This document shows positions 1 to 64,000 of a stretch of DNA of 64,000 bases, piece after piece (positions within the stretch are counted from its first letter, which is position 1; every line of letters starts with the position of its first letter). The translations under genes were made by a program, and so were the position numbers. The notes under the pieces were generated by a model. That model was not told where the DNA came from. It was given only the letters and a program-made list of their open reading frames with translations, and searched no databases. The stretch is from Burkholderia vietnamiensis LMG 10929 (GTDB lineage Bacteria; Pseudomonadota; Gammaproteobacteria; Burkholderiales; Burkholderiaceae): contig NZ_CP009631.1 in NCBI RefSeq assembly GCF_000959445.1, forward strand, positions 2,666,001 to 2,730,000, in the 5' to 3' direction.

Positions 1-49
1 CGCTGTCGGGCCAGGCGCTCAGCTTCGTGGGAGATTTGCATGATGGGCC

Positions 50-442
50 TCAGTGAGGGTCTCGACTGCGATCAAGGTTTGATAAGGCATCTTTCGAGGC
101 CCGGCGCGTTGTTTTACAAAGCCGGACAACGAGAGCTTCTCCCAACGGCGTCATCTGAGGTTTGCCCCGGCATCTGCGACACCGGTCAATCTTGACCAGA
201 TTGCCGTTCAACAATGGCAGCAGGTCGGGCCGCTCGATGCTGACCAGCTCAGGTGCATGAGCGACGAGCATGAGCGTGGCGATCTCGTGCGGCGTCAGCA
301 TCGGGAAATTCGTGGCGCAAGTGGGAGACGTACCGAATTCCAGCGCGGTCCGGTCTGAAGGCCGTGCTTGCACATACCGCTGGGTGGCGACATGGTCGAC
401 CTGTCGGGATGCAATGCCTTCGATTTCGTAGGGAGATTCCAT
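50..442 (-). CDS. hypothetical protein downstream of FNR-type regulator
   Basis: Product of about 130 residues that I do not recognise. It has a central hydrophobic stretch (LTPHEIATLMLVAHAPELV) and a later C-R-R-C-R-G segment that could bind metal, but one Cys pair is too little to claim it. The ATG at 442 overlaps the stop of the upstream FNR-type gene (TGATG), with AGGAG about 10 bases before it, so the two are probably translationally coupled. A TTG directly before the ATG could also be read as the start. It may be a small partner of the regulator; function unknown. Confidence 0.6.
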   Translation of the reverse strand: MESPYEIEGIASRQVDHVATQRYVQARPSDRTALEFGTSPTCATNFPMLTPHEIATLMLVAHAPELVSIERPDLLPLLNGNLVKIDRCRRCRGKPQMTPLGEALVVRLCKTTRRASKDALSNLDRSRDPH

Positions 443-1317
443 CAATGTGCTCCTAGCCGATGTTCTGGCAAGCGAACATCAGGCGCGTACCCGAATGCCG
501 CCCGGTGCGGTTGACCCCGGAAGGTAGCAGGGCCAACGTCTGTCGCCAGCTTCTTCAACCCGTCAATATCGAGAATCCGGAGATCCTTGCCACGCACCTC
601 GATCAGCCCTCGCCCCTGCAATTTTGACAACATCCGGCTGACTGTCTCGAGTTTCAGGCCGAGGTAGCTGCCAACCTCCTCGCGCGTCATCTTCAGTGTG
701 AAAACAGCAGCGGAGTAGCCGCGCGCCTGCCAACGCTTCGACAGGTCGACGAGAAAGGTGGCCACCCGCTCCTCAGCCGTCGTAGTGCCCAGCAGCATCA
801 TGAGGACAGACTCGCGCACGATTTCAGCGCCCAGCATCTGATGCACATGGCGCTGGACTGCCTTCACTTCCCGGCACAGCATCTCGAGTAGGTCAAACGG
901 CATCGCGCACACGGAACTGTCTTCCAGCGCAATCGCCTCACAACTGTGTCTGCCGGTGGCAATGCCATCGATGCCAAGCGTGTCGCCTACGATGCCGAAG
1001 CCCGTGACCTGCTCATGCCCCTCCTGATGCATGACCACGGTCTTGAACGAACCCGCGCGGATAGCATAGATGCTCGCGAAGGTGTCGCCAGGGCGATACA
1101 GCGCATGCCCGCGATGCACGGTACGGACGCACTGCATGGCGGCGTTGAGCCGCTCGTGGGTCAAGGTGTCTATTGAACTGCGGGTGCATAGTCCTGCCAT
1201 CGCGCATGTCTTGCAGGCGATGTTTGACGCCGGCCTCCCTTGGTCGGTTTGCCGCACGAACGGCTCGCGACAGTAGAGAAATGTCGAACCTCCGTAAGGT
1301 TCAGTTATGGTCAACAT
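442..1317 (-). CDS. FNR/Crp-family oxygen-responsive transcriptional regulator
   Basis: Predicted oxygen sensor that would control anaerobic or microaerobic genes. With the start at 1317 it has 291 residues. C35-x2-C38-x5-C44 reproduces the spacing of the N-terminal 4Fe-4S ligands of E. coli FNR, and a later Cys (HSCEA) fits the fourth ligand. A cyclic-nucleotide-like beta roll follows, and the C-terminal winged helix carries the E-x2-SR recognition pattern (LETVSRM) typical of FNR binding to TTGAT-N4-ATCAA sites. The reading frame is open to 1407, but GAGGAA six bases before the ATG at 1317 decides the start. It lies downstream of a nitric-oxide response operon on the same strand, separated by about 150 bases that must hold its promoter. 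Confidence 0.88.
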   Translation of the reverse strand: MLTITEPYGGSTFLYCREPFVRQTDQGRPASNIACKTCAMAGLCTRSSIDTLTHERLNAAMQCVRTVHRGHALYRPGDTFASIYAIRAGSFKTVVMHQEGHEQVTGFGIVGDTLGIDGIATGRHSCEAIALEDSSVCAMPFDLLEMLCREVKAVQRHVHQMLGAEIVRESVLMMLLGTTTAEERVATFLVDLSKRWQARGYSAAVFTLKMTREEVGSYLGLKLETVSRMLSKLQGRGLIEVRGKDLRILDIDGLKKLATDVGPATFRGQPHRAAFGYAPDVRLPEHRLGAH

Positions 1318-1469
1318 GTTTTCCTCTATCCACAAGTATCCAAGTGATCGGAGGCGTGTTGGCGGCCATCGCGAGACGCTAATCTCTCGTGCAACGCACT
1401 GGATCAACTGGCTTAGTCAAAGAAATGTCTCCGCCACCGCGAGACTTGTTGCCGCACGTAGCGGGCATT

Positions 1470-1739
1470 TCAATTCACCGCCGTCACCGTGAAGTCAATT
1501 ACGATGTTGCCCGGCTCGCGATCGACGTACCCGATATCCACGCGCGGCCCGAAGTGATGCTCGATTTGGGCCACGAGCGGCAGCGGGTCATGATCGTTGA
1601 CGAAGCGCATCACCTCGGCTGACTCCAGCTCATTGAGCGCGCCGAAAATGGCCGCGTGGCGGAAACGCTTGGCGATGCCGCGGGCATCGAAGAGGTATTG
1701 CTGGGAAAGAATGGGCAGGACTTCTGCTCGATTTCGCAT
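1470..1739 (-). CDS. DUF2249 domain protein
   Basis: Small protein of about 89 residues related to the DUF2249 family, often found beside hemerythrin-like proteins, NnrS and denitrification regulators; the biochemical role is not established. The start at 1739 follows AGGAGAG seven bases upstream. An alternative ATG at 1778 overlaps the stop of the hemerythrin gene (TAATG) but lacks a ribosome binding site. It is the last gene of the apparent nsrR-nnrS-hemerythrin operon. The conserved-looking C-terminal half (HHFGPRVDIGYVDREPG) is intact. Confidence 0.75.
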   Translation of the reverse strand: MRNRAEVLPILSQQYLFDARGIAKRFRHAAIFGALNELESAEVMRFVNDHDPLPLVAQIEHHFGPRVDIGYVDREPGNIVIDFTVTAVN

Positions 1740-1777
1740 AGATGTCTCTCCTGAAAGGCCGTCGGTCGCGGCTGTCA

Positions 1778-2317
1778 TTACGACGTAATGGTGCGTCGGG
1801 CCACCATAGCCGCGCTTAGGTTGGCCATCTGCCGCCGATCGAGGCTCGCTTCGGCAAATGGCAGAATCTCGCTTTCCTCCAACGCGATGTGGCCGCGGTA
1901 CGCATCGGCAAAGTCATCCACCCAAACGCGCTCAAGCAGCCTTGCTTTCCCTTGGCCGATATCGGAGAGCACAGGTCGCAACCGTACCCACCCTGCCTCC
2001 AGCGATTGATGCTCGTCTAGCAAGGATGCGATTCGTATAGTCACCGACGAGCCGTGCCGTTGACCGACCTTAATCAGCATTGGAAAGAGATCCTGTTCCT
2101 CATCCGCATGATGATGTGGGCCCGCGATGTCGAAATAACGCATGATGTTTCTGGCTGCTTGCTGCGCTTGGGTATCAGTGCCGTGCACGGGAAGGTGCGC
2201 TGCGAGCTTCTTGAGCGTGGCGCACTGTGCGGCAATGCGTTCGTGACACGCCCTGAGCATCTCGATCGGTTCGTCGAACGAGGGCGCAGACTTGACCAAT
2301 AGATTGTTCGACTTCAT
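1778..2317 (-). CDS. hemerythrin HHE-domain protein
   Basis: Predicted non-haem di-iron protein of 179 residues, probably involved in NO or oxygen sensing or in repair under nitrosative stress. Candidate iron ligands of the HHE fold are visible in order: H in RACHERI, the HHHADEE segment, H in LLDEHQSLE, and H plus E in GHIALEESEILP. Length fits stand-alone HHE proteins. It follows nnrS by 25 bases on the same strand, so cotranscription from the nsrR promoter is likely. Confidence 0.82.
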   Translation of the reverse strand: MKSNNLLVKSAPSFDEPIEMLRACHERIAAQCATLKKLAAHLPVHGTDTQAQQAARNIMRYFDIAGPHHHADEEQDLFPMLIKVGQRHGSSVTIRIASLLDEHQSLEAGWVRLRPVLSDIGQGKARLLERVWVDDFADAYRGHIALEESEILPFAEASLDRRQMANLSAAMVARRTITS

Positions 2318-2342
2318 TTTGCATCGCTCACAACGTTTCGCT

Positions 2343-3542
2343 TCAGCCAGCCTTGCCGTCAGTTCGCGGGCGTGTCAGGTAGGGCCAATATTGGAATGCG
2401 TACATGGCGAACGCCACGCACCAGCACAAGCCGGCGGCGTCGATCCACCACGCGCTCCAGCCACTCGCAAGCAACGGACCAAAAACGCGTAGAACGGCGG
2501 CGGCGATCACGAGGCAGTAACAGGCAATCTCAGTTGGTCCGGCGACGAGCTTGCGGCCGGTATGTCCGAGCGCGGTCCGTGTGATCATGGCGATGATCGC
2601 TCCTCCGAGTGCACCGACCGTAAGGGCATGCAGCGCGATTGAATGTGGCACCAGTCCGACGGTACTCAGCATCAACAGGCCGAAGCCGACTGGGACCCAG
2701 GCGTAGGCCGCGTGAAGGATCGCGAGAATCGGCCGGCGGCCGACCTTCCACGAACGCCATTCAGCAAGCCGGATGCCATGGACCACCGCCGTCGCACCCG
2801 CCGCGCTGCCAACAAGCCACGCACTCGCGCCTAGCGCGTCGAACCCAAATGCCAGCAGCGGCAGTGGCACGGCCAGCGCTTCGACTACCCGCCAGCGCCT
2901 GAATGTATAGCCGGGCACAGCGTTGGCAGTGAACGTCGGCGTCACTCGACCCGCGATGATAGTGACGAGCGTCACCAGCAGCCCAACGGCGGCGCCAGCA
3001 GAGCGCATTGCCAGATCGGCCCGTCCCTGCAGCACCCATGCGTGAAACAGGATGTTCAGAAGGCCGAGCATGCCCAGCACGACGGGTACAAAGATATTGT
3101 GGCGGTTGCGTGCCCGGATAAGCACGCGCAGCAGGGCGATCATCAGGACCGGCAGAAACGCCGAATCCACGATCGCGGCCAGCAGCGCCGGGCCGGACCA
3201 TACCGCAATGCGCCCCACGAGCCACAGAAGCCATAACAGGGCCAACGGTGCGCCGGATGGTGTTTTGAGCGAGGTCCAGGCCCGCACCGCGGTCAGCAGA
3301 AAGCCAGCAACGATGGCTGCGGCAAACCCGAAGATCATCTCATGCGTATGCCACAGGATGCCATTGAGTGACGTCATCCGACCTGCCGGCACAATGCCAT
3401 GCAGCGCGCCAAGCCAGACCAGAATGGCGAGCGCACCGAACAGCGCGCCCCCTAGGTAAAACGGCCGGAAGCCGAGTCTCAGGACCGGCAGCTCCGACGC
3501 AGGTGACACGAACGAAGAACGGTGCGGCAGATGCATTTTCAT
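2343..3542 (-). CDS. nnrS: NnrS family membrane protein
   Basis: Polytopic inner-membrane protein of about 399 residues of the NnrS family, a haem-copper protein linked to relief of nitrosative stress. About twelve hydrophobic segments are visible, with the family-typical start region PVLRLGFRPFYLGGALF and the later LNGILWHTHEMIFGFA histidine motif. The frame is open to 3854, but the true start is the ATG at 3542: GGAGG lies six bases upstream and it overlaps the nsrR stop by four bases (ATGA). The upstream extension is non-membrane, Arg-rich shadow sequence. Coupled to nsrR, it is a classical NO-responsive gene. Confidence 0.9.
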   Translation of the reverse strand: MKMHLPHRSSFVSPASELPVLRLGFRPFYLGGALFGALAILVWLGALHGIVPAGRMTSLNGILWHTHEMIFGFAAAIVAGFLLTAVRAWTSLKTPSGAPLALLWLLWLVGRIAVWSGPALLAAIVDSAFLPVLMIALLRVLIRARNRHNIFVPVVLGMLGLLNILFHAWVLQGRADLAMRSAGAAVGLLVTLVTIIAGRVTPTFTANAVPGYTFRRWRVVEALAVPLPLLAFGFDALGASAWLVGSAAGATAVVHGIRLAEWRSWKVGRRPILAILHAAYAWVPVGFGLLMLSTVGLVPHSIALHALTVGALGGAIIAMITRTALGHTGRKLVAGPTEIACYCLVIAAAVLRVFGPLLASGWSAWWIDAAGLCWCVAFAMYAFQYWPYLTRPRTDGKAG

Positions 3543-4051
3543 TGAGGGCCTCCAGTGCGGCGACTCGTACTGCCACGCGGGCGCGACACCGATACCAACT
3601 CGCGAGAGTCTGCCATGCCCAGGACAGTCGCGGCCACCGTGGGCGCCGCAATGGCTTCTCGCAGCGTCATGGTGTCGAGCTCGTGGAGAAAGGCGTCGAC
3701 CGCCCGGTACAACCTGTGCCGGAGGTTGCAGACCGGAAAAATCGTGCAGCCGTGTGCGACGGTCATATCGTGGCAACTCACGACGGCAAAATCTTTTTCG
3801 GCGGTCCGCACGATTTCCCCTACCGAAATCTGCTCGGGCGCGCGCGCCAGGCAAGCGCCGCCAGCGCGACCGCGCGAGGTTTCAATGAAGCCGAGTTGGC
3901 TGAGCTCGTGCACGACTTTCGTCAAATGATTGCGTGAAATACCGTAGGCGCCCGCGATTTCGTCGATCGTCGAAACGCCACCGCCTGGGTACTTCAGAGC
4001 CAGATACATCATCACCCGAAGCGTGTAATCGGTGTAGAGAGTGAGGTGCAT
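3539..4051 (-). CDS. nsrR: NsrR, Rrf2-family nitric oxide-sensing repressor
   Basis: Predicted NO-sensing transcriptional repressor of 170 residues. An N-terminal Rrf2 winged helix (LTLYTDYTLRVMMYLAL, then GISRNHLTKVVHEL) is followed by C93, C102 and C108, matching the three-cysteine Fe-S ligand set of NsrR. It is the first gene of an operon with nnrS, a hemerythrin-like protein and a DUF2249 protein, a common NsrR regulon. The start has only a modest ribosome binding site (GGATGGAG). A candidate NsrR operator lies 70 bases upstream, so autoregulation is expected. The tail after residue 145 is divergent. Confidence 0.88.
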   Translation of the reverse strand: MHLTLYTDYTLRVMMYLALKYPGGGVSTIDEIAGAYGISRNHLTKVVHELSQLGFIETSRGRAGGACLARAPEQISVGEIVRTAEKDFAVVSCHDMTVAHGCTIFPVCNLRHRLYRAVDAFLHELDTMTLREAIAAPTVAATVLGMADSRELVSVSRPRGSTSRRTGGPQ

Positions 4052-4120
4052 GGTGGCTCCATCCTTGAAACGGCGCTGTTGGGCTCGCGCGTGCGAAGCT
4101 ATTCAACGGCGACACATTAC

Positions 4121-4137
4121 ATGCATTAAAAATACTT
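4121..4137 (-). promoter_or_regulatory. candidate NsrR operator upstream of nsrR
   Basis: The 17 bases ATGCATTAAAAATACTT fit the NsrR consensus ATGCATTTnAAATGCAT at 13 of 16 scored positions. The AT-rich site stands out in GC-rich DNA and lies 70 bases before the nsrR start, where a repressor would block its promoter. The identification rests on consensus match and location only. Confidence 0.55.
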
Positions 4138-4497
4138 CATTTACGGCGGATCCACAATGAAGTCGATCGTCGCGTTGCGTTAATCATTGGGAACCACGTC
4201 TCGAGCGCCTTTGTGATCGCGCGCACCCGTGCGCCAGCACTGGCTTTGCGAGGTGGGCAGTTTGCATCCGTTCGACCATGCGGCTAATTGACTCAGATCG
4301 GATTCGCGTGTCCGCTGAGAAGCGGTTCGAAATGGAGTCGAAGCCTAAGCCGCCCAGTAATGCGCGCCGACGTACATCGTTCCGACGTTTCAGCCGAATG
4401 GTCAGGGGATCACCAGTTGAATGACCGGTCAAAATAATATCTAGACGGATAAGAGTTATTATCTGCCCATCATTGAAAAGCATCTAAACTGGCGATC
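4138..4497. other. intergenic region without recognised gene
   Basis: About 360 bases between the nsrR promoter and the integrase start. A 99-codon minus-strand frame (4184-4483) has no recognisable homology or good start and is treated as noise. The last 60 bases before 4498 are AT-rich (AATAATATCTAGACGGATAAGAG) and probably contain the integrase promoter. Confidence 0.5.
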
Positions 4498-6189
4498 ATG
4501 AAAACGCGTGAGACCCATTCCGTCGACGAGAACAAGCCCGACTTCCCCGAGGAAGCGGAGCTCGCCGCACTGCGCGGCTGGTACGCCGGCCTGGACGCGC
4601 GGGCCGCCGTGGCCCGCTATCTGGGAGATCGGCGAGCAGCCGGCGGGTCATCGCGTGGCATCCTCGGCCGCATTCGTCAGCGACTTGTCGCGTTCGCGCG
4701 AAGCCGCCATCGCGAGGACCTGGCGGCGGCGTTCGTTGCTCGTCCGACGAGCGCATCGGCCGACAGCGTCGCCCGCGTGATCGAGGCGCTCCGCAATCTG
4801 CCCGTGCCGGTTCCCCTGATCACCGACGCCGTCGAGATGTGGCTGCCGCCTCGCATCGTCGAGGCGCTGCACGCGCACGGTATCCGGACGTTGGCCGACC
4901 TGACCGTGCGGATTCCGCGACGACGTCGCTGGTGGTCGGCGATCGGCGGGCTCGGTGTCGCGAGTGCACGGCATATCGAGGCTTTCTTTGCGGCGCATCG
5001 CGCACTGACTGAGCGGGCACGCGCATTGATCGCTGCGGCGCCGTCCGGCATCGTCGTGCCGTGGGAACAGATTCGCGTGCCACACGAAGTCGATGGCTCG
5101 CGCGGGCAGTTCCGTGCACCACAGGCCGCTTGTCTGCTGAGCGCATCGAACGACTATGGAGCGGTCCGGTCGTGGTTGTCGCTGCACGAGTCTGCGGCGA
5201 CCCAGCGCGCCTACCGGAAGGAGGCCGAACGTCTGATCCTGTGGGCGATCGTTGAACGTGGCCGAGCGTTGTCGTCGCTGACGACCGACGACGCGATCGC
5301 GTACCGCGGGTTCTTGCGGCGGCCGGCGCCGCGCGAGCGTTGGGTCGGACCATCACGGCCGCGACAAAGCGTCGAATGGCGGCCGTTCAGCGGCCCGCTA
5401 TCGGCGCGTTCGGCAGCGTATGCGCTCACAGTCCTGTCAGCGATGTTCCGCTGGCTGGTCGAGCAGCGCTATGTGCTGGCGAATCCGTTTGCGGGCGTCA
5501 AGGTTCGTGGTGCCGCGGCGCGTACGGGGCTGGATGTTGCCCGTGGCTTCACGGAAGGCGAGTGGCTGTTGATCCGCGCATTGGCCGACGGACTGGAATG
5601 GTCGTATCGCTGGGGCGCGCCGGCCGCGCAGCGTCTGCGCTTCCTGCTCGACTTCGGTTACGCGACCGGTCTGCGAGCCAGCGAGTTCGTCGACGCCACG
5701 CTCGGCGACATTCGACGCGACGACCGCGGGGATCACTGGCTACATGTAATCGGCAAGGGCGGCAAACCCGGCAAGGTGGCGCTGCCTGCGCTGGCGAGAT
5801 CCGCGCTGGATCAGTCTCTGGTCCAGCGCGGGCTGCCGGTGACGCCGTCCCGCTGGAACCCGATCACACCGCTGGTCGCGAACCTCGAGGAGGACGGCGC
5901 CGGCATCGAGAGTGCAAGGCTCTGGCGCGTGCTGCGGCGCTTCTTTCGGTTTGCGGCCGACGCGATCCAGGATGAACGGCCAGCGACGGCCGAGAAGCTT
6001 CGGCGCGCAAGCCCACACTGGATGCGGCACACACATGCGACGCACGCGCTGGCCCGTGGCGCGGAGCTGATCATGGTGCGCGACAATCTCCGTCATGCGT
6101 CGATATCGACGACGTCGACCTACCTGCACAGCGATGAGGTCCAGCGGGCGCGGCAGTTCGATCAAGCATTTGAAGCACGCAAAGTCTAG
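4498..6189 (+). CDS. tyrosine recombinase/integrase with long N-terminal domain
   Basis: Site-specific tyrosine recombinase of 563 residues. The first roughly 190 residues look like the N-terminal domain seen in a Burkholderiales subgroup of phage-integrase proteins (HGIRTLADLTVRIPRRRRWW, a helix-hairpin-helix-like unit). A SAM-like core-binding domain follows, then the catalytic domain. Catalytic residues are all present: R393 (TGLRASE), K420 (GKGGK), H507 and R510 (HWMRHTH), H533 (LRHAS) and Y542 (TYLHSDE). The gene is isolated, with no excisionase beside it; short repeats follow it. It is probably the mobility gene of an accessory segment, but its attachment site is not identified. Confidence 0.9.
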   Translation: MKTRETHSVDENKPDFPEEAELAALRGWYAGLDARAAVARYLGDRRAAGGSSRGILGRIRQRLVAFARSRHREDLAAAFVARPTSASADSVARVIEALRNLPVPVPLITDAVEMWLPPRIVEALHAHGIRTLADLTVRIPRRRRWWSAIGGLGVASARHIEAFFAAHRALTERARALIAAAPSGIVVPWEQIRVPHEVDGSRGQFRAPQAACLLSASNDYGAVRSWLSLHESAATQRAYRKEAERLILWAIVERGRALSSLTTDDAIAYRGFLRRPAPRERWVGPSRPRQSVEWRPFSGPLSARSAAYALTVLSAMFRWLVEQRYVLANPFAGVKVRGAAARTGLDVARGFTEGEWLLIRALADGLEWSYRWGAPAAQRLRFLLDFGYATGLRASEFVDATLGDIRRDDRGDHWLHVIGKGGKPGKVALPALARSALDQSLVQRGLPVTPSRWNPITPLVANLEEDGAGIESARLWRVLRRFFRFAADAIQDERPATAEKLRRASPHWMRHTHATHALARGAELIMVRDNLRHASISTTSTYLHSDEVQRARQFDQAFEARKV

Positions 6190-6302
6190 CGTACGGTCGA
6201 TTCGATCGAGGAGGAAAATTCCCCCTCTAGATCAGTTGGATAAGGGCATTTTGGCGAAAATTTCACGAATCCCGGCCGACCCTCAGAAAGTCGACGAAAC
6301 AT

Positions 6303-6403
6303 GCGACATTTGTATTTAGCTGGCGCTGCGACATCTGAATCTGGGTATGACACTGGCGTAGCTCCAAGTTCATATGTCGCGTTGAGCCAGTCAGAAATGT
6401 CCG
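6303..6403. repeat. direct and inverted GCGACAT repeats downstream of integrase
   Basis: The 7-mer GCGACAT occurs at 6303-6309 and 6328-6334, its inverse ATGTCGC at 6374-6380, and a one-mismatch inverse ATGTCCG at 6397-6403. The cluster lies in the non-coding 229 bases between integrase and antiporter, so it could be recombinase arm or core sites. This is inference from spacing and position. Confidence 0.35.
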
Positions 6404-6418
6404 GTTCAGGCCTGCCGT

Positions 6419-8056
6419 TCAGGGCAATCGCACCTCTTCCAAGTCCAGCATTCCGACCATGTCACGCGCTACCTCGTCTGAAATTTCATGGTCGAGCGCA
6501 AGCTTGTAAATGGCATCCCGAGACGCTTCAATAACAGCCCGCATCACCCTCAGTTCAACATCTCGTCCCACACGCGCCCGACCGCCGATCGAACGCTCGG
6601 GAGAGTCGGCGAGCGGTTCATGCAGACCGGCCAGCACCTGATCGACTACATGCATGTATGCGTGCGCCTCTTGCGAAGATCCCCTCTCTTGCTGCTCGTC
6701 AAGTATCGATGAAACGCGGTTTACAGCTGCGCGTTGAGCCGCCTGTCGTGCGACTTCCCACTGCCGCAGGTGTGGTGATGATCGCGGTTGCCCAATGCCT
6801 TTGAGCAACCATGGCAAGCCGAGCGTCGCGGCGATCAAGGAGATGATAATCACTGCAGCAGCAAGAAAAATAGCCAGGTCGCGCGAGGGAAACGCCTCGC
6901 CGTTAGGCAGAGCCAGTGGAAGTGTCATTACGCCGGCCAACGTCACCGCACCGCGCACTCCTCCCAACGATAGCGCCAACATGATGCGCGGCGTGGCCCG
7001 CGCCTCGGGAGGCGGTGTCATTCCGCGTATGATCCGGGCGAGCCAGACTGAACCGAAAATGCATGCGAAGCGCAAGACCGCCAGCATGAGCCAGACAATA
7101 AATGCATATGCAAGCAGCGACCCTGCCTCGTGGCCCCCAATCTGCATCACGAGCTGGGCGGCAGCCTTGAAAATACCGGGCAACTGTTCGCCGAGCAGCA
7201 CGAACATGATTCCGTTGAGTGTGAACTGCATCATGTCCCAAACGATCTGGCGCTGCATGCGCGCAAACGCGCTGACCCGTCCCGACAACTCCGCGCGGCT
7301 TACGGTCCAGCCGGCCGCCACGGCAGCTAAAATGCCCGAGGCGCCGATATGCTCGGCCAGGAAGTATGCAGCGAAGGGAATCAAGAGACTTAATAGAACC
7401 TCGGAGCGCGGCTCCGCCCCAAAGCGTCTTGTGAAACCGTCTCGAAGCAACGTGATGGCGGAGGTGACGAGCGCACCGGTCGCAAGGCCTGCACCCGCCA
7501 CCCAGAGAAATGAGATGGCCGCCGACGATAGAGAAAATGCGCCAGTCATCGCTGCCGCAACCGCAAGGCGGAATGCGACCAACCCACTCGCGTCGTTGAA
7601 CAGTGCCTCACCTTCTAGGATCGCTGTGATACGTCGAGGAATGGCCAGTCGGTGCGTGATGCCGGCCACCGCCACCGGATCGGTCGGCGAAATGATGGCT
7701 GCGAGCGCATACGCGACGGCCAACGGCATCGAGGGAATCATCCAGTGAATGGCGTAACCGGCGCCGACAACGGTCAGAATTACCAGTCCAACAGAGAGCT
7801 GAAAGATTCCGAGCTTGTCACGTCGCAGCAAGTCCTTCGGTATCCGCCATCCGTCCAAAAACAGCAGTGGCGGCAAGAACAGTAGAAAAAATAGGTCAGG
7901 ATCGAGCTTGACGCCACCTTTGAAAACACCGGCTATCAGAAAGCCCAGAGAAATCTGGAGCAACGGAAGCGGTATCGCCAACGGCAGAACGCGAATTATG
8001 GCGCCGCTGATCAGCACGGCAACCAGCATAGTAATAGCAATACTAACGCTCTCCAA
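6419..8056 (-). CDS. Na+/H+ antiporter, CPA1 family
   Basis: Predicted cation/proton exchanger of the inner membrane, 545 residues, with about twelve transmembrane segments in the first 400 residues and a hydrophilic C-terminal tail. Family signatures include FLPPLLFLDGW, the ion-binding SPTDPVAV and EGEALFNDASGLV. It would export Na+ (or K+) in exchange for protons, aiding pH and salt tolerance. The start is a TTG at 8056, supported by GGGGG a few bases upstream; no ATG lies nearby in a better context. No operon partner: the flanks are an integrase and IS remnants. Confidence 0.88.
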   Translation of the reverse strand: MESVSIAITMLVAVLISGAIIRVLPLAIPLPLLQISLGFLIAGVFKGGVKLDPDLFFLLFLPPLLFLDGWRIPKDLLRRDKLGIFQLSVGLVILTVVGAGYAIHWMIPSMPLAVAYALAAIISPTDPVAVAGITHRLAIPRRITAILEGEALFNDASGLVAFRLAVAAAMTGAFSLSSAAISFLWVAGAGLATGALVTSAITLLRDGFTRRFGAEPRSEVLLSLLIPFAAYFLAEHIGASGILAAVAAGWTVSRAELSGRVSAFARMQRQIVWDMMQFTLNGIMFVLLGEQLPGIFKAAAQLVMQIGGHEAGSLLAYAFIVWLMLAVLRFACIFGSVWLARIIRGMTPPPEARATPRIMLALSLGGVRGAVTLAGVMTLPLALPNGEAFPSRDLAIFLAAAVIIISLIAATLGLPWLLKGIGQPRSSPHLRQWEVARQAAQRAAVNRVSSILDEQQERGSSQEAHAYMHVVDQVLAGLHEPLADSPERSIGGRARVGRDVELRVMRAVIEASRDAIYKLALDHEISDEVARDMVGMLDLEEVRLP

Positions 8057-8189
8057 ATCGCCCCCTTTATCTGTTCAATATCAGCGCGAGACCAGCGCTC
8101 CATTTCGTCGCGAACGGTGTAATGCTCAATGGCGAAGATCGGCGTTCACGCAATCTTCAATGATTCGAAGGGCACCTTGCTCAAACAAG

Positions 8190-8612
8190 TATCGTCGATT
8201 CCGTCAAGTTGACGTTCGTAGACATCTGGGCGACGCAAAAGTACTGTCGGATCGGCCCGAAGCATGGTCGAAACGCCCGCACGCGATGCACATCGCGAAG
8301 CCCGACATCTGACGTACGCGCCGTAGGTCGGCTGACGGGCTCTCGGCTAGTCATTCACGCATGCAGCCGTATCGGCGCCCGCTTCGCGTGTTCGAGATCG
8401 GGAATGTAAGCCTTCGCCGCCGCATAGCCGCGCAGCTGCGCGGTAACGATCGTGCGCGACACTGCGATTGAACGCAGCATCCTCCGAAAGAAGCGCTTTG
8501 CTGTGGCCTTGTTGCACCGATATTTTCGCCAGCATCTCGAGGTCAGCGCCATGCTCGTCAACTCCTTGCCACCACAGATACCGCTCGCCGCGTAACGTCG
8601 CGAATATCTCGG
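8190..8612 (-). pseudogene. IS6-family transposase remnant, frameshifted
   Basis: Read on the minus strand, three pieces match an IS6/IS240-type DDE transposase in order. The first is GERYLWWQGVDEHGADLEML (about 8608-8500), the second KATAKRFFRRML...TIVTAQLRGYAAAKAYIPDLEHAKR (8517-8355, another frame), and the third the C-terminal FGPIRQYF region (near 8230) after a stop codon. At least one frameshift and one stop separate them, and the N-terminal third is missing. It is a dead element. Confidence 0.7.
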
Positions 8613-8629
8613 GTATTTGCCGGCAGCTT

Positions 8630-8731
8630 CGAAATGCCGCGGTGCTTGCGTAGATCCTTCACCGGCTCGTCCCGGCTCTCGGCCTCGCGCAAGATGCGGA
8701 TGACCTGCTCGTCGATAAATCGCTTCTTCAT
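8630..8731 (-). pseudogene. IS3-family OrfA N-terminal fragment
   Basis: From an ATG at 8731 with AAGGAGAA upstream, about 34 codons read as the start of an IS3-type OrfA (MKKRFIDEQVIRILREAES, then VKDLRKHRGIS). The helix-turn-helix is cut at the SKLP junction, beyond which the DNA switches to the IS6-type remnant. The 120 bases up to the amidohydrolase stop contain nothing else recognisable. Confidence 0.65.
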
Positions 8732-8852
8732 CGAGTTCTCCTTATCTCGAGGAAAAAAGAGAACTCCCTTGCCGGATGGCTACAAGAAACGTCTCACGTC
8801 GATTCTATCATCGCTCCTCTATTGACCTTCCAGAGTTTTACAACCGCCCAGC

Positions 8853-10319
8853 CTATTGATGGCGCGGCGACATGGTATTCTTATAGATGCGACCGTCCTT
8901 CATGATGATCTTGATGTTTCGCTCAGGATCGGCGATAAGTGACGGATTTTCAAGCGGATTGCCATTGATGACCAGGATGTCTGCCAACGCGCGTGGTTGG
9001 ATGACACCAAGCGCCCCGGGATAAGGATTTCTGCACCCGGACAAGGCGAGAAGTTCTGCATTGCGGCTCGTGCCGAGCCGCAAAACATCGATGTTCTCGA
9101 ACCAGCGGGCCAGCTTGGAAAGCTGTTTTCCTTGCGTTAGGGCGCCTGCGGGATTGAATAGTACGTCCGTTCCCCACGCCATGTTCACACCATATTTTTG
9201 TCCAAGCTCGAAGGCGCGCACCGTCCCAACCGCAATTTCCTGCTGCTGTGCCCGTTGCGCGTCGGTCGCCTTCGGGTTGGCGTCCTCGTCGGCCAGAAAC
9301 GGCTGCAGGCTCCACCAGGCCCCAGCGTCGCCAATCCGGCGGACCGTCTCTTCGTCCGCTAGCTGACCATGCTCGATCGACTTCACGCCGCACGACAAGG
9401 CTCTGCGAATCCCGGCCGAGGTGTACACATGCGCGCAGACGTAGGTTCCCCAGTCTGACGCGGCGGCGACGGCAGCGCGCATTTCATCTTCCGTGTATTG
9501 AACCGAGTCGAGCGGATCGAACATGGAAGACACTCCGCCGCCCGCCATGATCTTGATCTGGCTCGCGCCTAGCATCAGCTGTTCACGCACTCTTCTGAGC
9601 ATGTCCGGCACACCGTCTGCGATCGAGGATATGCCGGCTACTTCCGCTGCACTGAGCGAGCACAGCGCAGTGCGCGGCAACTCGTTGCGTCTGCGAAAGT
9701 CGCCGTGCCCTGAAGTCTGAGAGATCATCGCCCCGCTGGGAAAGATCCGCGGACCCATGATGCGATTCTCGTCAATCGCCCTTTTCAATGCGAAGGAGGG
9801 ACCACCCACATCGCGAACAGTGGTGAAGCCGCGCATTATGGTCCGCTCAGCTTCTCGGGCCGCGAGAAGATAGATATAGGTTATGTCGGCAGTCATTGCC
9901 TCGTTAAGTGGAACGGCGGCAAGAATTGAATGCCAATGCGCATCGATCATGCCGGGCATGATGACGTGCTCCGCACAGTCGATCACCTGCGCATCACCCA
10001 CATCTTGCCCGGTTGGAATCAAATCCATGCAATTGCCCGCGACCAGTATGTCGTGCCCTTCGTCAAGGCTGTTCGACTTCCCGTCGAAGATCCGCGCTCC
10101 GCGCAGGATGAGCGGGGGGCGCGGCACATTGAACGAGGCGAGCTCCAGCAGCCCGGCCGCTGCTCCCATAGCCAGATGCGAGTCGAGCTCATGCCCAGCC
10201 AAGCGACCCGACACCGCATCGCTTACTCGCTGACAAACAGCATGGGCCAGAGGACTTTGGCAACTACATCTGAACTGATACTGCAACCGCTGACTATCAA
10301 AGTCATTCTTGTCTGCCAT
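8853..10319 (-). CDS. metal-dependent amidohydrolase
   Basis: Predicted cytoplasmic hydrolase of 488 residues of the amidohydrolase superfamily, imidazolonepropionase/Xaa-Pro dipeptidase-like branch. Metal-site residues are visible in order: H-x-H in MIDAHWHS, a candidate bridging Lys in SQIKIMAGGG, His in CAHVYTSAG, His in SIEHGQL and Asp in WGTDVL. The C-terminal beta domain is typical (ADILVINGNPLENPSL, IIMKDGRIYKN). The N-terminal ~70 residues before PPLILRGARIFDG are longer than usual. The ATG is supported by GGAG seven bases upstream. Substrate unknown; no partner gene, and both sides are IS debris. Confidence 0.82.
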   Translation of the reverse strand: MADKNDFDSQRLQYQFRCSCQSPLAHAVCQRVSDAVSGRLAGHELDSHLAMGAAAGLLELASFNVPRPPLILRGARIFDGKSNSLDEGHDILVAGNCMDLIPTGQDVGDAQVIDCAEHVIMPGMIDAHWHSILAAVPLNEAMTADITYIYLLAAREAERTIMRGFTTVRDVGGPSFALKRAIDENRIMGPRIFPSGAMISQTSGHGDFRRRNELPRTALCSLSAAEVAGISSIADGVPDMLRRVREQLMLGASQIKIMAGGGVSSMFDPLDSVQYTEDEMRAAVAAASDWGTYVCAHVYTSAGIRRALSCGVKSIEHGQLADEETVRRIGDAGAWWSLQPFLADEDANPKATDAQRAQQQEIAVGTVRAFELGQKYGVNMAWGTDVLFNPAGALTQGKQLSKLARWFENIDVLRLGTSRNAELLALSGCRNPYPGALGVIQPRALADILVINGNPLENPSLIADPERNIKIIMKDGRIYKNTMSPRHQ

Positions 10320-10419
10320 GTTGGTCTCCGAAGCTCGTCGTACTCGTTGAATTAGATTGACACGATTTTTTTACATATACGACGGCACTGTCAACTTGCG
10401 GGAATTCGTCGATGATGAT

Positions 10420-10500
10420 GCAAAAGGCGCTGCCGCTCACTTCGGCATGAAATCGCATATTGGCGTGGACGTCGAATCCGGGCTGGTGCATACGGTGCGG
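10420..10500 (+). pseudogene. IS5-family transposase fragment
   Basis: A short stretch reads FGMKSHIGVDVESGLVHTV on the plus strand, a well conserved IS5-group transposase segment. Nothing on either side continues it. The sequence passes directly into an Rhs fragment on the other strand. Confidence 0.6.
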
Positions 10501-10516
10501 GCAGGTCGGACAACGT

Positions 10517-10915
10517 CATCGGTCAGTTGCCCCGCCTTGTCGCACTGATAGCGGCGCTCCAAGACCTTGCCGCCCGTGCCCTGTACGTCTGCCGGCAGGC
10601 CGCGTCGTACTGCGTCACCTGTGTCAGGCCGTTGCCCAATTCGCGCGATGTCTCCCAGTGCACGTCGTCGCGCTCGAAGTTCGCAATCGGTTTGCCATCC
10701 AGCAGCAGTCCGTGCACTGCCACAGGTGCTCGACGCCGCATTCGCCCGCCGGATCGTGCGCGCAGTCCTCATCGAACGACATGTTCACGTGCTCGCGCAG
10801 CAGATTGCCGACCGGATCCTAGAACTGGCGCACCCGTGCATTGTCGTTGAGCGCCGTCGCCAGCCGGCCGAAGCCTTCGTCTTCGAACGATTTGCGCTCG
10901 ACCTTTCAGTCCGGA
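10517..10915 (-). pseudogene. RHS-repeat protein gene fragment, frameshifted
   Basis: On the minus strand three frames together give an Rhs core: GFGRLATALNDNARVRQF (then a stop) with DPVGNLLREHVNM, next VHGLLLDGKPIANFERDDVH with ELGNGLTQVTQYDA, then LERRYQCDKAGQLTDD. This order is that of YD-repeat segments of Rhs proteins, which deliver polymorphic toxins. Frameshifts and an internal stop make it non-functional, and no toxin tip or immunity gene is present. Confidence 0.68.
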
Positions 10916-11034
10916 GCCGGCGTCAGGTAGACCGCCTTCCTCTCGTCGAAACGAGCCGGCCAGCCCGATCGATGGGCAAGACGTCTCATTGCGTCGTAGC
11001 CGAACGACTGCATGATGCCGCCTTCCTGACGATG

Positions 11035-11540
11035 ACCGATCCGATCCGCCTCGCCGACCGGCTGCGGCTGGTAGTACACGCTCGACCGGGAAATCGCGAC
11101 AAGCTTAGCCTGCTGCGCTGCCGACCAGGCATAGTTACGGTCGATCATTTCTTTGCGCTCAGCAATCCCGCCTTGTCGAGCGCGCCGCTTAGAAATGCAT
11201 TTTCTAGAGTCAACGGCCCGATCTTCGCGAGCAGCGATTTTAGATCAACCGGCGGTTCGTTCGACGGCGCCCCGGCCGCGCCGAACACGTCCGACGCGCG
11301 CTCCTGCAATTGCCGTTTCCGTTCGGTAATCCGGTTCGGATGGACATCGAACTGCGGCACCAGTTCTGCCAGCGTCCGCTCGTCCTTGACCGCTGCCAGC
11401 GCCACCTTTGCTTTGAACGCCGCTGAGTGCGTCCGTCGGGTTATCTTCGTCATTTCCTCGGTTCCTTTGCCAACATTATCTCTGGCTCTGGCCCCGGCCA
11501 AACCACTTATCCGACTGTCCGAATTTACGCGGCCACCTCT
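11035..11540 (-). mobile_element. partial IS3-family element (same family as 14420-15700)
   Basis: The right end matches the complete copy at 14420-15700, including the terminal GGCCACCTCT at 11531-11540. It retains all of orfA but only about 38 codons of orfB (to HPEADRIG-like sequence near 11035), after which unrelated DNA begins. The DNA from 11541 to 11843 holds no recognised gene other than the promoter region of the downstream hydrolase. Confidence 0.75.
11145..11453 (-). CDS. IS3-family transposase OrfA (partial element)
   Basis: Helix-turn-helix and leucine-zipper subunit of an IS3-type transposase, 102 residues, starting [20 protein letters not shown]. It is close to the OrfA at 15305-15613 but diverged, with R for the usual W in ITERKRQ and LENAFLSG for LENDFLSG. 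It is complete, but its orfB is truncated so the element cannot transpose itself. The frame is open to 11570, but the ATG at 11453 is preceded by GAGGAA. Confidence 0.78.
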   Translation of the reverse strand: MTKITRRTHSAAFKAKVALAAVKDERTLAELVPQFDVHPNRITERKRQLQERASDVFGAAGAPSNEPPVDLKSLLAKIGPLTLENAFLSGALDKAGLLSAKK

Positions 11541-11843
11541 GCTTCTTGCCCGTGCCTTCCGCTTCCGCAAAGCTCATCTGGCGTTTCATCGTCGTGGACT
11601 CGTTCCGTGAACTACGTTCTACAACGTACTCGGCTGCGTCAGCGATGACCACCGAGCCGGATAAATCAGTATTTCCCTAGTTGACAACTGTATTGCGGAA
11701 ATCCAATACTTCCCTTTTCCTCAGATGTTGTCGACGCGATATTGCTCGGGGGATCAATGCGCGGCAGGCGGACGCGAGCCGCCTTCGCAGCGAGCGTCGG
11801 CTTCGAGCAATCTGTAATCACTAACACAGCGTGAGGAATTGCC

Positions 11844-12923
11844 ATGCGCCGCCCTTTTTGCGTCGTTTTGACCTGTCTCGCCGCAGCAGCGACGCTCCTC
11901 GTCGAGCCGGCCGGATCGCTAGCCTGCACACGCGTTGTCTATCTCGGTGACAACGACGACGTTATCACCGCCCGATCGATGGACTGGAGACTCGACGTCG
12001 CCACCAATCTTTACATCCTTCCGCGTGGCATCGCCCGCACCGGTGAATCCGGTCCGAACTCTCTTAACTGGACCGCCAAATACGGTAGCGTCGTGGCTAC
12101 CGGTTATGACGTCTCTACCACCGATGGCATGAACGAAAAGGGGCTAGCGGCTGAACTGCTCTGGCTGGTCGAATCGCAATATCCCCACTTTGACAAAAAC
12201 TCGAAACCTGGACTCACCATCGCAGCATGGGCGCAGTACGTGCTGGACAATTTTGCGACCGTCGCGGAAGCCGTCGCTGCGCTCGAGAAGGAGCCGTTCA
12301 CAATCGTCACTGACAATGTCCCCGGCGAACAGCGCCTCGCCACACTGCGCCTCGCCATATCAGACGCGAGTGGCGACAGCGCCATCGTCGAGTACATCGG
12401 CGGCAAACAGATCATCCACCATGGTCGGCAGTACCAGGTCACGACGAACTCACCGACCTTTGACGAGCAGCTTGCACTGAACGAATATTGGAAGCAGATA
12501 GGCGGCACCGTCTGGCTGCCTGGCACCAATCGCTCTGCTGACCGGTTCGCGCGCGCCTCGTTCTACGTCAACGCTATCCCTAAGAGTGAGGACCCCGCCA
12601 TTGCACTTGCCAGCGTTTTCAGCGTGATCCGTAACGTATCGGTGCCGTTCGGGATCACTACCCCGGGCGAGCCGAATATATCGTCCACACGTTGGCGCAC
12701 CGTTGCCGATCACAAGCGCATGCTTTACTTCTTCGAATCGGCCGTCACTCCGAGTACTTTCTGGGTCGATCTCAAGAAGGTCGACTTCTCCGCAGGCGCA
12801 CCTGTCAAACGCCTCGACCTCGGCAAGGATCAGCGCAATTTATTCGCCGGCGAAGTCTCCAAGGACTTTCAACGCGCACCCGCGTTTCCCTTCCTCGGCA
12901 CCGACCTGAGTGAGTTCCGCTGA
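11844..12923 (+). CDS. linear amide C-N hydrolase, choloylglycine hydrolase family (exported)
   Basis: Predicted Ntn-hydrolase of the bile-salt hydrolase/penicillin V acylase family, 359 residues. A 27-residue signal peptide (hydrophobic core VVLTCLAAAATLLV) ends at SLA, exposing C28 as the N-terminal nucleophile (CTRVVYLG). R-x-MDW (RSMDWRLD) and the later N of TTNSPTF, then R in NRSADRFARA, match active-site positions of the family. It is therefore a periplasmic amidase, perhaps acting on acyl-amides such as acyl-homoserine lactones or penicillin V; the substrate is not readable. Start supported by GAGGAA. Stand-alone between IS remnants. Confidence 0.85.
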   Translation: MRRPFCVVLTCLAAAATLLVEPAGSLACTRVVYLGDNDDVITARSMDWRLDVATNLYILPRGIARTGESGPNSLNWTAKYGSVVATGYDVSTTDGMNEKGLAAELLWLVESQYPHFDKNSKPGLTIAAWAQYVLDNFATVAEAVAALEKEPFTIVTDNVPGEQRLATLRLAISDASGDSAIVEYIGGKQIIHHGRQYQVTTNSPTFDEQLALNEYWKQIGGTVWLPGTNRSADRFARASFYVNAIPKSEDPAIALASVFSVIRNVSVPFGITTPGEPNISSTRWRTVADHKRMLYFFESAVTPSTFWVDLKKVDFSAGAPVKRLDLGKDQRNLFAGEVSKDFQRAPAFPFLGTDLSEFR

Positions 12924-13024
12924 GACGTGGCGTCGCTGCTTCATGATGGACCCACTCCGGGAGTGCCATGACTCGTTTGGGCCGGATGCCTGAACCGCAT
13001 CGGGAATCGTGGAGACCAGTTGGT

Positions 13025-13120
13025 TTAAGTTAATGCAGGCAGGTCATCGGTATTTCTGAGTTGCCTGTAGTAGTTTGCCGCAGCTTCAGCGGGCGGGATA
13101 TACGGCATGCGCAGCTCGAT
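13025..13120 (-). pseudogene. IS3-family OrfB C-terminal fragment (minus strand)
   Basis: The last 30 or so codons of an IS3-type OrfB are visible (YIPPAEAAANYYRQLRN), followed by a stop at 13025. No catalytic core remains. It abuts a second, oppositely oriented OrfB tail. The 100 bases between the upstream hydrolase stop and 13025 hold nothing recognisable. Confidence 0.55.
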
Positions 13121-13129
13121 GAGCCGCCG

Positions 13130-13351
13130 AGGAGACTGTTGCGACACGCGCCGACCGAGAGCCTGGAGGGGTCGCTCAAGCGTGCGCGCAACCTTGGTCA
13201 GCGCTTGGCAGCGCGTCGCGAAGCTATGGACAAGGTAATTGACCGGTTGAGCGTCTACAATCATTCGCGCTTGCACTTGACGTTGAACTACGTCAGCCAG
13301 ATGCAATTCGAGCAGGACTGGCACGCCGCCCGTAGCCAACTGGTGACATAA
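13130..13351 (+). pseudogene. IS3-family OrfB C-terminal fragment (plus strand)
   Basis: This reads ESLEGSLKRAR, then VIDRLSVYNHSRLHLTLNYV and QFEQDWHAA, the conserved end of an IS2/IS3-type OrfB. The DDE core is missing. It sits tail-adjacent to the minus-strand fragment at 13025-13120, so two different IS3 ends have been joined by deletion. Confidence 0.68.
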
Positions 13352-13525
13352 TCCGCACAACGTCAAGGAATCCGAAATTCGCGAGCAACGTCAAACTTTC
13401 GGAATAAGCGAGACCACCTCTTTGCAACTATCTATCGAACCTACCATTGCAACGGTTCACTTTTCATTGTAGTGTTCTGATGCGTCAAGCATCCGTAATG
13501 GAAAAACCAAATCCTAGAGGTGTAA

Positions 13526-14269
13526 ATGAATCATCAAGACAGTGAATGCTGTACCGCGCATCACATCGGGCGCCGCACGACCCTGAAATCTGCACTGGGG
13601 CTTGCAGCACTTGGAATCGTCGGCGGGATTTTTCCCGAGGCCGCTGACGCGGCAGCCTTGACGAAGGCGCAGCGTGATGCGATGACGCCGGACGACGTGT
13701 TGGCAATGATCAAGAAGGGCAATGATCGATTCCGTGCAGGGAAAATGCAAACGCATGACTACCTCGCGCAGAAACGGGCGAGTGTGAGCGGCCAATACCC
13801 CGCCGCCGTGATTCTGAGCTGCATTGACTCGCGCGCTCCGGCGGAAGTGATTCTCGATGCCGGTATCGGCGATACGTTCAATGCTCGCGTCGCTGGGAAC
13901 ATCGCCAACGACGACCTGTTGGGCAGTCTCGAATATGCCTGTGCAGTGGCCGGCTCCAAAGTCGTACTGGTAATGGGACACACGTCATGTGGGGCAATTA
14001 AGGGGGCCATTGACGGCGTGGAACTCGGCAATCTGACGGAGTTGCTTGCGAAAATCAAACCGGCGGTCGACGGCACGACGTACACGGGTGAGCGGAGCAG
14101 CAAGAACGATGAATTCGTCGATGCGGTCGCTACGACCAACGTTCAGCTGACGATCAGCGAGATCCGTCGCCGGAGCAGCGTGCTGGCCGACCTGGAAAAG
14201 AACGGGAAGATCAAGATAGTTGGCGCCATGTACCACCTGGTAGGCGGCAAGGTGGTCCTCCTGAGCTAA
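13526..14269 (+). CDS. beta-class carbonic anhydrase, Tat-exported
   Basis: Predicted zinc enzyme converting CO2 and bicarbonate, 247 residues. The zinc-site motifs are visible: C-x-D-x-R (LSCIDSRAPAE) and H-x2-C (GHTSCGAIKG). A twin-arginine type leader (GRRTTLKSALGLAALG) precedes the mature enzyme, so it probably acts in the periplasm, unlike most bacterial beta enzymes. The AGAGG ribosome binding site is four bases from the ATG. It stands alone between IS fragments, with an IS3 element 150 bases downstream. Confidence 0.9.
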   Translation: MNHQDSECCTAHHIGRRTTLKSALGLAALGIVGGIFPEAADAAALTKAQRDAMTPDDVLAMIKKGNDRFRAGKMQTHDYLAQKRASVSGQYPAAVILSCIDSRAPAEVILDAGIGDTFNARVAGNIANDDLLGSLEYACAVAGSKVVLVMGHTSCGAIKGAIDGVELGNLTELLAKIKPAVDGTTYTGERSSKNDEFVDAVATTNVQLTISEIRRRSSVLADLEKNGKIKIVGAMYHLVGGKVVLLS

Positions 14270-14480
14270 CCCGGTCTTTCGTGCTTCTCCCTTTGAAGTA
14301 CAGCCTCGGTTGCTTCGGGCGCGGCGAAAGCAAGCGGCCGGCAAACCCGTCCCGAGTTCAACCGAGGTGCTCGATGGCTCGCAGCTGTGACGCGAGGGCA
14401 ATGCGATCGGACACACGAGAGAGGTGGCCTCACTCGTTCGGCCAGTTTTCTGAGATTTTTAAGTGGGACGTCCGAGGCAA

Positions 14481-15308
14481 TCATGCTGCCGATTTGATCG
14501 CAGGCAGCCTCGCGTAGTATGCCTCATCGGGCGTCCGACCCGCCAGGCTCGAATGGGCCCGTTTTCGGTTGTACAGCTCAATGTAGTCGCCGATGGAGCG
14601 CCGGGCATGGCTGACCGACTCGTAAGCTCGCAGGTAAACCTCTTCGTATTTGACGCTGCGTCACACGCGTTCGACGAACACGTTGTCGCGCCCAGCCCCT
14701 TTGCCGTCCATCGACAGCCGCACGCCTCGGCCCAGCACCGCCTCGGTGAAGGCTCCCGCCGTGAACTGGCTACCCTGATCGGTGTTCACGATGTCGGGGT
14801 GCCCATAGCGGGCGAACGCCTCTTCCAGCGCTTCAACGGCATGCACGGCTTCCAGCGTGATCGCCACGCGGTGCGTGAGGATCTTGCGACTGGCCCAGTC
14901 CACCACCGCAGTCAGATACACGAAGCCGCGCGCCATCGGGACGTAGGTCGTGTCGAGTACCCAGGCCTGGGTGGCCCGCTCGATCTTCGTGCTGCGCAGC
15001 AGATACGGCCAGACCTTGTGCTGCGCGTTGCGTCGACTCGTGTTCGGCTTGCAGTACAGCGCCTCCATGCCCATGCGCTTCATGAGCGTGCGTACGCGGC
15101 GGCCAACCTCGTGGCTTTCCCGGCGCAGCAGGCGAGCCAGCATGCGCGCACCGGCAAACGGAAACTCCAGATGCAGTTCGTCGATCCGGCGCATCAGCCG
15201 TTCATCGACTTCGCTGACAGGCCGCGCCCGGTAATACGCGCTCGATCTCGCGATACCAACAAGCCGGACTTGCTGCGAAACCGGCAACGCATGGCCACGG
15301 TCAATCAT
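14481..15308 (-). pseudogene. IS3-family transposase OrfB with premature stop
   Basis: DDE integrase-type subunit. D in WVLDTTYVPM, D in VNTDQGSQF and the E region are present up to FVERV at 14664. The next codon is TGA where the family has TGG (LWRSVKYEE), and the same frame then continues correctly with RSVKYEEVYLRAY and YNRKRAHSSLAGRTP to a natural stop at 14481. A single W-to-stop change has therefore inactivated the enzyme. Confidence 0.85.
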
Positions 15309-15613
15309 CGCTCTGCGCTCAGCAATCCGGCCTTGGTGAGCGCACCGCTTAAAAAATCATTTTCCAGGCTGAGTTGGCCGATCTTGGCGTGCAGGGTCTT
15401 CACGTCTACCGGTGGCTCGCTCGACACCGGGCTGGCCGCACCGAACACGTCGGCCGCGCGCTCCTGCAACTGTCGTTTCCATTCCGTGATCTGGTTCGGA
15501 TGCACATCGAACTGCTGCGCCAATTCGGCGAGCGTGCGCTCGCCCTTCACTGCCGCCAGGGCCACTTTCGCTTTGAACGTCGCTGAGTGCGTGCGTCGAG
15601 TTCGTTTCGTCAT
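15305..15613 (-). CDS. IS3-family transposase OrfA
   Basis: DNA-binding subunit of 102 residues, [20 protein letters not shown], then HTH ([19 protein letters not shown]) and a coiled-coil ([15 protein letters not shown]). It overlaps orfB by four bases (ATGA), where IS3 elements make the OrfAB fusion by frameshifting. It is intact, but its partner carries a stop codon. The 208 bases from the IS end to 15908 contain no recognised gene. Confidence 0.88.
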
Positions 15614-15908
15614 TTTCTCGGTTTCTTTGCCTGCATTATCGCTGGCTCAAGCCCCGATCGTTCCACTTATCCCGCTGTCCGATTTTGCGCGGCCACCTCT
15701 GTTGCCCCGGCGTCGATGCCGAACGGTTCGATCTGCGTGCTGCTAATGCCACGCTGCTACGTATGGCATCCAATCGTTGGGGGAACCGGTAACTCACGCC
15801 GTCAAGATGGTATCGGCTCCACGCTTACGCTCAGGGGCTTAACCTTGCCATGTATTGCTGAGATTTGACCGACTTCGCGCGAATGCAATTTCGCGGCCTA
15901 CTGTGGTG

Positions 15909-17021
15909 TCACGAAGAAGTTCCCGATCCGAATGAATCGACCAATGTCTGTCCATTGACCAACCCAAGCTTCACAAAGCACTGTAGGAACTGGTCAGATT
16001 TATTCAAATTAACAAAATTCATTCGAATCACGTCGTTCAAGCCATTGCCCAAGCCCGTGGCGATTGCAGAATGCCGCCCATACAATACGCTTGACAGCCC
16101 GAACGCATAGGCGAGCCTCGCATCGTCACGCGTCTTCTCTTCGTCTTTCCAGTCCATCAATGCATCCGCAATACGCTCGAACTGCTGCAGCGATTTCTCT
16201 ATCGATCCGACGGTTGAGAATTCCGACTTCCCCAATCGTACCGGCCTACCGATGTGATAACCCTGTACCCATTGCGCCCCAGACAACACGGCCGTGCGCA
16301 GCCCGGCAATGCCTTCTATGCCCTCTACCACCACCTGCTTTGCATGGCATCGGGCGCGGGCCACCAACTTCTTGAACCGATTGCATTGCGTCTGGTCACC
16401 GCAATCGGCCGGTAACATTCGACCGGCGATCTTGACGATGTCGAGTTGTGCGATGTGCGTGCTATTCTCCAAACTAAATCCATCGCCAAAATCGTCCACA
16501 GCAATGGCACATCCGCTAAGACGCAGGCGTTCGACGAACATACGCCCTGACACTGACGACAGTTGCGTGGTTTCGGTGATCTCAACGACCAGACGACAAG
16601 CAATATCTGGCCTATTTTCAAGTATCAGGAAGATTGATTCCCACCACTGGAAATTATTTGCACTTTGCGCAGAAATATTGATGCCTAAGCGTAGATCGAC
16701 ATTGGAATCCATTAAATCGATCGCCATGCTGACGATATATCGATCAACGAATCGCATCAATTCAAGCCGCTCCAGACTGGGTATGAACTCTGACGGATAT
16801 ACGATCGGAAGTCCGTCCGCGTCGACGATTCTCACCAAGCATTCGTGATATAGCACCGCTGCATCGTCCCGCACGCTCACAATCGGCTGAGCCCAAAGCA
16901 TCACCCTGTCTTGAGCGATCGCCGCCAACACCGTGCCTGCGAGCCCAAGGTCAGAATCCGCATGACGCCGCATATCTTGGGCTAATCGACGTTGCATGAG
17001 CGCCTTTACGCATTGGATCAT
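15909..17021 (-). CDS. EAL-domain cyclic-di-GMP phosphodiesterase
   Basis: Predicted enzyme of 370 residues hydrolysing c-di-GMP. The EAL motif is E-C-L (LYHECLVRI). Other active-site elements are kept: N of GINISAQS, E of EITET, the acidic pair in DDFGDGFS (D replaces the usual T), K of LDIVKIAG, E of VVEGIE and Q of VQGYHIG, so activity is plausible. No sensory domain is fused; about 110 residues of unassigned sequence follow the EAL fold. GGAGGG precedes the ATG. It is the last gene of the fimbrial regulatory side, comparable with phosphodiesterases next to mrk and cup fimbrial genes that tune pilus expression. Confidence 0.86.
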   Translation of the reverse strand: MIQCVKALMQRRLAQDMRRHADSDLGLAGTVLAAIAQDRVMLWAQPIVSVRDDAAVLYHECLVRIVDADGLPIVYPSEFIPSLERLELMRFVDRYIVSMAIDLMDSNVDLRLGINISAQSANNFQWWESIFLILENRPDIACRLVVEITETTQLSSVSGRMFVERLRLSGCAIAVDDFGDGFSLENSTHIAQLDIVKIAGRMLPADCGDQTQCNRFKKLVARARCHAKQVVVEGIEGIAGLRTAVLSGAQWVQGYHIGRPVRLGKSEFSTVGSIEKSLQQFERIADALMDWKDEEKTRDDARLAYAFGLSSVLYGRHSAIATGLGNGLNDVIRMNFVNLNKSDQFLQCFVKLGLVNGQTLVDSFGSGTSS

Positions 17022-17340
17022 GTTCCCTCCCTACGGTGGAATGATGACGATCTACGTGCCCCCGCCGGGCGCTTGACCGGCATTGGGGTATTCGTACTTT
17101 TCGTGCAAACTCTGGCGGTTAGTCGCGCAGCCCCTTATCCCTCAAGGCTCCCCTTCCCTGCGACATCTTTTCAAAACACGATTTTGCAAATAGTTGGCCA
17201 GAAAGGTATTTTCGATCCAAAGTGCCAGGATTTTCATGAAGTGTACAAATGCCCCTTACGCGACGGATGAATTTGAACCAGACGCCAACTGACTTGTCGA
17301 TCCCCAGTAATTCAATTCGAATTCTTGGTCACGACCGACA
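17022..17340. promoter_or_regulatory. intergenic region between EAL gene and response regulator
   Basis: This 319-base, relatively AT-rich gap holds no credible gene. It must contain the leader of the EAL gene and possibly its own promoter (AT-rich stretches near 17190-17230). No confident -10/-35 pair or operator was identified. Confidence 0.4.
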
Positions 17341-18045
17341 TCAAGGCGCATTCACTTCCACATCGCCCGCGCTTCGAAAATTCAGCTGCTCATTCGGATT
17401 ATGCGTAGCCAATCCATTCAATATGAACGAAATGAACTCTATATCGTTTGACACCCCGAGCTTGCGCATCGCGCTTCGCTTGTGCGAGCTGACTGTCTGC
17501 TTACTGCGCTTCAGGAGGAAAGAAATTTCAGTGACGGTATTGCCCGCCACGAATAGGCTCATTACCTCAGCTTCTTTTGGAGACAGGTCGGCAATCGTAT
17601 TGAGCCGGCTCGTATAAATACTCTCGGCAATCGATCTGATGGTCGGCGAATTATATGTCCCACCCGCAAAGGCCGCATGAATTGCAGTGATGACATGGCC
17701 GATTGCGTCGGCCTTACTGACCACAGAAAGATTTTTCCGGGACAGAAGAGTGTGTATCACGGCTGCATTCTTTAATGTCGTGAGAACGACAATACCAACG
17801 TTCGGATATTCTCGTTGGAGATATTCGAAGAGCCAGGGTCCGCCACAGTATTTGTCCGTGTACATTGTGTACTCGCAGATTACAACGTCGCACGGCGTGC
17901 GCTGCAGCATTTCAATCAGATCGACCGGACTTTGGCAGGCGCCGATGAGATCTATCTGACCAGCGTTTTTGAGAATATTTTGTAATCCGATCAGAACAGA
18001 AGGATGATCGTCGGTAATTGCAACGCGGATGGAGAAATAGTTCAT
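17341..18045 (-). CDS. atypical NarL/LuxR-type response regulator (Asp to Glu at phospho-site)
   Basis: Regulator of 234 residues: receiver domain (1-125) and LuxR-type HTH (LSPKEAEVMSLFVAG, then ITEISFLLKRSKQTVSSHKR). The receiver keeps the acidic pair D12-D13, the switch Thr in VVLTT and the Lys in VVSKAD. The phospho-acceptor position is E58 (CDVVICEYTMY) where the paralogue at 29563-30234 has D61 (CDVVVSDYSMP). The GAG codon is unambiguous. Glu can mimic a phospho-Asp, so the protein may be constitutively active or controlled otherwise. It sits between the adhesin gene and the EAL gene and probably controls the fimbrial operon. Confidence 0.86.
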   Translation of the reverse strand: MNYFSIRVAITDDHPSVLIGLQNILKNAGQIDLIGACQSPVDLIEMLQRTPCDVVICEYTMYTDKYCGGPWLFEYLQREYPNVGIVVLTTLKNAAVIHTLLSRKNLSVVSKADAIGHVITAIHAAFAGGTYNSPTIRSIAESIYTSRLNTIADLSPKEAEVMSLFVAGNTVTEISFLLKRSKQTVSSHKRSAMRKLGVSNDIEFISFILNGLATHNPNEQLNFRSAGDVEVNAP

Positions 18046-18852
18046 GTGTTCATGCCTTGCTATTTATGTGGGTTCGTCGTGCCTGGTCGCCTCCTTTCGT
18101 GCCGACGCAGAGGTGTATTACGCTTTAGCTACCATACCCACGAGCTTTCGCTTTGCGCCTTGGGAGAGTTCAAACCCGGAACCCTTTCCCGCGCCGCCAA
18201 TTTGACAGTCAGTTTACATATTGCTTTTCCATGTGAATATCGTACATGTCAGCTATTTGATGTGCTTTCGATCGTATTTGTACGAAAATGAAGTGCAAGA
18301 CCCGTATGCGCCAGCGCTGGTAGTACAGGTGACGAACGATGGCTGCCGGGAATGCACGGTGTCGAACAGGTTAGTCATCAGGACAACGATCTTGCCGGTG
18401 GAGGCCACGTGGCGGACCAGCAGAGGCGCTTCGATAGGTCGCGGTTCGGGGTTTCGAGAAAGTGGACCAAGTGCTACCCCTGACGGTTGCAGCTTGCAAC
18501 CTGACGCGGTTGAGATCGCTGACCGCGTTGCGCCCGCATAGAGCCTGAGGCCCCAGAGTGGGCACCGGAAAGCCCACGACGTTGATCCATTCGCATTGGA
18601 ATCGACCGAGCAAGCCGAAAGCGACCGCTTTGCGGTGATCGTCGTGAACGGCAGAATGGAAAATACGTCAGGACGGACGGTAATTGAATGGCCTGCTAGA
18701 GCAAGCCAATTCTGAATTGACTCGTTATTCGAATAGACGATCTATGAGCAACAAACATTCGCCCCGAATTCGTTCGAACCGGGGCCTTGATCTAGCATCA
18801 GCTTGCTCGACAGGTATCACGAAGGTCGCGCATGACAGGTCGCACACGAGAT
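18046..18852. other. 807-bp non-coding region between adhesin and response regulator
   Basis: No frame here has recognisable homology or a good start on either strand. The part next to 18045 is AT-rich (TTTGATGTGCTTTCGATCG around 18250) and probably holds the response-regulator promoter. The segment 18300-18700 is GC-richer and may be an old insertion remnant that I cannot name. Confidence 0.4.
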
Positions 18853-19866
18853 TTATTGATAGCTCATCGTGAACGTCGCAACTCCATTTGCCGTTCCCGC
18901 TTTCACGCTCCCGGCTGTCTGCACGTAACGAGCCCACAGCGGTATGACCAGCCCGGACCCACCTTGCTGCACTAGCCCGCCGAACCATTGATTGGTGTTT
19001 CCCTCCGCAGAAGAGTCAGGGCCATATCCGAGCACTTCGTCATCCTTCAGAATCTCAATACGCACTCCGGCGGCCGTAGAGCCCTTCGAAAGCGACAGCA
19101 TCTTCCCCGTATTCGTGGGAGTCGTTGCGTCTCTCAGCGTGACATACGCCGCGATCGCGGTTCCCTGGGCGCCGCCCGAACAGGACAGACGGATCTCGAA
19201 GGGTTTGGATGGTGAGGTTGAACCCACACCGGTGAATGTAGTCGCGGCCATTGTCTGCCCCATCGCTACCTTGATGCTCTTCGTAGTGACCGCGCAGGTT
19301 GGGACCATGGGTACCACACTAACTGGAGTGGCGAAGCTAAATTCGACCATCGACGGACCAGACTTGGAGGTCGCCGCAATGCGAGCGTAAAGATCTCTCA
19401 TTAAACCACCCGCGGTTATGTTCCCGGTTTTAATTAATTGAATCGTTGGATTAATTTCTCTACTCCAAAAACTTTTCCCCACAAGTCCATTTGAATATGG
19501 CAAAGTTTTATTTCCAAAAATAATTCGCATTCCAACATTCGGCACAGTTGTCGGGTAGATATTGTCTGCTCCGGGGGTACCGACACCCACATACCAAGCT
19601 TCAGCTTGCGGGCTGCAGACCGTTTGGGGCCCAAACTGCCCCCCCCCCGAATTTGTGATCGTTGCAGTGGGCTTCCCTTCATATATTACCCCGCCGATTG
19701 GAATATCGGCTGGATTGAAGGGCGGTGGATTGAAGCCTGTGGTGGAATAGGTATAGTAAGTTAGTGAATTGGTTATAGTCGAAGCGGGATTGCACTGGGC
19801 AGCAGCCATCGCATGAATCGGCAACGCCGACGCCAGAATAAGTGATATATATTTCAATGTTTTCAT
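18853..19866 (-). CDS. two-domain fimbrial tip adhesin (chaperone-usher pilus)
   Basis: Secreted adhesin of 337 residues, MrkD/FimH-like in layout. A signal peptide (LISLILASALPIHAMAAA-like) is followed by an N-terminal receptor-binding domain with Tyr/Pro-rich loops (YYTYSTTGFNPPPFNPADIP). From about residue 200 comes a pilin domain (PTCAVTTKSIKVAMG, a second Cys in RLSCSGG, C-terminal FTMSYQ beta-zipper strand). The frame extends to 20016, but the signal peptide fixes the start at 19866. Codons 73-76 contain ten consecutive G: loss of one shifts the frame to a stop by 19434, and gain of one stops after about 12 codons. Expression is therefore probably phase variable. Last structural gene after pilin, chaperone and usher. 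Confidence 0.86.
   Translation of the reverse strand: MKTLKYISLILASALPIHAMAAAQCNPASTITNSLTYYTYSTTGFNPPPFNPADIPIGGVIYEGKPTATITNSGGGQFGPQTVCSPQAEAWYVGVGTPGADNIYPTTVPNVGMRIIFGNKTLPYSNGLVGKSFWSREINPTIQLIKTGNITAGGLMRDLYARIAATSKSGPSMVEFSFATPVSVVPMVPTCAVTTKSIKVAMGQTMAATTFTGVGSTSPSKPFEIRLSCSGGAQGTAIAAYVTLRDATTPTNTGKMLSLSKGSTAAGVRIEILKDDEVLGYGPDSSAEGNTNQWFGGLVQQGGSGLVIPLWARYVQTAGSVKAGTANGVATFTMSYQ
19639..19648 (-). repeat. G10 homopolymer tract inside adhesin gene
   Basis: Ten uninterrupted C on the plus strand (G in the coding sense), encoding the end of S73 and G74-G76. At length ten the gene is in frame. A tract of this length in GC-rich DNA is rare and is a typical slipped-strand mispairing site. 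Confidence 0.9.
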
Positions 19867-20067
19867 CGGAATATTTTTTCCAAAAAAAGAGTTTGGATCA
19901 TGCCCTGGGCCGATTGTGCGTATCCACCGATAGTACTCGATGTCACATCCAAACATGTGATCGCGACCAGCGTGTTGAGTAGATCGCCTATAGAGATAGG
20001 CCTGCTGACGCTCCATTCACGATATCCCTGTATCGACACGCCACTGCATCCCGTGCCGGCATGCCGA

Positions 20068-22557
20068 TCAGCGCCCATCCATTTGGCAGACCATCGCCAC
20101 ACGCTCGTACGCAACCGACTTCTTCCGTTCCGGCAACGCATAGCTGCCTTCGCACGAACCCTCGCTCCAGCGAATCGACATGCGCCCCTGCTCCTTGATG
20201 CCGAACACGAGTACGCGTGATGCATCGTCGACCATGCCGAGTACCTTGCCGCTCTCGTCGTAGGCCGTCGCGCCGAACGGTACCTTGCCGCCATTCGCAG
20301 TCGTCACGTCGAACTGGACCCGGCGGCCCATCTCCGCTGAGAACGTCGCCTTCACGATCGCGCCGCGCGTTGGCACCACCGACTTCGAGTTGTCGGTCAG
20401 GTCGGTGTCGAAACCGAGGCTCTCGGTGTCGACGCTGAGCCAGTTGTAGCGATACGGCTGCACATACGGCAGGATCGCGTAGCCGCTGCGATCGGTGCTA
20501 ATGCTCGATGACGACGAGAACCGCGCACCGCGCACACCCGGCACTTCGGCGATCGCGAACGTCTCGCCAACCGTCTGGCCCAGCGTCACGCCACCGCTGT
20601 GCGCGACGACGGAACCTGCGGCGCCGACGTTCATGTGCTTGCCCTGACCGGACTGGTTGTAGTTCGTCGTCAGTTTGGCCAGTGGTGTATCCCAGCCGAG
20701 GCCCACACCGCCCGACCCTCCGGAATTCTTGCGGTAGTCGCCTTGGACCGAGTAGTTGACCGTGTTCGCTTCATTCAGGAAGCCGTTCACGCCGACTTGC
20801 GTACTGACGTCGCCGTTCGTCGATGCCACGGTGTTCGCGAACATGCGATGCGAACGGGCGCCGCCGCCGAGCGGAATGCTGATCGACGCGGTGAACTGCG
20901 TGTCGGAGCGGCCGAACGGACCCGAATCCCGTGCGTGTGCGACCGCGACGCTGTAGCTGAGATTTTTCAGCGCGCCGCTGTAGCCAAGCTGGATGTTGCG
21001 GCTCGCCCCGCCCTGGCTCCAGTAGCTCGTCTCGCCAATACTCGCGTACACCGACCCGTCCGTGCCCAGCGACTGGTTGATGTTCAGGTCGACGCGACTC
21101 TTCTGGCGGTTATACCCGCTCCCCCACTGGCGATCGAGGTCGTCGACGTGCTGGCTGAATGTACGATAGCCATCGGTCGAATAGCGATAGCCGACCATCG
21201 TGAAGGTGGTTTCCGTCGCTTTCAGCGTTTTCGAATAGAGGAACCGAAAACTTTGCCCGCTGGACTTGCGGCCCGTCGCGTTCGACTGGCTGTGCGTAAT
21301 GTCGAACGACACGCCGCCCAGCGGCGAGTTGTATCCGACCCCGAGCGCAATGGCCGCGTACCGCTCGGCGCCGATGAAACCGCCATAGCCGGTCAGGTTG
21401 TCGGACACGCCGTAGACCAGCGAGCCCTGCGCGAACATCGGCCGCGACTGGCTATAGCCGCGATACTGGCCGGCCGAGAACGAATAGCGCATCGTGCCGC
21501 TACGAATCATGACCGGCAGATACGAATAGGACTGCCGGTACGTGCGCACGCTGCCGTCGGATTCGATGATCCGGATCTCGAGGTCGCCGTTCGAGCCGCT
21601 CGGGTAAATGTCCCGGAATTCGAACGCCCCGGGTGTGACGGACGTCGAATAGATCACATAGCCGTTCTGGCGAACTTCCACCACCGCGTTGCTCTGAGCG
21701 ATGCCGCGCACGACCGGCGCATACCCGACCTCGTTGTCCGGCAACATGCCTGTATCGGAACTGATCTGCGCGCCGAGAAAGCGTACACTGTCGAAGATCT
21801 CACCGGACGAGTACACCTCGCCCGCGGACAGCCGCCCCTTGATGTGCTGCAGGTCGCGTTCCACATAGGTGCGGTTCGCCGCCAAATCGGACGGACTGCC
21901 GCGACGCCACGACAGCGCAGATTCGTTGCGCAACCGCCACGCGCCGATGTTGAGGCCGTTGCGCAGCCCGATATACGCGTAGTCGCTGCGATATCCGGAA
22001 TCCGTATCGTGACTAAAGTTCGCCTGATAGTTCGAATAGGCGGCGGTCATGCCCTGGTCCCAAAGCGACGGATCGACGTAGCCGCGCGTTTGCGTTGGCG
22101 CATAGGCCTGCGGCACGCTGACATCGAGCGTCAGTGTGCCGACGTCGAAACTCGTTGATCCGCCGTCGGCAAGTGTGCCGAGATCGACCGGCGAGTCGTC
22201 CGCCAGCCCTGCTGCCAGTTTGTGCTCGCGCTCGAGGCGATTCACGTCGACGCCCAGCGCCTTCAACAAGCCGAACGTGATCACCGGGCGAACCTCACCC
22301 GACGCATCGGCCTTGAACAGGACCGACTCACGTCTTGCACGTCGCTGATTCAACGACACATCCACATCGTAGATGCCCGGCGCAACCGAACTACCCTTTT
22401 CGAAATACGAAAGCTCGACGGGACCGTCCCCCTTCTTGAGGAACAACTCGTTGAACTCTGCTGCTTGCCCAGCCACGGGGGTCATAGCGACACCGAGCGC
22501 CATCAGATAGGACGCACGCCGACAAGCCTCTGCGATTTTCTTGACAGTTGTGTTCAT
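20068..22557 (-). CDS. fimbrial outer-membrane usher protein
   Basis: PapC/FimD-family usher of 829 residues, the outer-membrane pore that assembles and secretes the pilus. A signal peptide (SYLMALGVAMTPVAGQAA) is followed by the N-terminal chaperone-binding domain (FNELFLKKGDGPVELSYFEKG), the beta-barrel with plug, and C-terminal domains (SVDTESLGFDTDLTDNSK, then VPFGATAYDE). Length is normal. It lies after the chaperone gene and before the adhesin on the same strand. The 201 bases to the adhesin start show no gene. Confidence 0.95.
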   Translation of the reverse strand: MNTTVKKIAEACRRASYLMALGVAMTPVAGQAAEFNELFLKKGDGPVELSYFEKGSSVAPGIYDVDVSLNQRRARRESVLFKADASGEVRPVITFGLLKALGVDVNRLEREHKLAAGLADDSPVDLGTLADGGSTSFDVGTLTLDVSVPQAYAPTQTRGYVDPSLWDQGMTAAYSNYQANFSHDTDSGYRSDYAYIGLRNGLNIGAWRLRNESALSWRRGSPSDLAANRTYVERDLQHIKGRLSAGEVYSSGEIFDSVRFLGAQISSDTGMLPDNEVGYAPVVRGIAQSNAVVEVRQNGYVIYSTSVTPGAFEFRDIYPSGSNGDLEIRIIESDGSVRTYRQSYSYLPVMIRSGTMRYSFSAGQYRGYSQSRPMFAQGSLVYGVSDNLTGYGGFIGAERYAAIALGVGYNSPLGGVSFDITHSQSNATGRKSSGQSFRFLYSKTLKATETTFTMVGYRYSTDGYRTFSQHVDDLDRQWGSGYNRQKSRVDLNINQSLGTDGSVYASIGETSYWSQGGASRNIQLGYSGALKNLSYSVAVAHARDSGPFGRSDTQFTASISIPLGGGARSHRMFANTVASTNGDVSTQVGVNGFLNEANTVNYSVQGDYRKNSGGSGGVGLGWDTPLAKLTTNYNQSGQGKHMNVGAAGSVVAHSGGVTLGQTVGETFAIAEVPGVRGARFSSSSSISTDRSGYAILPYVQPYRYNWLSVDTESLGFDTDLTDNSKSVVPTRGAIVKATFSAEMGRRVQFDVTTANGGKVPFGATAYDESGKVLGMVDDASRVLVFGIKEQGRMSIRWSEGSCEGSYALPERKKSVAYERVAMVCQMDGR

Positions 22558-22676
22558 GACGTGGATTGCGAGCTCTTTCTCCTCGGTGGAGGCATCAGAA
22601 ATGCGCGCCCTTTTTTAATTAGTAAAACTGATTAATGTGCCGCGATAGACACGGCCATCCTCATGTCACGCGGGAG

Positions 22677-23396
22677 CTATTTCGTCACGTCTGACTGAGT
22701 GTCGACTGTCGCGCCGAAATCGTTGATCGACCCAAACTCGACCTTCGCATTCGCCGGCAGCGCCTTTCCAACGAGATTCTTGACGGCCAGGCGTTTCGAC
22801 GATTTCGGTTCGATCATTTCAGCGACGACAGGATACGTGTTTGCGCCCGCCTTGAGATTCACGTGACCCAGCGACACGAAGTAAGGGGAGTCGTTGACGA
22901 CTTCCAGCGCCGGCTTGCCGCTACCCTCGCTCCAACGCCACTTCAGCTGGCCCGGCGCATCTGAGGGTTCTCCGGACAAATCGGCAGGCCGGTAAAAGAG
23001 CTTGATCCGCTGCCGCACCGCGATCTGCAACGAGTTGTCGCCCTTCGCCTTTTGCGGAATTTCCTGCACGCTTAGCCAGAACACCGATTCACGATCGGTA
23101 GCGAGCCCCTCACCCGCATAAAAGATGCGCAGGATCTGCTGCTTGTCGCCGCCGAGGCGGCTCAACGACGGCGTGATTGCAAAGGGCAGATCGCCTTTCG
23201 TGCCATTCGGCAACTCGATCCAGGACTGGATCATCACGTCGTCCGGCGACTGATTCTTGACGACGACTGACGCTTCCTTGCTCTTCGCTGGATAAACGAT
23301 GCGCGTGCCAGACAACGAAACGCCGGCATGCGACGAAATTGAGAGGAACAGTATCGAGCCGGCCGCGACCAGCCCTGCAATGAGCGATTTCTTCAT
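22677..23396 (-). CDS. periplasmic fimbrial chaperone
   Basis: PapD-like chaperone of 239 residues that donates a strand to pilin subunits. A signal peptide (MKKSLIAGLVAAGSILFLS) is followed by two Ig-like domains. The N-terminal domain has the subunit-binding pattern (SGTRIVYPAKSKEASVVVKN, R and K anchor residues). The conserved WLSVQEIP and QIAVRQRIKLFYRP motifs are present. Second gene of the fimbrial operon, 68 bases after the pilin. Confidence 0.95.
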   Translation of the reverse strand: MKKSLIAGLVAAGSILFLSISSHAGVSLSGTRIVYPAKSKEASVVVKNQSPDDVMIQSWIELPNGTKGDLPFAITPSLSRLGGDKQQILRIFYAGEGLATDRESVFWLSVQEIPQKAKGDNSLQIAVRQRIKLFYRPADLSGEPSDAPGQLKWRWSEGSGKPALEVVNDSPYFVSLGHVNLKAGANTYPVVAEMIEPKSSKRLAVKNLVGKALPANAKVEFGSINDFGATVDTQSDVTK

Positions 23397-23464
23397 GGCG
23401 GATTTAACTCTGGAGGCGGCGGTGAAACGGCACGCCGTGCCGTTTCACCGCTCGATTGGGGGAT

Positions 23465-24061
23465 TTACTCGTACGACAGCGTAAACGGCAGCGTGCCGTT
23501 CGCGGTACCAGCGCCGATCTTGTCGCCGTTCGCGACGTAGCCAGCACGCATGTTCAGAGCTGCGGCGTAGGTCGGCGCTTCAGCCGTGCCGCCCTTGACC
23601 AGCGGTGCATCGATCGTCTCGTTTGCCGCCAGGTTCAGCAGCTTGTTATTGCCATCATAGATGCCGATGCCGACGCCCGTGGCCGTGCCCGAGATCTGCA
23701 GCAGGTTGTTGTTCTTGCCGTCGAGGCCCGAACCTGACTTCGCGTCGAACTTCACCTTAACGAGCGTCAAATCGGTCGCCGTGTTGCCGCAGTCGAGGCT
23801 CAGATCGATCGACGTGCCGCCTGCGATGCCGTAACCAGCGGTGCCGCCGATCGAATCCGCACTGACCGTGCCGAGGTTGACCGCGATGTCCTGGTTGCCC
23901 TTCTCGCCAGTCACGTTCGTGCCAGCACCGCCGGTGATCGAGCACGACGCCGCGGTGATGTTGCCCGTGAAGTTGATCGTACCGTCGGCTGCCATGGCCG
24001 AACCTGCTGCGAACATACCTGCGACTGCTGCGAATGCGATGAATTTCTTGTTGAGAGCCAC
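23465..24061 (-). CDS. major fimbrial subunit (pilin)
   Basis: Type 1-like pilin of 198 residues. The frame opens at 24121, but GGAG six bases before a GTG at 24061 gives the family-typical start (V/MALNKKFIAFAAVAGMF signal peptide, cleavage after AMA). The mature protein begins ADGTINFTGNI, has the conserved Cys pair (ASCSI and LDCGN) and the C-terminal beta-zipper strand ending FTLSYE. First gene of the operon, with a near-consensus promoter upstream. It forms the pilus shaft by donor-strand exchange. Confidence 0.92.
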   Translation of the reverse strand: MALNKKFIAFAAVAGMFAAGSAMAADGTINFTGNITAASCSITGGAGTNVTGEKGNQDIAVNLGTVSADSIGGTAGYGIAGGTSIDLSLDCGNTATDLTLVKVKFDAKSGSGLDGKNNNLLQISGTATGVGIGIYDGNNKLLNLAANETIDAPLVKGGTAEAPTYAAALNMRAGYVANGDKIGAGTANGTLPFTLSYE

Positions 24062-24164
24062 GCTTTTCTCCAATGAAAGGTGATTGACAAACTCCTTACA
24101 GAGCGAGGTCAATGATGCCAATTCACCGATGCTTTGTATCTAGTTCGTGAACGATATTTGGCCC

Positions 24165-24193
24165 TCTATATATAGGACGAGTACGAATATCAA
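24165..24193 (-). promoter_or_regulatory. sigma-70 type promoter of the fimbrial operon
   Basis: On the minus strand a -35 TTGATA (24193-24188), a 17-base spacer and a -10 TATAGA (24170-24165) lie about 95 bases before the pilin GTG. Both boxes and spacing are near consensus, in a strongly AT-rich patch, which predicts a strong promoter. The long leader leaves room for regulator binding. Confidence 0.65.
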
Positions 24194-24352
24194 TTTTTCG
24201 CCGCTTTAATCCATTGAATGTTAAATGGATTTTTCAATCTCCCGGGGTCAAACTGCATCAAGGAACGGTGCTATGCGCGTACGCTTTTACTGGCGAAGGA
24301 CAGCAGGCGTGACAAGCGATCGCTGCACCGCCCAGGCCGATCGCCATCGCCG

Positions 24353-24862
24353 GGCGATGCGCGGGGGCTCGTCGTGCTCGAGGGCGGCCGCGTCGTGGCG
24401 CTCGATCGCGCCGCTCGAGAGCGCGAACTCGTGCTTGGGGTTGCTTATGCGCTCCTGCAGTTCACACCGAGCGTCGTCGACGCCGACGAAGCCGTGGTGG
24501 TACTCGACGTGACGGCGGGCCTGCGCCTCTTTCACGGCATCCGCGCGCTCGCGCGCGTGCCTCTCATCGTGGCGCCGGACGCCCGGCGCTATGCGAACTG
24601 GTTTGAGGATCTCGGCTGCGAAACGCTCGCCGATCTGCAGCGCTTGCCGCGCGCTGGGTTGAAGAAACGATGCGGCACGCAACTGCTCGACTGGCTCGAC
24701 CAGGTCGCCGGCACCGCGCCGGCCGCCTACGACTGGCTAGAAACGCCGCCGTCGTTCGACACGCGCGTCGAACTGATGGACCGCGTCGAGCACGCCGAGG
24801 CGCTGCTGTTCGTCGCGCGCCGGCTGATCCTGCAGCTGACCGGCTGGCTCACCGCAACCTGA
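24353..24862 (+). pseudogene. imuB-type Y-family polymerase-like gene fragment
   Basis: The plus-strand frame matches internal parts of ImuB (DinB-like mutasome subunit): DARGLVVLEGGRVVALDRAA, ALLQFTPSVV with VVVLDVTAGLRLFHGIRALA, then VAPDARRYANWFEDLGCETL with RLPRAGLKKRCG, then [20 protein letters not shown]. Two internal blocks are missing yet the frame stays open. The 3' half is cut at about 24861 by an IS701-type fragment, and no imuA or dnaE2 is nearby. A decayed remnant. Confidence 0.75.
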
Positions 24863-25304
24863 CAGTTGTCCTGCTTGCCCAGTTGGCCGCAGTATTGCCG
24901 CGCTACGCCGACCGAATGCTTACCCTTCTTGGGGAAACCCGTGTCGTCAATGATCCAGTACAACCCGCCAGCCGGGTCCATGTGCGGCAGCACGCAGCGC
25001 CGCACTTGCTCGAAAAGCGCCGTATCGGACCATTCCGACTTCACCACGAAATGATGCAGCGACTGGTGTCGCGCGCTTACACGTTCCGGTTCCAGATGTG
25101 CCGCCAGCGGCTCGACGCTCTTGCGCCGAATTGGCAGCATCAGCCCTTGGCAATAGCCCCTCAATCCTGAGTCGCGATCGTTATGCCCAAGCGCTTCACA
25201 CAAATGTTCCAGATACGCCTCGAATGACGTCTCTCCCAGTCCATCATTCCTCACGCCATGGATGAAGAAATTTCTATAATGGCATGAATTTATTGACACA
25301 GTAA
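24863..25304 (-). pseudogene. IS701-family transposase N-terminal fragment
   Basis: On the minus strand the frame reads [63 protein letters not shown] and [17 protein letters not shown], the N-terminal third of an IS701 transposase with its first DDE Asp. The rest is missing where imuB sequence begins. The upstream end is interrupted by the IS5-family element at 25305. Confidence 0.8.
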
Positions 25305-26218
25305 GAGACGGTTTCATAAAGACTGATCGGCCCGCCGAAGGGTATTCCAGCAGATCAGACAGCAACCGAGTTTGAGGAACGCGCTGTGAATGTCTGCACG
25401 GCGCTCGAAACGAATACGGAGACGACGGAAGTGATGCAGCCAGGCATGCGTGCGTTCGACGACCCAGCGATATTTGCCAAGGCCGCTGCCATGTTCGGTA
25501 CGGCGCTTGGCGATCACTGGCTCGATACCGCGATCGCGCAACGCGCGCCGATGTCGCTCGGAGTCGTAACCGCGATCCGCGTAGACCACACGCGGCCGCT
25601 GCAATGGGTGGCCACGCAATCCGCGGATCGGCGGAATCGCGTCGATCAGCGGCAGCAATTGCGTGACGTCGTTGACGTTCGCGCCGGTCAGGATCGCGGC
25701 GAGCGGCGTACCGTTGGCGTCGGTGACGATGTGGTGCTTGGAACCGGGTCGCGCGCGATCGGTGGGGTTTGGCCCAGTTTTTGGCCTGCCCCAACGGCGC
25801 GAATCGATGATGAATCGACGGCGGCTCGTGAGAAGTCGATCTGGTCCGCTGCGCGCAGCTTTGCGAGCAGTAGCTCGTGCAAGCGATCCCAGACACCGGC
25901 TGCTTGCCAATCGCGCAGCCGGCGCCAACATGTCACGCCCGAGCCGCATCCCATTTCGGCCGGCAGGTCGCGCCAGCGTAGTCCGGTCTTGAGAACGAAC
26001 AGGATGCCGGTCAGCGCGGCGCGATTCGAAACAGGCAGGCGGCCCGGGTTCTTCTCGCGCCGCGGCTTGGGTGGCGGCAGTAACGGCTCGATCAGTGCCC
26101 ACAATTCATCGTCGATGATCGGCTTGGCCATCTCCTCAGTCTCGGTTGTTCCGATGCCTGAGGTTAACAGCTCACCGCGAAAGTTAACAGCCCCACGGGG
26201 CCTTTTTGAAACCGTCTC
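25305..26218 (-). mobile_element. IS5-family (IS427-like) insertion sequence, 914 bp
   Basis: Perfect 12-base terminal inverted repeats GAGACGGTTTCA (25305-25316) and TGAAACCGTCTC (26207-26218) are flanked by a TAA direct repeat (25302-25304 and 26219-26221), the short duplication expected for this group. It lies 16 bases beyond the stop of the histidine kinase gene and within or beside the IS701 fragment. It appears recent and intact. Confidence 0.9.
25314..26131 (-). CDS. IS5-family transposase, two frames joined by -1 frameshift
   Basis: The first frame starts at the ATG at 26131 (GAGGAG directly upstream) and runs [20 protein letters not shown] to [17 protein letters not shown]. The second frame continues [23 protein letters not shown] and [17 protein letters not shown] to a stop at 25314. 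The frames meet at a run of five A near 25790, where a -1 slip gives the full DDE transposase of about 272 residues, as in IS427-type elements. No mutation other than the programmed shift is needed. Confidence 0.85.
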
Positions 26219-26234
26219 TAAGATTAGACGTGCT

Positions 26235-29200
26235 CTATTCCCCGTTTCCTGAGCCGTCCCCAAGCTGGCCGACTTCTTCGCTTCGCGCTGTTGCAGCCAG
26301 TGCGGAGGATACTCGTCTCTTCACGTCCGACAGCGTCTCCTCGATATCACGGGAAGCGGTGTTCGAATCACCGGCGAGCAACGCCTCAAGTTTCGAACAT
26401 GCGTCGACGACTTCTCCGACATGAATCATCGAGAATGCCCCCTTAATAGAATGAATCTGCGCTGATATCGTCGCCCGGTCACCTTGCGCCATCGCTGCCT
26501 CCGCCGACTGAAGCGATTCAGCGGTGAGCCGCTCCAATGTGGTTCGCGATTCATCCGATAGCACCGAAGCCGCATGCCCGGGCACCGTTTCGATCGCCGC
26601 CGCTGCCCGAGGATCAGCCGCTAGCATCAGATAGCGCCGCACTGCCGCATCGATCGAGGCAAGCGACATCGGCTTGAGTAGGATGCCGGATATGCCTGCC
26701 TCGCGAAACCGCTGTGAATCGGTAGCGGTGACGTCAGCCGTGATTGCAATGATCGGTGTCCGCGCGCCTTGACTATGTAGGCAAGCAGCAAGTGTATAGC
26801 CATCCATGACGGGCATCGCAAGGTCAGTTAGCACAAGATCGTAGTGCCGCTCATTGAAGTGTCGCAGCGCGATCAGACCGTTCTCAACGATGTCACTCGT
26901 ATAGCCCAGTGCAGCGAGCTGCTCGCGAATCAGTTCGCGATTCACTTCGTGGTCTTCCACCACGAGCACGTGGATGCCGCGCGTATCTGGCTCTACCTCC
27001 GTCGCTTGCGACCCAACAGCGTGTACCGGCATCGCTCCGATGTACGGGAGAATCGGCAGCATCACCGTAAAGACACTGCCATGGCCCACCTCGCTGGCCA
27101 CGTCGATCGAGCCGCCCATGCCCTCAGCCATGCGTTTGCACAGTGCCAGCCCCAGCCCCGTTCCGCCAAATCGACGCGTAACCGACACGTCAACCTGCTC
27201 GAATGCATCGAAGATGCGTGCCAGACGGTCCGACGGAATGCCGATCCCGGTGTCGGTCACGCGGATCACGAGCCGCGATGCTGCTCCACCCTCGCCCATG
27301 CCCACGTCGATTGAGACGTGCCCGCGATCCGTGAACTTAATAGCGTTACCCAGCAGGTTTGCGAAGATCTGACGGATTCGCCCAGGATCGCCGATGACGT
27401 ACCGCGGAAGCGCCGGATCGATCGAGGCTTTCAATTCCAGCTGCTTGCGCTGCGCGAGCGGCATGAACATCATGATCGCCTCGCGAATGAGTTCCGCCGC
27501 ATCGAACCGGATCGATTCGAAACTCATCTCGCCTGCCTCGATTTTCGAAAAGTCAAGGATGTCGTCGAGTATCCCCAGCAAGGCCCGCGACGATGACGTA
27601 ATGATCCGCACCCGCGCAGCGACCGGCGCAGCCTGCGGCAGCCGCTCAAGCAGCTCAAGATGGCCAAGAATCCCATTCAGCGGCGTCCGGATTTCATGAC
27701 TCATCGAGGCAACAAATGCACTCTTAGCTGCGTTTGCACTGTCCGCTGCCTGCTTGGCGGCAGCAAGCTGACGTGCCAGTTGTCTGTCAGACGTGACATC
27801 CGTCAGCGCCGCCACGACCACCGGTTGCCCTTGGTAACGAGACGGGGCCAATTTCGCGGCAACATCGATCATGGTGCCGTCTTCGGTGGGCAGGTTCAGC
27901 TCGAAATCGAATGCCGGTGATTCACCGCGGCGCGACGCTTCAAATGCGGCAGGTGCATGATAGTTGAGTACGTCGCCGATCCCGGCGCCAACCGCCGTCG
28001 CAATGCGCCTTTCGAGTGCCTGCATATGTGCGCTTTCCAGCAACACTCCATGACTGTTCGCGTTGACAAGCGCCAGTCCGACCGGTGCGGTTTCGATCAG
28101 AGTCCGACTCAGATGCTCGCTTTCGAATATGCGCTGCGAGCGCTCGAACAGTGGCGCGAGAATCCTGCGATTGAACAGAAAGACAAAGACCCACAACAGG
28201 ACGATGGCGAGGCCGGTGACAATGGCAGGTGCCGTAATATCCCGCGCAACGCGAGCGGCGACGATTTGAATTGGCAACGAATAGACCAGCGTCCATCCGG
28301 TCGCGCCAAGCGGCGCACACATCAATAGGTTGCCGTCGCCGTATGTCTCGGCAGCGTCGCCCGGCGCCGGAGCCGATTTCCGGCAACCGCCCACAACGTG
28401 CCTGATCTCCCCCCCCCCGAATCGACCGGATACCGTGCTAGTCACCGGCTCAGTGCGCTCGTCGAAGACCCAATACGCACCGGGAAATGACCCTGGCACT
28501 AATCGATCGAGTAGTCGCTCCGGGCTGAATTCGCCCGCTACGACTGCGGACGGTCGGCGGTTCACCTTAACGAGCGCCAGGACACGGAACTTCGATCTCC
28601 CGCTCAGAGGATCGATCGCTGGAGGCAGCCAGCGGAGTGACCGGGCGCCGCCTTGCTGCGCAATAGCCCAGGGGGCAAGATTCGAGAGTCCCGTTCCGTA
28701 GTAGCTCAACAGACGGAGCGGATCCCGTATGGTGCGCTGCGCCTGTGGACTTAATACATCGGGCAGCGGATTGATACCAACCATGGAAGCGCTCGGCGTG
28801 ACGATATAGCCGCCCAGTCCCCATCGAAGGTCGACGGCGTCGTTCATCGTCTTCACCAGATTACCGCTCGAGCCAGCAGTGTTCTTCGTGACGGCAAGGA
28901 AATGTTCCTCCGATTCACCGTCCGCTCGCTGTATGCTGGAAAGACGGAGAACAAGTGCACCGCGCGCACCCGGGCCTGCGGGGAACACAATCCGACCGCC
29001 TTGTGCCTCGAACGTCCTCACATCGTTCTCGTCTCCCGAGCCGGCGCTCTCCCACGCGGCCTCGATTCCCGTCGCGACAATGCGAACCCGGGTTTCACTC
29101 GCCCGGGCGATGTCCATGACGCGCCCCAGATTACGCTGGAACGCTTTCCGCTCATCGTTAAGCTCCTCTCGGGCGAACCCGATGAGCGCCAGCACGAATG

Positions 29201-29372
29201 CGAACAAGATGAAGAGCGTCAGCGCAGCCGCGCCCAAGAACAGAACGTTCCGATGATGGACGCGAAAGCGGGCGAGAAAACTGGCAGGTGATGATGGACG
29301 CATGGCTGGCAAATATCGATTACGCTTGATGCTAGGTGAGTTTGCATGTCGCAGTCCTCGGCGTGCTGTCAC
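26235..29372 (-). CDS. hybrid sensor histidine kinase (HisKA-HATPase-REC-HPt)
   Basis: Unorthodox sensor of up to 1045 residues. In order: TM1 (about 43-65, LFLGAAALTLFILFAFVLAL), a large periplasmic sensor, TM2 (about 385-410), PAS-like region, HisKA (SHEIRTPLNG), HATPase (NLLGNAIKF, DTGIGI, GGTGLGL), receiver with Asp in LVLTDLAMPVMDG, and C-terminal HPt (IHSIKGAFS). Layout is as in BvgS/RcsC-type phosphorelays. The start may be the GTG at 29372 or the ATG at 29303; neither has a strong ribosome binding site. A G10 run at 28409-28418 (residues 319-321) lies in the periplasmic part: one base gained or lost truncates the protein before the kinase core. Divergent from the response regulator at 29563, its likely partner. 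Confidence 0.92.
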   Translation of the reverse strand: MTARRGLRHANSPSIKRNRYLPAMRPSSPASFLARFRVHHRNVLFLGAAALTLFILFAFVLALIGFAREELNDERKAFQRNLGRVMDIARASETRVRIVATGIEAAWESAGSGDENDVRTFEAQGGRIVFPAGPGARGALVLRLSSIQRADGESEEHFLAVTKNTAGSSGNLVKTMNDAVDLRWGLGGYIVTPSASMVGINPLPDVLSPQAQRTIRDPLRLLSYYGTGLSNLAPWAIAQQGGARSLRWLPPAIDPLSGRSKFRVLALVKVNRRPSAVVAGEFSPERLLDRLVPGSFPGAYWVFDERTEPVTSTVSGRFGGGEIRHVVGGCRKSAPAPGDAAETYGDGNLLMCAPLGATGWTLVYSLPIQIVAARVARDITAPAIVTGLAIVLLWVFVFLFNRRILAPLFERSQRIFESEHLSRTLIETAPVGLALVNANSHGVLLESAHMQALERRIATAVGAGIGDVLNYHAPAAFEASRRGESPAFDFELNLPTEDGTMIDVAAKLAPSRYQGQPVVVAALTDVTSDRQLARQLAAAKQAADSANAAKSAFVASMSHEIRTPLNGILGHLELLERLPQAAPVAARVRIITSSSRALLGILDDILDFSKIEAGEMSFESIRFDAAELIREAIMMFMPLAQRKQLELKASIDPALPRYVIGDPGRIRQIFANLLGNAIKFTDRGHVSIDVGMGEGGAASRLVIRVTDTGIGIPSDRLARIFDAFEQVDVSVTRRFGGTGLGLALCKRMAEGMGGSIDVASEVGHGSVFTVMLPILPYIGAMPVHAVGSQATEVEPDTRGIHVLVVEDHEVNRELIREQLAALGYTSDIVENGLIALRHFNERHYDLVLTDLAMPVMDGYTLAACLHSQGARTPIIAITADVTATDSQRFREAGISGILLKPMSLASIDAAVRRYLMLAADPRAAAAIETVPGHAASVLSDESRTTLERLTAESLQSAEAAMAQGDRATISAQIHSIKGAFSMIHVGEVVDACSKLEALLAGDSNTASRDIEETLSDVKRRVSSALAATARSEEVGQLGDGSGNGE
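28409..28418 (-). repeat. G10 homopolymer tract inside histidine kinase gene
   Basis: Ten uninterrupted C on the plus strand encode GRFGGGE in the kinase sense frame. With nine G the frame meets TGA after about 28 codons; with eleven it runs to a stop near 28109. Either loses all catalytic domains. This is the only other ten-base G/C run I noticed in the window besides the one in the adhesin gene. Confidence 0.9.
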
Positions 29373-29470
29373 GGTTCGCGACGCGGGAACGGAGGACCTC
29401 GTGCACAGCCCACCCAGCCCACGGGCGAGCGGGAGGTTGCCAGCCGGCCGAGATTGAATACACTACAGGG

Positions 29471-29488
29471 AGCATATCCTAGTATGCT
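29471..29488. promoter_or_regulatory. dyad AGCATA-N6-TATGCT between kinase and regulator genes
   Basis: Perfect 6-base arms with a 6-base spacer lie in the 190-base divergent region, 75 bases before the regulator start. The position suits an operator for the response regulator or another dimeric protein controlling both genes. It is unsupported by a known consensus. Confidence 0.4.
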
Positions 29489-29562
29489 TCACCTCCTGGC
29501 GTGGCGAGCGATCGGAGATGCTAGGAGAATCGTAATCGGCAAGAACATAAGACGGGGAAATC

Positions 29563-30234
29563 GTGAGGGCTAGAAACGAGTTTTCGATTAAGGTCGTAAT
29601 CGCGGACGATCATCCTACTATATTGAGCGGTCTCGTTTATACGCTGGAGCACGTCTCTACGATCGAAATCGTTGCGACCTGCCGGAACGCGCCAGAACTG
29701 ATTGCCACGCTCGAGAAGCAGCCATGCGACGTGGTGGTTTCCGACTACTCAATGCCCAGTGGCGAGAGCGTCGATGGACTAGCGCTCTTCGAACACTTGC
29801 GGCGCCATTTCCAGAATGTTGGCATCGTCGCACTGACGATGATGGATAGTCCGGCAGTCATACGTGCGCTTATGTCAGTCGGGATTAACTCCATCCTCAG
29901 CAAATCGGATGTCACTGGCCACATCATCACGGCTATCCATAGCAGCTATGCGGGCGGCTCATACTTGTCCCCGACCATCGAGAAGGTTGTGACGGGCAAC
30001 GAAGCCGTGAACATCGGGCAGCTGCTGTCTCCACGCGAACTCGAAGTTGCGCGGCTATTTGCATCAGGTCTATCGATTACCGAGATCGCTAAGCGGCTGA
30101 ATCGCAGCAAGCAAACTATCAGCACGCAGAAGGCGATGGCAATGGAAAAACTCGGCGTTGGGGGCGATGCTGAACTTATCCGGTACGCACTCGAAAGCGG
30201 ATTGGTTACCTCTCCGCCCGCCCCGAAAAGTTAG
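29563..30234 (+). CDS. NarL/LuxR-type response regulator, partner of the hybrid kinase
   Basis: Response regulator of 223 residues starting at GTG (GGGGAAA upstream). The receiver has D15-D16, phospho-acceptor D61 (CDVVVSDYSMP), the switch Thr (IVALTMMD) and Lys (SILSKSD). A GerE-type HTH follows (LSPRELEVARLFASG-like segment, then ITEIAKRLNRSKQTISTQK). It is clearly paralogous to the regulator at 17341-18045, which has Glu at the equivalent site. Divergent next to the kinase, it should take phosphate from the kinase HPt domain and act on the fimbrial promoter or other targets. Confidence 0.93.
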   Translation: MRARNEFSIKVVIADDHPTILSGLVYTLEHVSTIEIVATCRNAPELIATLEKQPCDVVVSDYSMPSGESVDGLALFEHLRRHFQNVGIVALTMMDSPAVIRALMSVGINSILSKSDVTGHIITAIHSSYAGGSYLSPTIEKVVTGNEAVNIGQLLSPRELEVARLFASGLSITEIAKRLNRSKQTISTQKAMAMEKLGVGGDAELIRYALESGLVTSPPAPKS

Positions 30235-30310
30235 GTTCATTGAGCTTCCCCTGAAATTTCGCCTTCCATCGAGTCATGTATAAACTCGACGGAAAGGAAG
30301 GGAATCAGGG

Positions 30311-30585
30311 ATGTTCAAGGTACCGAAACAATCGTACACGCCGGAATTCAAGGTTGCAGCCGTGCAGCGGGTCAAGGACGGCCAGGGCTTTGCTATGGTG
30401 GCCCGGGAACTGGGCATGTCGGAGCAGACGCTGCGCCACTGGGTAAAGGCCGAGGCGTCGGGCAAGCTGAATGGAGCCGGAGCGAAGCCAGTTACGCCGG
30501 AGCAGATGGAGCTTTCGCGCATGCGCGCCGAGATCAAGCGCCTGCAAATGGAACTTGAGATCGCAAAAAAAGCGGCGGCGCGTTC
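30311..30585 (+). pseudogene. IS3-family OrfA fragment
   Basis: It starts MFKVPKQSYTPEFKVAAVQR and keeps the HTH (ELGMSEQTLRHWVKA) and coiled-coil (LSRMRAEIKRLQMELEIAKK), then joins unrelated sequence after KKAAAR. No orfB is present. Its upstream end (about 30240-30310) begins just after the response-regulator stop. Confidence 0.78.
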
Positions 30586-30638
30586 AACTAGTCATCGCAA
30601 GACCTTCTGGTCTAATGTCGCCCCAGGAGGTAAGGTAG

Positions 30639-30822
30639 GTGAGCAAGAAGAAGCGGTGTGGGCTATCCGCCGGACAAAAAGCGTTGTTGTGGCAAAGATG
30701 GAAAGACGGTGAGTCGTTAAGCGACATCGGCCGCTCGCTAGGCAAGCATGCAGCATCCATTCACGCGATTGTTCGACCCCACGGCGGCATCATGCCAACG
30801 GCAAGGAAGCGGTCGGCCCGGG
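30639..30822 (+). pseudogene. IS30-family transposase N-terminal fragment
   Basis: From a GTG with GGAGG upstream the frame reads SKKKRCGLSAGQKALLWQRW and DIGRSLGKHAASIHAIVRPHGGI, the N-terminal HTH region of IS30-type transposases. Homology ends near 30822, so the catalytic domain is absent. Confidence 0.7.
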
Positions 30823-30824
30823 TC

Positions 30825-30930
30825 CTTTGCCACATGGAGCTTTTGCCTGATTGCGCCAAGCTTGTCTGGCGAACAAGCAAGTTCCAGGGCCATGGCCTCA
30901 TATGCATCGAGGGTAAGCACGAGACCAGTA
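30825..30930 (-). pseudogene. possible TPR/O-GlcNAc transferase-like C-terminal fragment
   Basis: The minus strand reads LDAYEAMALELACSPDKLGA followed by IRQKL, resembling the C-terminus of bacterial SPINDLY-type glycosyltransferases. Only about 35 residues are visible and the ends run into unrelated DNA. The remainder to 31072 holds nothing recognisable. Tentative. Confidence 0.35.
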
Positions 30931-31177
30931 CCGTCTGTGAACGCTCGGTGACGAGTGCCATGATGTCCTATGAAGGACACGAATGACCGGTCGTGTCCAC
31001 GATAGGAGTTGTGGACAGAGTGACTCAGACAGTCGAGATCCCGCCGAAACGGCAAACTCGCCGACATCCGACTGTTGATGTCCACGCAGAACTGACCCAC
31101 CTGAGGCTGTAATTTTCATCGAATTTTGACCCACGTGATTGAATGCCCTGCTCAATCTTTGAGCAGGGGATACAGAG

Positions 31178-32692
31178 GTGATCACGGTGGGCATATTGGC
31201 CAAGATCAGGCGGATGTATTTCCGCGAGAAGGTCCCGCTGCGCGAGATTGCCAGGCGCACGGGCCTGTCCCGGAACACGGTGCGCAGCTGGCTTCGGCAA
31301 ACTGATGCCGTTGAGCCGAAGTACCCGAAGCGCGTCAGCCCGAGCGTCGTCGACGAGTGGGCCGCGCAACTGACGGGCTGGCTGCGGGCAGACAGTCATC
31401 GCCCGAAGCATGACCGGCGCACGGCCCGGTTCATGTTCGAGGCCATCCGCGGCGAGGGCTACGCCGGCAGCTACGGCCGCGTCAGCGCCTTCGTGAGACG
31501 CTGGCACGAGGAGCAGGCTGAAGCACCGCGCAGGAAGGCCTATGTACCGCTGGCCTTCGAACCCGGCGAAGCATTCCAGTTTGACTGGAGCTGCGAATAC
31601 GCCTTCATCGGCGGGTTGCGGCGACGCCTGGAGGTCGCCCACGTCAAGCTCAATGCCAGCCGGGCGTTCTGGCTGGTCGCCTATCCGACCCAGAGTCACG
31701 AGATGCTGTTCGATGCGCACGCCCGCGCATTCGCCGCGTTCGGCGGCGTGCCGCGCCGCGGCATCTACGACAACATGAAGACCGCCGTGGACAAGGTCGG
31801 CCGCGGCAAGGAGCGCGCGGTCAACGCCCGCTTCGAGGCAATGTGCGGCCATTACCTGTTCGAGCCGGAATTCTGCAACCGTGCCGCCGGCTGGGAGAAG
31901 GGCATCGTTGAGAAGAACGTGCAGGACCGGCGCCGCCAGATCTGGCACGAGGCTGCGCTACGACGCTGGGAAACGCTGGAGCTTCTGAACGAATGGGTCG
32001 CGGGCCAGTGTCGTCAGGCCTGGCAGATGCGGCACCCGCAGTGGCCCGAGCTGACGGTCGAGGACGTGCTGCAGGACGAGCGCACCAGGCTGATGCCCAA
32101 TCCACGCCCGTTCGACGGCTATGTCGAGCAGACCCTGCGGGTGTCGTCGACCAGCCTCATCCACTTCCAGCGCAACCGCTACAGCGTGCCCACCGAGTAT
32201 ACGAACCAGCTGGTGAGCGTGCGCTGCTATCCGGCATATCTCAGCGTCGTCGCCGACGCCCAGGAGATCGCACGCCACGAACGCAGCTTCGAGCGGCACA
32301 TGACCTTCTACGACTGGCGCCATTACATCACACTGGTCGAGCGCAAACCCGGCGCGTTGCGCAACGGCGCTCCGTTCGTCACGATGCCACAGCCGCTGCA
32401 GCAGTTGCAGCGACACCTACTGAAGCACCAGGGAGGCGATCGCATCATGACGCAGGTGCTCGCCGCGGTGCGCGAACACGGACTCGATGCCGTGCTGCTT
32501 GCCGTGCAGGCAGCGCTGGACTCGGGACGCCCCAGTGGGGAGCACGTTCTGAACGTGCTGAGCCGGTTAAAGGCGCCCACCACGAGTACCAACCTCGCGA
32601 CGACGAAACTCCAGCTTACCGAAGAGCCGGCTGCCGACGTGAGCCGCTACGAAACCCTGCGCGCCAACCCACCGGAGGACCGTCATGTCTAA
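31178..32692 (+). CDS. istA: IS21-family transposase IstA
   Basis: Transposase of 504 residues, the normal length. An N-terminal HTH ([20 protein letters not shown]) is followed by a DDE core (D in [12 protein letters not shown] in [11 protein letters not shown] in [11 protein letters not shown]) and a C-terminal beta domain ([12 protein letters not shown]). The stop overlaps the istB start by eight bases, as expected for translational coupling. It appears intact. Confidence 0.93.
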
Positions 32693-33482
32693 CGACATCG
32701 CCGCCCAGCTTAAGGGGCTCAAACTGCATGGCATGGCGAGCACCTGGCCAGAGCTGCTGGCGCAGTCGCGTCACACGGAGTTCGACCCGGAGCGCTTCAT
32801 GAAGCAGCTGCTGATGGCTGAGACGGCGGAGCGACAGGTGCGCTCGATCGCCTATCAGATGACCGCCGCTCGCTTCCCGGCTCACCGCGACCTGAAGGGC
32901 TTCGACTTCGCGCAGGCGCACGTCGACGAAGCGCTGGTTCGAGAACTCAGTGACCTGTCGTTCCTCGCAAGCGCACACAACGTCGTGTTCATCGGTGGCC
33001 CCGGCACCGGCAAAACGCACCTCGCCTCAGCGATCGGAATTGAGGCCGTGCAGCGCCACGGCAAGCGCGTGCGCTACTTCTCGACCGTCGAGCTGACCAA
33101 CGCACTGGAGCAGGAGAAGTCCATCGGCAAACAAGGCCAGATCGCCCATAAGCTGATGTACGTCGACCTGGTAATCCTCGACGAACTGGGCTACCTGCCG
33201 TTCAGCCAGACCGGTGGCGCATTGCTGTTCCACTTGCTCTCGAAGCTGTATGAACACACGAGTGTCGTGATCACCACCAACCTCAGCTTCGGCGAGTGGG
33301 CGACCGTGTTCGGGGACGCAAAGATGACGACGGCGCTGCTGGACCGCGTCACCCATCACTGCCACATCGTCGAAACGGGCAATGAATCCTGGCGCTTCAA
33401 GTCCAGTTCTGCCAAGGCGAAGGCAACCAGAAAGAGAGTAGCAAAAGCCGCAGGCAGTGAGGAGTTATCCACACCGGAATAG
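32685..33482 (+). CDS. istB: IS21-family helper ATPase IstB
   Basis: DnaC-like AAA+ ATPase of 265 residues that selects targets and stimulates IstA. Walker A ([13 protein letters not shown]), Walker B ([13 protein letters not shown]) and sensor region ([12 protein letters not shown]) are present. It overlaps istA. Intact, so this IS21 copy should be mobile. Confidence 0.94.
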
Positions 33483-33605
33483 ATGTACTACGCTGTCTCG
33501 GGGTGGGTCAGATTTAGATGAAAACGGTGGGTCAAGATTCGGTGAAAATCAACAGAACCGTGGAACCTGTCCGCATTTTTGTGGGCGAGGCGGTTGAACA
33601 GCGCG

Positions 33606-33815
33606 TTATCCGCGCGCCTGCGTGAATCGCTCGCCAAACAGGATAGCAAACTGGTTCATCGCTGATTTCCAGTCGAAGGCGGCCCGCACGGTCTTGGCCA
33701 GCACGTTGCGCAGCGCCAGCCAGAGCAGCTTGATCGCGGCCTCGTCATTCGGGAAGTGACCACGAGTCTTGATGATCTTGCGCAACTGCATGTTCAGACT
33801 TTCAATGGCGTTCGT
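33606..33815 (-). pseudogene. IS256-family transposase, C-terminal part (interrupted gene)
   Basis: This encodes TNAIESLNMQLRKIIKTRG, then FPNDEAAIKLLWLALRNVLA and the end FAILFGERFTQARG. It is the missing C-terminus of the transposase at 35339-36412 and contains the catalytic Glu of NAIESLN. The two parts join in frame at an ACG codon (YTT/NAIESL) when the IS110 element is removed. Confidence 0.88.
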
Positions 33816-35338
33816 AACCGGCATGATATAGCCGGTGCCTCGCGTTCCCGCGCCGAGCGGTTTGAGCGTATGGTGTGACCATCCGGGACATGGGGCACTG
33901 GGGAGCACTTCGGGTGGGCAGGCCGTTCCTATACGATGAGCCGCGAGCTCGTGTTAGTAGTTGGCCGCCCCTGCGACCCGCCCGGTTGCGCTGCGAGCGC
34001 GAATCCGTAGTTGTCGTGCTGTCCCACCGGCTCCCAACAGTGATCTGAAACGGGAGACGGTTATGCGAATCGTAGGGTTAGATGTGTCGCGCTCCGTGGC
34101 CGAGATCGCGTACCTGGAGGATGGCACGCTGCATGCAGGCGGCCGCACCGGGTTGCGACGCGATGAACTGGAGCGCTTTGCGGCAAAGCTGCGTGCCACC
34201 GATCATGTGGTACTCGAAGCGACCGGCAATACCACTGCCATCGTCAACGTCTTGCGCGCGCATGTCGCGCGTGTGGCGATTGCCAATCCGCTGCAAGTTA
34301 GGCTGATCGCGGAGGCTCGCGTCAAGACGGACAAGATCGATGCAGCCGTGCTGGCACAGCTGTATGCGAGCGGTTTTCTGCCGGAAGTATGGATGCCGGA
34401 CGAGCACACGCTGGCGTTGCGTCGACAGATCGCGCGCCGCTCACAGCTGGTGCGGCAACGTACACGGCTGAAGAACGAGATTCACGCAGTCCTGATTGCA
34501 CACCTGATCGAGCGGTGTCCCGCCACCGATCTTTTTGGCAAGAAGGGGCGTGCGTGGCTCGGTGTTCAACCGCTGCCACTGGATGAACGACTGGGTGTTG
34601 AGCAGCGACTGCGCGAACTGGACCGCCTCGGCGACGATCTGCGCGAGGTGGAGCAAGCGCTCGCGCAAGCGACCATCGACGATGCGCGATTGCGCGTGAT
34701 GCTAACGATCACTGGCGTGAACACCACAGTGGCGATCGGACTGCTATCGGCCATCGGCGACATCGCGCGGTTTCCGAATCCGGAGAAGTTGGTGAGCTAC
34801 TTCGGTCTCAATCCATCAGTCTATCAATCCGGTCCGGCACCGGCCAGGCATGGTCACATCACCAAGCGCGGGCGCTCTTATGCTCGGGCGATGCTGGTCG
34901 AAGCCGCTTGGGGTGCAACGCAAGCGCCCGGGCCGCTGCGCGCCTTCTTCCTGCGCGTGCGCGATCGCCGCGGCCAGCAAATTGCCGCCGTCGCGACTGC
35001 TCGCAAACTCGCAGTAATCGTATGGTATGTGCTGACACGCGGTGAACCGTTCGCGTGGGATCGCCCGGCGTTGACTGCGCACAAACTGCGTGCGCTGGAA
35101 CTGCAGGCTGGAATGCCGGCGCAGCATGGCCCGCGCAAAGGTTCGGCTGCGGCCTACAGTCTGAAGAGTGTGCGTCAGCAAGAGCGAGCCGTGGCCGAGC
35201 AGTCTGAGCGAACCTATCAGAGACTGTTTAACCGGTGGAAACAGTCGCGCCCCAAATCAGACAGCGCGCCGATACGGTGGCCGCAGGCGCGAACATAGCG
35301 AACGAGCGAAGCGCGGTGTGGGACTTGTGCATTTCATC
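33816..35338 (+). mobile_element. IS110-family element inserted in IS256 transposase gene
   Basis: The limits are where the IS256 transposase sequence breaks: ACG is present at both junctions (33813-33815 and 35339-35341), so one copy may belong to the element or be a 3-base duplication. Size is about 1.52 kb. There are no long terminal inverted repeats, as usual for IS110. It carries one intact transposase gene. Confidence 0.85.
34063..35298 (+). CDS. IS110-family DEDD transposase
   Basis: Transposase of 411 residues. The N-terminal RuvC-like DEDD domain shows D in RIVGLDVSRS, E in HVVLEATGNT and the Asp pair in KTDKIDAAVLA. The C-terminal transposase_20 region (LLSAIGDIARFPNPEKLVSY, then RHGHITKRGRSYARAML) contains the conserved Ser/Gly motif. 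The frame is open to 33961, but GGGAG before the ATG at 34063 sets the start. Intact. Confidence 0.92.
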   Translation: MRIVGLDVSRSVAEIAYLEDGTLHAGGRTGLRRDELERFAAKLRATDHVVLEATGNTTAIVNVLRAHVARVAIANPLQVRLIAEARVKTDKIDAAVLAQLYASGFLPEVWMPDEHTLALRRQIARRSQLVRQRTRLKNEIHAVLIAHLIERCPATDLFGKKGRAWLGVQPLPLDERLGVEQRLRELDRLGDDLREVEQALAQATIDDARLRVMLTITGVNTTVAIGLLSAIGDIARFPNPEKLVSYFGLNPSVYQSGPAPARHGHITKRGRSYARAMLVEAAWGATQAPGPLRAFFLRVRDRRGQQIAAVATARKLAVIVWYVLTRGEPFAWDRPALTAHKLRALELQAGMPAQHGPRKGSAAAYSLKSVRQQERAVAEQSERTYQRLFNRWKQSRPKSDSAPIRWPQART

Positions 35339-36412
35339 CGTTGTGTAGACAACTCGTCGAATCTCCGGCGGAAACACGAAGAACGGTATGACGTGCTCCC
35401 ATGCACGCTGCCACGACTGCACGATGGTCGGGTACTTCGCGCCCCAAGGGCCGTCAGCGAAGTCTTGCAGTGCCTGCCTTGCCGCCTCCTCGCTGGCGGC
35501 CGCGTAGATCGGGCGCAGCGCTGCGGCGAGCGCCTTACGGTCCTTGTAGCTGGCGTACTCGAGACTGTTGCGGATCAGATGCACGATGCAGGTCTGAACG
35601 GTCGTGCGGGGATAGGCTGCGCTGATGGCCTCGGCCAGCCCCTTCAGGCCATCGACCACGGCGATCAGGATGTCCTGACAGCCACGCGTCTTGAGTTCGT
35701 TGAACACCTTGAGCCAGAACTTGGCGCCCTCGGTCTGCTCGATCCAGAGGCCCAGCACGTCGCGCTGGCCGTCGGCCTGGATGCCCAGGGCCAGATAGAC
35801 GGCTTTGTTGCTGACCACACCATCGTCACGGATCTTGACCCGCAGGGCATCGAAGAACACCACCGGATACATCGTTTCGAGCGGGCGGCTCTGCCAAGTC
35901 AGCGCTTCGGCCATCACCTCGTCGGTGACCGAGCTGATGAAATCGGGAGATACCTCGGTGCCGTAACTCTCGGCCAGAAAGGCCTGAATCTCGCGCACAC
36001 TCATGCCGCGAGCGTACATCGCGATGATGCGTTCGTCGAAGCCGGTGAAGCGGCGCTCGTGCTTGGGAATCAGGATCGGCTCGAAGCTGCCGTCGCGATC
36101 GCGGGGGACTTCGACCCGAACTGGGCCCCGATCGGTGATGACCGTCTTGCCGCTGGCGCCGTTGCGCTCGTTGGCTTGCCCGGGCGGCTTGGACTGGCCT
36201 GGTCGGTAGCCCAAATGCAGATTCATCTCGGCGCCCATCGCGCGCTCGATGACTGCCTTGTTGAACGCCAGCATCAGGTCCTGAACCTCGGCCGGCGTCA
36301 TCGGCCCCTTGACCAACTGGTCCAGCAGTTCCTTGGGCAGTTCAGGCAGCGGCCCGCGGGCCGCTGCCTGACGCGCTACAGTTTGCCTTTTCTTCTTCAT
36401 TGGCATATCCAT
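35339..36412 (-). pseudogene. IS256-family transposase, N-terminal part (interrupted gene)
   Basis: Mutator-type transposase beginning MDMPMKKKRQTVARQ, with D in VVFFDALRVKI and D in IAVVDGLKGL, and the conserved IVHLIRNSLEYASYKDRK. It ends at IRRVVYTT, after which IS110 DNA supplies about 35 unrelated residues. The C-terminal part lies at 33606-33815. Non-functional as it stands. Confidence 0.9.
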
Positions 36413-36462
36413 GACTTTTACACCTCAAGATATGCCCCGCCCACGAAATCACGGATAGGTCC

Positions 36463-36772
36463 GAACCGTGACGAGCAGCATGCGTTCGCCCGCTCCGCGC
36501 TCGCGCTGCGCTACGATCCAACCGATGCCGAAGCTCCTGCCCCGATTGCCGAAAGCCAGTTGCTCGCACCCCGCCGTTTCGAGGATCGCCGCGACGACCT
36601 CTGGACGGTGTTTAACCGGGTGCAGGAAAATCTCACGAAAGGCGGGCTGCATGGCCGCTCGCGGACCGGGCGCGCGATGTCCACACGCCCCATTACCGGA
36701 ATCGATCAGGACGTAAAGCTCAATCGCGCCCTGTGGATGCTGGCCGATGCCATGCGCCAAATGAAAGTGTAA
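36463..36772 (+). pseudogene. DUF932-family protein, C-terminal fragment
   Basis: The plus-strand frame gives FARSALALRYD, then PIAESQLLAPRRFEDRRDDL and TGIDQDVKLNRALWMLADAM before a stop at 36772, the C-terminus of the DUF932 plasmid/phage-like family. The N-terminal two thirds are absent: the fragment begins at the IS256/IS21 boundary and nothing left of the IS21 matches. It marks former plasmid or ICE DNA. Confidence 0.72.
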
Positions 36773-36777
36773 TTGCC

Positions 36778-36802
36778 GTAGGGCGGCATCGCGTCGCCCT
36801 AC
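36778..36802 (+). terminator. hairpin downstream of the DUF932 fragment
   Basis: Perfect 8-base stem GTAGGGCG / CGCCCTAC with a 9-base loop starts five bases after the stop. No T-run follows, so it may be a weak or Rho-dependent terminator. Confidence 0.4.
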
Positions 36803-36810
36803 TCAAACCA

Positions 36811-36849
36811 AGCCTGTCAGGATAACTATCCATTATGTCCTGACAGGCT
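36811..36849. repeat. 12-bp inverted repeat with 15-base AT-rich loop
   Basis: Perfect arms AGCCTGTCAGGA (36811-36822) and TCCTGACAGGCT (36838-36849) flank an AT-rich 15-base centre. The symmetric arms and AT centre resemble a recombination or protein binding site more than a terminator. Location between DUF932 and traL-like genes suggests a plasmid-derived site. No known family assigned. Confidence 0.45.
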
Positions 36850-36984
36850 CTCCTTGAGTCCGTCATATAAGACATATCACGGCTGCCAAACGGCGGTTGG
36901 AAAAGTCTGCGTGGCTCCCGAATATTCTCACCGACCGGGTCGTTCCAATCTCGTGTAACAGGCGCGCGATCGCACCGGGCAACC

Positions 36985-37689
36985 TCACCGCGCCAATTGC
37001 ACATGATCTGTCAGCTTGGCGAACATCGTGCCGGATATCGCACGCCAGCGCAGCAGTTCCGCCCGCTCACCAATATGCATCGTTTGCGCCGCCTTTCTGA
37101 CCGACAGACGTTGGCTACGCAACTCGTCCGCGACGCGATCCGCAAGGTCGGGAAAATCCAACTATTGGCCCGGTGCTTCAACGGCGTTGCGCAATTGTGA
37201 GTCCCGATAAATGGTGAATTTATCTGGAGAACCAAAGTAGCCGTTGCGCACAACATGCGTGATTGCGTTCGGGAACGTCGTGCCGAACTTGAGCAGCAAT
37301 TCGAGACTATCGCGTTGCCGGTTGATGACCCACAACACGACCAGACGCCGGGCGAGCTCATCGAGCGCGCTAGCGAGCGTTCCTCCGTACTGCTCGACAC
37401 CCGCCTGACTCCGGGCTGCCGTGTTGACGACAACGATCGCGTCCCGGTGCGTATCGCAGAAGTTAACAAAGTCGATCCAGCCGCTGACGTCGTCCAAATT
37501 ACATGACGCGCACTCGATTTCGGCATGGACCGCTTTCATGACATCAGGATTGGACGTGTCCGTCTCCACCAGCACGACGTTGATGTCCGTGCGTTGCAGA
37601 TAGTCGACCAGTGCCAGCGTCACAAAACTCTTGCCGACACCACCCTTGCTACCACCAACCATATAGATGGGGGGATTTTGCCTTGCCAT
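36985..37689 (-). pseudogene. TraL/ParA-like ATPase with internal amber codon
   Basis: P-loop ATPase of the ParA/MinD type as found in conjugation loci (IncP TraL-like). Deviant Walker A KGGVGKSFV lies near residue 15, the N-terminal MVGGSKGG is conserved, and VVLVETDTSNPDV follows. The frame meets TAG after EAPGQ (residue 175), but the same frame continues LDFPDLADRVADELRSQRLS and MHIGERAELLRWRA to TGA at 36985, giving the normal C-terminal region of this family. It is therefore either a one-base nonsense mutation or a readthrough. Ten bases after the traK-like gene. Confidence 0.72.
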
Positions 37690-37698
37690 GTGAGACCT

Positions 37699-38160
37699 CT
37701 ACAAGTTCTCGGTATCCGGGCTGATCGGAAATCCAAGAAAGCCCTGTACCTGTTGCCCCGGCCTGGTTGTCCCCGTGTTCTCTTTCTGCTGCAATCCCGT
37801 GCGCGGCGGGTTGTCGCGTGACGCATTGGCCCGTGCTGACTTCCTGCCTCGAGCAGGCGCTGTCGCCTGCTCTCGTGCCGTGTCTCGATTGCCTCGCCGA
37901 ACCCTTCCCTTTCCGTCCGCACGGCGCATCGCATATCTCAGCGAATTGAGATTCACGTCGATGCCGTCTTGCGCGGCCTGCTCTATCAGTTCATACAACG
38001 TATATCCCTTCTCCCGCGCCGCCACGATCTGTGTCTGTATAGATTTGACACCGTCCCCGACCTTGACAGGTTGCGCGTCTTTCGGTTTTTCCGGTAGCGC
38101 ATCCAGCCTACGACCGAACGCTGCCCACTGTCCTCGAGTAAATCTTCTGGCAACCGACAT
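37699..38160 (-). CDS. TraK-like conjugal transfer protein (oriT-binding candidate)
   Basis: Basic protein of 153 residues with a central segment VKSIQTQIVAAREKGYTLYE and LNSLRYAMRRADGKGRVRRG that resembles the DNA-binding part of IncP TraK-type proteins, which bind next to oriT. The Arg/Ala/Gly-rich tail is low complexity. The order traK-like, traL-like on one strand matches IncP transfer regions. No relaxase or traJ is visible, so the transfer system is a remnant. Confidence 0.6.
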   Translation of the reverse strand: MSVARRFTRGQWAAFGRRLDALPEKPKDAQPVKVGDGVKSIQTQIVAAREKGYTLYELIEQAAQDGIDVNLNSLRYAMRRADGKGRVRRGNRDTAREQATAPARGRKSARANASRDNPPRTGLQQKENTGTTRPGQQVQGFLGFPISPDTENL

Positions 38161-39120
38161 GACGACCTCCGACGCACACCCTTCACTGCATCTTGCGCAC
38201 GCGCTTACGCTCCGTCAACCCTCGTTCTATGTCGTTTTCGAAGCAAACAGAATGTAGAGGAATGCATAGGAATATGACGGAACAAGAAATATTTTTGCTC
38301 TCGTCAGACGCCTCATCTGACTTCTCATTCGCGCGCGTATGGACACGAATTGCAGTGAACACTGCTGCCCGTCGATTCGCGCTGAATTGCAATCCACAAC
38401 GCATTCGATGCCACCGGCGCGCACTCGGCATTCACCTCTTCTACCCGGCCCTTTCAACGCCAGCGCTACACGCGCGCACCGGCGTTACGCAGACATTCAC
38501 CGTCGCGCCACTGCTGACCAAACTCGAGTACCACCGGCACGACGCGACGCGGTGCTTCGGACGCACCAATCACTCAAGACATGCTTTCCGGCATTCTCCA
38601 CCCGTTTACACGTGATGCGCTCGGGATCATGCGATCGTGTATGCGGGGCTCACTTCTTCACACCGCTGCATCAAACGCGCCGCACACGGCAATTACACGG
38701 ACGCGATTTCAGAATGCGCATGGCTTGCACATAGCGCATACGGAAGTCACGATCGGCCGAGAAAACAAGATGAAAAATGAGTGACTGCAGGATAGGCTTG
38801 CGCCGGTTTTGGGCGCCATGCACCTCTGCACTGCGCGGAATAACAGTTCGAGCGATGGAGAGCCGTTTCGCGTCCTGTGGAAGGTCGGTTACTGTCCGGC
38901 TGTGGCTCGGCCCTGTAATAGCCCGCATTACCCTCCCGACAACATAGGTCAATGGTGAGCGGCACACATTAGGAAGTACAGGTCGTCGTTCCTAGGCAGG
39001 GATGTTGACGGGACTTCTTCTAGCCAAAGAGACATTGGCCTTACACGGCGCCCCGAATTCGTCTACAGATCACGATCGTCAGATCGTGCGATCCGCGAAC
39101 GTGCCGACCTTTTAGTCCCC
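38161..39120. other. 960-bp region without a supportable gene
   Basis: No frame gives a recognisable product. Two frames (38193-38615 plus, 38671-38967 minus) have atypical composition and no ribosome binding site. The part next to traK (38161-38300) is AT-richer and, by analogy with IncP, would be where an oriT lay. I see no IncP-type nic sequence. Confidence 0.4.
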
Positions 39121-39462
39121 CTACGAATCACCATTCTTTTTCGCACGGTGCGTTGATCCACCCATGGTGTCCATAAGCGCCAGCATTGCAATGCGCTGAT
39201 CTGCGTCGAGGGCCCTGTATCTGGACAGGATCTGCTGTTCCTCAACAGTCGATGCAAGCGTCGCGACGCGCCCAGTAAGCAGGTAGTACACGTCCACGCC
39301 GGCAGACGCCAACCCGACGAGGTAATCGGAATTCGGACGGCGCGTCCCTCGCTCGTAATGAAACTGAGCCTGCTTATGAACCCCGCCCAGCTCTGCAAAT
39401 TCGGGCTGGGTCAAGCGCATGCGCTTGCGTTCCTGCTTGAGGCGTGTCGGAAAATCATCCAT
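39121..39462 (-). CDS. XRE-family HTH transcriptional regulator
   Basis: DNA-binding protein of 113 residues. Cro/CI-type HTH (LKQERKRMRLTQPEFAELGG, then HYERGTRRPNSDYL) at residues 8-60 is followed by a C-terminal helical region with VYYLLTGR, typical of phage- and plasmid-type regulators. It is divergent from the small gene at 39604, and an imperfect dyad lies in the shared promoter region, so it probably represses both directions. Confidence 0.87.
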   Translation of the reverse strand: MDDFPTRLKQERKRMRLTQPEFAELGGVHKQAQFHYERGTRRPNSDYLVGLASAGVDVYYLLTGRVATLASTVEEQQILSRYRALDADQRIAMLALMDTMGGSTHRAKKNGDS

Positions 39463-39484
39463 TTGTCATGTTTTGTTCGTTGAC

Positions 39485-39520
39485 AATGGTACAAACGAGT
39501 ACTAATCTCGTCATACCATT
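39485..39520. promoter_or_regulatory. imperfect dyad, candidate XRE operator
   Basis: Outer arms AATGGTA (39485-39491) and TACCATT (39514-39520) are perfect inverse copies, with inner ACGAG and CTCGT also inverse. A TTGACA at 39480-39485 abuts it, fitting a -35 box for the plus-strand genes. Its position in the divergent region of the XRE gene suggests an operator. Confidence 0.5.
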
Positions 39521-39603
39521 TGACTTCTCGATGTTACCGCACGTTGTCGAGCGGGCGCCGCCATGCCGGCTCGCACGAGCGGCGAATCGGTCCGGAGGAA
39601 ACC

Positions 39604-39978
39604 ATGGCCAACTACATACTCCGCGGCGCGCTACCCGTCGGTACCCAATTTCGTCGTGCACACGCCGAAAACCTCGCCAACAGATTGACCGAACAGGTCG
39701 ATGTCGACGTTTATTTTGCCACCAACCCCGTGGCGCACTGTTTAGCCATCTGCCTCACAGGCGCGCTATTACCGAACGCATGGCTCGCGGTGGAGAAAGT
39801 GCTTGCCGACTTTGCGCAGAAACACGCGAGCGCCGCTGCAATTTTCACAAGGAATTGGGCCGGCGACGTTTCATTCTTGCCGCTCGGCCTTGATCGCCAC
39901 ATCGACCTCTCCCGAGATTCCATCATCTGGACCCGCAGACTGGAACGCTGCGCGTCGACGGTGTATGGCGACTCCTGA
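39604..39978 (+). CDS. small unknown protein A (paralogue of 40096-40587)
   Basis: Cytoplasmic protein of 124 residues, family not recognised. GGAGGAAACC directly before the ATG fixes the start. It shares an ordered pattern with the next gene: Y-I/V-L-x-G-A-L/M-P-V at the start, a V-x-V-Y-F-A strand, A-x-R/C-L-x-G, F-A-x2-H-x-S-A-x-A-I, then a W and L/V-G-L-D. The pattern suggests an alpha/beta domain of about 110 residues. It lies behind an XRE regulator at the end of an island next to tRNA-Pro, so accessory functions such as anti-restriction or toxin control are possible, without evidence. Confidence 0.72.
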   Translation: MANYILRGALPVGTQFRRAHAENLANRLTEQVDVDVYFATNPVAHCLAICLTGALLPNAWLAVEKVLADFAQKHASAAAIFTRNWAGDVSFLPLGLDRHIDLSRDSIIWTRRLERCASTVYGDS

Positions 39979-40095
39979 CTTTTCTCATGAACGCCCAGCA
40001 CGGCAGCCCGCCGTCGCATGGCCGCTGGCCGCCTGTCCCACGCCGGAGCATCCAGTCAGTCGCCCGACCTGTCCGGCGAAACATCAGCGGATGTG

Positions 40096-40587
40096 ATGAT
40101 CATGGATATCGAAGATGCCCTAGACAAGGGTGAATATGTATTGTGTGGCGCGATGCCAGTGGATGCAGATATGGAACTCGAGCATCTCGAAAGCGTTCGT
40201 CGGCACTTGAGCGGCATTGCGGAGGTATATCTCGCGCGTGACGATGCGGCGAACACTGTCGCGATCCGCCTATCTGGATCCATTTCGCGCGACGATGCGA
40301 AGGTGATCGACCGACGGATCCAGAAGTTTGCACACGATCATTGCAGCGCCGGCGCCATCCTGTGGCGCGGGTGGAACAATTCGTGGAAATGGTTCGTGGT
40401 GGGGTTGGATTGGCAAGCTCAATGCCTGCTGAAGCTTGCCGCAGCTGAGGAGCAGTTCGAGCGCCTCGAGGACCGGGGCTTCGATTTCATTTTCTGGGTC
40501 CATCTAGATGCGACCGCCGACGTCGATCACAGTCAACGTGACAACCCGGTGGGTCGCCTTTCAATCGAGGCCGAAAGGCGGGAGTGA
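40096..40587 (+). CDS. small unknown protein B (paralogue of 39604-39978)
   Basis: Protein of 163 residues (start ATG-ATC-ATG at 40096 or 40102). The N-terminal 105 residues align with the preceding gene product (EYVLCGAMPV, EVYLARDDAAN, IQKFAHDHCSAGAILWRGW, VVGLDW). A C-terminal extension contains LLKLAAAEEQFERLEDRGFD and a charged tail. Probably cotranscribed with gene A (117-base gap). Function unknown; the two may form a heteromer. Confidence 0.72.
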   Translation: MIMDIEDALDKGEYVLCGAMPVDADMELEHLESVRRHLSGIAEVYLARDDAANTVAIRLSGSISRDDAKVIDRRIQKFAHDHCSAGAILWRGWNNSWKWFVVGLDWQAQCLLKLAAAEEQFERLEDRGFDFIFWVHLDATADVDHSQRDNPVGRLSIEAERRE

Positions 40588-40780
40588 CTTGTGATCAGCT
40601 TTACGCCAGCGGTGCGGCGACGTCAGCAGTGGCGCGCAAGTTGTGCGGGGGCGGCGAAGTCGCTACAACCGGAATTCCGATCCGGACGCCGCATAGCTCG
40701 ATGGAAGTTCCGCGCCGTTCCCGTGAGAACCACTCAACGCGTGGGGGCAAATGTGGGGGCAAAATCCGCCCCAAATGGAA
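40588..40780. other. island end region with possible integrase tail
   Basis: Non-coding junction. A short plus-strand stretch reads VGANVGAKSAPNGKG (40741-40785), like the C-terminal tails of tRNA-targeting integrases, so this may be the scar of an excised or deleted integrase gene at the attachment site. Too short to be sure. Confidence 0.3.
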
Positions 40781-40810
40781 AAGGACTTACGGCTTTCACC
40801 GTAAGTCCTT
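40781..40810 (-). terminator. terminator hairpin of tRNA-Pro
   Basis: Perfect 12-base stem AAGGACTTACGG / CCGTAAGTCCTT with a 6-base loop, eight bases beyond the tRNA 3' end. A-rich and T-rich flanks on both sides allow termination in either direction. Confidence 0.75.
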
Positions 40811-40818
40811 GATTTTCC

Positions 40819-40895
<77 letters not shown>

Positions 40896-40905
40896 AAAGA
40901 ACGAA

Positions 40906-40935
40906 ATTATAACAGACAGTTCTTCGGTTTTGAAC
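40906..40935 (-). promoter_or_regulatory. promoter of tRNA-Pro
   Basis: On the minus strand a perfect -10 TATAAT (40911-40906) lies ten bases before the tRNA. TTCAAA (40935-40930) 18 bases further upstream is a possible -35. Confidence 0.6.
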
Positions 40936-40989
40936 GGGTCGCATGCATTTTGTGAAGTCCGCACGAAATTTCCTGCCACACGATCCGCC

Positions 40990-41709
40990 TCACGCGTCGC
41001 GCTTGCGCGCGATACACACCACCGTGAGTCCTGCGAGCCGGTTGAACGGGAACATCGGCAACTCCGCCCGGCAGATCAGCTTGAGCAGACCGTTGACGAC
41101 CGGATGATGGCGGCGCAATTGCGACGCGGGTTCGCGCGCGCGCCGCTGCATGCGCTCGCTCAACCGTAACGCGGCCGCAAGCGGAAACGTGAGGCCGAAA
41201 TAGTACGCGCTGCGCTCGACGTCGAGCCCGGCGCGACGAGTGACGTCCTCGAGACCCTCGAGCGTATACCGGCGCTTGTGCTCGAGAAAATCGTCATGCG
41301 CGCTCCAGAGGAACTGGAACGCGGGAACGGTGATCAGGAAGCGGCTGCCACCCGGCGCGCCGGCCACGTAGTGCGCCAGCAGCCCGACATCGTCGTCGAC
41401 GTGCTCGAGGACATCCATCAGCAACACGAGATCGGCGTCGCACCGATCGACGGCTCGCCGAAAGTGAACGGGCTTGCCCGCGGCCTCGCCGTCTGAATCG
41501 TCGACGTAGCTGGTGTCGACGCACCACGCCTCCGTGGCCCGCGTGCGTTCGAGCAAGTGCCTGGAAAAGAATCCGGAGCCTGCGCCGACGTCGAGGATCC
41601 GCTTCGCGTCGCGCGTGCCGAGGAAGCGGCGGATCGCCGCTGCCTTCGACGCGTAGTACCAGTGATCGCCGACATCGGCTCCCAATACGTCGAGTTCCTT
41701 CAAATCCAT
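40990..41709 (-). CDS. class I SAM-dependent methyltransferase
   Basis: Methyltransferase of 239 residues. SAM-binding motif I ([18 protein letters not shown]) and the post-I acidic region (CVDTSYVDD) are clear, with [14 protein letters not shown] as motif IV. C-terminal hydrophobic helices ([31 protein letters not shown]) suggest membrane association, as in lipid or glycan methyltransferases. The start at 41709 is chosen for the G-rich sequence just upstream; the upstream open extension is basic shadow sequence. Substrate unknown. Convergent with tRNA-Pro promoter side. Confidence 0.85.
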
Positions 41710-42031
41710 GACGCCCCCCGTGTCGGCCACCATGCTTTGATTTCTACGGCTCCTGATCGCGATCTTACCGCGCCGCGCCGGCCGAACGCGCGCCAATGTG
41801 ACGCGGACCACCGGTCGCCCACAGGTCGGGCCGAAAACCAAACGGCCGTTTGACCGCACCGCCCCACCGGCCCGAATCCATTGCGCCGTCGCGCATCGTG
41901 CACTGCGGCATACGCCGTCGCTGTTTGGTTACGCCGCTCTAGCGCGCTATGACACACTGCTCGGCATCGACGGACGCGCGTTGCACTGACGGCGCGCCCT
42001 CGTCGATCACGACAAGACATGGAGACAGACG

Positions 42032-44242
42032 ATGCGGAATGCGGTCCGGCGCGGCCATCGCTCGCCTTTGGCAATTTTCGACTGGAGGTCCGGCTCGCGG
42101 CACGCGGCCGGTCGCGCGTTGCACGGTGCGTCCCGTGCGCTCGGCGGCGCGATGCTGGCCGTCGCACTTGTCTGTGCCGGATGCGCGGAACCGGCCGCGC
42201 AGCGCGACGGCAATGCGTCGGCCGCCTCGACGCGAATCGAGCGCAGCAAGGCCGAGCGCCTCGCCCGCGAGCAGCAGATCGCGCGAACCGTGCCTTCGCT
42301 CGCATCGCTCAGCCTCACGCAACCGCGCCCGTTCACGCTGCGCGACTCCGGCCAGAGCGGCGCGATGACGTTCCTGCGCGACGTCGATTTCCGGATCGTC
42401 AACGACCTCGGCTTCTTCGTGCACCAGCTGTCCGCCACGCTCGTCCCGACGCAAGCGGGCGCGCCGATCGTGTTCGACGATCCGACCAGCTTCGAGATCG
42501 ACGTGCACGAAGGCACGGTCACGCTCGACAACGCGAAGCTGACCGCCCTCTTCGACACCTACATCTTCGGTTACCGCAACGCGCCGCTGCGCAAGCTCGC
42601 GGTATCGGCCGGCGACGGCGTGATCCATCTGCAAGGCGAGATGCGGCGCGACGGCTGGGTGCCGTTCTCGCTGACCGGCACGCTCTCGATCCGCGACGGC
42701 AGCCAACTCGTGTTCCACCCGACCGGCGTGCGCGTGTCGGGCATCAACGCGCAGCCGGTGATGCGCGCGGCGAACGTGAAGATGGCCGACCTGCTGAAGA
42801 TCGAGACGCCGATCGCACATCTGGCCGGCGACGATCTCGTGATGTCGGTCGACAAGCTGATGCCGCCGCCGCGGCTGAAAATCACGATCACCGCGCTGCG
42901 CGTGACGCCGGCCGGCCTCGATCTGACGCTCGACGACGGCTCGCATGCCGGCTTCGCGCTGCCGCCGAATGCGTCGCAACAGGCGATGTACATCCGCGGC
43001 GGCGACGTGAAGTTCATGCGCTCGATGCCGATGAACGCGGACATCCTGATCGGCCCCGTCGATTCGACGACGCGTGATCGCAATTTCGTGTTCGACCTGT
43101 ATCACTATCGCGATCAGGTGTCGGCCGGTTACTTCAACTTCGACGAAAGCGGTGCAATGACGATCCGGATGCCGTCCTATGCCGGGCCGGCCGGCAGCGC
43201 GGCGCTCGGTAGTGCGGCCGCGCGGCTGAACGACCGCTTCCTGGCCGCGCAGCAAAGCGCGCTGCGCGACGCGCGCGAACACTGGGAAGCGTCCGCGCTG
43301 GCCGCGAACGCACCGCCGGCCGGCATGCGCAAGGTCGCGATGCGGCGCACCTCGACCACCCCGTTCAACGAACGCCACGTATCGAACCGCAACCCGACGA
43401 TCCATCTGCACAACGTCGACTTCAACCTGTCCGGGGACATCGGTTTCCACGTCGAGGATCTCGACGTCCAGCTCGTTGCGAAACGGGCCGGCGATCCGGT
43501 CGATCTCGACGATCCGAATCAGTACGACATCCGCATTCTCGGCGGAACGGTCGTCGAGTCGTGGAAGGCGATGTCCGCGCTCTTCAACAACTATCTGCTC
43601 GACTACTCGCCGCGCTCGCTGAACGACCTGCAACTGAGCGCGCAAGGCCAGGACCTGCGCGTGCGCGGCGGCATCAAGCTGTGGAATCACGTGCCCGGCG
43701 TATGGCTGCCCACCGACATGACCGGCTCGCTGGCGGTGCTGGACGACCGGCACCTCACATTCAAGCCGACGCAGGTGTCGGTGGTCGGCATCCCGCAGGC
43801 GAAGCTGCTGCGCGCGCTCGGCATCGAGCTGGCGTCGCTGACGCCGCTGCGCCGCCGCGGCGCGGAGCTGCGCGGCGATACGCTCGTGCTGGACCAGTAC
43901 ACCGTGTTCCCGCCGCCGCTGCTCGACGGCAAGCTCGCCAAGGCGACGGTCGAATCCGACGGTCTGCGCCTGACGTTCCGGCGCGTCGCCGACGCGCCGC
44001 TGCCGAAGCGGCCGCAGATCGACGCACGCAGCTACATGTGGATGGAAGGCGGCGACATGAAGATGTTCAACGTGCTCGAACTGAACGTGCGCGCGTTGAT
44101 CCGCAATTCCGCCGCATCCGGCCCGATGCGTTTCGACCTGTACGATTACCGCAGCCAGGTCGCACAAGGATCGGTGCGGATGCTGCCGGACGGCACGCTG
44201 GTGGTCGACATGGGCAAGCCGAATCCGCTCGCCGCGCGCTGA
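42032..44242 (+). CDS. large putative lipoprotein with two internal repeats
   Basis: Protein of 736 residues, family not recognised. A basic N-terminal stretch is followed by a hydrophobic segment and VCAGC, a possible lipoprotein signal with Cys at about 51, so it is likely envelope-associated. Two units of about 300 residues repeat in order: LRDVDFRIVNDLGFFVHQLS versus LHNVDFNLSGDIGFHVEDLD, FDDPTSFEIDVHEGTV versus LDDPNQYDIRILGGTV, MPPPRLK versus FPPPLLD, YIRGGDVKFM versus WMEGGDMKMF, and FDLYHYRDQVSAG versus FDLYDYRSQVAQG. This is a tandem domain duplication, perhaps a beta-rich lipid-binding fold. GGAGAC precedes the ATG. Single gene. Confidence 0.82.
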   Translation: MRNAVRRGHRSPLAIFDWRSGSRHAAGRALHGASRALGGAMLAVALVCAGCAEPAAQRDGNASAASTRIERSKAERLAREQQIARTVPSLASLSLTQPRPFTLRDSGQSGAMTFLRDVDFRIVNDLGFFVHQLSATLVPTQAGAPIVFDDPTSFEIDVHEGTVTLDNAKLTALFDTYIFGYRNAPLRKLAVSAGDGVIHLQGEMRRDGWVPFSLTGTLSIRDGSQLVFHPTGVRVSGINAQPVMRAANVKMADLLKIETPIAHLAGDDLVMSVDKLMPPPRLKITITALRVTPAGLDLTLDDGSHAGFALPPNASQQAMYIRGGDVKFMRSMPMNADILIGPVDSTTRDRNFVFDLYHYRDQVSAGYFNFDESGAMTIRMPSYAGPAGSAALGSAAARLNDRFLAAQQSALRDAREHWEASALAANAPPAGMRKVAMRRTSTTPFNERHVSNRNPTIHLHNVDFNLSGDIGFHVEDLDVQLVAKRAGDPVDLDDPNQYDIRILGGTVVESWKAMSALFNNYLLDYSPRSLNDLQLSAQGQDLRVRGGIKLWNHVPGVWLPTDMTGSLAVLDDRHLTFKPTQVSVVGIPQAKLLRALGIELASLTPLRRRGAELRGDTLVLDQYTVFPPPLLDGKLAKATVESDGLRLTFRRVADAPLPKRPQIDARSYMWMEGGDMKMFNVLELNVRALIRNSAASGPMRFDLYDYRSQVAQGSVRMLPDGTLVVDMGKPNPLAAR

Positions 44243-44265
44243 CACGCACGGGCGGCGGCCATGAA

Positions 44266-44299
44266 AAATGCCCGGTGACGCAGCGCCAACCGGGCATTT
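44266..44299. terminator. bidirectional terminator between lipoprotein gene and merR
   Basis: Perfect 11-base stem AAATGCCCGGT / ACCGGGCATTT with a 12-base loop lies between convergent genes, with A/T-rich outer flanks on both sides. Confidence 0.8.
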
Positions 44300-44320
44300 C
44301 ATTTGCCGACCAATCTGCGG

Positions 44321-44734
44321 TCAGTCGTGTTTCAGTCCGTCGATCACGTCGAGGAGCGCTTGCCGCAATGCGGCCACGTCGACCGCCCCACCGGCCTCAC
44401 CCGCAGCCTGTACGTCGGCGACGCGCTCGTCGCCCGCGGGCGCTGCCCCGGCGCCGCGTTCGCCGCCCGGCGAATCGAGGCGATTGCGCGCGCCGTTGAT
44501 CGTGAACCCCTGTTCGTACAGCAGCTCGCGAATCCGCCGAATCAGCAGCACTTCGTGATGCTGGTAATACCGGCGGTTACCGCGCCGCTTCACCGGCCGC
44601 AACTGCGTGAACTCCTGTTCCCAGTAGCGCAGCACATGCGGCTTGACCCCGCACAGCTCGCTGACTTCGCCGATCGTGAAGTAGCGCTTCGCGGGAATCG
44701 GAGGCAGGACGACTTTCTCAACCGTGTTGGTCAT
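44321..44734 (-). CDS. MerR-family transcriptional regulator
   Basis: Regulator of 137 residues with an N-terminal MerR HTH (YFTIGEVSELCGVKPHVLRY, then RPVKRRGNRRYYQHHEVLLI). The C-terminal half is Gly/Ala-rich and lacks effector Cys residues. This gene is regularly found after ihfA in Burkholderia and Ralstonia. The gap of about 60 bases to ihfA suggests cotranscription. Confidence 0.9.
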   Translation of the reverse strand: MTNTVEKVVLPPIPAKRYFTIGEVSELCGVKPHVLRYWEQEFTQLRPVKRRGNRRYYQHHEVLLIRRIRELLYEQGFTINGARNRLDSPGGERGAGAAPAGDERVADVQAAGEAGGAVDVAALRQALLDVIDGLKHD

Positions 44735-44795
44735 CGTCGGTTAACCGTCGGTAAAGGACGCGCGGCGGCCGCGCGGGGACATCTGCGCGCGGGCG

Positions 44796-45182
44796 TTACT
44801 CCGCGCCGTTTTCGACCAGCGCCTTCAGCTTCTGGCTCGCGTGGAACGTGACCACGCGACGGGCCGCGATCGGAATCGCCTCGCCCGTTTTCGGGTTGCG
44901 CCCCGGACGCTGCGGCTTGTCGCGCAGCTGGAAATTTCCGAAGCCCGACAGCTTGACGCTTTCGCCGTTCTCCAGCGCGTCGCGAATCACTTCGAAAAAC
45001 GCCTCGACCATGTCCTTCGCTTCACGCTTGTTCAGCCCGACGCTGTCGAACAGCAGCTCCGCCAGCTCCGCTTTCGTCAGCGTGGGCGTCTCGGCGGACA
45101 CCGGCGCGGACGCGTCGCGGTTCATGGCGCTGCGTTGCGCCGTCAGGAGGGCTTCGAATTCACTCGAGGTCATGTCGTTCAT
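44796..45182 (-). CDS. ihfA: integration host factor subunit alpha
   Basis: DNA-bending HU/IHF protein that dimerises with IHF-beta. The core from [20 protein letters not shown] to the end is canonical, including [13 protein letters not shown] and the minor-groove arm [10 protein letters not shown] with its intercalating Pro. An N-terminal extension of about 35 residues ([16 protein letters not shown]) precedes it, longer than in E. coli; a later start is possible. The gene follows pheT as in most beta- and gammaproteobacteria. Confidence 0.95.
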
Positions 45183-45254
45183 ATCTGCGATACAGCGCGT
45201 TAAATCAAAACTTGCGATGGGGAAAAACCACCCGCGAACGGGTGGCCCCTCTCC

Positions 45255-47684
45255 TTAGCCGCGCAGGCGGGCGCCCACGCGAGCCATCCGCTCGACCAGC
45301 GTGTGGATCGCCTGATCGACGACCTCGTCCTGCAGCGTGCCGGCCGCGTCCTGCAGCGTCACGCGGAAGGCCAGGCTTTTCTCATGCGCCGCAAGACCAC
45401 CGGAAGTGTTTGATTTTGCACGAAATTCGTCGAAGAGTACAACCTTCTGAACGAATCGGCACGCGTCCTCGGCCAGCGCCTTCTTCATTTCGTCGAAAAG
45501 CGCCTGAACCTCGACCGCCTGATCGACGACGACGGCGATGTCGCGCCGCACCGGCGGGAACTTCGACACGTCGGTCGGCGCCGGCAACGCACGCGCCATC
45601 AGCGCCTCCGTATCGATCTCGAACATCACCGGCGCGTGCGGCAGCTCGTATTTCTGCATCAGGCGCGGATGCAGCTCGCCGATCCAGCCCACCGCGCAAC
45701 CGTCGATTTCGATGCGTGCGCTGCGTCCCGGATGCAGGGCCGGATGCTCGGCCTTCACGAAGCGCGCGACGGCGGGCGCGAGCAACGCCTCGAGATCGCC
45801 CTTCACGTCGAAGAAGTCGACCGCGCGCGTCGCGACGCCCCACTGTTCGTCGAGCGCCGGGCCGTAAGCGAGCGCACCGACGCGCTTCGGCTGCGAATAG
45901 CCTTCGACGGTCAGCTCGCCGGCCTTCGCCGACGGGTCGGTCAGGAACACGCGGCCCGCCTCGAACACCCGCACGCGATCGGCGCGACGATTCAGGTTGT
46001 GGCGCAGCACCGAGATCAGGCTGCCGAACAGCGTCGTGCGCATCACCGACAGCTGGCTCGCGATCGGATTCAGCAAGCGGATCGGATTGTCGTTGCCGGC
46101 GAAATCGTGCTCCCACTCGGCATCGACGAAGCTGAAGTTCACCGTTTCCGCGTAGTCGCGCGCGGCGAGCGCATGACGGATGTCGTGGATCGAACGCTGC
46201 GTCTCGTTGGTCGCGCGCATCTCGCTCGTCGCGACCGGCGGACGCGCCGGGATTTTCTCGAAGCCGTAGATGCGCGCCACTTCCTCGATCAGGTCCTCCT
46301 CGATCTCGATGTCGAAGCGGTGCGACGGCGGCGTGACGAGGAACGCATCGTCGTCACGTTCGAACGGCAGGCCGAGGCGCGTGAAGATGTTGGCGATCTC
46401 GTCGGCGTCGATCTTCACGCCGATGATCCGGTTCGCGCGCGACACGCGCATCTTCACCGGCGCGCGCTGCGGCAGGTTCACGGCCTGATCGTCGACCGGG
46501 CCGGCCTTGCCGCCGCAGATCTCGAGAATCAGCTGCGTGATGCGCTCGACGTGCTCGACGGTCGTCGCGTAGTCGACGCCGCGTTCGAAGCGATGCGCGG
46601 CATCGGTCGAGAAGTTGTACTTGCGCGCGCGGCCGCGGATGCTGTCGGGCCACCAGAACGCGGCTTCCAGATAGATGTTGGTCGTATCGAGCGTGACGGC
46701 CGTGCTGTCGCCGCCCATGATGCCCGCGAGGCTTTCGACCTGACGGTCGTCGGCGATCACGCCGACCGTTTCGTCGAGCTCGACCGTGTTGCCGTTCAGC
46801 AGCTTCAGCGATTCGCCGCGCTTGCCCCAGCGCACTTCGATGCCGCCGTGAATCTTGTCCAGATCGAACACGTGCGACGGGCGGCCGAGTTCGAACATCA
46901 CGTAGTTCGAGATGTCGACGAGTGCCGACACGCTGCGCTGACCCGCGCGCTCGAGGCGCTCGACCATCCATTGCGGCGTCTTCGCGCGCGCGTTCACGCC
47001 GCGGATCACGCGGCCGGAGAAACGGCCGCACAGATCGGGCGCGGCGATGCGCACCGGCAGCGTTTCGTCGAGCTCGACGTGCGCCGGCTTGATGTCGATC
47101 GGCGTCAGCGGCGCGCCGGTGATCGCGGCCGTCTCGCGCGCGATACCGAACACCGACAGGCAATCGGCCTTGTTCGGCGTCAGCTTGATTTCGAAGATCG
47201 TGTCGTCGAGGTTCAGCGTGTCGCGGATGTCCTGGCCGACCGGCGTGTCTTCCGGCAGGATCAGCAGGCCGCTGTGGTCCTCGGACAGCTTCAGCTCGCG
47301 CGCCGAGCACAGCATCCCCTGGCTCTCGACGCCGCGCAGCTTCGACAGCTTGATCGCGAACGGCTTGCCGCCCTCTTCGGCCGGCGGCAGCTCGGCGCCG
47401 ACCAGCGCGACCGGCACCTTGATGCCGGGCGCGACGTTGGGCGCGCCGCAGACGATGTTCAGCGTCGCGCCGGTGCCGGCGTCGACCTGGCAGACATTGA
47501 GCTTGTCCGCATCCGGATGCTTGACGACTTCGAGCACGCGGCCGACGACGATCTTCGACGTCGGCGGCGCAGCCTTGCTCAGCGACTCGACTTCGAGCCC
47601 CGCCATCGTCAGCGCGTGCGACAGTTCGTCGGTCGTCAGCTGCGGGTCGACAAAGGTTCTCAACCAGGATTCAGGGAATTGCAT
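45255..47684 (-). CDS. pheT: phenylalanyl-tRNA synthetase beta subunit
   Basis: Beta chain of the alpha2beta2 enzyme, 809 residues. It has the N-terminal tRNA-binding EMAP-like domain ([20 protein letters not shown]), the B3/4 editing domain, B5, the catalytic-like core, and the C-terminal anticodon-binding FDX-ACB domain ([20 protein letters not shown]). It follows pheS by about 95 bases. Complete, normal length. Confidence 0.98.
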
Positions 47685-47779
47685 GGATGTCTACGTTCGA
47701 AACAGGTTAGATCGACGCCCGGGCCCCGGTGGAACGTCCGGCGGGGCGAGCGCGGGCACATGTCGGCACGGCGCGTGCG

Positions 47780-48793
47780 TCAGGCGAACTGGCGCAGGAA
47801 ACGCAGATCGTTCTCGAAGAACAGCCGGAGATCCTGCACGCCGTAGCGCAGCATCGTCAGGCGCTCGAGGCCGCTGCCGAACGCAAAGCCGATATAGCGC
47901 TCGGGATCGAGCCCCATGTTGCGGATCACGGTCGGATGCACCTGCCCCGAGCCGGAGATCTCGAGCCATTTGCCGGCGTTCTTGCCGTGCTCGAACATCA
48001 TGTCGATCTCGGCCGACGGTTCCGTGAACGGGAAATACGACGGGCGGAAGCGCACGAGGATGTCGTCGCGCTCGAAGAATTTCTTCAGGAAATCGGTATA
48101 GACGCCCTTGAGGTCGGCGAAGCTGATGTTCTCGTCGATCCACAGCCCCTCGACCTGATTGAACATCGGCGAGTGGGTCGCATCGCTGTCGACGCGATAC
48201 GTGCGGCCCGGTGCGATCACCTTGATCGGCGGGCGGTTCATGCGCGCATATCGCACCTGCATCGGGCTCGTGTGCGTGCGCAGCAGCAACTGGCGGCCGT
48301 CGGCGTCCTTGCCTTCGACGTAGAAGGTGTCCTGCATCGAACGCGCCGGATGGTTCTCCGGGCTGTTCAGCGACGTGAAGTTGTACCAGTCGGTCTCGAT
48401 CTCGGGGCCGTCGGCCACGTCGAAGCCGATCGAGCGGAAAATCTGTTCGACGCGCTCCCATGTGCGCATCACCGGATGCAGGCTGCCTGCACCGGCGCCG
48501 CGGCCCGGCAGCGTGACGTCGATCGCCTCGGCGGCGAGTCGCTGGTTCAACAGCGCATCGGCGAGCGCCTGGCGACGCGCGGTCAGCGCGGCTTCAACCT
48601 GCTGCTTCGCGACGTTGATGCGGGCGCCTTCGGTCTTGCGTGCTTCGGGATCGAGCTTGCCGAGGCCCTTGAGCAACTCGGTCAGCGCACCCGACTTGCC
48701 GAGAAATCGGGCTTTCTCGTTTTCGAGCGTGGTGATGTCGGCAGCCTGTTCGAAGGACTGCTGCGCGTCGGCGACAATCTGGTCCAGATCCAT
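47780..48793 (-). CDS. pheS: phenylalanyl-tRNA synthetase alpha subunit
   Basis: Catalytic alpha subunit, 337 residues from the ATG at 48793 ([12 protein letters not shown]). An N-terminal coiled-coil is followed by class II motifs: [14 protein letters not shown] region, motif 2 near [14 protein letters not shown] and [12 protein letters not shown], motif 3 in [14 protein letters not shown]. The open frame to 48847 is upstream shadow. A terminator-like hairpin 57 bases before the start may be an attenuator. Confidence 0.97.
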
Positions 48794-48849
48794 AGATCCC
48801 ATCATTTCCAACGTCATTCGGTCTCGGCGAGCAAATCTGCCCGCCAAAC

Positions 48850-48873
48850 AAAAAAGGGGCTCGGAAGAGCCCC
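48850..48873 (-). terminator. intrinsic terminator/attenuator ahead of pheS
   Basis: In the transcript sense GGGGCTC-TTCC-GAGCCCC is followed by six T, a classical intrinsic terminator. It lies between rplT and pheS, 57 bases before the pheS start, too close for a separate promoter downstream to be obvious. It may therefore act as an attenuator of pheST, as known in E. coli. No Phe-rich leader peptide is visible. Confidence 0.8.
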
Positions 48874-48941
48874 GTTTTCGCTGCAGCGGCCGAAACTACC
48901 GGAACATCGCTGCAACTAACCACGCAGTGCTAATTTCGCAA

Positions 48942-49301
48942 TTAGGCTGCAACGGCGGCTTTCACCTGCTTGACGATCGCAGCAAAAGCAGCCTTGTCGA
49001 ACACCGCCATGTCGGCCAGCACCTTACGGTCGAGTTCGATCGACGCCTTCTTCAGGCCGTTGATGAACACGCTGTAGGTCATGTCGTGCTGGCGAACTGC
49101 CGCGTTGATACGCGTGATCCACAGTGCGCGGAACACACGCTTCTTGTTGCGGCGATCGCGGTACGCGTACTGGCCAGCGCGCATCACCGCCTGCTTGGCG
49201 ATGCGGTAGACGTTATTGCGACGGCCGCGATAACCCTTGGCCAGGTTGATGATCTTCTTGTGACGGGCCCGTGCGGTTACCCCACGTTTGACTCGAGGCA
49301 T
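48942..49301 (-). CDS. rplT: 50S ribosomal protein L20
   Basis: Large-subunit assembly protein of 119 residues beginning [20 protein letters not shown], full length and highly conserved ([20 protein letters not shown]). It is 30 bases after rpmI in the infC-rpmI-rplT unit. In E. coli L20 represses translation of this operon; a similar mRNA structure was not searched for here. Confidence 0.99.
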
Positions 49302-49331
49302 GTTTCGCTCCTTAGAGTATCAGTTGAGGGG

Positions 49332-49529
49332 TTACGCGAACGGCAGCATCGCGCGGACGGAGTTCAGATCGGAATCATGAACTGCCGTTGCGCCGCGCAG
49401 GTGACGCTTGTTCTTCGTGGTTTTCTTGGTCAGGATGTGGCGCTTGAAGGCTTGACCGCGCTTGACGGTACCGCCCGGACGCACCACGAAGCGCTTTGCA
49501 GCACTCTTCTTGGTCTTCATCTTAGGCAT
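49332..49529 (-). CDS. rpmI: 50S ribosomal protein L35
   Basis: Ribosomal protein of 65 residues, [20 protein letters not shown] to the C-terminal [17 protein letters not shown]. The open frame extends upstream to 49646, but the MPKMKTK start is universal and has GGAGTTATTC before the ATG. It lies 190 bases after infC and 30 before rplT. Confidence 0.98.
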
Positions 49530-49719
49530 GACGAATAACTCCAGTTTATTTGATGGCGATGGGTGTGCGGTTGGCTTGCGCCCTCGACCCGCCCTTCGAA
49601 ACCCAGTCCACTTGTGTACGGCGACCGCTCGCGCAGCCGCCGTCATTGTTGGCGCGCCGCCCTGACCGGGCCACGCGCCGAACCACTTGCCGAACCTGCG
49701 CGACCAGCGCGCGGGCTCG

Positions 49720-50244
49720 TTACTTCTTTTTCTTCGGGGAGAGCACCATGATCATCTGGCGCCCTTCCATCTTCGGCATCTGCTCGACCTGACCGACTTC
49801 CTCGAGATCCGTGCGCAGACGCTCCAGCATCCGCATACCGATCTCCTGGTGAGCCATTTCACGGCCGCGGAAACGCAACGTGATCTTCGTCTTGTCGCCC
49901 TCTTCGAGGAAGCGCAGAAGGTTGCGAAGCTTGACGTTGTAGTCACCGTCATCGGTACCCGGGCGGAATTTGACTTCCTTCACCTGGATGACCTTCTGCT
50001 TCAGCTTCGCTTCGTGCTGCTTCTTGGACTCCTGATACTTGAACTTGCCGTAATCCATCAGGCGGCAGACCGGCGGAACCGCTTGCGGCGCGATTTCCAC
50101 GAGGTCAACGTCCAACTCTTCCGATTTACGGAAAGCATCAGCGAGTTTCACGATACCGAGCGGTTCGTTCTCGATCCCGACCAGACGCACTTCCGGCGCA
50201 GTGATTTCACCGTTGATGCGATGCGACGACTTATCAGTAGCGAT
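49720..50244 (-). CDS. infC: translation initiation factor IF-3 with ATC start codon
   Basis: Initiation factor of 174 residues that monitors start-codon selection on the 30S subunit. The first in-frame ATG/GTG (about 50190) would remove the conserved N-terminus. Upstream the frame reads [21 protein letters not shown], the usual IF-3 beginning, starting at an ATC at 50244 with AGAGGA eight bases before it. A non-AUG start on infC mRNA is known and allows IF-3 to repress its own synthesis. The frame ends with the typical LSPKKKK tail. Confidence 0.96.
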
Positions 50245-50293
50245 GTTACGTTTCCTCTAAAAATTAAAAAAACGAGCCGCGCTGCCAGGGCGG

Positions 50294-52201
50294 TTACTTG
50301 AACGAGCGCAGGTCTTCCTGCAGACGCTCAACGAAGGCTTCGACCGGCATAACGCCAAGATCGACGCCGCCACGGGCACGCACGGCTACCGTTTGCGCAT
50401 CACGCTCCTTATCGCCCACGACGAGGAGATAAGGCACCTTTTCCAGCATGTGCTCGCGTATTTTATAGCTAATCTTCTCGTTGCGCAAATCTGCCGCCAC
50501 CCTAACCCCTTGTTTTTGCAACGTTTGGACCAGAGATTGCGCATATTCGGCCTGACTTTCGGCGATATTGAGCACAATTGCCTGGAACGGCGCGAGCCAG
50601 ACCGGCATCGCGCCGGCGTGGTGCTCGATCAGAATGCCCAGGAAACGCTCCATCGAACCGACGATCGCACGGTGCAGCATCACCGGCCGGCGGCGGCTGT
50701 TGTCTTCCGCAACGTACTCGGCGCCGAGGCGCTCCGGCAGCACCATGTCGAGCTGCAGCGTGCCGCATTGCCAAGAACGGCCGAGCGCATCCTTGATGTG
50801 GTACTCGATCTTCGGGCCGTAGAACGCGCCCTCGCCCGGCAACTCTTGCCACGACAGGCCGCACGCGGTCAGCGCATCGCGCAGCCCCTGCTCGGCGCGA
50901 TCCCAGGTTTCATCGGTGCCCGCGCGCTGCTCGGGGCGCAGCGACAGCTTGATGTCGATGTGCTCGAAGCCAAAGTCCTTGTACACGCTCATCGCCAGCG
51001 TGTTGAACGCGATCGACTCCGCGATGAACTGATCTTCGGTACAGAAGATGTGCGCATCGTCCTGCACGAAGCCGCGCACGCGCATCAGCCCGTGCAGCGC
51101 GCCCGACGCCTCGTTGCGATGGCACGAACCGAATTCGGCATAACGCAGCGGCAGGTCGCGGTACGAGCGCAGCCCATGCTTGAACACCTGCACATGCCCC
51201 GGACAGTTCATCGGCTTGATCGCGTAGTCGCGCTTCTCCGACTCCGTCGTGAACATGTTCTCGCGGTAGTTCTGCCAGTGGCCCGACGCTTCCCACAGCG
51301 AGCGGTCCATGATCATCGGCGTCTTGATCTCGAGATAGCCGGCATCGTTCACTCGGCGACGCATGTACTGCTCGACCTGCTGCCACAGCGCCCAGCCCTT
51401 CGGATGCCAGAACACCATGCCCGGCGACTCTTCCTGCATGTGGAACAGATCCAGCTGCTTGCCGAGCTTGCGGTGGTCGCGCTTTTCCGCCTCCTCAAGC
51501 ATGTGCAGGTACTGATCCTGGTCTTCCTTCTTCGTCCAGGCCGTGCCGTAGATGCGCTGCAGCTGCTCGTTCTTGGAATCGCCGCGCCAGTACGCGCCGG
51601 CGACCTTCATCAGCTTGAAGACCTTCAGCTTCCCGGTCGACGGCACGTGCGGGCCACGACAGAGATCGGTGAAGCCGCCGTGCGAGTAGAGCTTGATTTC
51701 GTCGCTTTGCGGAATCGATTCGATGATCTCGGCCTTGTACTTCTCGCCGATGCTGCGGAAATAGCCGGCCGCCTCGTCGCGCGACACCACGCGGCGCGTC
51801 ACCGGCTCATCCTTCTTCGCGAGCTCCTGCATGCGCTTTTCGATCTTTTCGAGATCTTCGGGCGTAAACGGACGGTTATACGCGAAGTCGTAATAGAAGC
51901 CGTTGTCGATGACCGGCCCGATCGTCACCTGCGCTTCCGGATACAGCTCCTTCACCGCGTACGCGAGCAAGTGGGCGGTCGAGTGACGGATGATGTCGAG
52001 ACCGTCGGCATCCTTGTCGGTGACGATCGCGAGCGATGCATCGCGATCGATGACCGTGGACGTGTCGACGAGCTCGCCGTCGAGCTTGCCACCAAGCGCA
52101 GCCTTCGCAAGGCCGGGACCGATCGAGGCCGCAACCTCGGCAACTGTCACCGGATGCTCGTATTGTCGAACTGAGCCGTCAGGCAAGCGTATCGAAACCA
52201 T
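50294..52201 (-). CDS. thrS: threonyl-tRNA synthetase
   Basis: Class II synthetase of 635 residues from [17 protein letters not shown] (start 52201, GGAG upstream). It has a TGS domain, N2 editing domain ([20 protein letters not shown]), catalytic core with the zinc Cys in MNCPGH and His ligands ([25 protein letters not shown]), and an anticodon-binding domain at the C-terminus. It heads thrS-infC-rpmI-rplT; infC begins 49 bases after its stop. Confidence 0.99.
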
Positions 52202-52282
52202 GGCAATCTCCGTGATGCCGACAGTGGGCGGCAAACCAGGCACGCAACCTCAAAGTCACGCGCGGAATTTCGCGACAAAAAA

Positions 52283-52310
52283 AATGCGGCCCCGCTTTCG
52301 AGGGGCCGCA
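52283..52310 (-). terminator. intrinsic terminator between tRNA-Val and thrS
   Basis: In the minus-strand sense ATGCGGCCCC / GGGGCCGCAT (10 perfect pairs, 8-base loop) runs into eight T. It should end the tRNA-Val transcript. Lying 82 bases before the thrS start, it could also act as an attenuator if the thrS promoter is upstream. Confidence 0.85.
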
Positions 52311-52472
52311 TTCGATACTTCACTCAGACTGAAAGGGCGAAAACGTTCCTCGACTAGCGTCGCTCCGAAAAGGTTTCGGTCAACGTTCGCGGTGTCATAA
52401 CCGTATTCGCCTTGTTCGCGTTGAGTTATTTACTGCATCGAACACCCGGAAAACCGGGCATTCTCAATTCGT

Positions 52473-52549
52473 TGGTAGGCTCGATTGGACTCGAACCAAC
52501 GACCCCCACCATGTCAAGGTGGTGCTCTAACCAGCTGAGCTACGAGCCT
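52473..52549 (-). tRNA. tRNA-Val (GAC anticodon)
   Basis: A 77-base tRNA with encoded CCA. Acceptor AGGCTCG pairs with CGAGCCT. Anticodon arm CCACC-TTGACAT-GGTGG gives GAC, and T-arm with GGTTCGAGTCC is normal. It lies between relA and thrS on the same strand. Confidence 0.96.
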
Positions 52550-52642
52550 AGTGAAGCTAAGATTATATGGGGCGAGCGTTTCCTTGGCAAGCTATTTATG
52601 CGGTTGCAGCAAAATGACGGGGCGCGATCATGTGCGGCCGCG

Positions 52643-54877
52643 TCATGCCTTGCGTCCGGCCCGCACGACGCCCTGCACTTCGCCGAGCAGCGTGCATGCG
52701 CGCTGCACCTGCGCGGCATTCGACACCTCGACCGTGAACTGCATGAACGCCGTGTTGCGGCGGCTCTGCGTCTTCACGCCGACCACGTTCATCTTCTCGC
52801 GCGCAAAGACTTCCGAAATGTCACGCAGCAGCCCTTGCCGGTCGCTCGCCTCGATCATCAGATCGACCGGATAGACGGACGCGCCGCGCCCGCCCAGCAC
52901 GTCCGCAGACCACGTCGTCTGCAGCACGCGCTCGGGCGCGCGCTCGGCCATCCGCACGAAGGTCGGGCAGTCGCTGCGGTGAATTGACATCCCCTTGCCG
53001 CGCGTCACGAAGCCGCTGATCGGGTCGGGCGGCGCCGGGCGGCAGCAGCGCGCCAGCTGGGTCAGCAGCGCATCGACGCCGACCACCAGCACGCCGGTCG
53101 ATGCACCGTGCGCGACGCTCGCGCCGCTGCTGCGCTTCTCGAAGTCGGCGGGCGCCTCGGGCGCGTGCTCGGGCGGCGGCGCATCGGACAGCGCCTGCTC
53201 GATGTTGCGCAGGCTGAATTCTTCCTTGCCGACGACCGAAAACAGATCGTCGGGCGACTTGAAGCCGAGCTTCGCGGCGAGATTGTCGAGGTTGACCGAC
53301 GTCTTGCCCTCGCGCTGCAGCGTCTTTTCGACGAGCGCGCGCCCGTGCGCGATGTTTTCTTCCTGCTCGATCGAGTTGAACCACGCGCGCACCTTCTGCC
53401 GTGCGCGCGAGCTCTTCAGGTAGCCGAGCTGCGGGTTCAGCCAGTCGCGCGACGGCCCGCCCTCCTTCACCGCGACGATCTCGACCGTCTGGCCGTTCGC
53501 GAGCGACGTGTTGAGCGGCACCATCGCGCCGTCGACACGCGCGCCGCGGCAGCGATGGCCCAGCTCGCTGTGCAGGTGATAGGCGAAGTCGACCGGCGTC
53601 GCGCCCTGCGGCAGCGCGATCACGCGCGCCTGCGGCGTCAGCACGTAGATGTGGTCGTCGTCGAGCGAGGTCTCGCGCAGCTGCGCCCACGCCTGATCGC
53701 CGGACACTTCGCCGCCGTCCTCGACGTCGTCCTTCCACGCGAGCAGCTGGCGCAGCCACGCGATCTTCTCGTCGTACTTGTCGCTCGCCGAGAACTGGCC
53801 GCCGTAGCCGCGCACGCCGGCTTCCTTGTAGCGCCAGTGCGCGGCGACGCCGTACTCGGCGAAGCGATGCATTTCCTGCGTGCGGATCTGCACTTCGAAC
53901 GCACGGCCGTCGTCGCCGATCACGACCGTGTGCAGCGACTTGTAGCCGTTCGGCTTCGGCCGCGAGATGTAGTCGTCGAACTCCTTCGGCACCGGCTGCC
54001 ACAGGTGATGGACGATGCCGAGCACCGTGTAGCAATCCTTGATGTCGGGCACGATCACGCGGAACGCGCGCACGTCGTACAGCTCGGAGAAATCAAGCTC
54101 CTTGCCGCGCATCTTGCGCCAGATGCTGTAGATGTGCTTCGGCCGGCCGCTCACGTCGGCCGGGATATGCGCCTGCGCGAGCTCGTGCTGCAGCCGCTCG
54201 ATCGCCTGTGCGACGTACGCCTCGCGCTCGATGCGCTTCTCGTCGAGCAGCTTCGCGATGCGCTTGTAGGTGACCGGATCCTCGAAGCGGAACGCGAGAT
54301 CCTCGAGCTCCCACTTCAGTTGCCAGATGCCGAGACGGTTCGCGAGCGGCGCGTAGATTTCGAGCGTCTCGCGCGCCACGTCGGGCGGCGGATCGGCCTT
54401 CGCGGCCGCGTAGTAGCGCAGCGACTGCAGCCGCGACGCCAGGCGAATCAGCACCACGCGGATGTCCTGCGCGAACGCGAGCAACATCTTGCGCAGCGCC
54501 TCGATCTGCGTGCGCCGCTGTTGCGCGGCGTCGCGCCCGGCGTCGGGCATCGCGTTCTGCGCCGCGCGCAGGCTGACGGTGCCGAGCCGCAGCAGCTTGC
54601 GCACATCGGCGACGAGCCGCGCGACCTCTTCGCCGAAGCGCTCGGTCAGCTCGCGTTCGGGGTCGCTCAGATGCGGCGTCAGCACGAACAGCGCGGCCGC
54701 CTGCATCGCGTGCGGATCGACGTTCAGCGTGCGCATGATCGACGCGGTGCCGGCCGAGTGATCGGCAAGCAGCTCGCCCGTCGACAGGCGCGCGGCGCCG
54801 GCCCGCTCGCGCACGAACGCGAGCACGTCGTCGAACGACGGCGCCGCGACGGAAGAAGCGGAAGCGGATTCGGTCAT
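52643..54877 (-). CDS. relA: RelA, (p)ppGpp synthetase
   Basis: Stringent-response protein of 744 residues. The N-terminal hydrolase domain is degenerate: the HD motif of SpoT-type enzymes is replaced (AAALFVLTPHLSDPE). The synthetase domain is intact, with GRPKHIYSIWRKM, RPKPNGYKSLHTVVIG and the acidic EFDD motif that marks RelA rather than SpoT. A TGS domain (VIALPQGATPVDFAYHLHSE) and a C-terminal ACT domain follow. It senses uncharged tRNA on the ribosome. The stop lies 93 bases before tRNA-Val. Confidence 0.97.
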   Translation of the reverse strand: MTESASASSVAAPSFDDVLAFVRERAGAARLSTGELLADHSAGTASIMRTLNVDPHAMQAAALFVLTPHLSDPERELTERFGEEVARLVADVRKLLRLGTVSLRAAQNAMPDAGRDAAQQRRTQIEALRKMLLAFAQDIRVVLIRLASRLQSLRYYAAAKADPPPDVARETLEIYAPLANRLGIWQLKWELEDLAFRFEDPVTYKRIAKLLDEKRIEREAYVAQAIERLQHELAQAHIPADVSGRPKHIYSIWRKMRGKELDFSELYDVRAFRVIVPDIKDCYTVLGIVHHLWQPVPKEFDDYISRPKPNGYKSLHTVVIGDDGRAFEVQIRTQEMHRFAEYGVAAHWRYKEAGVRGYGGQFSASDKYDEKIAWLRQLLAWKDDVEDGGEVSGDQAWAQLRETSLDDDHIYVLTPQARVIALPQGATPVDFAYHLHSELGHRCRGARVDGAMVPLNTSLANGQTVEIVAVKEGGPSRDWLNPQLGYLKSSRARQKVRAWFNSIEQEENIAHGRALVEKTLQREGKTSVNLDNLAAKLGFKSPDDLFSVVGKEEFSLRNIEQALSDAPPPEHAPEAPADFEKRSSGASVAHGASTGVLVVGVDALLTQLARCCRPAPPDPISGFVTRGKGMSIHRSDCPTFVRMAERAPERVLQTTWSADVLGGRGASVYPVDLMIEASDRQGLLRDISEVFAREKMNVVGVKTQSRRNTAFMQFTVEVSNAAQVQRACTLLGEVQGVVRAGRKA

Positions 54878-54916
54878 CGCACGGCCCGGGATATTGCGGT
54901 CATCGTGATGCTTCGC

Positions 54917-55270
54917 TCAGCTCCGCTGGGCGGCGACGACGACGATCTCGACGAGCACCGCCGGATCGGCGAGCTTCGCTTCGACGGTCGCGCGCGGCGG
55001 CGTATTGCCCGCCGCGACCCACGCGTCCCACTCGGCGTTCATGCCGTCGAAGTTCGCGAGATCGGAGATGTAGATCTGCACCGACAGCAGATGCGCCTTG
55101 TCGCTGTTCGCTTCGGCGAGCAGGCGGTCGATGTGGCCGAGCACTTCGCGCGTCTGGCCGCGGATGTCCTGCGTGGTGTCTTCGGCGATCTGGCCGGCCA
55201 GGTACACGGTACCGTTGTGGATCGCGGTTTCGGAGAGACGGGCGCCGACGTGGTGACGAATGACTGCCAT
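54917..55270 (-). CDS. RidA family protein
   Basis: RidA/YjgF-like protein of 117 residues, possibly an imine/enamine deaminase acting on intermediates of PLP enzymes. It reads MAVIRHHVGARLSETAIHNG, with the conserved P-P-R-A-T segment (NTPPRATVEAKLADPAVLVE) supplying the carboxylate-binding Arg. The start at 55270 follows GGAAC. The frame extends to 55339 without family support. It lies 40 bases before relA on the same strand and may be cotranscribed. Confidence 0.92.
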   Translation of the reverse strand: MAVIRHHVGARLSETAIHNGTVYLAGQIAEDTTQDIRGQTREVLGHIDRLLAEANSDKAHLLSVQIYISDLANFDGMNAEWDAWVAAGNTPPRATVEAKLADPAVLVEIVVVAAQRS

Positions 55271-55351
55271 GAAATGTTCCGGTCGTGTGAATGGGTGAAC
55301 AAGTGGCGACGACGCGGCCCGCGCGCCGCCGAACCGCATATTATGACGCGT

Positions 55352-56248
55352 TTACGCGGCGCCTTCGACGAAAAACCGGCGGGCAAGCGCGATCTGCTCC
55401 GCGCTGACGAACGCCGGCGCATGGCCCGCGCCCGGAATCTCGACCTGCGTCACGTGCCGGCCGCGCCGCACCATCTCGGCTACCGTGTCGCGCGACAGCA
55501 GGTCCGACGTTTCGCCCCGCACGACGAGCAGCGACGCATCGGTCGCTTCGATCGCGTGCCACAACGCCGCTTCGCCGGCCGCGGCCAGCTCGGGCGTGGT
55601 CGCCTTGAACGGCTCGGCGATGCGCGGGTCGTAGCGCATCGTCCAGCCGCCGTCCGGCAGCTCGCACAGCAGCGGCTCGTTGATCTCGCGCCATTCGTCG
55701 GCAGTCAGCGCGCCGAACGGCAGCGACAGCGACGTCAGGTAGTCGACGCCTTCCTGGCACGTGGCGAAGCGCGGCTGCACGCCGAGGTATTCGCCGATGC
55801 GCACGAGCGAGTCGGGCTCGATGCGCGGCCCGACGTCGTTGACGATCATCCTGCGCAGCGGCGCACCGGGCAGCCCCGCGAGCGCGATGCCGATCAGCCC
55901 GCCCATCGACGTGCCGAACCAGTCGACCGACTCGACGTCGAGCCGCGCGATCAGCGTCACCATATCCGCCACGTACTGCGGGATCGTGTAGAACCGCGGG
56001 TCGGCCAGCCGGTCCGAGCGGCCGCGCCCGACCACGTCGGGGCACACGACGCGATAGGTATCGGACAGCGCGGCCGCGAGGCGATCGAAGTCGCGCCCGG
56101 AACGGGTCAGGCCGTGCACGCAGACCAGCACGCGCGCATTGGCGGGATCTCCCCATTCCGTATACGCGACGTGGTGCAGGCCGACCGCGCTCGCACACTG
56201 CACGCGACGCTGGCGGGGAACCGGTGGATTCGCTGAAATGATGGGCAT
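55352..56248 (-). CDS. alpha/beta hydrolase
   Basis: Alpha/beta-hydrolase fold enzyme of about 298 residues. The oxyanion region CVHGLTRSGRDFD, nucleophile elbow GTSMGG, acid region (LLVVRGETSDLL) and catalytic His (IPGAGHAPAF) are all in place. Start at 56248 (AGGA upstream) or 56257. It is followed closely by ridA on the same strand. Substrate unknown; the family includes esterases and haloperoxidase-like enzymes. Confidence 0.9.
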   Translation of the reverse strand: MPIISANPPVPRQRRVQCASAVGLHHVAYTEWGDPANARVLVCVHGLTRSGRDFDRLAAALSDTYRVVCPDVVGRGRSDRLADPRFYTIPQYVADMVTLIARLDVESVDWFGTSMGGLIGIALAGLPGAPLRRMIVNDVGPRIEPDSLVRIGEYLGVQPRFATCQEGVDYLTSLSLPFGALTADEWREINEPLLCELPDGGWTMRYDPRIAEPFKATTPELAAAGEAALWHAIEATDASLLVVRGETSDLLSRDTVAEMVRRGRHVTQVEIPGAGHAPAFVSAEQIALARRFFVEGAA

Positions 56249-56377
56249 CGTGAGCATCCTGTCGAGCGTGGGCGGCGCGTGCCGGCCGGTGCGAACGATT
56301 GTAAACCGCTTCGCCGCGGCGGCGCGTCGCGCAAGCCGCGACCCTCGCGCGCATCGCTCGCCCCGCCTCGGCTCCGC

Positions 56378-57283
56378 TCACGCGCCGCGCTGCCACGCGT
56401 CGCGCAACTGCTCGCGCAGGAACTCGACGAAGGCGCGCACGCGCAACGGCACGTGCCGGCCGCCCGGATAGACGGCATGCAGCGGCGCGGCCGGCGCCGC
56501 GAACGCCGGCAGCACGCGCACGAGCGTGCCGGCGTCGAGATCGGCGTCGACGTCCCAGATCGACTTCAGCGCGATGCCCGCGCCTTCGAGCGCGAACGAC
56601 CGGGCCGCCCCGCCGTCGTTGGTGAGCAGCGCGGCCGTGACGTCGACGGCCACGCTGCCGTTGGCGCCGTCGAACCGCCATTCGGTGCGCGGCTGATCGC
56701 CGAGCACGATGCATCGGTGTGCCCGCAGGTCGGCCGGATGGGCCGGCAGCCCATGCGTCGCGACGTAGCTCGGCGCCGCGCACAGCACGCGGTGATTCGG
56801 CGCCAGCTCGCGCGCGATCATCGTCGAATCGGCCAGGCTGCCGATCCGGACGGCCACGTCGATGTCCTGCGCGAGCAGGTCGACGATCGTGTCGGTGAGC
56901 ATCAGCTGCACGGTCAACGCCGGATGCTGCCGCTGGAACGCCGCGACCAGCGGCACGATCCGCACGCGGCCGAGCTCGCCGGGCGCCGTCACGCGCAGCA
57001 TCCCGTTGACCGTGCCGCGCCGGTCGCTCATCAGCGTTTCCGCCCGCTCGATTTCGGCCAGGATGCGCAGCACCTGGGCGTGAAACTGCGCGCCGTCGTC
57101 GGTCAGCGTCTGCTGGCGCGTGGTCCGGTGCAACAGCCGCACACCGAGCCGCGACTCCAGATGCGCGAGCCGCTTGCTGACCACCGACAGCGACAGGTCC
57201 AGCTCGCGCGCCGCCGCCGACAGGCTGCCGGCCGACACGATGCGCGCGAAGGTCTCGAGCGCGGGGAGATCGTCGATCAGCAT
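56378..57283 (-). CDS. LysR-family transcriptional regulator
   Basis: Regulator of 301 residues from the ATG at 57283 (AGGG upstream). N-terminal HTH (LPALETFARIVSAGSLSAAA, then LSLSVVSKRLAHLESRLGVR) is followed by a periplasmic-binding-like effector domain resembling the CrgA/AphB type branch (IDVAVRIGSLADSTMIAREL). Divergent from the ester-cyclase, deacetylase and SDR genes, which it probably controls across a 137-base gap. Confidence 0.93.
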   Translation of the reverse strand: MLIDDLPALETFARIVSAGSLSAAARELDLSLSVVSKRLAHLESRLGVRLLHRTTRQQTLTDDGAQFHAQVLRILAEIERAETLMSDRRGTVNGMLRVTAPGELGRVRIVPLVAAFQRQHPALTVQLMLTDTIVDLLAQDIDVAVRIGSLADSTMIARELAPNHRVLCAAPSYVATHGLPAHPADLRAHRCIVLGDQPRTEWRFDGANGSVAVDVTAALLTNDGGAARSFALEGAGIALKSIWDVDADLDAGTLVRVLPAFAAPAAPLHAVYPGGRHVPLRVRAFVEFLREQLRDAWQRGA

Positions 57284-57420
57284 CGGCGCCCTCGTTTCGC
57301 CGTAACCTTTCCTTTTTTCGAATAATCCATTCGTGCCACGCCCGTATTTGCATGAAGAACGGAAACCTACCATACCTGTTCCGCGTCGTCGCACGACGCT
57401 GCACACAGGACCCAATCACC

Positions 57421-57978
57421 ATGCCAATCCGTCTTTCTTCCGTCGCGCGGCCGCTCGCACGCGCGCTCGCCGCGGCCGCGTGCGTCGCGGCGCTGGCGCC
57501 TGCCGCCGCCCATGCGGCGAGCCTCGTCGAGCCGCACGGCCTGATCGTCGCCGCCGATGTGCCGGCCGCGCAGGCACGCGCGCAGATCCTCGCCGCGCGC
57601 CGCTACGTCACGTTCTGGGATGCCGGCGACGCGGCCCTCGCGCAGGCCGCGCTCGCCGCCGATTTCACCGACCGCACGTTGCCGGCCGGCCGCGAACAGG
57701 GCATCGCCGGGCCGCTCGCCGCGTCCAGAACGATGCGCACTGCGATCCCGGACCTGCATTGCGACATCGAACAGATGATCGTCGCCGGCGACCGGGTCGT
57801 CGTGCACCTGCACTTTCGCGGCCATTTCTCCGGCACCTTCAACGGAACGGCCGGGAGCGGACAGGCCATCGACTTCATCGCGACCGACATCTACCGGGTC
57901 GATTACGGCCGGATCGCAGAGAACTGGCATATCGAGGACAACCTGACGCTGATGCGTCAGCTCGGGCTGGTCGGCTAA
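57421..57978 (+). CDS. exported SnoaL-like ester cyclase family protein
   Basis: Protein of 185 residues with a 33-residue signal peptide (ALAAAACVAALAPAAAHAA) and a SnoaL/NTF2-like domain: RRYVTFWDAGDAALAQAALA, then VVHLHFRGHFSGTFNGTAG and ENWHIEDNLTLMRQLGL. Members bind or cyclise small molecules, and the export signal is notable. First gene of a three-gene run (18-base gap to the deacetylase) divergent from a LysR regulator. Confidence 0.82.
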   Translation: MPIRLSSVARPLARALAAAACVAALAPAAAHAASLVEPHGLIVAADVPAAQARAQILAARRYVTFWDAGDAALAQAALAADFTDRTLPAGREQGIAGPLAASRTMRTAIPDLHCDIEQMIVAGDRVVVHLHFRGHFSGTFNGTAGSGQAIDFIATDIYRVDYGRIAENWHIEDNLTLMRQLGLVG

Positions 57979-57995
57979 CGGAGCAGGAGCACACG

Positions 57996-59018
57996 ATGAC
58001 GCACGAACCATCGAATCAGGCGCAACCTTCGCCGCGCCGCACCTTTCTCGCCCAGGCTGGCGCCGGGCTCGTGGCCGGCGTCGCGGCCGCCACGGGCGCG
58101 TCCAGCGCGGCCGCGGCCGCAACGCCACAGGGCCCGCGACCGGCCGCGGCCGATGCGCCGGCCGGCACCTTCTGGCCGGACGGCATCCGGCTCGTGATCT
58201 CGATCTCGATGCAGTTCGAGGCCGGTGGACAACCGCCCAAGGGCGCGGACAGCCCGTTCCCGCCGGTCGAGTTCCCGCCGTCGGTGCCGGCCGACCTCGC
58301 GTCGGCGACGTGGTTCGCGTACGGCTACCGTGAAGGCATTCCGCGCCTGCTCGACCTGTGGGACCGGCACGGCGTGAAAGTCACGTCGCACATGATCGGT
58401 GAAGCCGCACGCCGCCATCCCGAGCTGGCGCGCGAGGTCGTGTCGCGCGGCCACGAGGCGGCCGCACACGGTCCGACCTGGCGCTCGCAGTTCGCGATGA
58501 GCCGCGACGAAGAGCGCCGCTTCCTCGTCGAGGCTCGCGACATGGTCGAAGCGGTCACGGGCCAGCGCCCGGTCGGCTACAACTGCAACTGGCTGCGGCG
58601 CGGCCCGCATACGCTGCCGCTGCTGCAGGAGCTCGGCTACCTGTATCACATCGACGACGTCAGCCGCGACGAGCCTTTCATCGAGACGGTCGGCGGCCGC
58701 GACTTCGCGGTCGTGCCGTACACGCTGCGCAACAACGACATCCTGCTGATCGAAGGCCGCAATTATTCGCCGACGAAGTTCGTCGAGCAGATCAAGCTCG
58801 ATTTCGACCAGCTGTACGCGGAAGCCGGACAGCGACGGCGCCTGATGTCGATCAGCGCGCACGACCGGATCAGCGGCACGCCGCAGATGGTCCGCGCATG
58901 GGACACGTTCCTCGATTACGCGCGCTCGCATCCGGGCGTCGCGTTCATGCGCAAGGACGACATCGCGCGCTTCGCGCTGCGCAGCCCGGCAACGTTGCGC
59001 GAAACCGAAACGATCTGA
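57996..59018 (+). CDS. polysaccharide deacetylase family protein, Tat leader
   Basis: NodB-homology protein of 340 residues starting with a Tat-type leader (SPRRTFLAQAGAGLVAG). The domain includes SATWFAYGYREGIPRLLDLW, SRGHEAAAHGPTW (His motif) and the PuuE-like VGYNCNWLRRGPHTLPLLQE. The first metal motif has SISMQFEAGG instead of the F-D-D of chitin deacetylases, as in PuuE/allantoinase-like members, so amide or ring hydrolysis of a small molecule is as likely as glycan deacetylation. GGAGCAGGAG precedes the ATG. Middle gene of the LysR-linked cluster. Confidence 0.85.
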   Translation: MTHEPSNQAQPSPRRTFLAQAGAGLVAGVAAATGASSAAAAATPQGPRPAAADAPAGTFWPDGIRLVISISMQFEAGGQPPKGADSPFPPVEFPPSVPADLASATWFAYGYREGIPRLLDLWDRHGVKVTSHMIGEAARRHPELAREVVSRGHEAAAHGPTWRSQFAMSRDEERRFLVEARDMVEAVTGQRPVGYNCNWLRRGPHTLPLLQELGYLYHIDDVSRDEPFIETVGGRDFAVVPYTLRNNDILLIEGRNYSPTKFVEQIKLDFDQLYAEAGQRRRLMSISAHDRISGTPQMVRAWDTFLDYARSHPGVAFMRKDDIARFALRSPATLRETETI

Positions 59019-59055
59019 CCGGATCGCCCTCTCCCCTCACTTCGGAAGGACCAGC

Positions 59056-59769
59056 ATGAACGATTCACTCAGCGGCAAGAAAGTCCTTGTCGTCGGCGGC
59101 AGTTCCGGCATCGGCGCCGCGGCCGCGCATGCATTCGCGCAACGCGGCGCGGTCGTGACGATCGCCTCGCGCCACCCCGAGCGGGCCGGCGCGGCGGCCG
59201 CGCCAGGCGCTGCGGTGCGCGGCGAAGCGCTCGACATCACCGATACGGCAGCCGTCGACGCGTTCTGCGCGCGCACCGGGCGCTTCGACCATGTCGTGAT
59301 CTCGGCCGCGCAAACGGCGACGGGCCCGGTGCGCACGTTGGCGCTCGCCGATGCGCAGGCCGCGATGGACAGCAAGTTCTGGGGCGCCTATCGCGTCGCG
59401 CGTTCGATCGACATCGCGCCCGGCGGCTCGCTGTCGTTCGTGTCGGGGTTCCTGAGCGTGCGGCCGAGCGCGTCGTCGGTGCTGCAAGGCGCGATCAACG
59501 CGGCGCTCGAGGCGCTGGCCCGCGGGCTGGCGCTCGAGCTGGCGCCGGTGCGCGTGAACACGGTGTCGCCGGGCCTGATCGCGACGCCGCTGTGGAACAA
59601 GCTCGCGCCCGACGCACGCGACGCCATGTACGCCGGCGCCTCGCAACGCCTGCCCGCACGCCGCGTGGGCCAGGCCGAGGACGTCGCGAACGCGATCGTC
59701 TACCTCGCGACGACGCCGTTTGCGACCGGCTCGACGGTGCTGGTCGACGGCGGCGGCGCGATCGCGTGA
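59056..59769 (+). CDS. short-chain dehydrogenase/reductase lacking the YxxxK motif
   Basis: SDR-fold protein of 237 residues. The cofactor motif VLVVGGSSGIGAAAAHAFAQ and the structural AAQ/Asn equivalent are present, and the fold continues to VNTVSPGLIATPLWNKL and a C-terminal VLVDGGGAIA. At the active site, where YxxxK is expected, the sequence is SVLQGAINAALEAL with neither Tyr nor Lys, so classical reductase chemistry is doubtful. Third gene of the cluster, followed by a strong terminator. Confidence 0.9.
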   Translation: MNDSLSGKKVLVVGGSSGIGAAAAHAFAQRGAVVTIASRHPERAGAAAAPGAAVRGEALDITDTAAVDAFCARTGRFDHVVISAAQTATGPVRTLALADAQAAMDSKFWGAYRVARSIDIAPGGSLSFVSGFLSVRPSASSVLQGAINAALEALARGLALELAPVRVNTVSPGLIATPLWNKLAPDARDAMYAGASQRLPARRVGQAEDVANAIVYLATTPFATGSTVLVDGGGAIA

Positions 59770-59803
59770 TCGGCTGACCGCCCGATCGATGCCTCGATGG
59801 CAA

Positions 59804-59838
59804 GACGCCCCGCGTTCCGTGGCGGAACGCGGGGCGTC
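59804..59838. terminator. terminator between SDR gene and scoB
   Basis: A perfect 16-base stem GACGCCCCGCGTTCCG / CGGAACGCGGGGCGTC with a 3-base loop lies between convergent genes. No U-run follows, but its strength and placement make it a shared terminator. Confidence 0.8.
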
Positions 59839-59863
59839 GATGGCCGACGGAGTCAGACCTTGC

Positions 59864-60505
59864 TTATGCGACCGCGCTCACGTCGAGCGGCGCGCCCGTC
59901 TTGGCCTGGATTTCGTCGACGCCGACACCGTCGGCGAGCTCGAGCACCTTCAGGCCGTTCGGCGTCACTTCGATCACGCCGAGATCGGTGATGATCAGGT
60001 CGACCACGCCGACACCCGTCAGCGGCAGGTTGCATTCCTCGAGGATCTTGTGCTGGTCGCCCTTCGCGACGTGCTCCATCAGCACGACGACGCGCTTCAC
60101 GCCCGCGACGAGATCCATCGCGCCGCCCATCCCCTTGATCATCTTGCCGGGGATCATCCAGTTCGCGAGATCGCCGTTCTTGCTGACCTGCATCGCGCCG
60201 AGGATCGCGAGGTTGATGTGGCCGCCGCGAATCATCGCGAACGAATCGGCCGACGAGAAGATCGACGAGCCGGGCAGCGTCGTGACGGTCTGCTTGCCGG
60301 CGTTGATCAGATCGGCATCGACCTCTTCGTCGGTCGGCGACGGGCCGATGCCGAGCAGGCCGTTCTCCGACTGCAGCCACACTTCGACGCCGGCCGGCAC
60401 GTGGTTCGCGACGAGCGTCGGCAGACCGATGCCGAGGTTCACGTAGAAGCCGTCCTGCAGTTCCTTCGCCGCGCGCGCGGCCATCTGGTCACGATTCCAG
60501 GCCAT
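59864..60505 (-). CDS. scoB: 3-oxoacid CoA-transferase subunit B
   Basis: Subunit B of a succinyl-CoA:3-ketoacid CoA-transferase, 213 residues. It carries the catalytic Glu in [12 protein letters not shown] and the conserved [14 protein letters not shown] and [17 protein letters not shown]. It acts with subunit A to activate acetoacetate during ketone-body or polyhydroxybutyrate use. It begins one base after the stop of scoA, so expression is coupled. Confidence 0.96.
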
Positions 60506-60506
60506 G

Positions 60507-61211
60507 TCAGTCTCCTTTCGCGCGTACGACGCGTTGTTCGATGCGTTTTTCGGGCGTCGCGTTCAGCACGATCCGCTGCACGAAGATGCCGGGCGTATGG
60601 ACCTGGTCGGGATCGAGCGCGCCGTTCTCGACGATCTCCTCGACCTCGGCCACGGTGATCTTGCCGGCCATCGCGCACATCGGGTTGAAGTTGCGCGCGG
60701 TGCGGCGATAGATCAGGTTGCCCGACTTGTCGGCCTTCCATGCCTTCACGAGTGCGACGTCGGCGGTCAGCGACGGCTCGAGCACATAATGGCGATCGCC
60801 GAACTGGCGCGTTTCCTTGCCCTCGGCGATCACGGTGCCGTAGCCGGTGTTCGTGAAAAATGCCGGGATGCCGGCGCCGCCGGCGCGCAGCTTCTCGGCG
60901 AGCGTGCCCTGCGGCGTGAATTCGAGCTCGAGCTCGCCGGCCAGGTACTGGCGCTCGAACTCCTTGTTCTCGCCGACGTACGACGAGATCATCTTCTTGA
61001 TCTGGCGCGTTTCGAGCAGCAGGCCGAGGCCGAAACCGTCGACGCCCGCGTTGTTGCTGATGCAGGTGATGCCCTTGACGCCGGAGTCGCGCAGCGCCGC
61101 GATCAGCGCCTCGGGGATCCCGCACAGGCCGAAGCCGCCGACCGCGAACGTCTGTCCGTCGCGGACGATCCCTTCCAGCGCGGCAGCCGCGCTGGGATAG
61201 ACTTTGTTCAT
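60507..61211 (-). CDS. scoA: 3-oxoacid CoA-transferase subunit A
   Basis: Subunit A, 234 residues, [20 protein letters not shown], with the CoA-binding G-x-G region ([18 protein letters not shown]) and [19 protein letters not shown]. Forms a heterodimer or heterotetramer with scoB. First gene of the pair. A divergent PAS-LuxR gene begins 223 bases upstream and could regulate it. Confidence 0.96.
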
Positions 61212-61434
61212 CTGTATGTCCCTTCCTCTATGGAAACCAGCAAAACCGGTTCACGCGCCGACTGGCCCGCAAGCCCGCCGCACTCATTCTATGCATGCAC
61301 GGCGTGGCCTGCGCGAGGCGCGCTGTTTTTATGTCGCGACGAAGCGCCACGAGATGCCGGCAAGGGTACGATGCGGCGCGGATGCGGCACAATACGCAAA
61401 ACTACATAAGCATTTGCCTCCGCTGCCCCGCGCC

Positions 61435-61980
61435 ATGCCCGCACTCGATTACCAGACTGCCTTTCACCTCGCGCCGCTCGGCCTCGTGATGTCGCGCGAC
61501 CGCGTGATCGAGGACTGCAACGACGCACTCGCGGCGATCTTCCGCTGCGCGCGGACCGATCTGATCGGCAAGTCCTACGAAGTACTGTATCCGTCGCCGG
61601 ACGAATTTCAGCGCATCGGCGAGCGCATTTCGCGCGTGATGGTCGCGAACGGCACGTACGGCGACGACAGAATCATGAAGCGCGCGGACGGCGAGCTGTT
61701 CTGGTGCCACGTGACCGGCCGCGCGCTCGATCGCACCGCGCCGCTCGCCGTGGGCGTATGGACCTTCGAAGACCTGAGCGCGACGCGCCGCGTGGCGGTC
61801 GAGCTGACGCCGCGCGAGCGGGAGATCGCAGCCCAGCTCGCGACCGGCAAGACCAGCAAGCAGATCGGACGCGTGCTCGACATCAGTTCGCGCACCGTCG
61901 ACATCTACCGTGCGCGGCTGATGCGCAAGTACGGCACCAGCAATACGCCGGAGCTGCTGCAACGCCTGCTCGGCCAGTAG
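61435..61980 (+). CDS. PAS-LuxR family transcriptional regulator
   Basis: Single-chain regulator of 181 residues. A PAS domain (7-115, FHLAPLGLVMSRDRVIEDCN, CHVTGRAL) is fused to a GerE HTH (LTPREREIAAQLATGKTSKQ, then SSRTVDIYRARLMRKYG). It probably senses a small ligand or redox state. The start ATG at 61435 has no clear ribosome binding site, so an upstream start is possible. Divergent from scoAB, a natural candidate target. Confidence 0.86.
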   Translation: MPALDYQTAFHLAPLGLVMSRDRVIEDCNDALAAIFRCARTDLIGKSYEVLYPSPDEFQRIGERISRVMVANGTYGDDRIMKRADGELFWCHVTGRALDRTAPLAVGVWTFEDLSATRRVAVELTPREREIAAQLATGKTSKQIGRVLDISSRTVDIYRARLMRKYGTSNTPELLQRLLGQ

Positions 61981-62081
61981 CCGCTGCACGCAAACGCAAT
62001 CGGCCGCGCGAGGCGGCCGATTCCGGCAGGCACGGGTATAGCTGCACACCCGCATCGGCGCCGCGGCGCCGGCTTCGACGT

Positions 62082-62513
62082 TCAGTCGACCTTGGCGGCG
62101 AGCGCGCGCTCGATCGTGTCGCGCAGCAGCTGCGGCAGCGGCACCGACTTGCCGAGCGCATAGTCGACCCACACGCAGCGCGCGTTGCCGCGCGCATACA
62201 CATGCTGCGGATCGTCCGCACGCGAGAGCTCGAAGCCGGTGTCGAAGCTGCTGCGGCCCGGTTTGGCGGCCGACATCCGCGCGATCACGTCGCCCGGATA
62301 GTGCAGTTGCTTCAGGAATTCCATCGACGCCGTGACGACCACGGGCCCCTGTCCCTCGCCATTGCCGCCCGCGATGCCGAGTTGCTCGAACCACGAGATC
62401 CGCGCCTGTTCCATGTAACGGAAGTAGACCGTGTTGTTCACGTGGCCGAACGCGTCCATGTCGCCCCAGCGGATCGGCATCGACATTTCAAATACGCGGG
62501 AATATTCGCTCAT
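62082..62513 (-). CDS. acyl-CoA thioesterase, 4HBT/YbgC type
   Basis: Hot-dog fold thioesterase of 143 residues. The active-site region IRWGDMDAFGHVNNTVYFRY carries the catalytic Asp and conserved HVNN. The rest (VVTASMEFLKQLHYPGDVIA) is typical. It hydrolyses acyl-CoA, chain length not predictable. It follows an SDR gene by 32 bases on the same strand, and both may belong to fatty-acid metabolism. Confidence 0.93.
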   Translation of the reverse strand: MSEYSRVFEMSMPIRWGDMDAFGHVNNTVYFRYMEQARISWFEQLGIAGGNGEGQGPVVVTASMEFLKQLHYPGDVIARMSAAKPGRSSFDTGFELSRADDPQHVYARGNARCVWVDYALGKSVPLPQLLRDTIERALAAKVD

Positions 62514-62545
62514 TGCACTCTTCTTCGTTACTGGATGGCATCCGC

Positions 62546-63322
62546 TCACGCGAGGCCGAAGCCGTCGTCGGCGGAGATGATCGAACCGTTGATGAACTGC
62601 GACTCGTCGGCCGCCAGCAGCAGCAACAGCCCGTCGAGATCCTGCGGCTTGCCGACGCGCCGGCGCGGCAGCATCGACTGCAGCTTCTGGCCTTGTTCGG
62701 TTTCCCACAGGTAGTGATTGATTTCGGTGTCGATATAGCCCGGGCAGATCGCGTTCACGTTGATCCCGTGACGCCCCCATTCGAGCGCCATCGCCCGCGT
62801 CATCTGCACGACGGCCGCCTTGCTCATCGCGTACAGCCCGATCTGCGGAAACACGCGCAGCCCGGCCACCGATGCGATGTTGATGATCCGGTACGGCGGC
62901 TTGCCGTTGCCGTTCGCGCGCATCATCATGCGCTTCGCGACTTCCTGCGCGACGAAGAATGCACCGCGCGTGTTGGTGTCGAACACGAACTCGAAATCGG
63001 CCGGCGTCACGTCGACGAGCTTCTGCATCGTCGATACACCCGAATTGTTCACGAGGATGTCGATCGTGCCGGCTTCCGTCTCGGCGTGCGCAACGGCTGC
63101 CTTGATACTCTGCACGTCGGTCACGTCGAGCGACACGACATGCGCGGCGCCGCCCTCCGCCTCGATCTCGGCGCGCAGTTCCTTCAGGCGCTCGACCCGG
63201 CGGCTCGCCAGCACGACCTTCGCGCCGGCCTGCGACAGCACCTGCGCGAAGCGTTGCCCGAGGCCGCTCGATGCGCCGGTAACCAGCGCGACCTTGCCTT
63301 CCAGATTGATCGATCGACCCAT
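62546..63322 (-). CDS. short-chain dehydrogenase/reductase
   Basis: NAD(P)-dependent oxidoreductase of 258 residues. TGASSGLG cofactor motif, NNSG (normally NNAG), catalytic Ser in INIASVAGL and Y-x3-K in YAMSKAAV are all present, so it should be active. The start at 63322 has GGGGA upstream. It precedes the thioesterase and is divergent from the ETF-ubiquinone oxidoreductase gene; fatty-acid or branched-chain acyl-CoA metabolism is a reasonable context. Confidence 0.94.
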   Translation of the reverse strand: MGRSINLEGKVALVTGASSGLGQRFAQVLSQAGAKVVLASRRVERLKELRAEIEAEGGAAHVVSLDVTDVQSIKAAVAHAETEAGTIDILVNNSGVSTMQKLVDVTPADFEFVFDTNTRGAFFVAQEVAKRMMMRANGNGKPPYRIINIASVAGLRVFPQIGLYAMSKAAVVQMTRAMALEWGRHGINVNAICPGYIDTEINHYLWETEQGQKLQSMLPRRRVGKPQDLDGLLLLLAADESQFINGSIISADDGFGLA

Positions 63323-63393
63323 TGCACATCCCCTTTCGATGTCGTTTGCCGCGGCGGATGCCCGCTCGAGCAGCATAACCCTAGCACAGAAAA

Positions 63394-63409
63394 TAGAACG
63401 ATCGTGCTA
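63394..63409. promoter_or_regulatory. 16-bp palindrome between SDR and ETF-QO genes
   Basis: TAGAACGATCGTGCTA is a near-perfect palindrome (only one base pair asymmetric) in the divergent region. Its form fits an operator of a TetR-type repressor such as those controlling fatty-acid degradation in Burkholderiales. Which protein binds it is not shown here. Confidence 0.6.
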
Positions 63410-63497
63410 ATCTAGCGCCGCGCTGTTGCGGCAAGCGTTTCGTTTCGCAGACAATACGCTCCCGAATAAAAGCATTCTAACGGTTAGAGGAACGCCA

Positions 63498-64000
63498 ATG
63501 ACCCCCGCAAGCCTCATCGAGCAATACGGCCCGCGCGAATCGATGGAATACGACGTCGTGATCGTCGGCGGCGGCCCCGCCGGGCTGTCGGCGGCGATCC
63601 GGCTCAAGCAGCTGGCCGCCGAGAAAGGCGCCGAGATCGGCGTGTGCGTGCTCGAGAAGGGTTCCGAGATCGGCGCGCACATCCTGTCGGGCGCGGTGAT
63701 GGACCCGCGCGCGATCACCGAGCTGTTCCCCGACTGGAAGGAACGCGGCGCGCCGCTCACCGTCGAGGTGACCGAGGACCGCTTCCTGTTCCTGTCCGAG
63801 CAGAGTGCGGTCACGACGCCGAACTGGGCGTTGCCCGACAACTTCAAGAATCACGGCAACTACGTGATCTCGCTCGGCAACGTCACGCGCTGGCTCGGCA
63901 CGCAGGCCGAAGCGCTCGGCGTCGAGATCTTCCCCGGCTTTCCGGCCGCGGAGATCCTCTACAACGACGACGGCTCGGTGAAGGGCGTCGCCACCGGCAA
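63498..64000 (+). CDS. electron transfer flavoprotein-ubiquinone oxidoreductase, 5' part
   Basis: Membrane-associated flavo-iron-sulfur enzyme that passes electrons from ETF to ubiquinone during fatty-acid and amino-acid oxidation. The first 167 codons are present and the gene runs off the window. It shows the FAD motif [19 protein letters not shown] and the family-specific [20 protein letters not shown] and [26 protein letters not shown] lies before the ATG. Likely co-regulated with the divergent SDR-thioesterase pair through the palindrome at 63394. Confidence 0.95.

What the first reader, a model, noticed from the sequence alone, without database searches (positions are those of the whole stretch)
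28409..28418. A second G10 tract, in the hybrid histidine kinase of the same locus (BvgS-like switch)
The only other ten-base G/C run I noticed in 64 kb lies in the periplasmic-sensor coding part of the kinase 9 kb away. Gain or loss of one base stops translation before HisKA, HATPase, receiver and HPt. Bordetella bvgS is known to switch off by frameshift in a homopolymer tract, and Bordetella fim genes by poly-C changes. Here sensor and adhesin of one fimbrial locus both appear switchable, giving four combinatorial states. I know of no description of such a dual switch in Burkholderia.
Basis: partly seen in the sequence, partly recalled or inferred. Interest (0 to 1): 0.88.

Follow-up and report, generated by a model that had tools for sequence, protein, structure and literature searches.

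The report
Double poly-G on/off fimbrial locus
A fimbrial gene cluster in a Burkholderia genome carries two ten-G runs, one in its sensor kinase and one in its tip adhesin, and in the one close relative found both runs are one base shorter and both genes are out of frame, so both look like slippage-driven on/off switches.

Summary
The tract is real: C10 at 28409-28418 (+), G10 in the coding strand of a hybrid kinase. With the adhesin tract (19639-19648) it forms the only two G/C runs of ten or more in the 6.93 Mb genome. The one near-identical locus among 65 genus genomes (G064; 99.6% over 23,045 aligned columns) has G9 at BOTH tracts, putting kinase and adhesin out of frame; two of the four indels in that alignment are these. 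The kinase is ON with 10 G; 9 or 11 G ends it before HisKA. This supports slipped-strand ON/OFF switching of both genes; reversal within a clone is not shown. 'BvgS-like' holds only by analogy: no Venus-flytrap sensor was found, the kinase and regulators are nearest RcsC/RcsB, and this kinase family often lies beside chaperone-usher operons (25 of 64 hits), as in Pseudomonas Rcs/Pvr-cupD. The kinase tract was in no other relative examined; the adhesin of the related B. territorii locus has its own G11. That the kinase controls the fimbriae, and in which direction, is inferred. Phase-variable sensors and adhesins are known elsewhere; two coding tracts in one fimbrial locus is a new variant.

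The parts
28409..28418 (-). G10 tract (C10 on +) in the kinase coding sequence: codons TTC GGG GGG GGG GAG; residues 319-321 are Gly-Gly-Gly
   Evidence: G9 in G064
19639..19648 (-). G10 tract in the adhesin coding sequence from residue 73: TCG GGG GGG GGG CAG
   Evidence: G9 in G064
26235..29303 (-). hybrid kinase, periplasmic sensor - HisKA - HATPase - receiver - HPt (open frame reaches 29372; Met at 29303 is the start shared with relatives)
18853..19866 (-). two-domain tip adhesin: signal peptide (by eye), receptor-binding region with sub-threshold MrkD-like match, C-terminal Fimbrial domain
20068..22557 (-). outer-membrane usher
22677..23396 (-). PapD-type chaperone
23465..24121 (-). fimbrial major subunit (start codon uncertain)
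17341..18045 (-). LuxR-type response regulator RR1, nearest RcsB
29563..30234 (+). LuxR-type response regulator RR2, nearest RcsB, divergent from the kinase
15909..17021 (-). EAL-domain protein; sub-threshold match to PvrR among others
25306..26219 (.). insertion-sequence copy (about 0.9 kb) between kinase and pilin, absent from G064

Best explanation
The G10 tract makes the kinase gene a contingency locus. Replication slippage adds or removes a G; only 10 G (or a multiple of three away) leaves the 1,022-aa sensor - HisKA - HATPase - receiver - HPt protein in frame, while 9 or 11 G ends translation in or just after the periplasmic part and removes the whole phosphorelay. The adhesin of the same locus has the same kind of tract, 10 G being in frame. 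The window genome is ON/ON; the near-identical locus of G064 is OFF/OFF. The kinase most likely feeds the two RcsB-like regulators and so sets transcription of the neighbouring chaperone-usher operon, so one tract would switch regulation and the other the tip adhesin. Shown: tract lengths, frames, two states in two genomes. Inferred: slippage as the cause, reversibility, the kinase-regulator-fimbria path. Open: whether kinase OFF lowers or raises fimbriae; in Pseudomonas the RcsC sensor of the comparable system acts as a phosphatase and its partner PvrS as the kinase (PMC3842833, passages).
For: Only two G/C runs of ten or more in 6.93 Mb, both here. Near-identical locus in G064: 82 substitutions and 4 single-base indels in 23,045 columns, two of the indels being one G less in each tract, P about 4.5e-6 for random sites. 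Kinase downstream of the tract: 0 differences in 26235-28408 between the two genomes, so the out-of-frame copy is not decaying. G9 gives a 349-aa stub in G064 where the window has 1,045 aa. The G064 assembly calls a G10 elsewhere and the own assembly a G9 elsewhere, so neither is simply capped at one length. The tract is in a loop without conservation: 0 of 37 aligned relatives have GGG there. Catalytic motifs are intact (motif names recalled). The kinase family lies near ushers in 25 of 64 genus hits within 20 kb, the window and G064 included, and 26 of 52 named loci show a chaperone or usher match (counted). B. territorii (L044/L116) has G11 in frame in its adhesin.
Against: Two genomes only; no reads, no clonal variants. 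If indels are taken to fall only in runs of 6 or more, two of four in these tracts is unremarkable (P 0.28): that supports slippage, not selection for switching. Both tracts differ together, so independence is unproven, and OFF/OFF could be laboratory loss or a homopolymer error at these places. No other relative's kinase has the tract, so a long-conserved switch in the kinase is not shown. Regulator targets were not tested. An insertion sequence separates kinase and pilin in the window.
Confidence: 0.62

Rival explanations
1. Only the adhesin is a selected phase-variable gene; the kinase tract is a recent chance run in a tolerant loop that slips without being selected for it.
For: B. territorii has an adhesin tract (G11) but no kinase tract; no G/C run of 7 or more in any of 28 other genus kinase loci; three 59-63% relatives from other genera lack it too; the loop is unconserved.
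Against: Both tracts are ten long, both changed by one base in G064, and these are the only two such runs in the genome. 28 other adhesin loci examined also lack a run of 7 or more inside the match, so the adhesin tract is itself rare.
Confidence: 0.2
2. Permanent inactivation or laboratory loss in G064: frameshifts on the way to pseudogenes, in an IS-rich island, not a reversible switch.
For: Both genes are out of frame together; the island carries many transposase frames and fragments.
Against: 0 differences in the 2,174 bases of kinase after the frameshift and a 733-aa open frame there; apart from the tracts the other two indels are outside the genes named here (19879 is upstream of the adhesin start, 18072 upstream of RR1).
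Confidence: 0.1
3. Sequencing or assembly error: one genome has the wrong length at both tracts.
For: Long G runs are error-prone; the sequencing methods of the two genomes are unknown here.
Against: Each assembly holds the other length elsewhere (G10 in G064 at C1:943155, G9 in G000 at C1:99120).
Confidence: 0.08

Closest known systems
Bordetella pertussis bvgS phase change (C6/C7) with poly-C tracts at fim2, fim3 and fimX (PMC1891110, passages seen)
   Same: Homopolymer length change in the coding part of a hybrid sensor kinase stops it; fimbrial genes of the same organism also carry poly-C tracts.
   Different: There the fimbrial tracts lie in promoters (fim2, fim3) and away from bvgS; the bvgS tract is short (C6). 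Here both tracts are G10, in coding sequence, in one locus, and the second is in the tip adhesin. The sensor type differs: BvgS's Venus-flytrap domains are recalled; none was found here.
Pseudomonas aeruginosa PA14 PvrSR/RcsCB control of cupD on an island (PMC3842833, passages seen)
   Same: Hybrid sensor, RcsB-like regulator and EAL protein next to a chaperone-usher operon on a horizontally acquired island.
   Different: No repeat-tract switch was mentioned in the passages seen. All curated RcsC, RcsB and PvrR cut-offs are missed by the window proteins. Two RcsB-like regulators and one sensor here.
Helicobacter pylori SabA adhesin: phase variation plus ArsRS control (PMC2715451, passages seen)
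   Same: One adhesin governed both by repeat-tract slippage and by a sensor kinase.
   Different: Outer-membrane adhesin, not a fimbria; loss of ArsS raised SabA. A tract in arsS itself was not seen in these passages (recalled only).
Campylobacter jejuni flgR and flgS phase variation (PMC3930126, passages seen)
   Same: Coding-tract slippage in both proteins of a two-component system that controls a surface appendage.
   Different: Flagella; A/T tracts in flgR; the appendage gene itself is not the second switch.
Burkholderia thailandensis csuFABCDE/bfmSR (PMC12124856, abstract seen)
   Same: Stochastic genetic change feeding a two-component system that controls a chaperone-usher pilus in Burkholderia.
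   Different: The change is a 208.6-kb duplication, not slippage, and it activates by copy number.

Membership tests
Phase-variable (contingency) gene by simple-sequence slippage | Tract longer than chance | tested here: met
   2 runs of ten in 6.93 Mb, both here; 2 of 100 window shuffles reach 2
Phase-variable (contingency) gene by simple-sequence slippage | One-base change puts the gene out of frame | tested here: met
   both genes
Phase-variable (contingency) gene by simple-sequence slippage | Tract length differs between close relatives | tested here: met
   10/10 against 9/9, in the single close relative found
Phase-variable (contingency) gene by simple-sequence slippage | Frequent, reversible change within one clone | not testable with these tools
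   no reads or clonal series
BvgS family | Tandem Venus-flytrap periplasmic domains (recalled as defining) | tested here: not met
   Pfam at E up to 10 on residues 24-410 gives only DUF1654 (0.23); best profile matches are chemoreceptor-type sensor domains, E 8.6e-6 and weaker
BvgS family | HisKA - HATPase - receiver - HPt | tested here: met
BvgS family | PAS domain before HisKA (recalled) | tested here: inconclusive
   PAS E 0.11, 12.9 bits against cut-off 22.6
Rcs/Pvr (cupD-type) fimbrial control | Sensor over the RcsC cut-off | tested here: not met
   best family RcsC, 378 bits, cut-off 920
Rcs/Pvr (cupD-type) fimbrial control | Regulators over the RcsB cut-off | tested here: not met
   RcsB best for both, 133 and 154 bits, cut-off 235
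Rcs/Pvr (cupD-type) fimbrial control | Genes adjacent to a chaperone-usher operon | tested here: met
   family-wide 25 of 64 genus hits with a listed usher within 20 kb
Rcs/Pvr (cupD-type) fimbrial control | Phosphorelay to the regulator and control of the fimbrial promoter | not testable with these tools
   needs experiment
Two-domain tip adhesin | C-terminal Fimbrial domain after an N-terminal receptor-binding domain | tested here: inconclusive
   Fimbrial met (63.3 bits); MrkD-like domain 20.4 bits against cut-off 27

The most novel reading that the evidence does not exclude
A mobile two-bit genetic switch: one fimbrial island in which sensor kinase and tip adhesin each carry a coding G10 tract that slips independently, so a clone samples regulated fimbriae with adhesin, fimbriae without adhesin, and unregulated states, and the whole device moves between Burkholderia species and replicons.
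Probability: 0.45. Interest if true: 0.72.

Novelty: new variant of a known kind. Interest (0 to 1): 0.6.

Why it matters
If the switch is real, clonal Burkholderia populations would hold fimbriated and non-fimbriated, adhesive and non-adhesive cells side by side by mutation alone, and assembled genomes would show 'pseudogenes' that are only OFF alleles. It would put regulator switching and adhesin switching under separate slippage clocks in one operon neighbourhood, a layout where the order and epistasis of two contingency loci can be measured directly. It would also add a repeat-tract mechanism to the causes of morphotype variation in Burkholderia; the review consulted names regulator mutations, two-component systems, genome reduction and duplication, phage integration and DNA methylation, and has no occurrence of 'homopolymer' or 'slipped' (PMC12096841, passages).

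Tried and rejected
BvgS kinship: rejected on sensor type and best-matching families. Wide conservation of the kinase tract: rejected; no G/C run of 7 or more in the 28 other genus kinase loci fetched (28 of the 62 hits outside the window genome's and G064's main locus and its split copy; loci are capped), none of 8 or more inside the query's relative in the 52 named loci (runs elsewhere in L116, L136 and L155), none of 6 or more inside three 59-63% relatives. Adhesin tracts as a genus-wide habit: not supported; 0 of 28 other adhesin loci fetched have a run of 7 or more inside the match, five have one outside it. The B. territorii adhesin was not among those hits (too diverged) and was found by locus instead.

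Plasmid collection: no match for 17341-24200. I thought of B. vietnamiensis from replicon sizes; this is recall and unverified. The third G9 run of the genome and the G10 of G064 were looked at: the first lies in a secretin gene on a small replicon, the second in or by a short open frame without a Pfam match.

Structure of the sensor: not obtained. Structure prediction answered 'busy' ten times, so no fold search was made.

Usher proximity: I gave the script 139 of the 150 usher rows listed, whose own list is cut; the 11 left out are on other contigs than the kinase hits. I dropped one of 65 kinase rows (second half of the split G064 kinase). The structure alignment A3 took 37 of the 52 named loci; 15 were left out by hand (short, or much like others).

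Full report
Observation. C10 is at 28409-28418 on the + strand and C10 at 19639-19648; there is no other G/C run of seven or more in the window. Both read as G10 in genes on the - strand. Searching the whole genome (6,930,496 bases, 4 contigs) for ten G gives exactly these two places. Searching for nine gives five overlapping matches: two per ten-run and one more run of nine on contig C1. In shuffles of the window the mean is 0.07 matches, and 2 of 100 shuffles reach two; runs of seven alone are not clearly in excess. Two random sites would fall within 8.8 kb with probability about 0.0025. In 64 of 65 genus genomes some run of nine exists, with counts from 0 to several hundred, so a run of nine as such is not rare in the genus.

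Genes. The kinase frame 26235-29372 has HisKA, HATPase_c, Response_reg and Hpt domains above the curated cut-offs. Relatives begin at the Met of residue 24. Downstream on the same strand come pilin, PapD-type chaperone, usher, adhesin, a LuxR-type regulator (RR1) and an EAL protein; a second LuxR-type regulator (RR2) is divergent on the other side. NCBIfam's best family for the kinase is RcsC (378 bits, cut-off 920), for both regulators RcsB (133 and 154 bits, cut-off 235); PvrR is among the EAL protein's matches (58 bits, cut-off 580). All are below cut-off: relatives, not members. In relatives from other genera the module kinase - RR2 - RR1 stands together, with a chaperone next to it in two of three (G112, G292).

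Frames. From the start codon to the kinase tract is a whole number of codons; with ten G the frame goes on for 723 codons, with nine it would stop after 28, with eleven after 155. For the adhesin (ATG at 19866) the in-frame length is also ten: 261 codons follow; the other frames stop after 67 and 11 (the window's own letters, no base changed). So the window is ON/ON.

The decisive comparison. Of 65 genus genomes 50 have some relative of the sensor half (E <= 1e-30), but only one, G064, is near-identical: 99% and 100% in two frames that break at residues 319-324. Its kinase tract is G9 and its adhesin tract is G9 as well. Its kinase frame ends at 349 aa. Aligning the locus base by base (window 7067-31023 less the insertion sequence) gives 23,045 columns with 82 substitutions and four single-base indels, 99.6% identity. 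The indels are one G in each tract, one base in a run of six just upstream of the adhesin start (19879), and one upstream of RR1 (18072). Two of four in 20 bases has a chance of 4.5e-6 if sites are alike, 0.0038 if indels fall only in runs of four or more, 0.28 if only in runs of six or more. The last figure is the fair limit: the data show that these tracts slip, not that selection made them. In the kinase after the tract the genomes do not differ at all (0 of 2,174 bases), so the OFF copy is young or kept.

Errors. Each assembly contains the other length elsewhere: a G10 in G064 and a G9 in the own genome. This argues against a simple cap on run length but does not replace reads.

Horizontal spread. 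The locus is on a 3.3-Mb contig in the window genome and a 1.2-Mb contig in G064. The rpoB region is 96.8% identical over 7.1 kb, less than this variable locus at 99.6%; beyond 7067 the match goes on at 98.8% and 98.3% with a gap. A recent exchange of an island between species is the simplest reading. GC content of the stretch 1-40 kb is mostly 0.51-0.64, against 0.65-0.71 for most 2-kb steps from 42 kb on.

How old is each switch? The kinase tract is in a loop of the sensor without conservation; 0 of 37 aligned relatives have GGG there. No relative examined has a tract: 28 genus loci, 52 named loci (overlapping sets), three from other genera. The adhesin tract is also rare: 0 of 28 other adhesin loci. 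So tip adhesins of this kind of locus gained tracts at least twice; the kinase tract is known from one island only.

Link of kinase and fimbriae. Indirect. 25 of 64 kinase hits, the window and G064 among them, have a listed usher within 20 kb (23 of 62 without them, with a cut usher list, so a lower bound); 26 of 52 named loci show a chaperone or usher match (counted). In Pseudomonas PA14 the comparable RcsC/PvrS/RcsB/PvrR set controls cupD, with PvrS as kinase and RcsC as phosphatase and relay (PMC3842833, passages), so loss of the sensor here might lower or raise fimbriae. In H. pylori loss of ArsS raised the phase-variable adhesin SabA (PMC2715451, passages).

What is known. bvgS C6/C7 and the fim promoter tracts in Bordetella (PMC1891110, passages), flgR and flgS in Campylobacter (PMC3930126, passages), duplication-driven bfmSR/csu in B. 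thailandensis (PMC12124856, abstract). A review of regulation of chaperone-usher fimbriae names promoter-spacing slippage for Haemophilus Hif (PMC9820224, passages). My searches for a Burkholderia case or a sensor-plus-adhesin coding pair listed none; they cover open-access papers only and the listings were not read through.

Verdict.

Noticed in passing
L107 (own genome, contig C1:99120-99128): The only other G/C run of nine or more in the genome lies in frame in a secretin gene (Pfam Secretin and Secretin_N_2, 565 aa), PilN-like by recall; with the two here, all three such runs are in genes for surface or secretion structures.
   Followed up: partly
   Followed up: yes
window 19879, 13 bases upstream of the adhesin ATG: One-base difference from G064 in a run of six A (coding strand) between the likely ribosome-binding region and the start codon; it could tune translation.
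   Followed up: no
window 1-31023 and G064 C2: Island shared at 98-99.6% between two species-level genomes on different replicons, although their rpoB regions are 96.8% identical.
   Followed up: partly
window 25306-26219: Insertion sequence just downstream of the kinase stop, absent from G064 at this place; matching copies occur elsewhere in G064 (L167).
   Followed up: partly
window 24218-24862: Open frame that looks like a fragment of a Y-family polymerase gene (recalled, not searched), next to transposase fragments, between kinase and pilin.
   Followed up: no
window 19635-19648 and 28405-28418, coding strand: Both tracts are preceded by the same four bases (ATTC), perhaps by chance.
   Followed up: no
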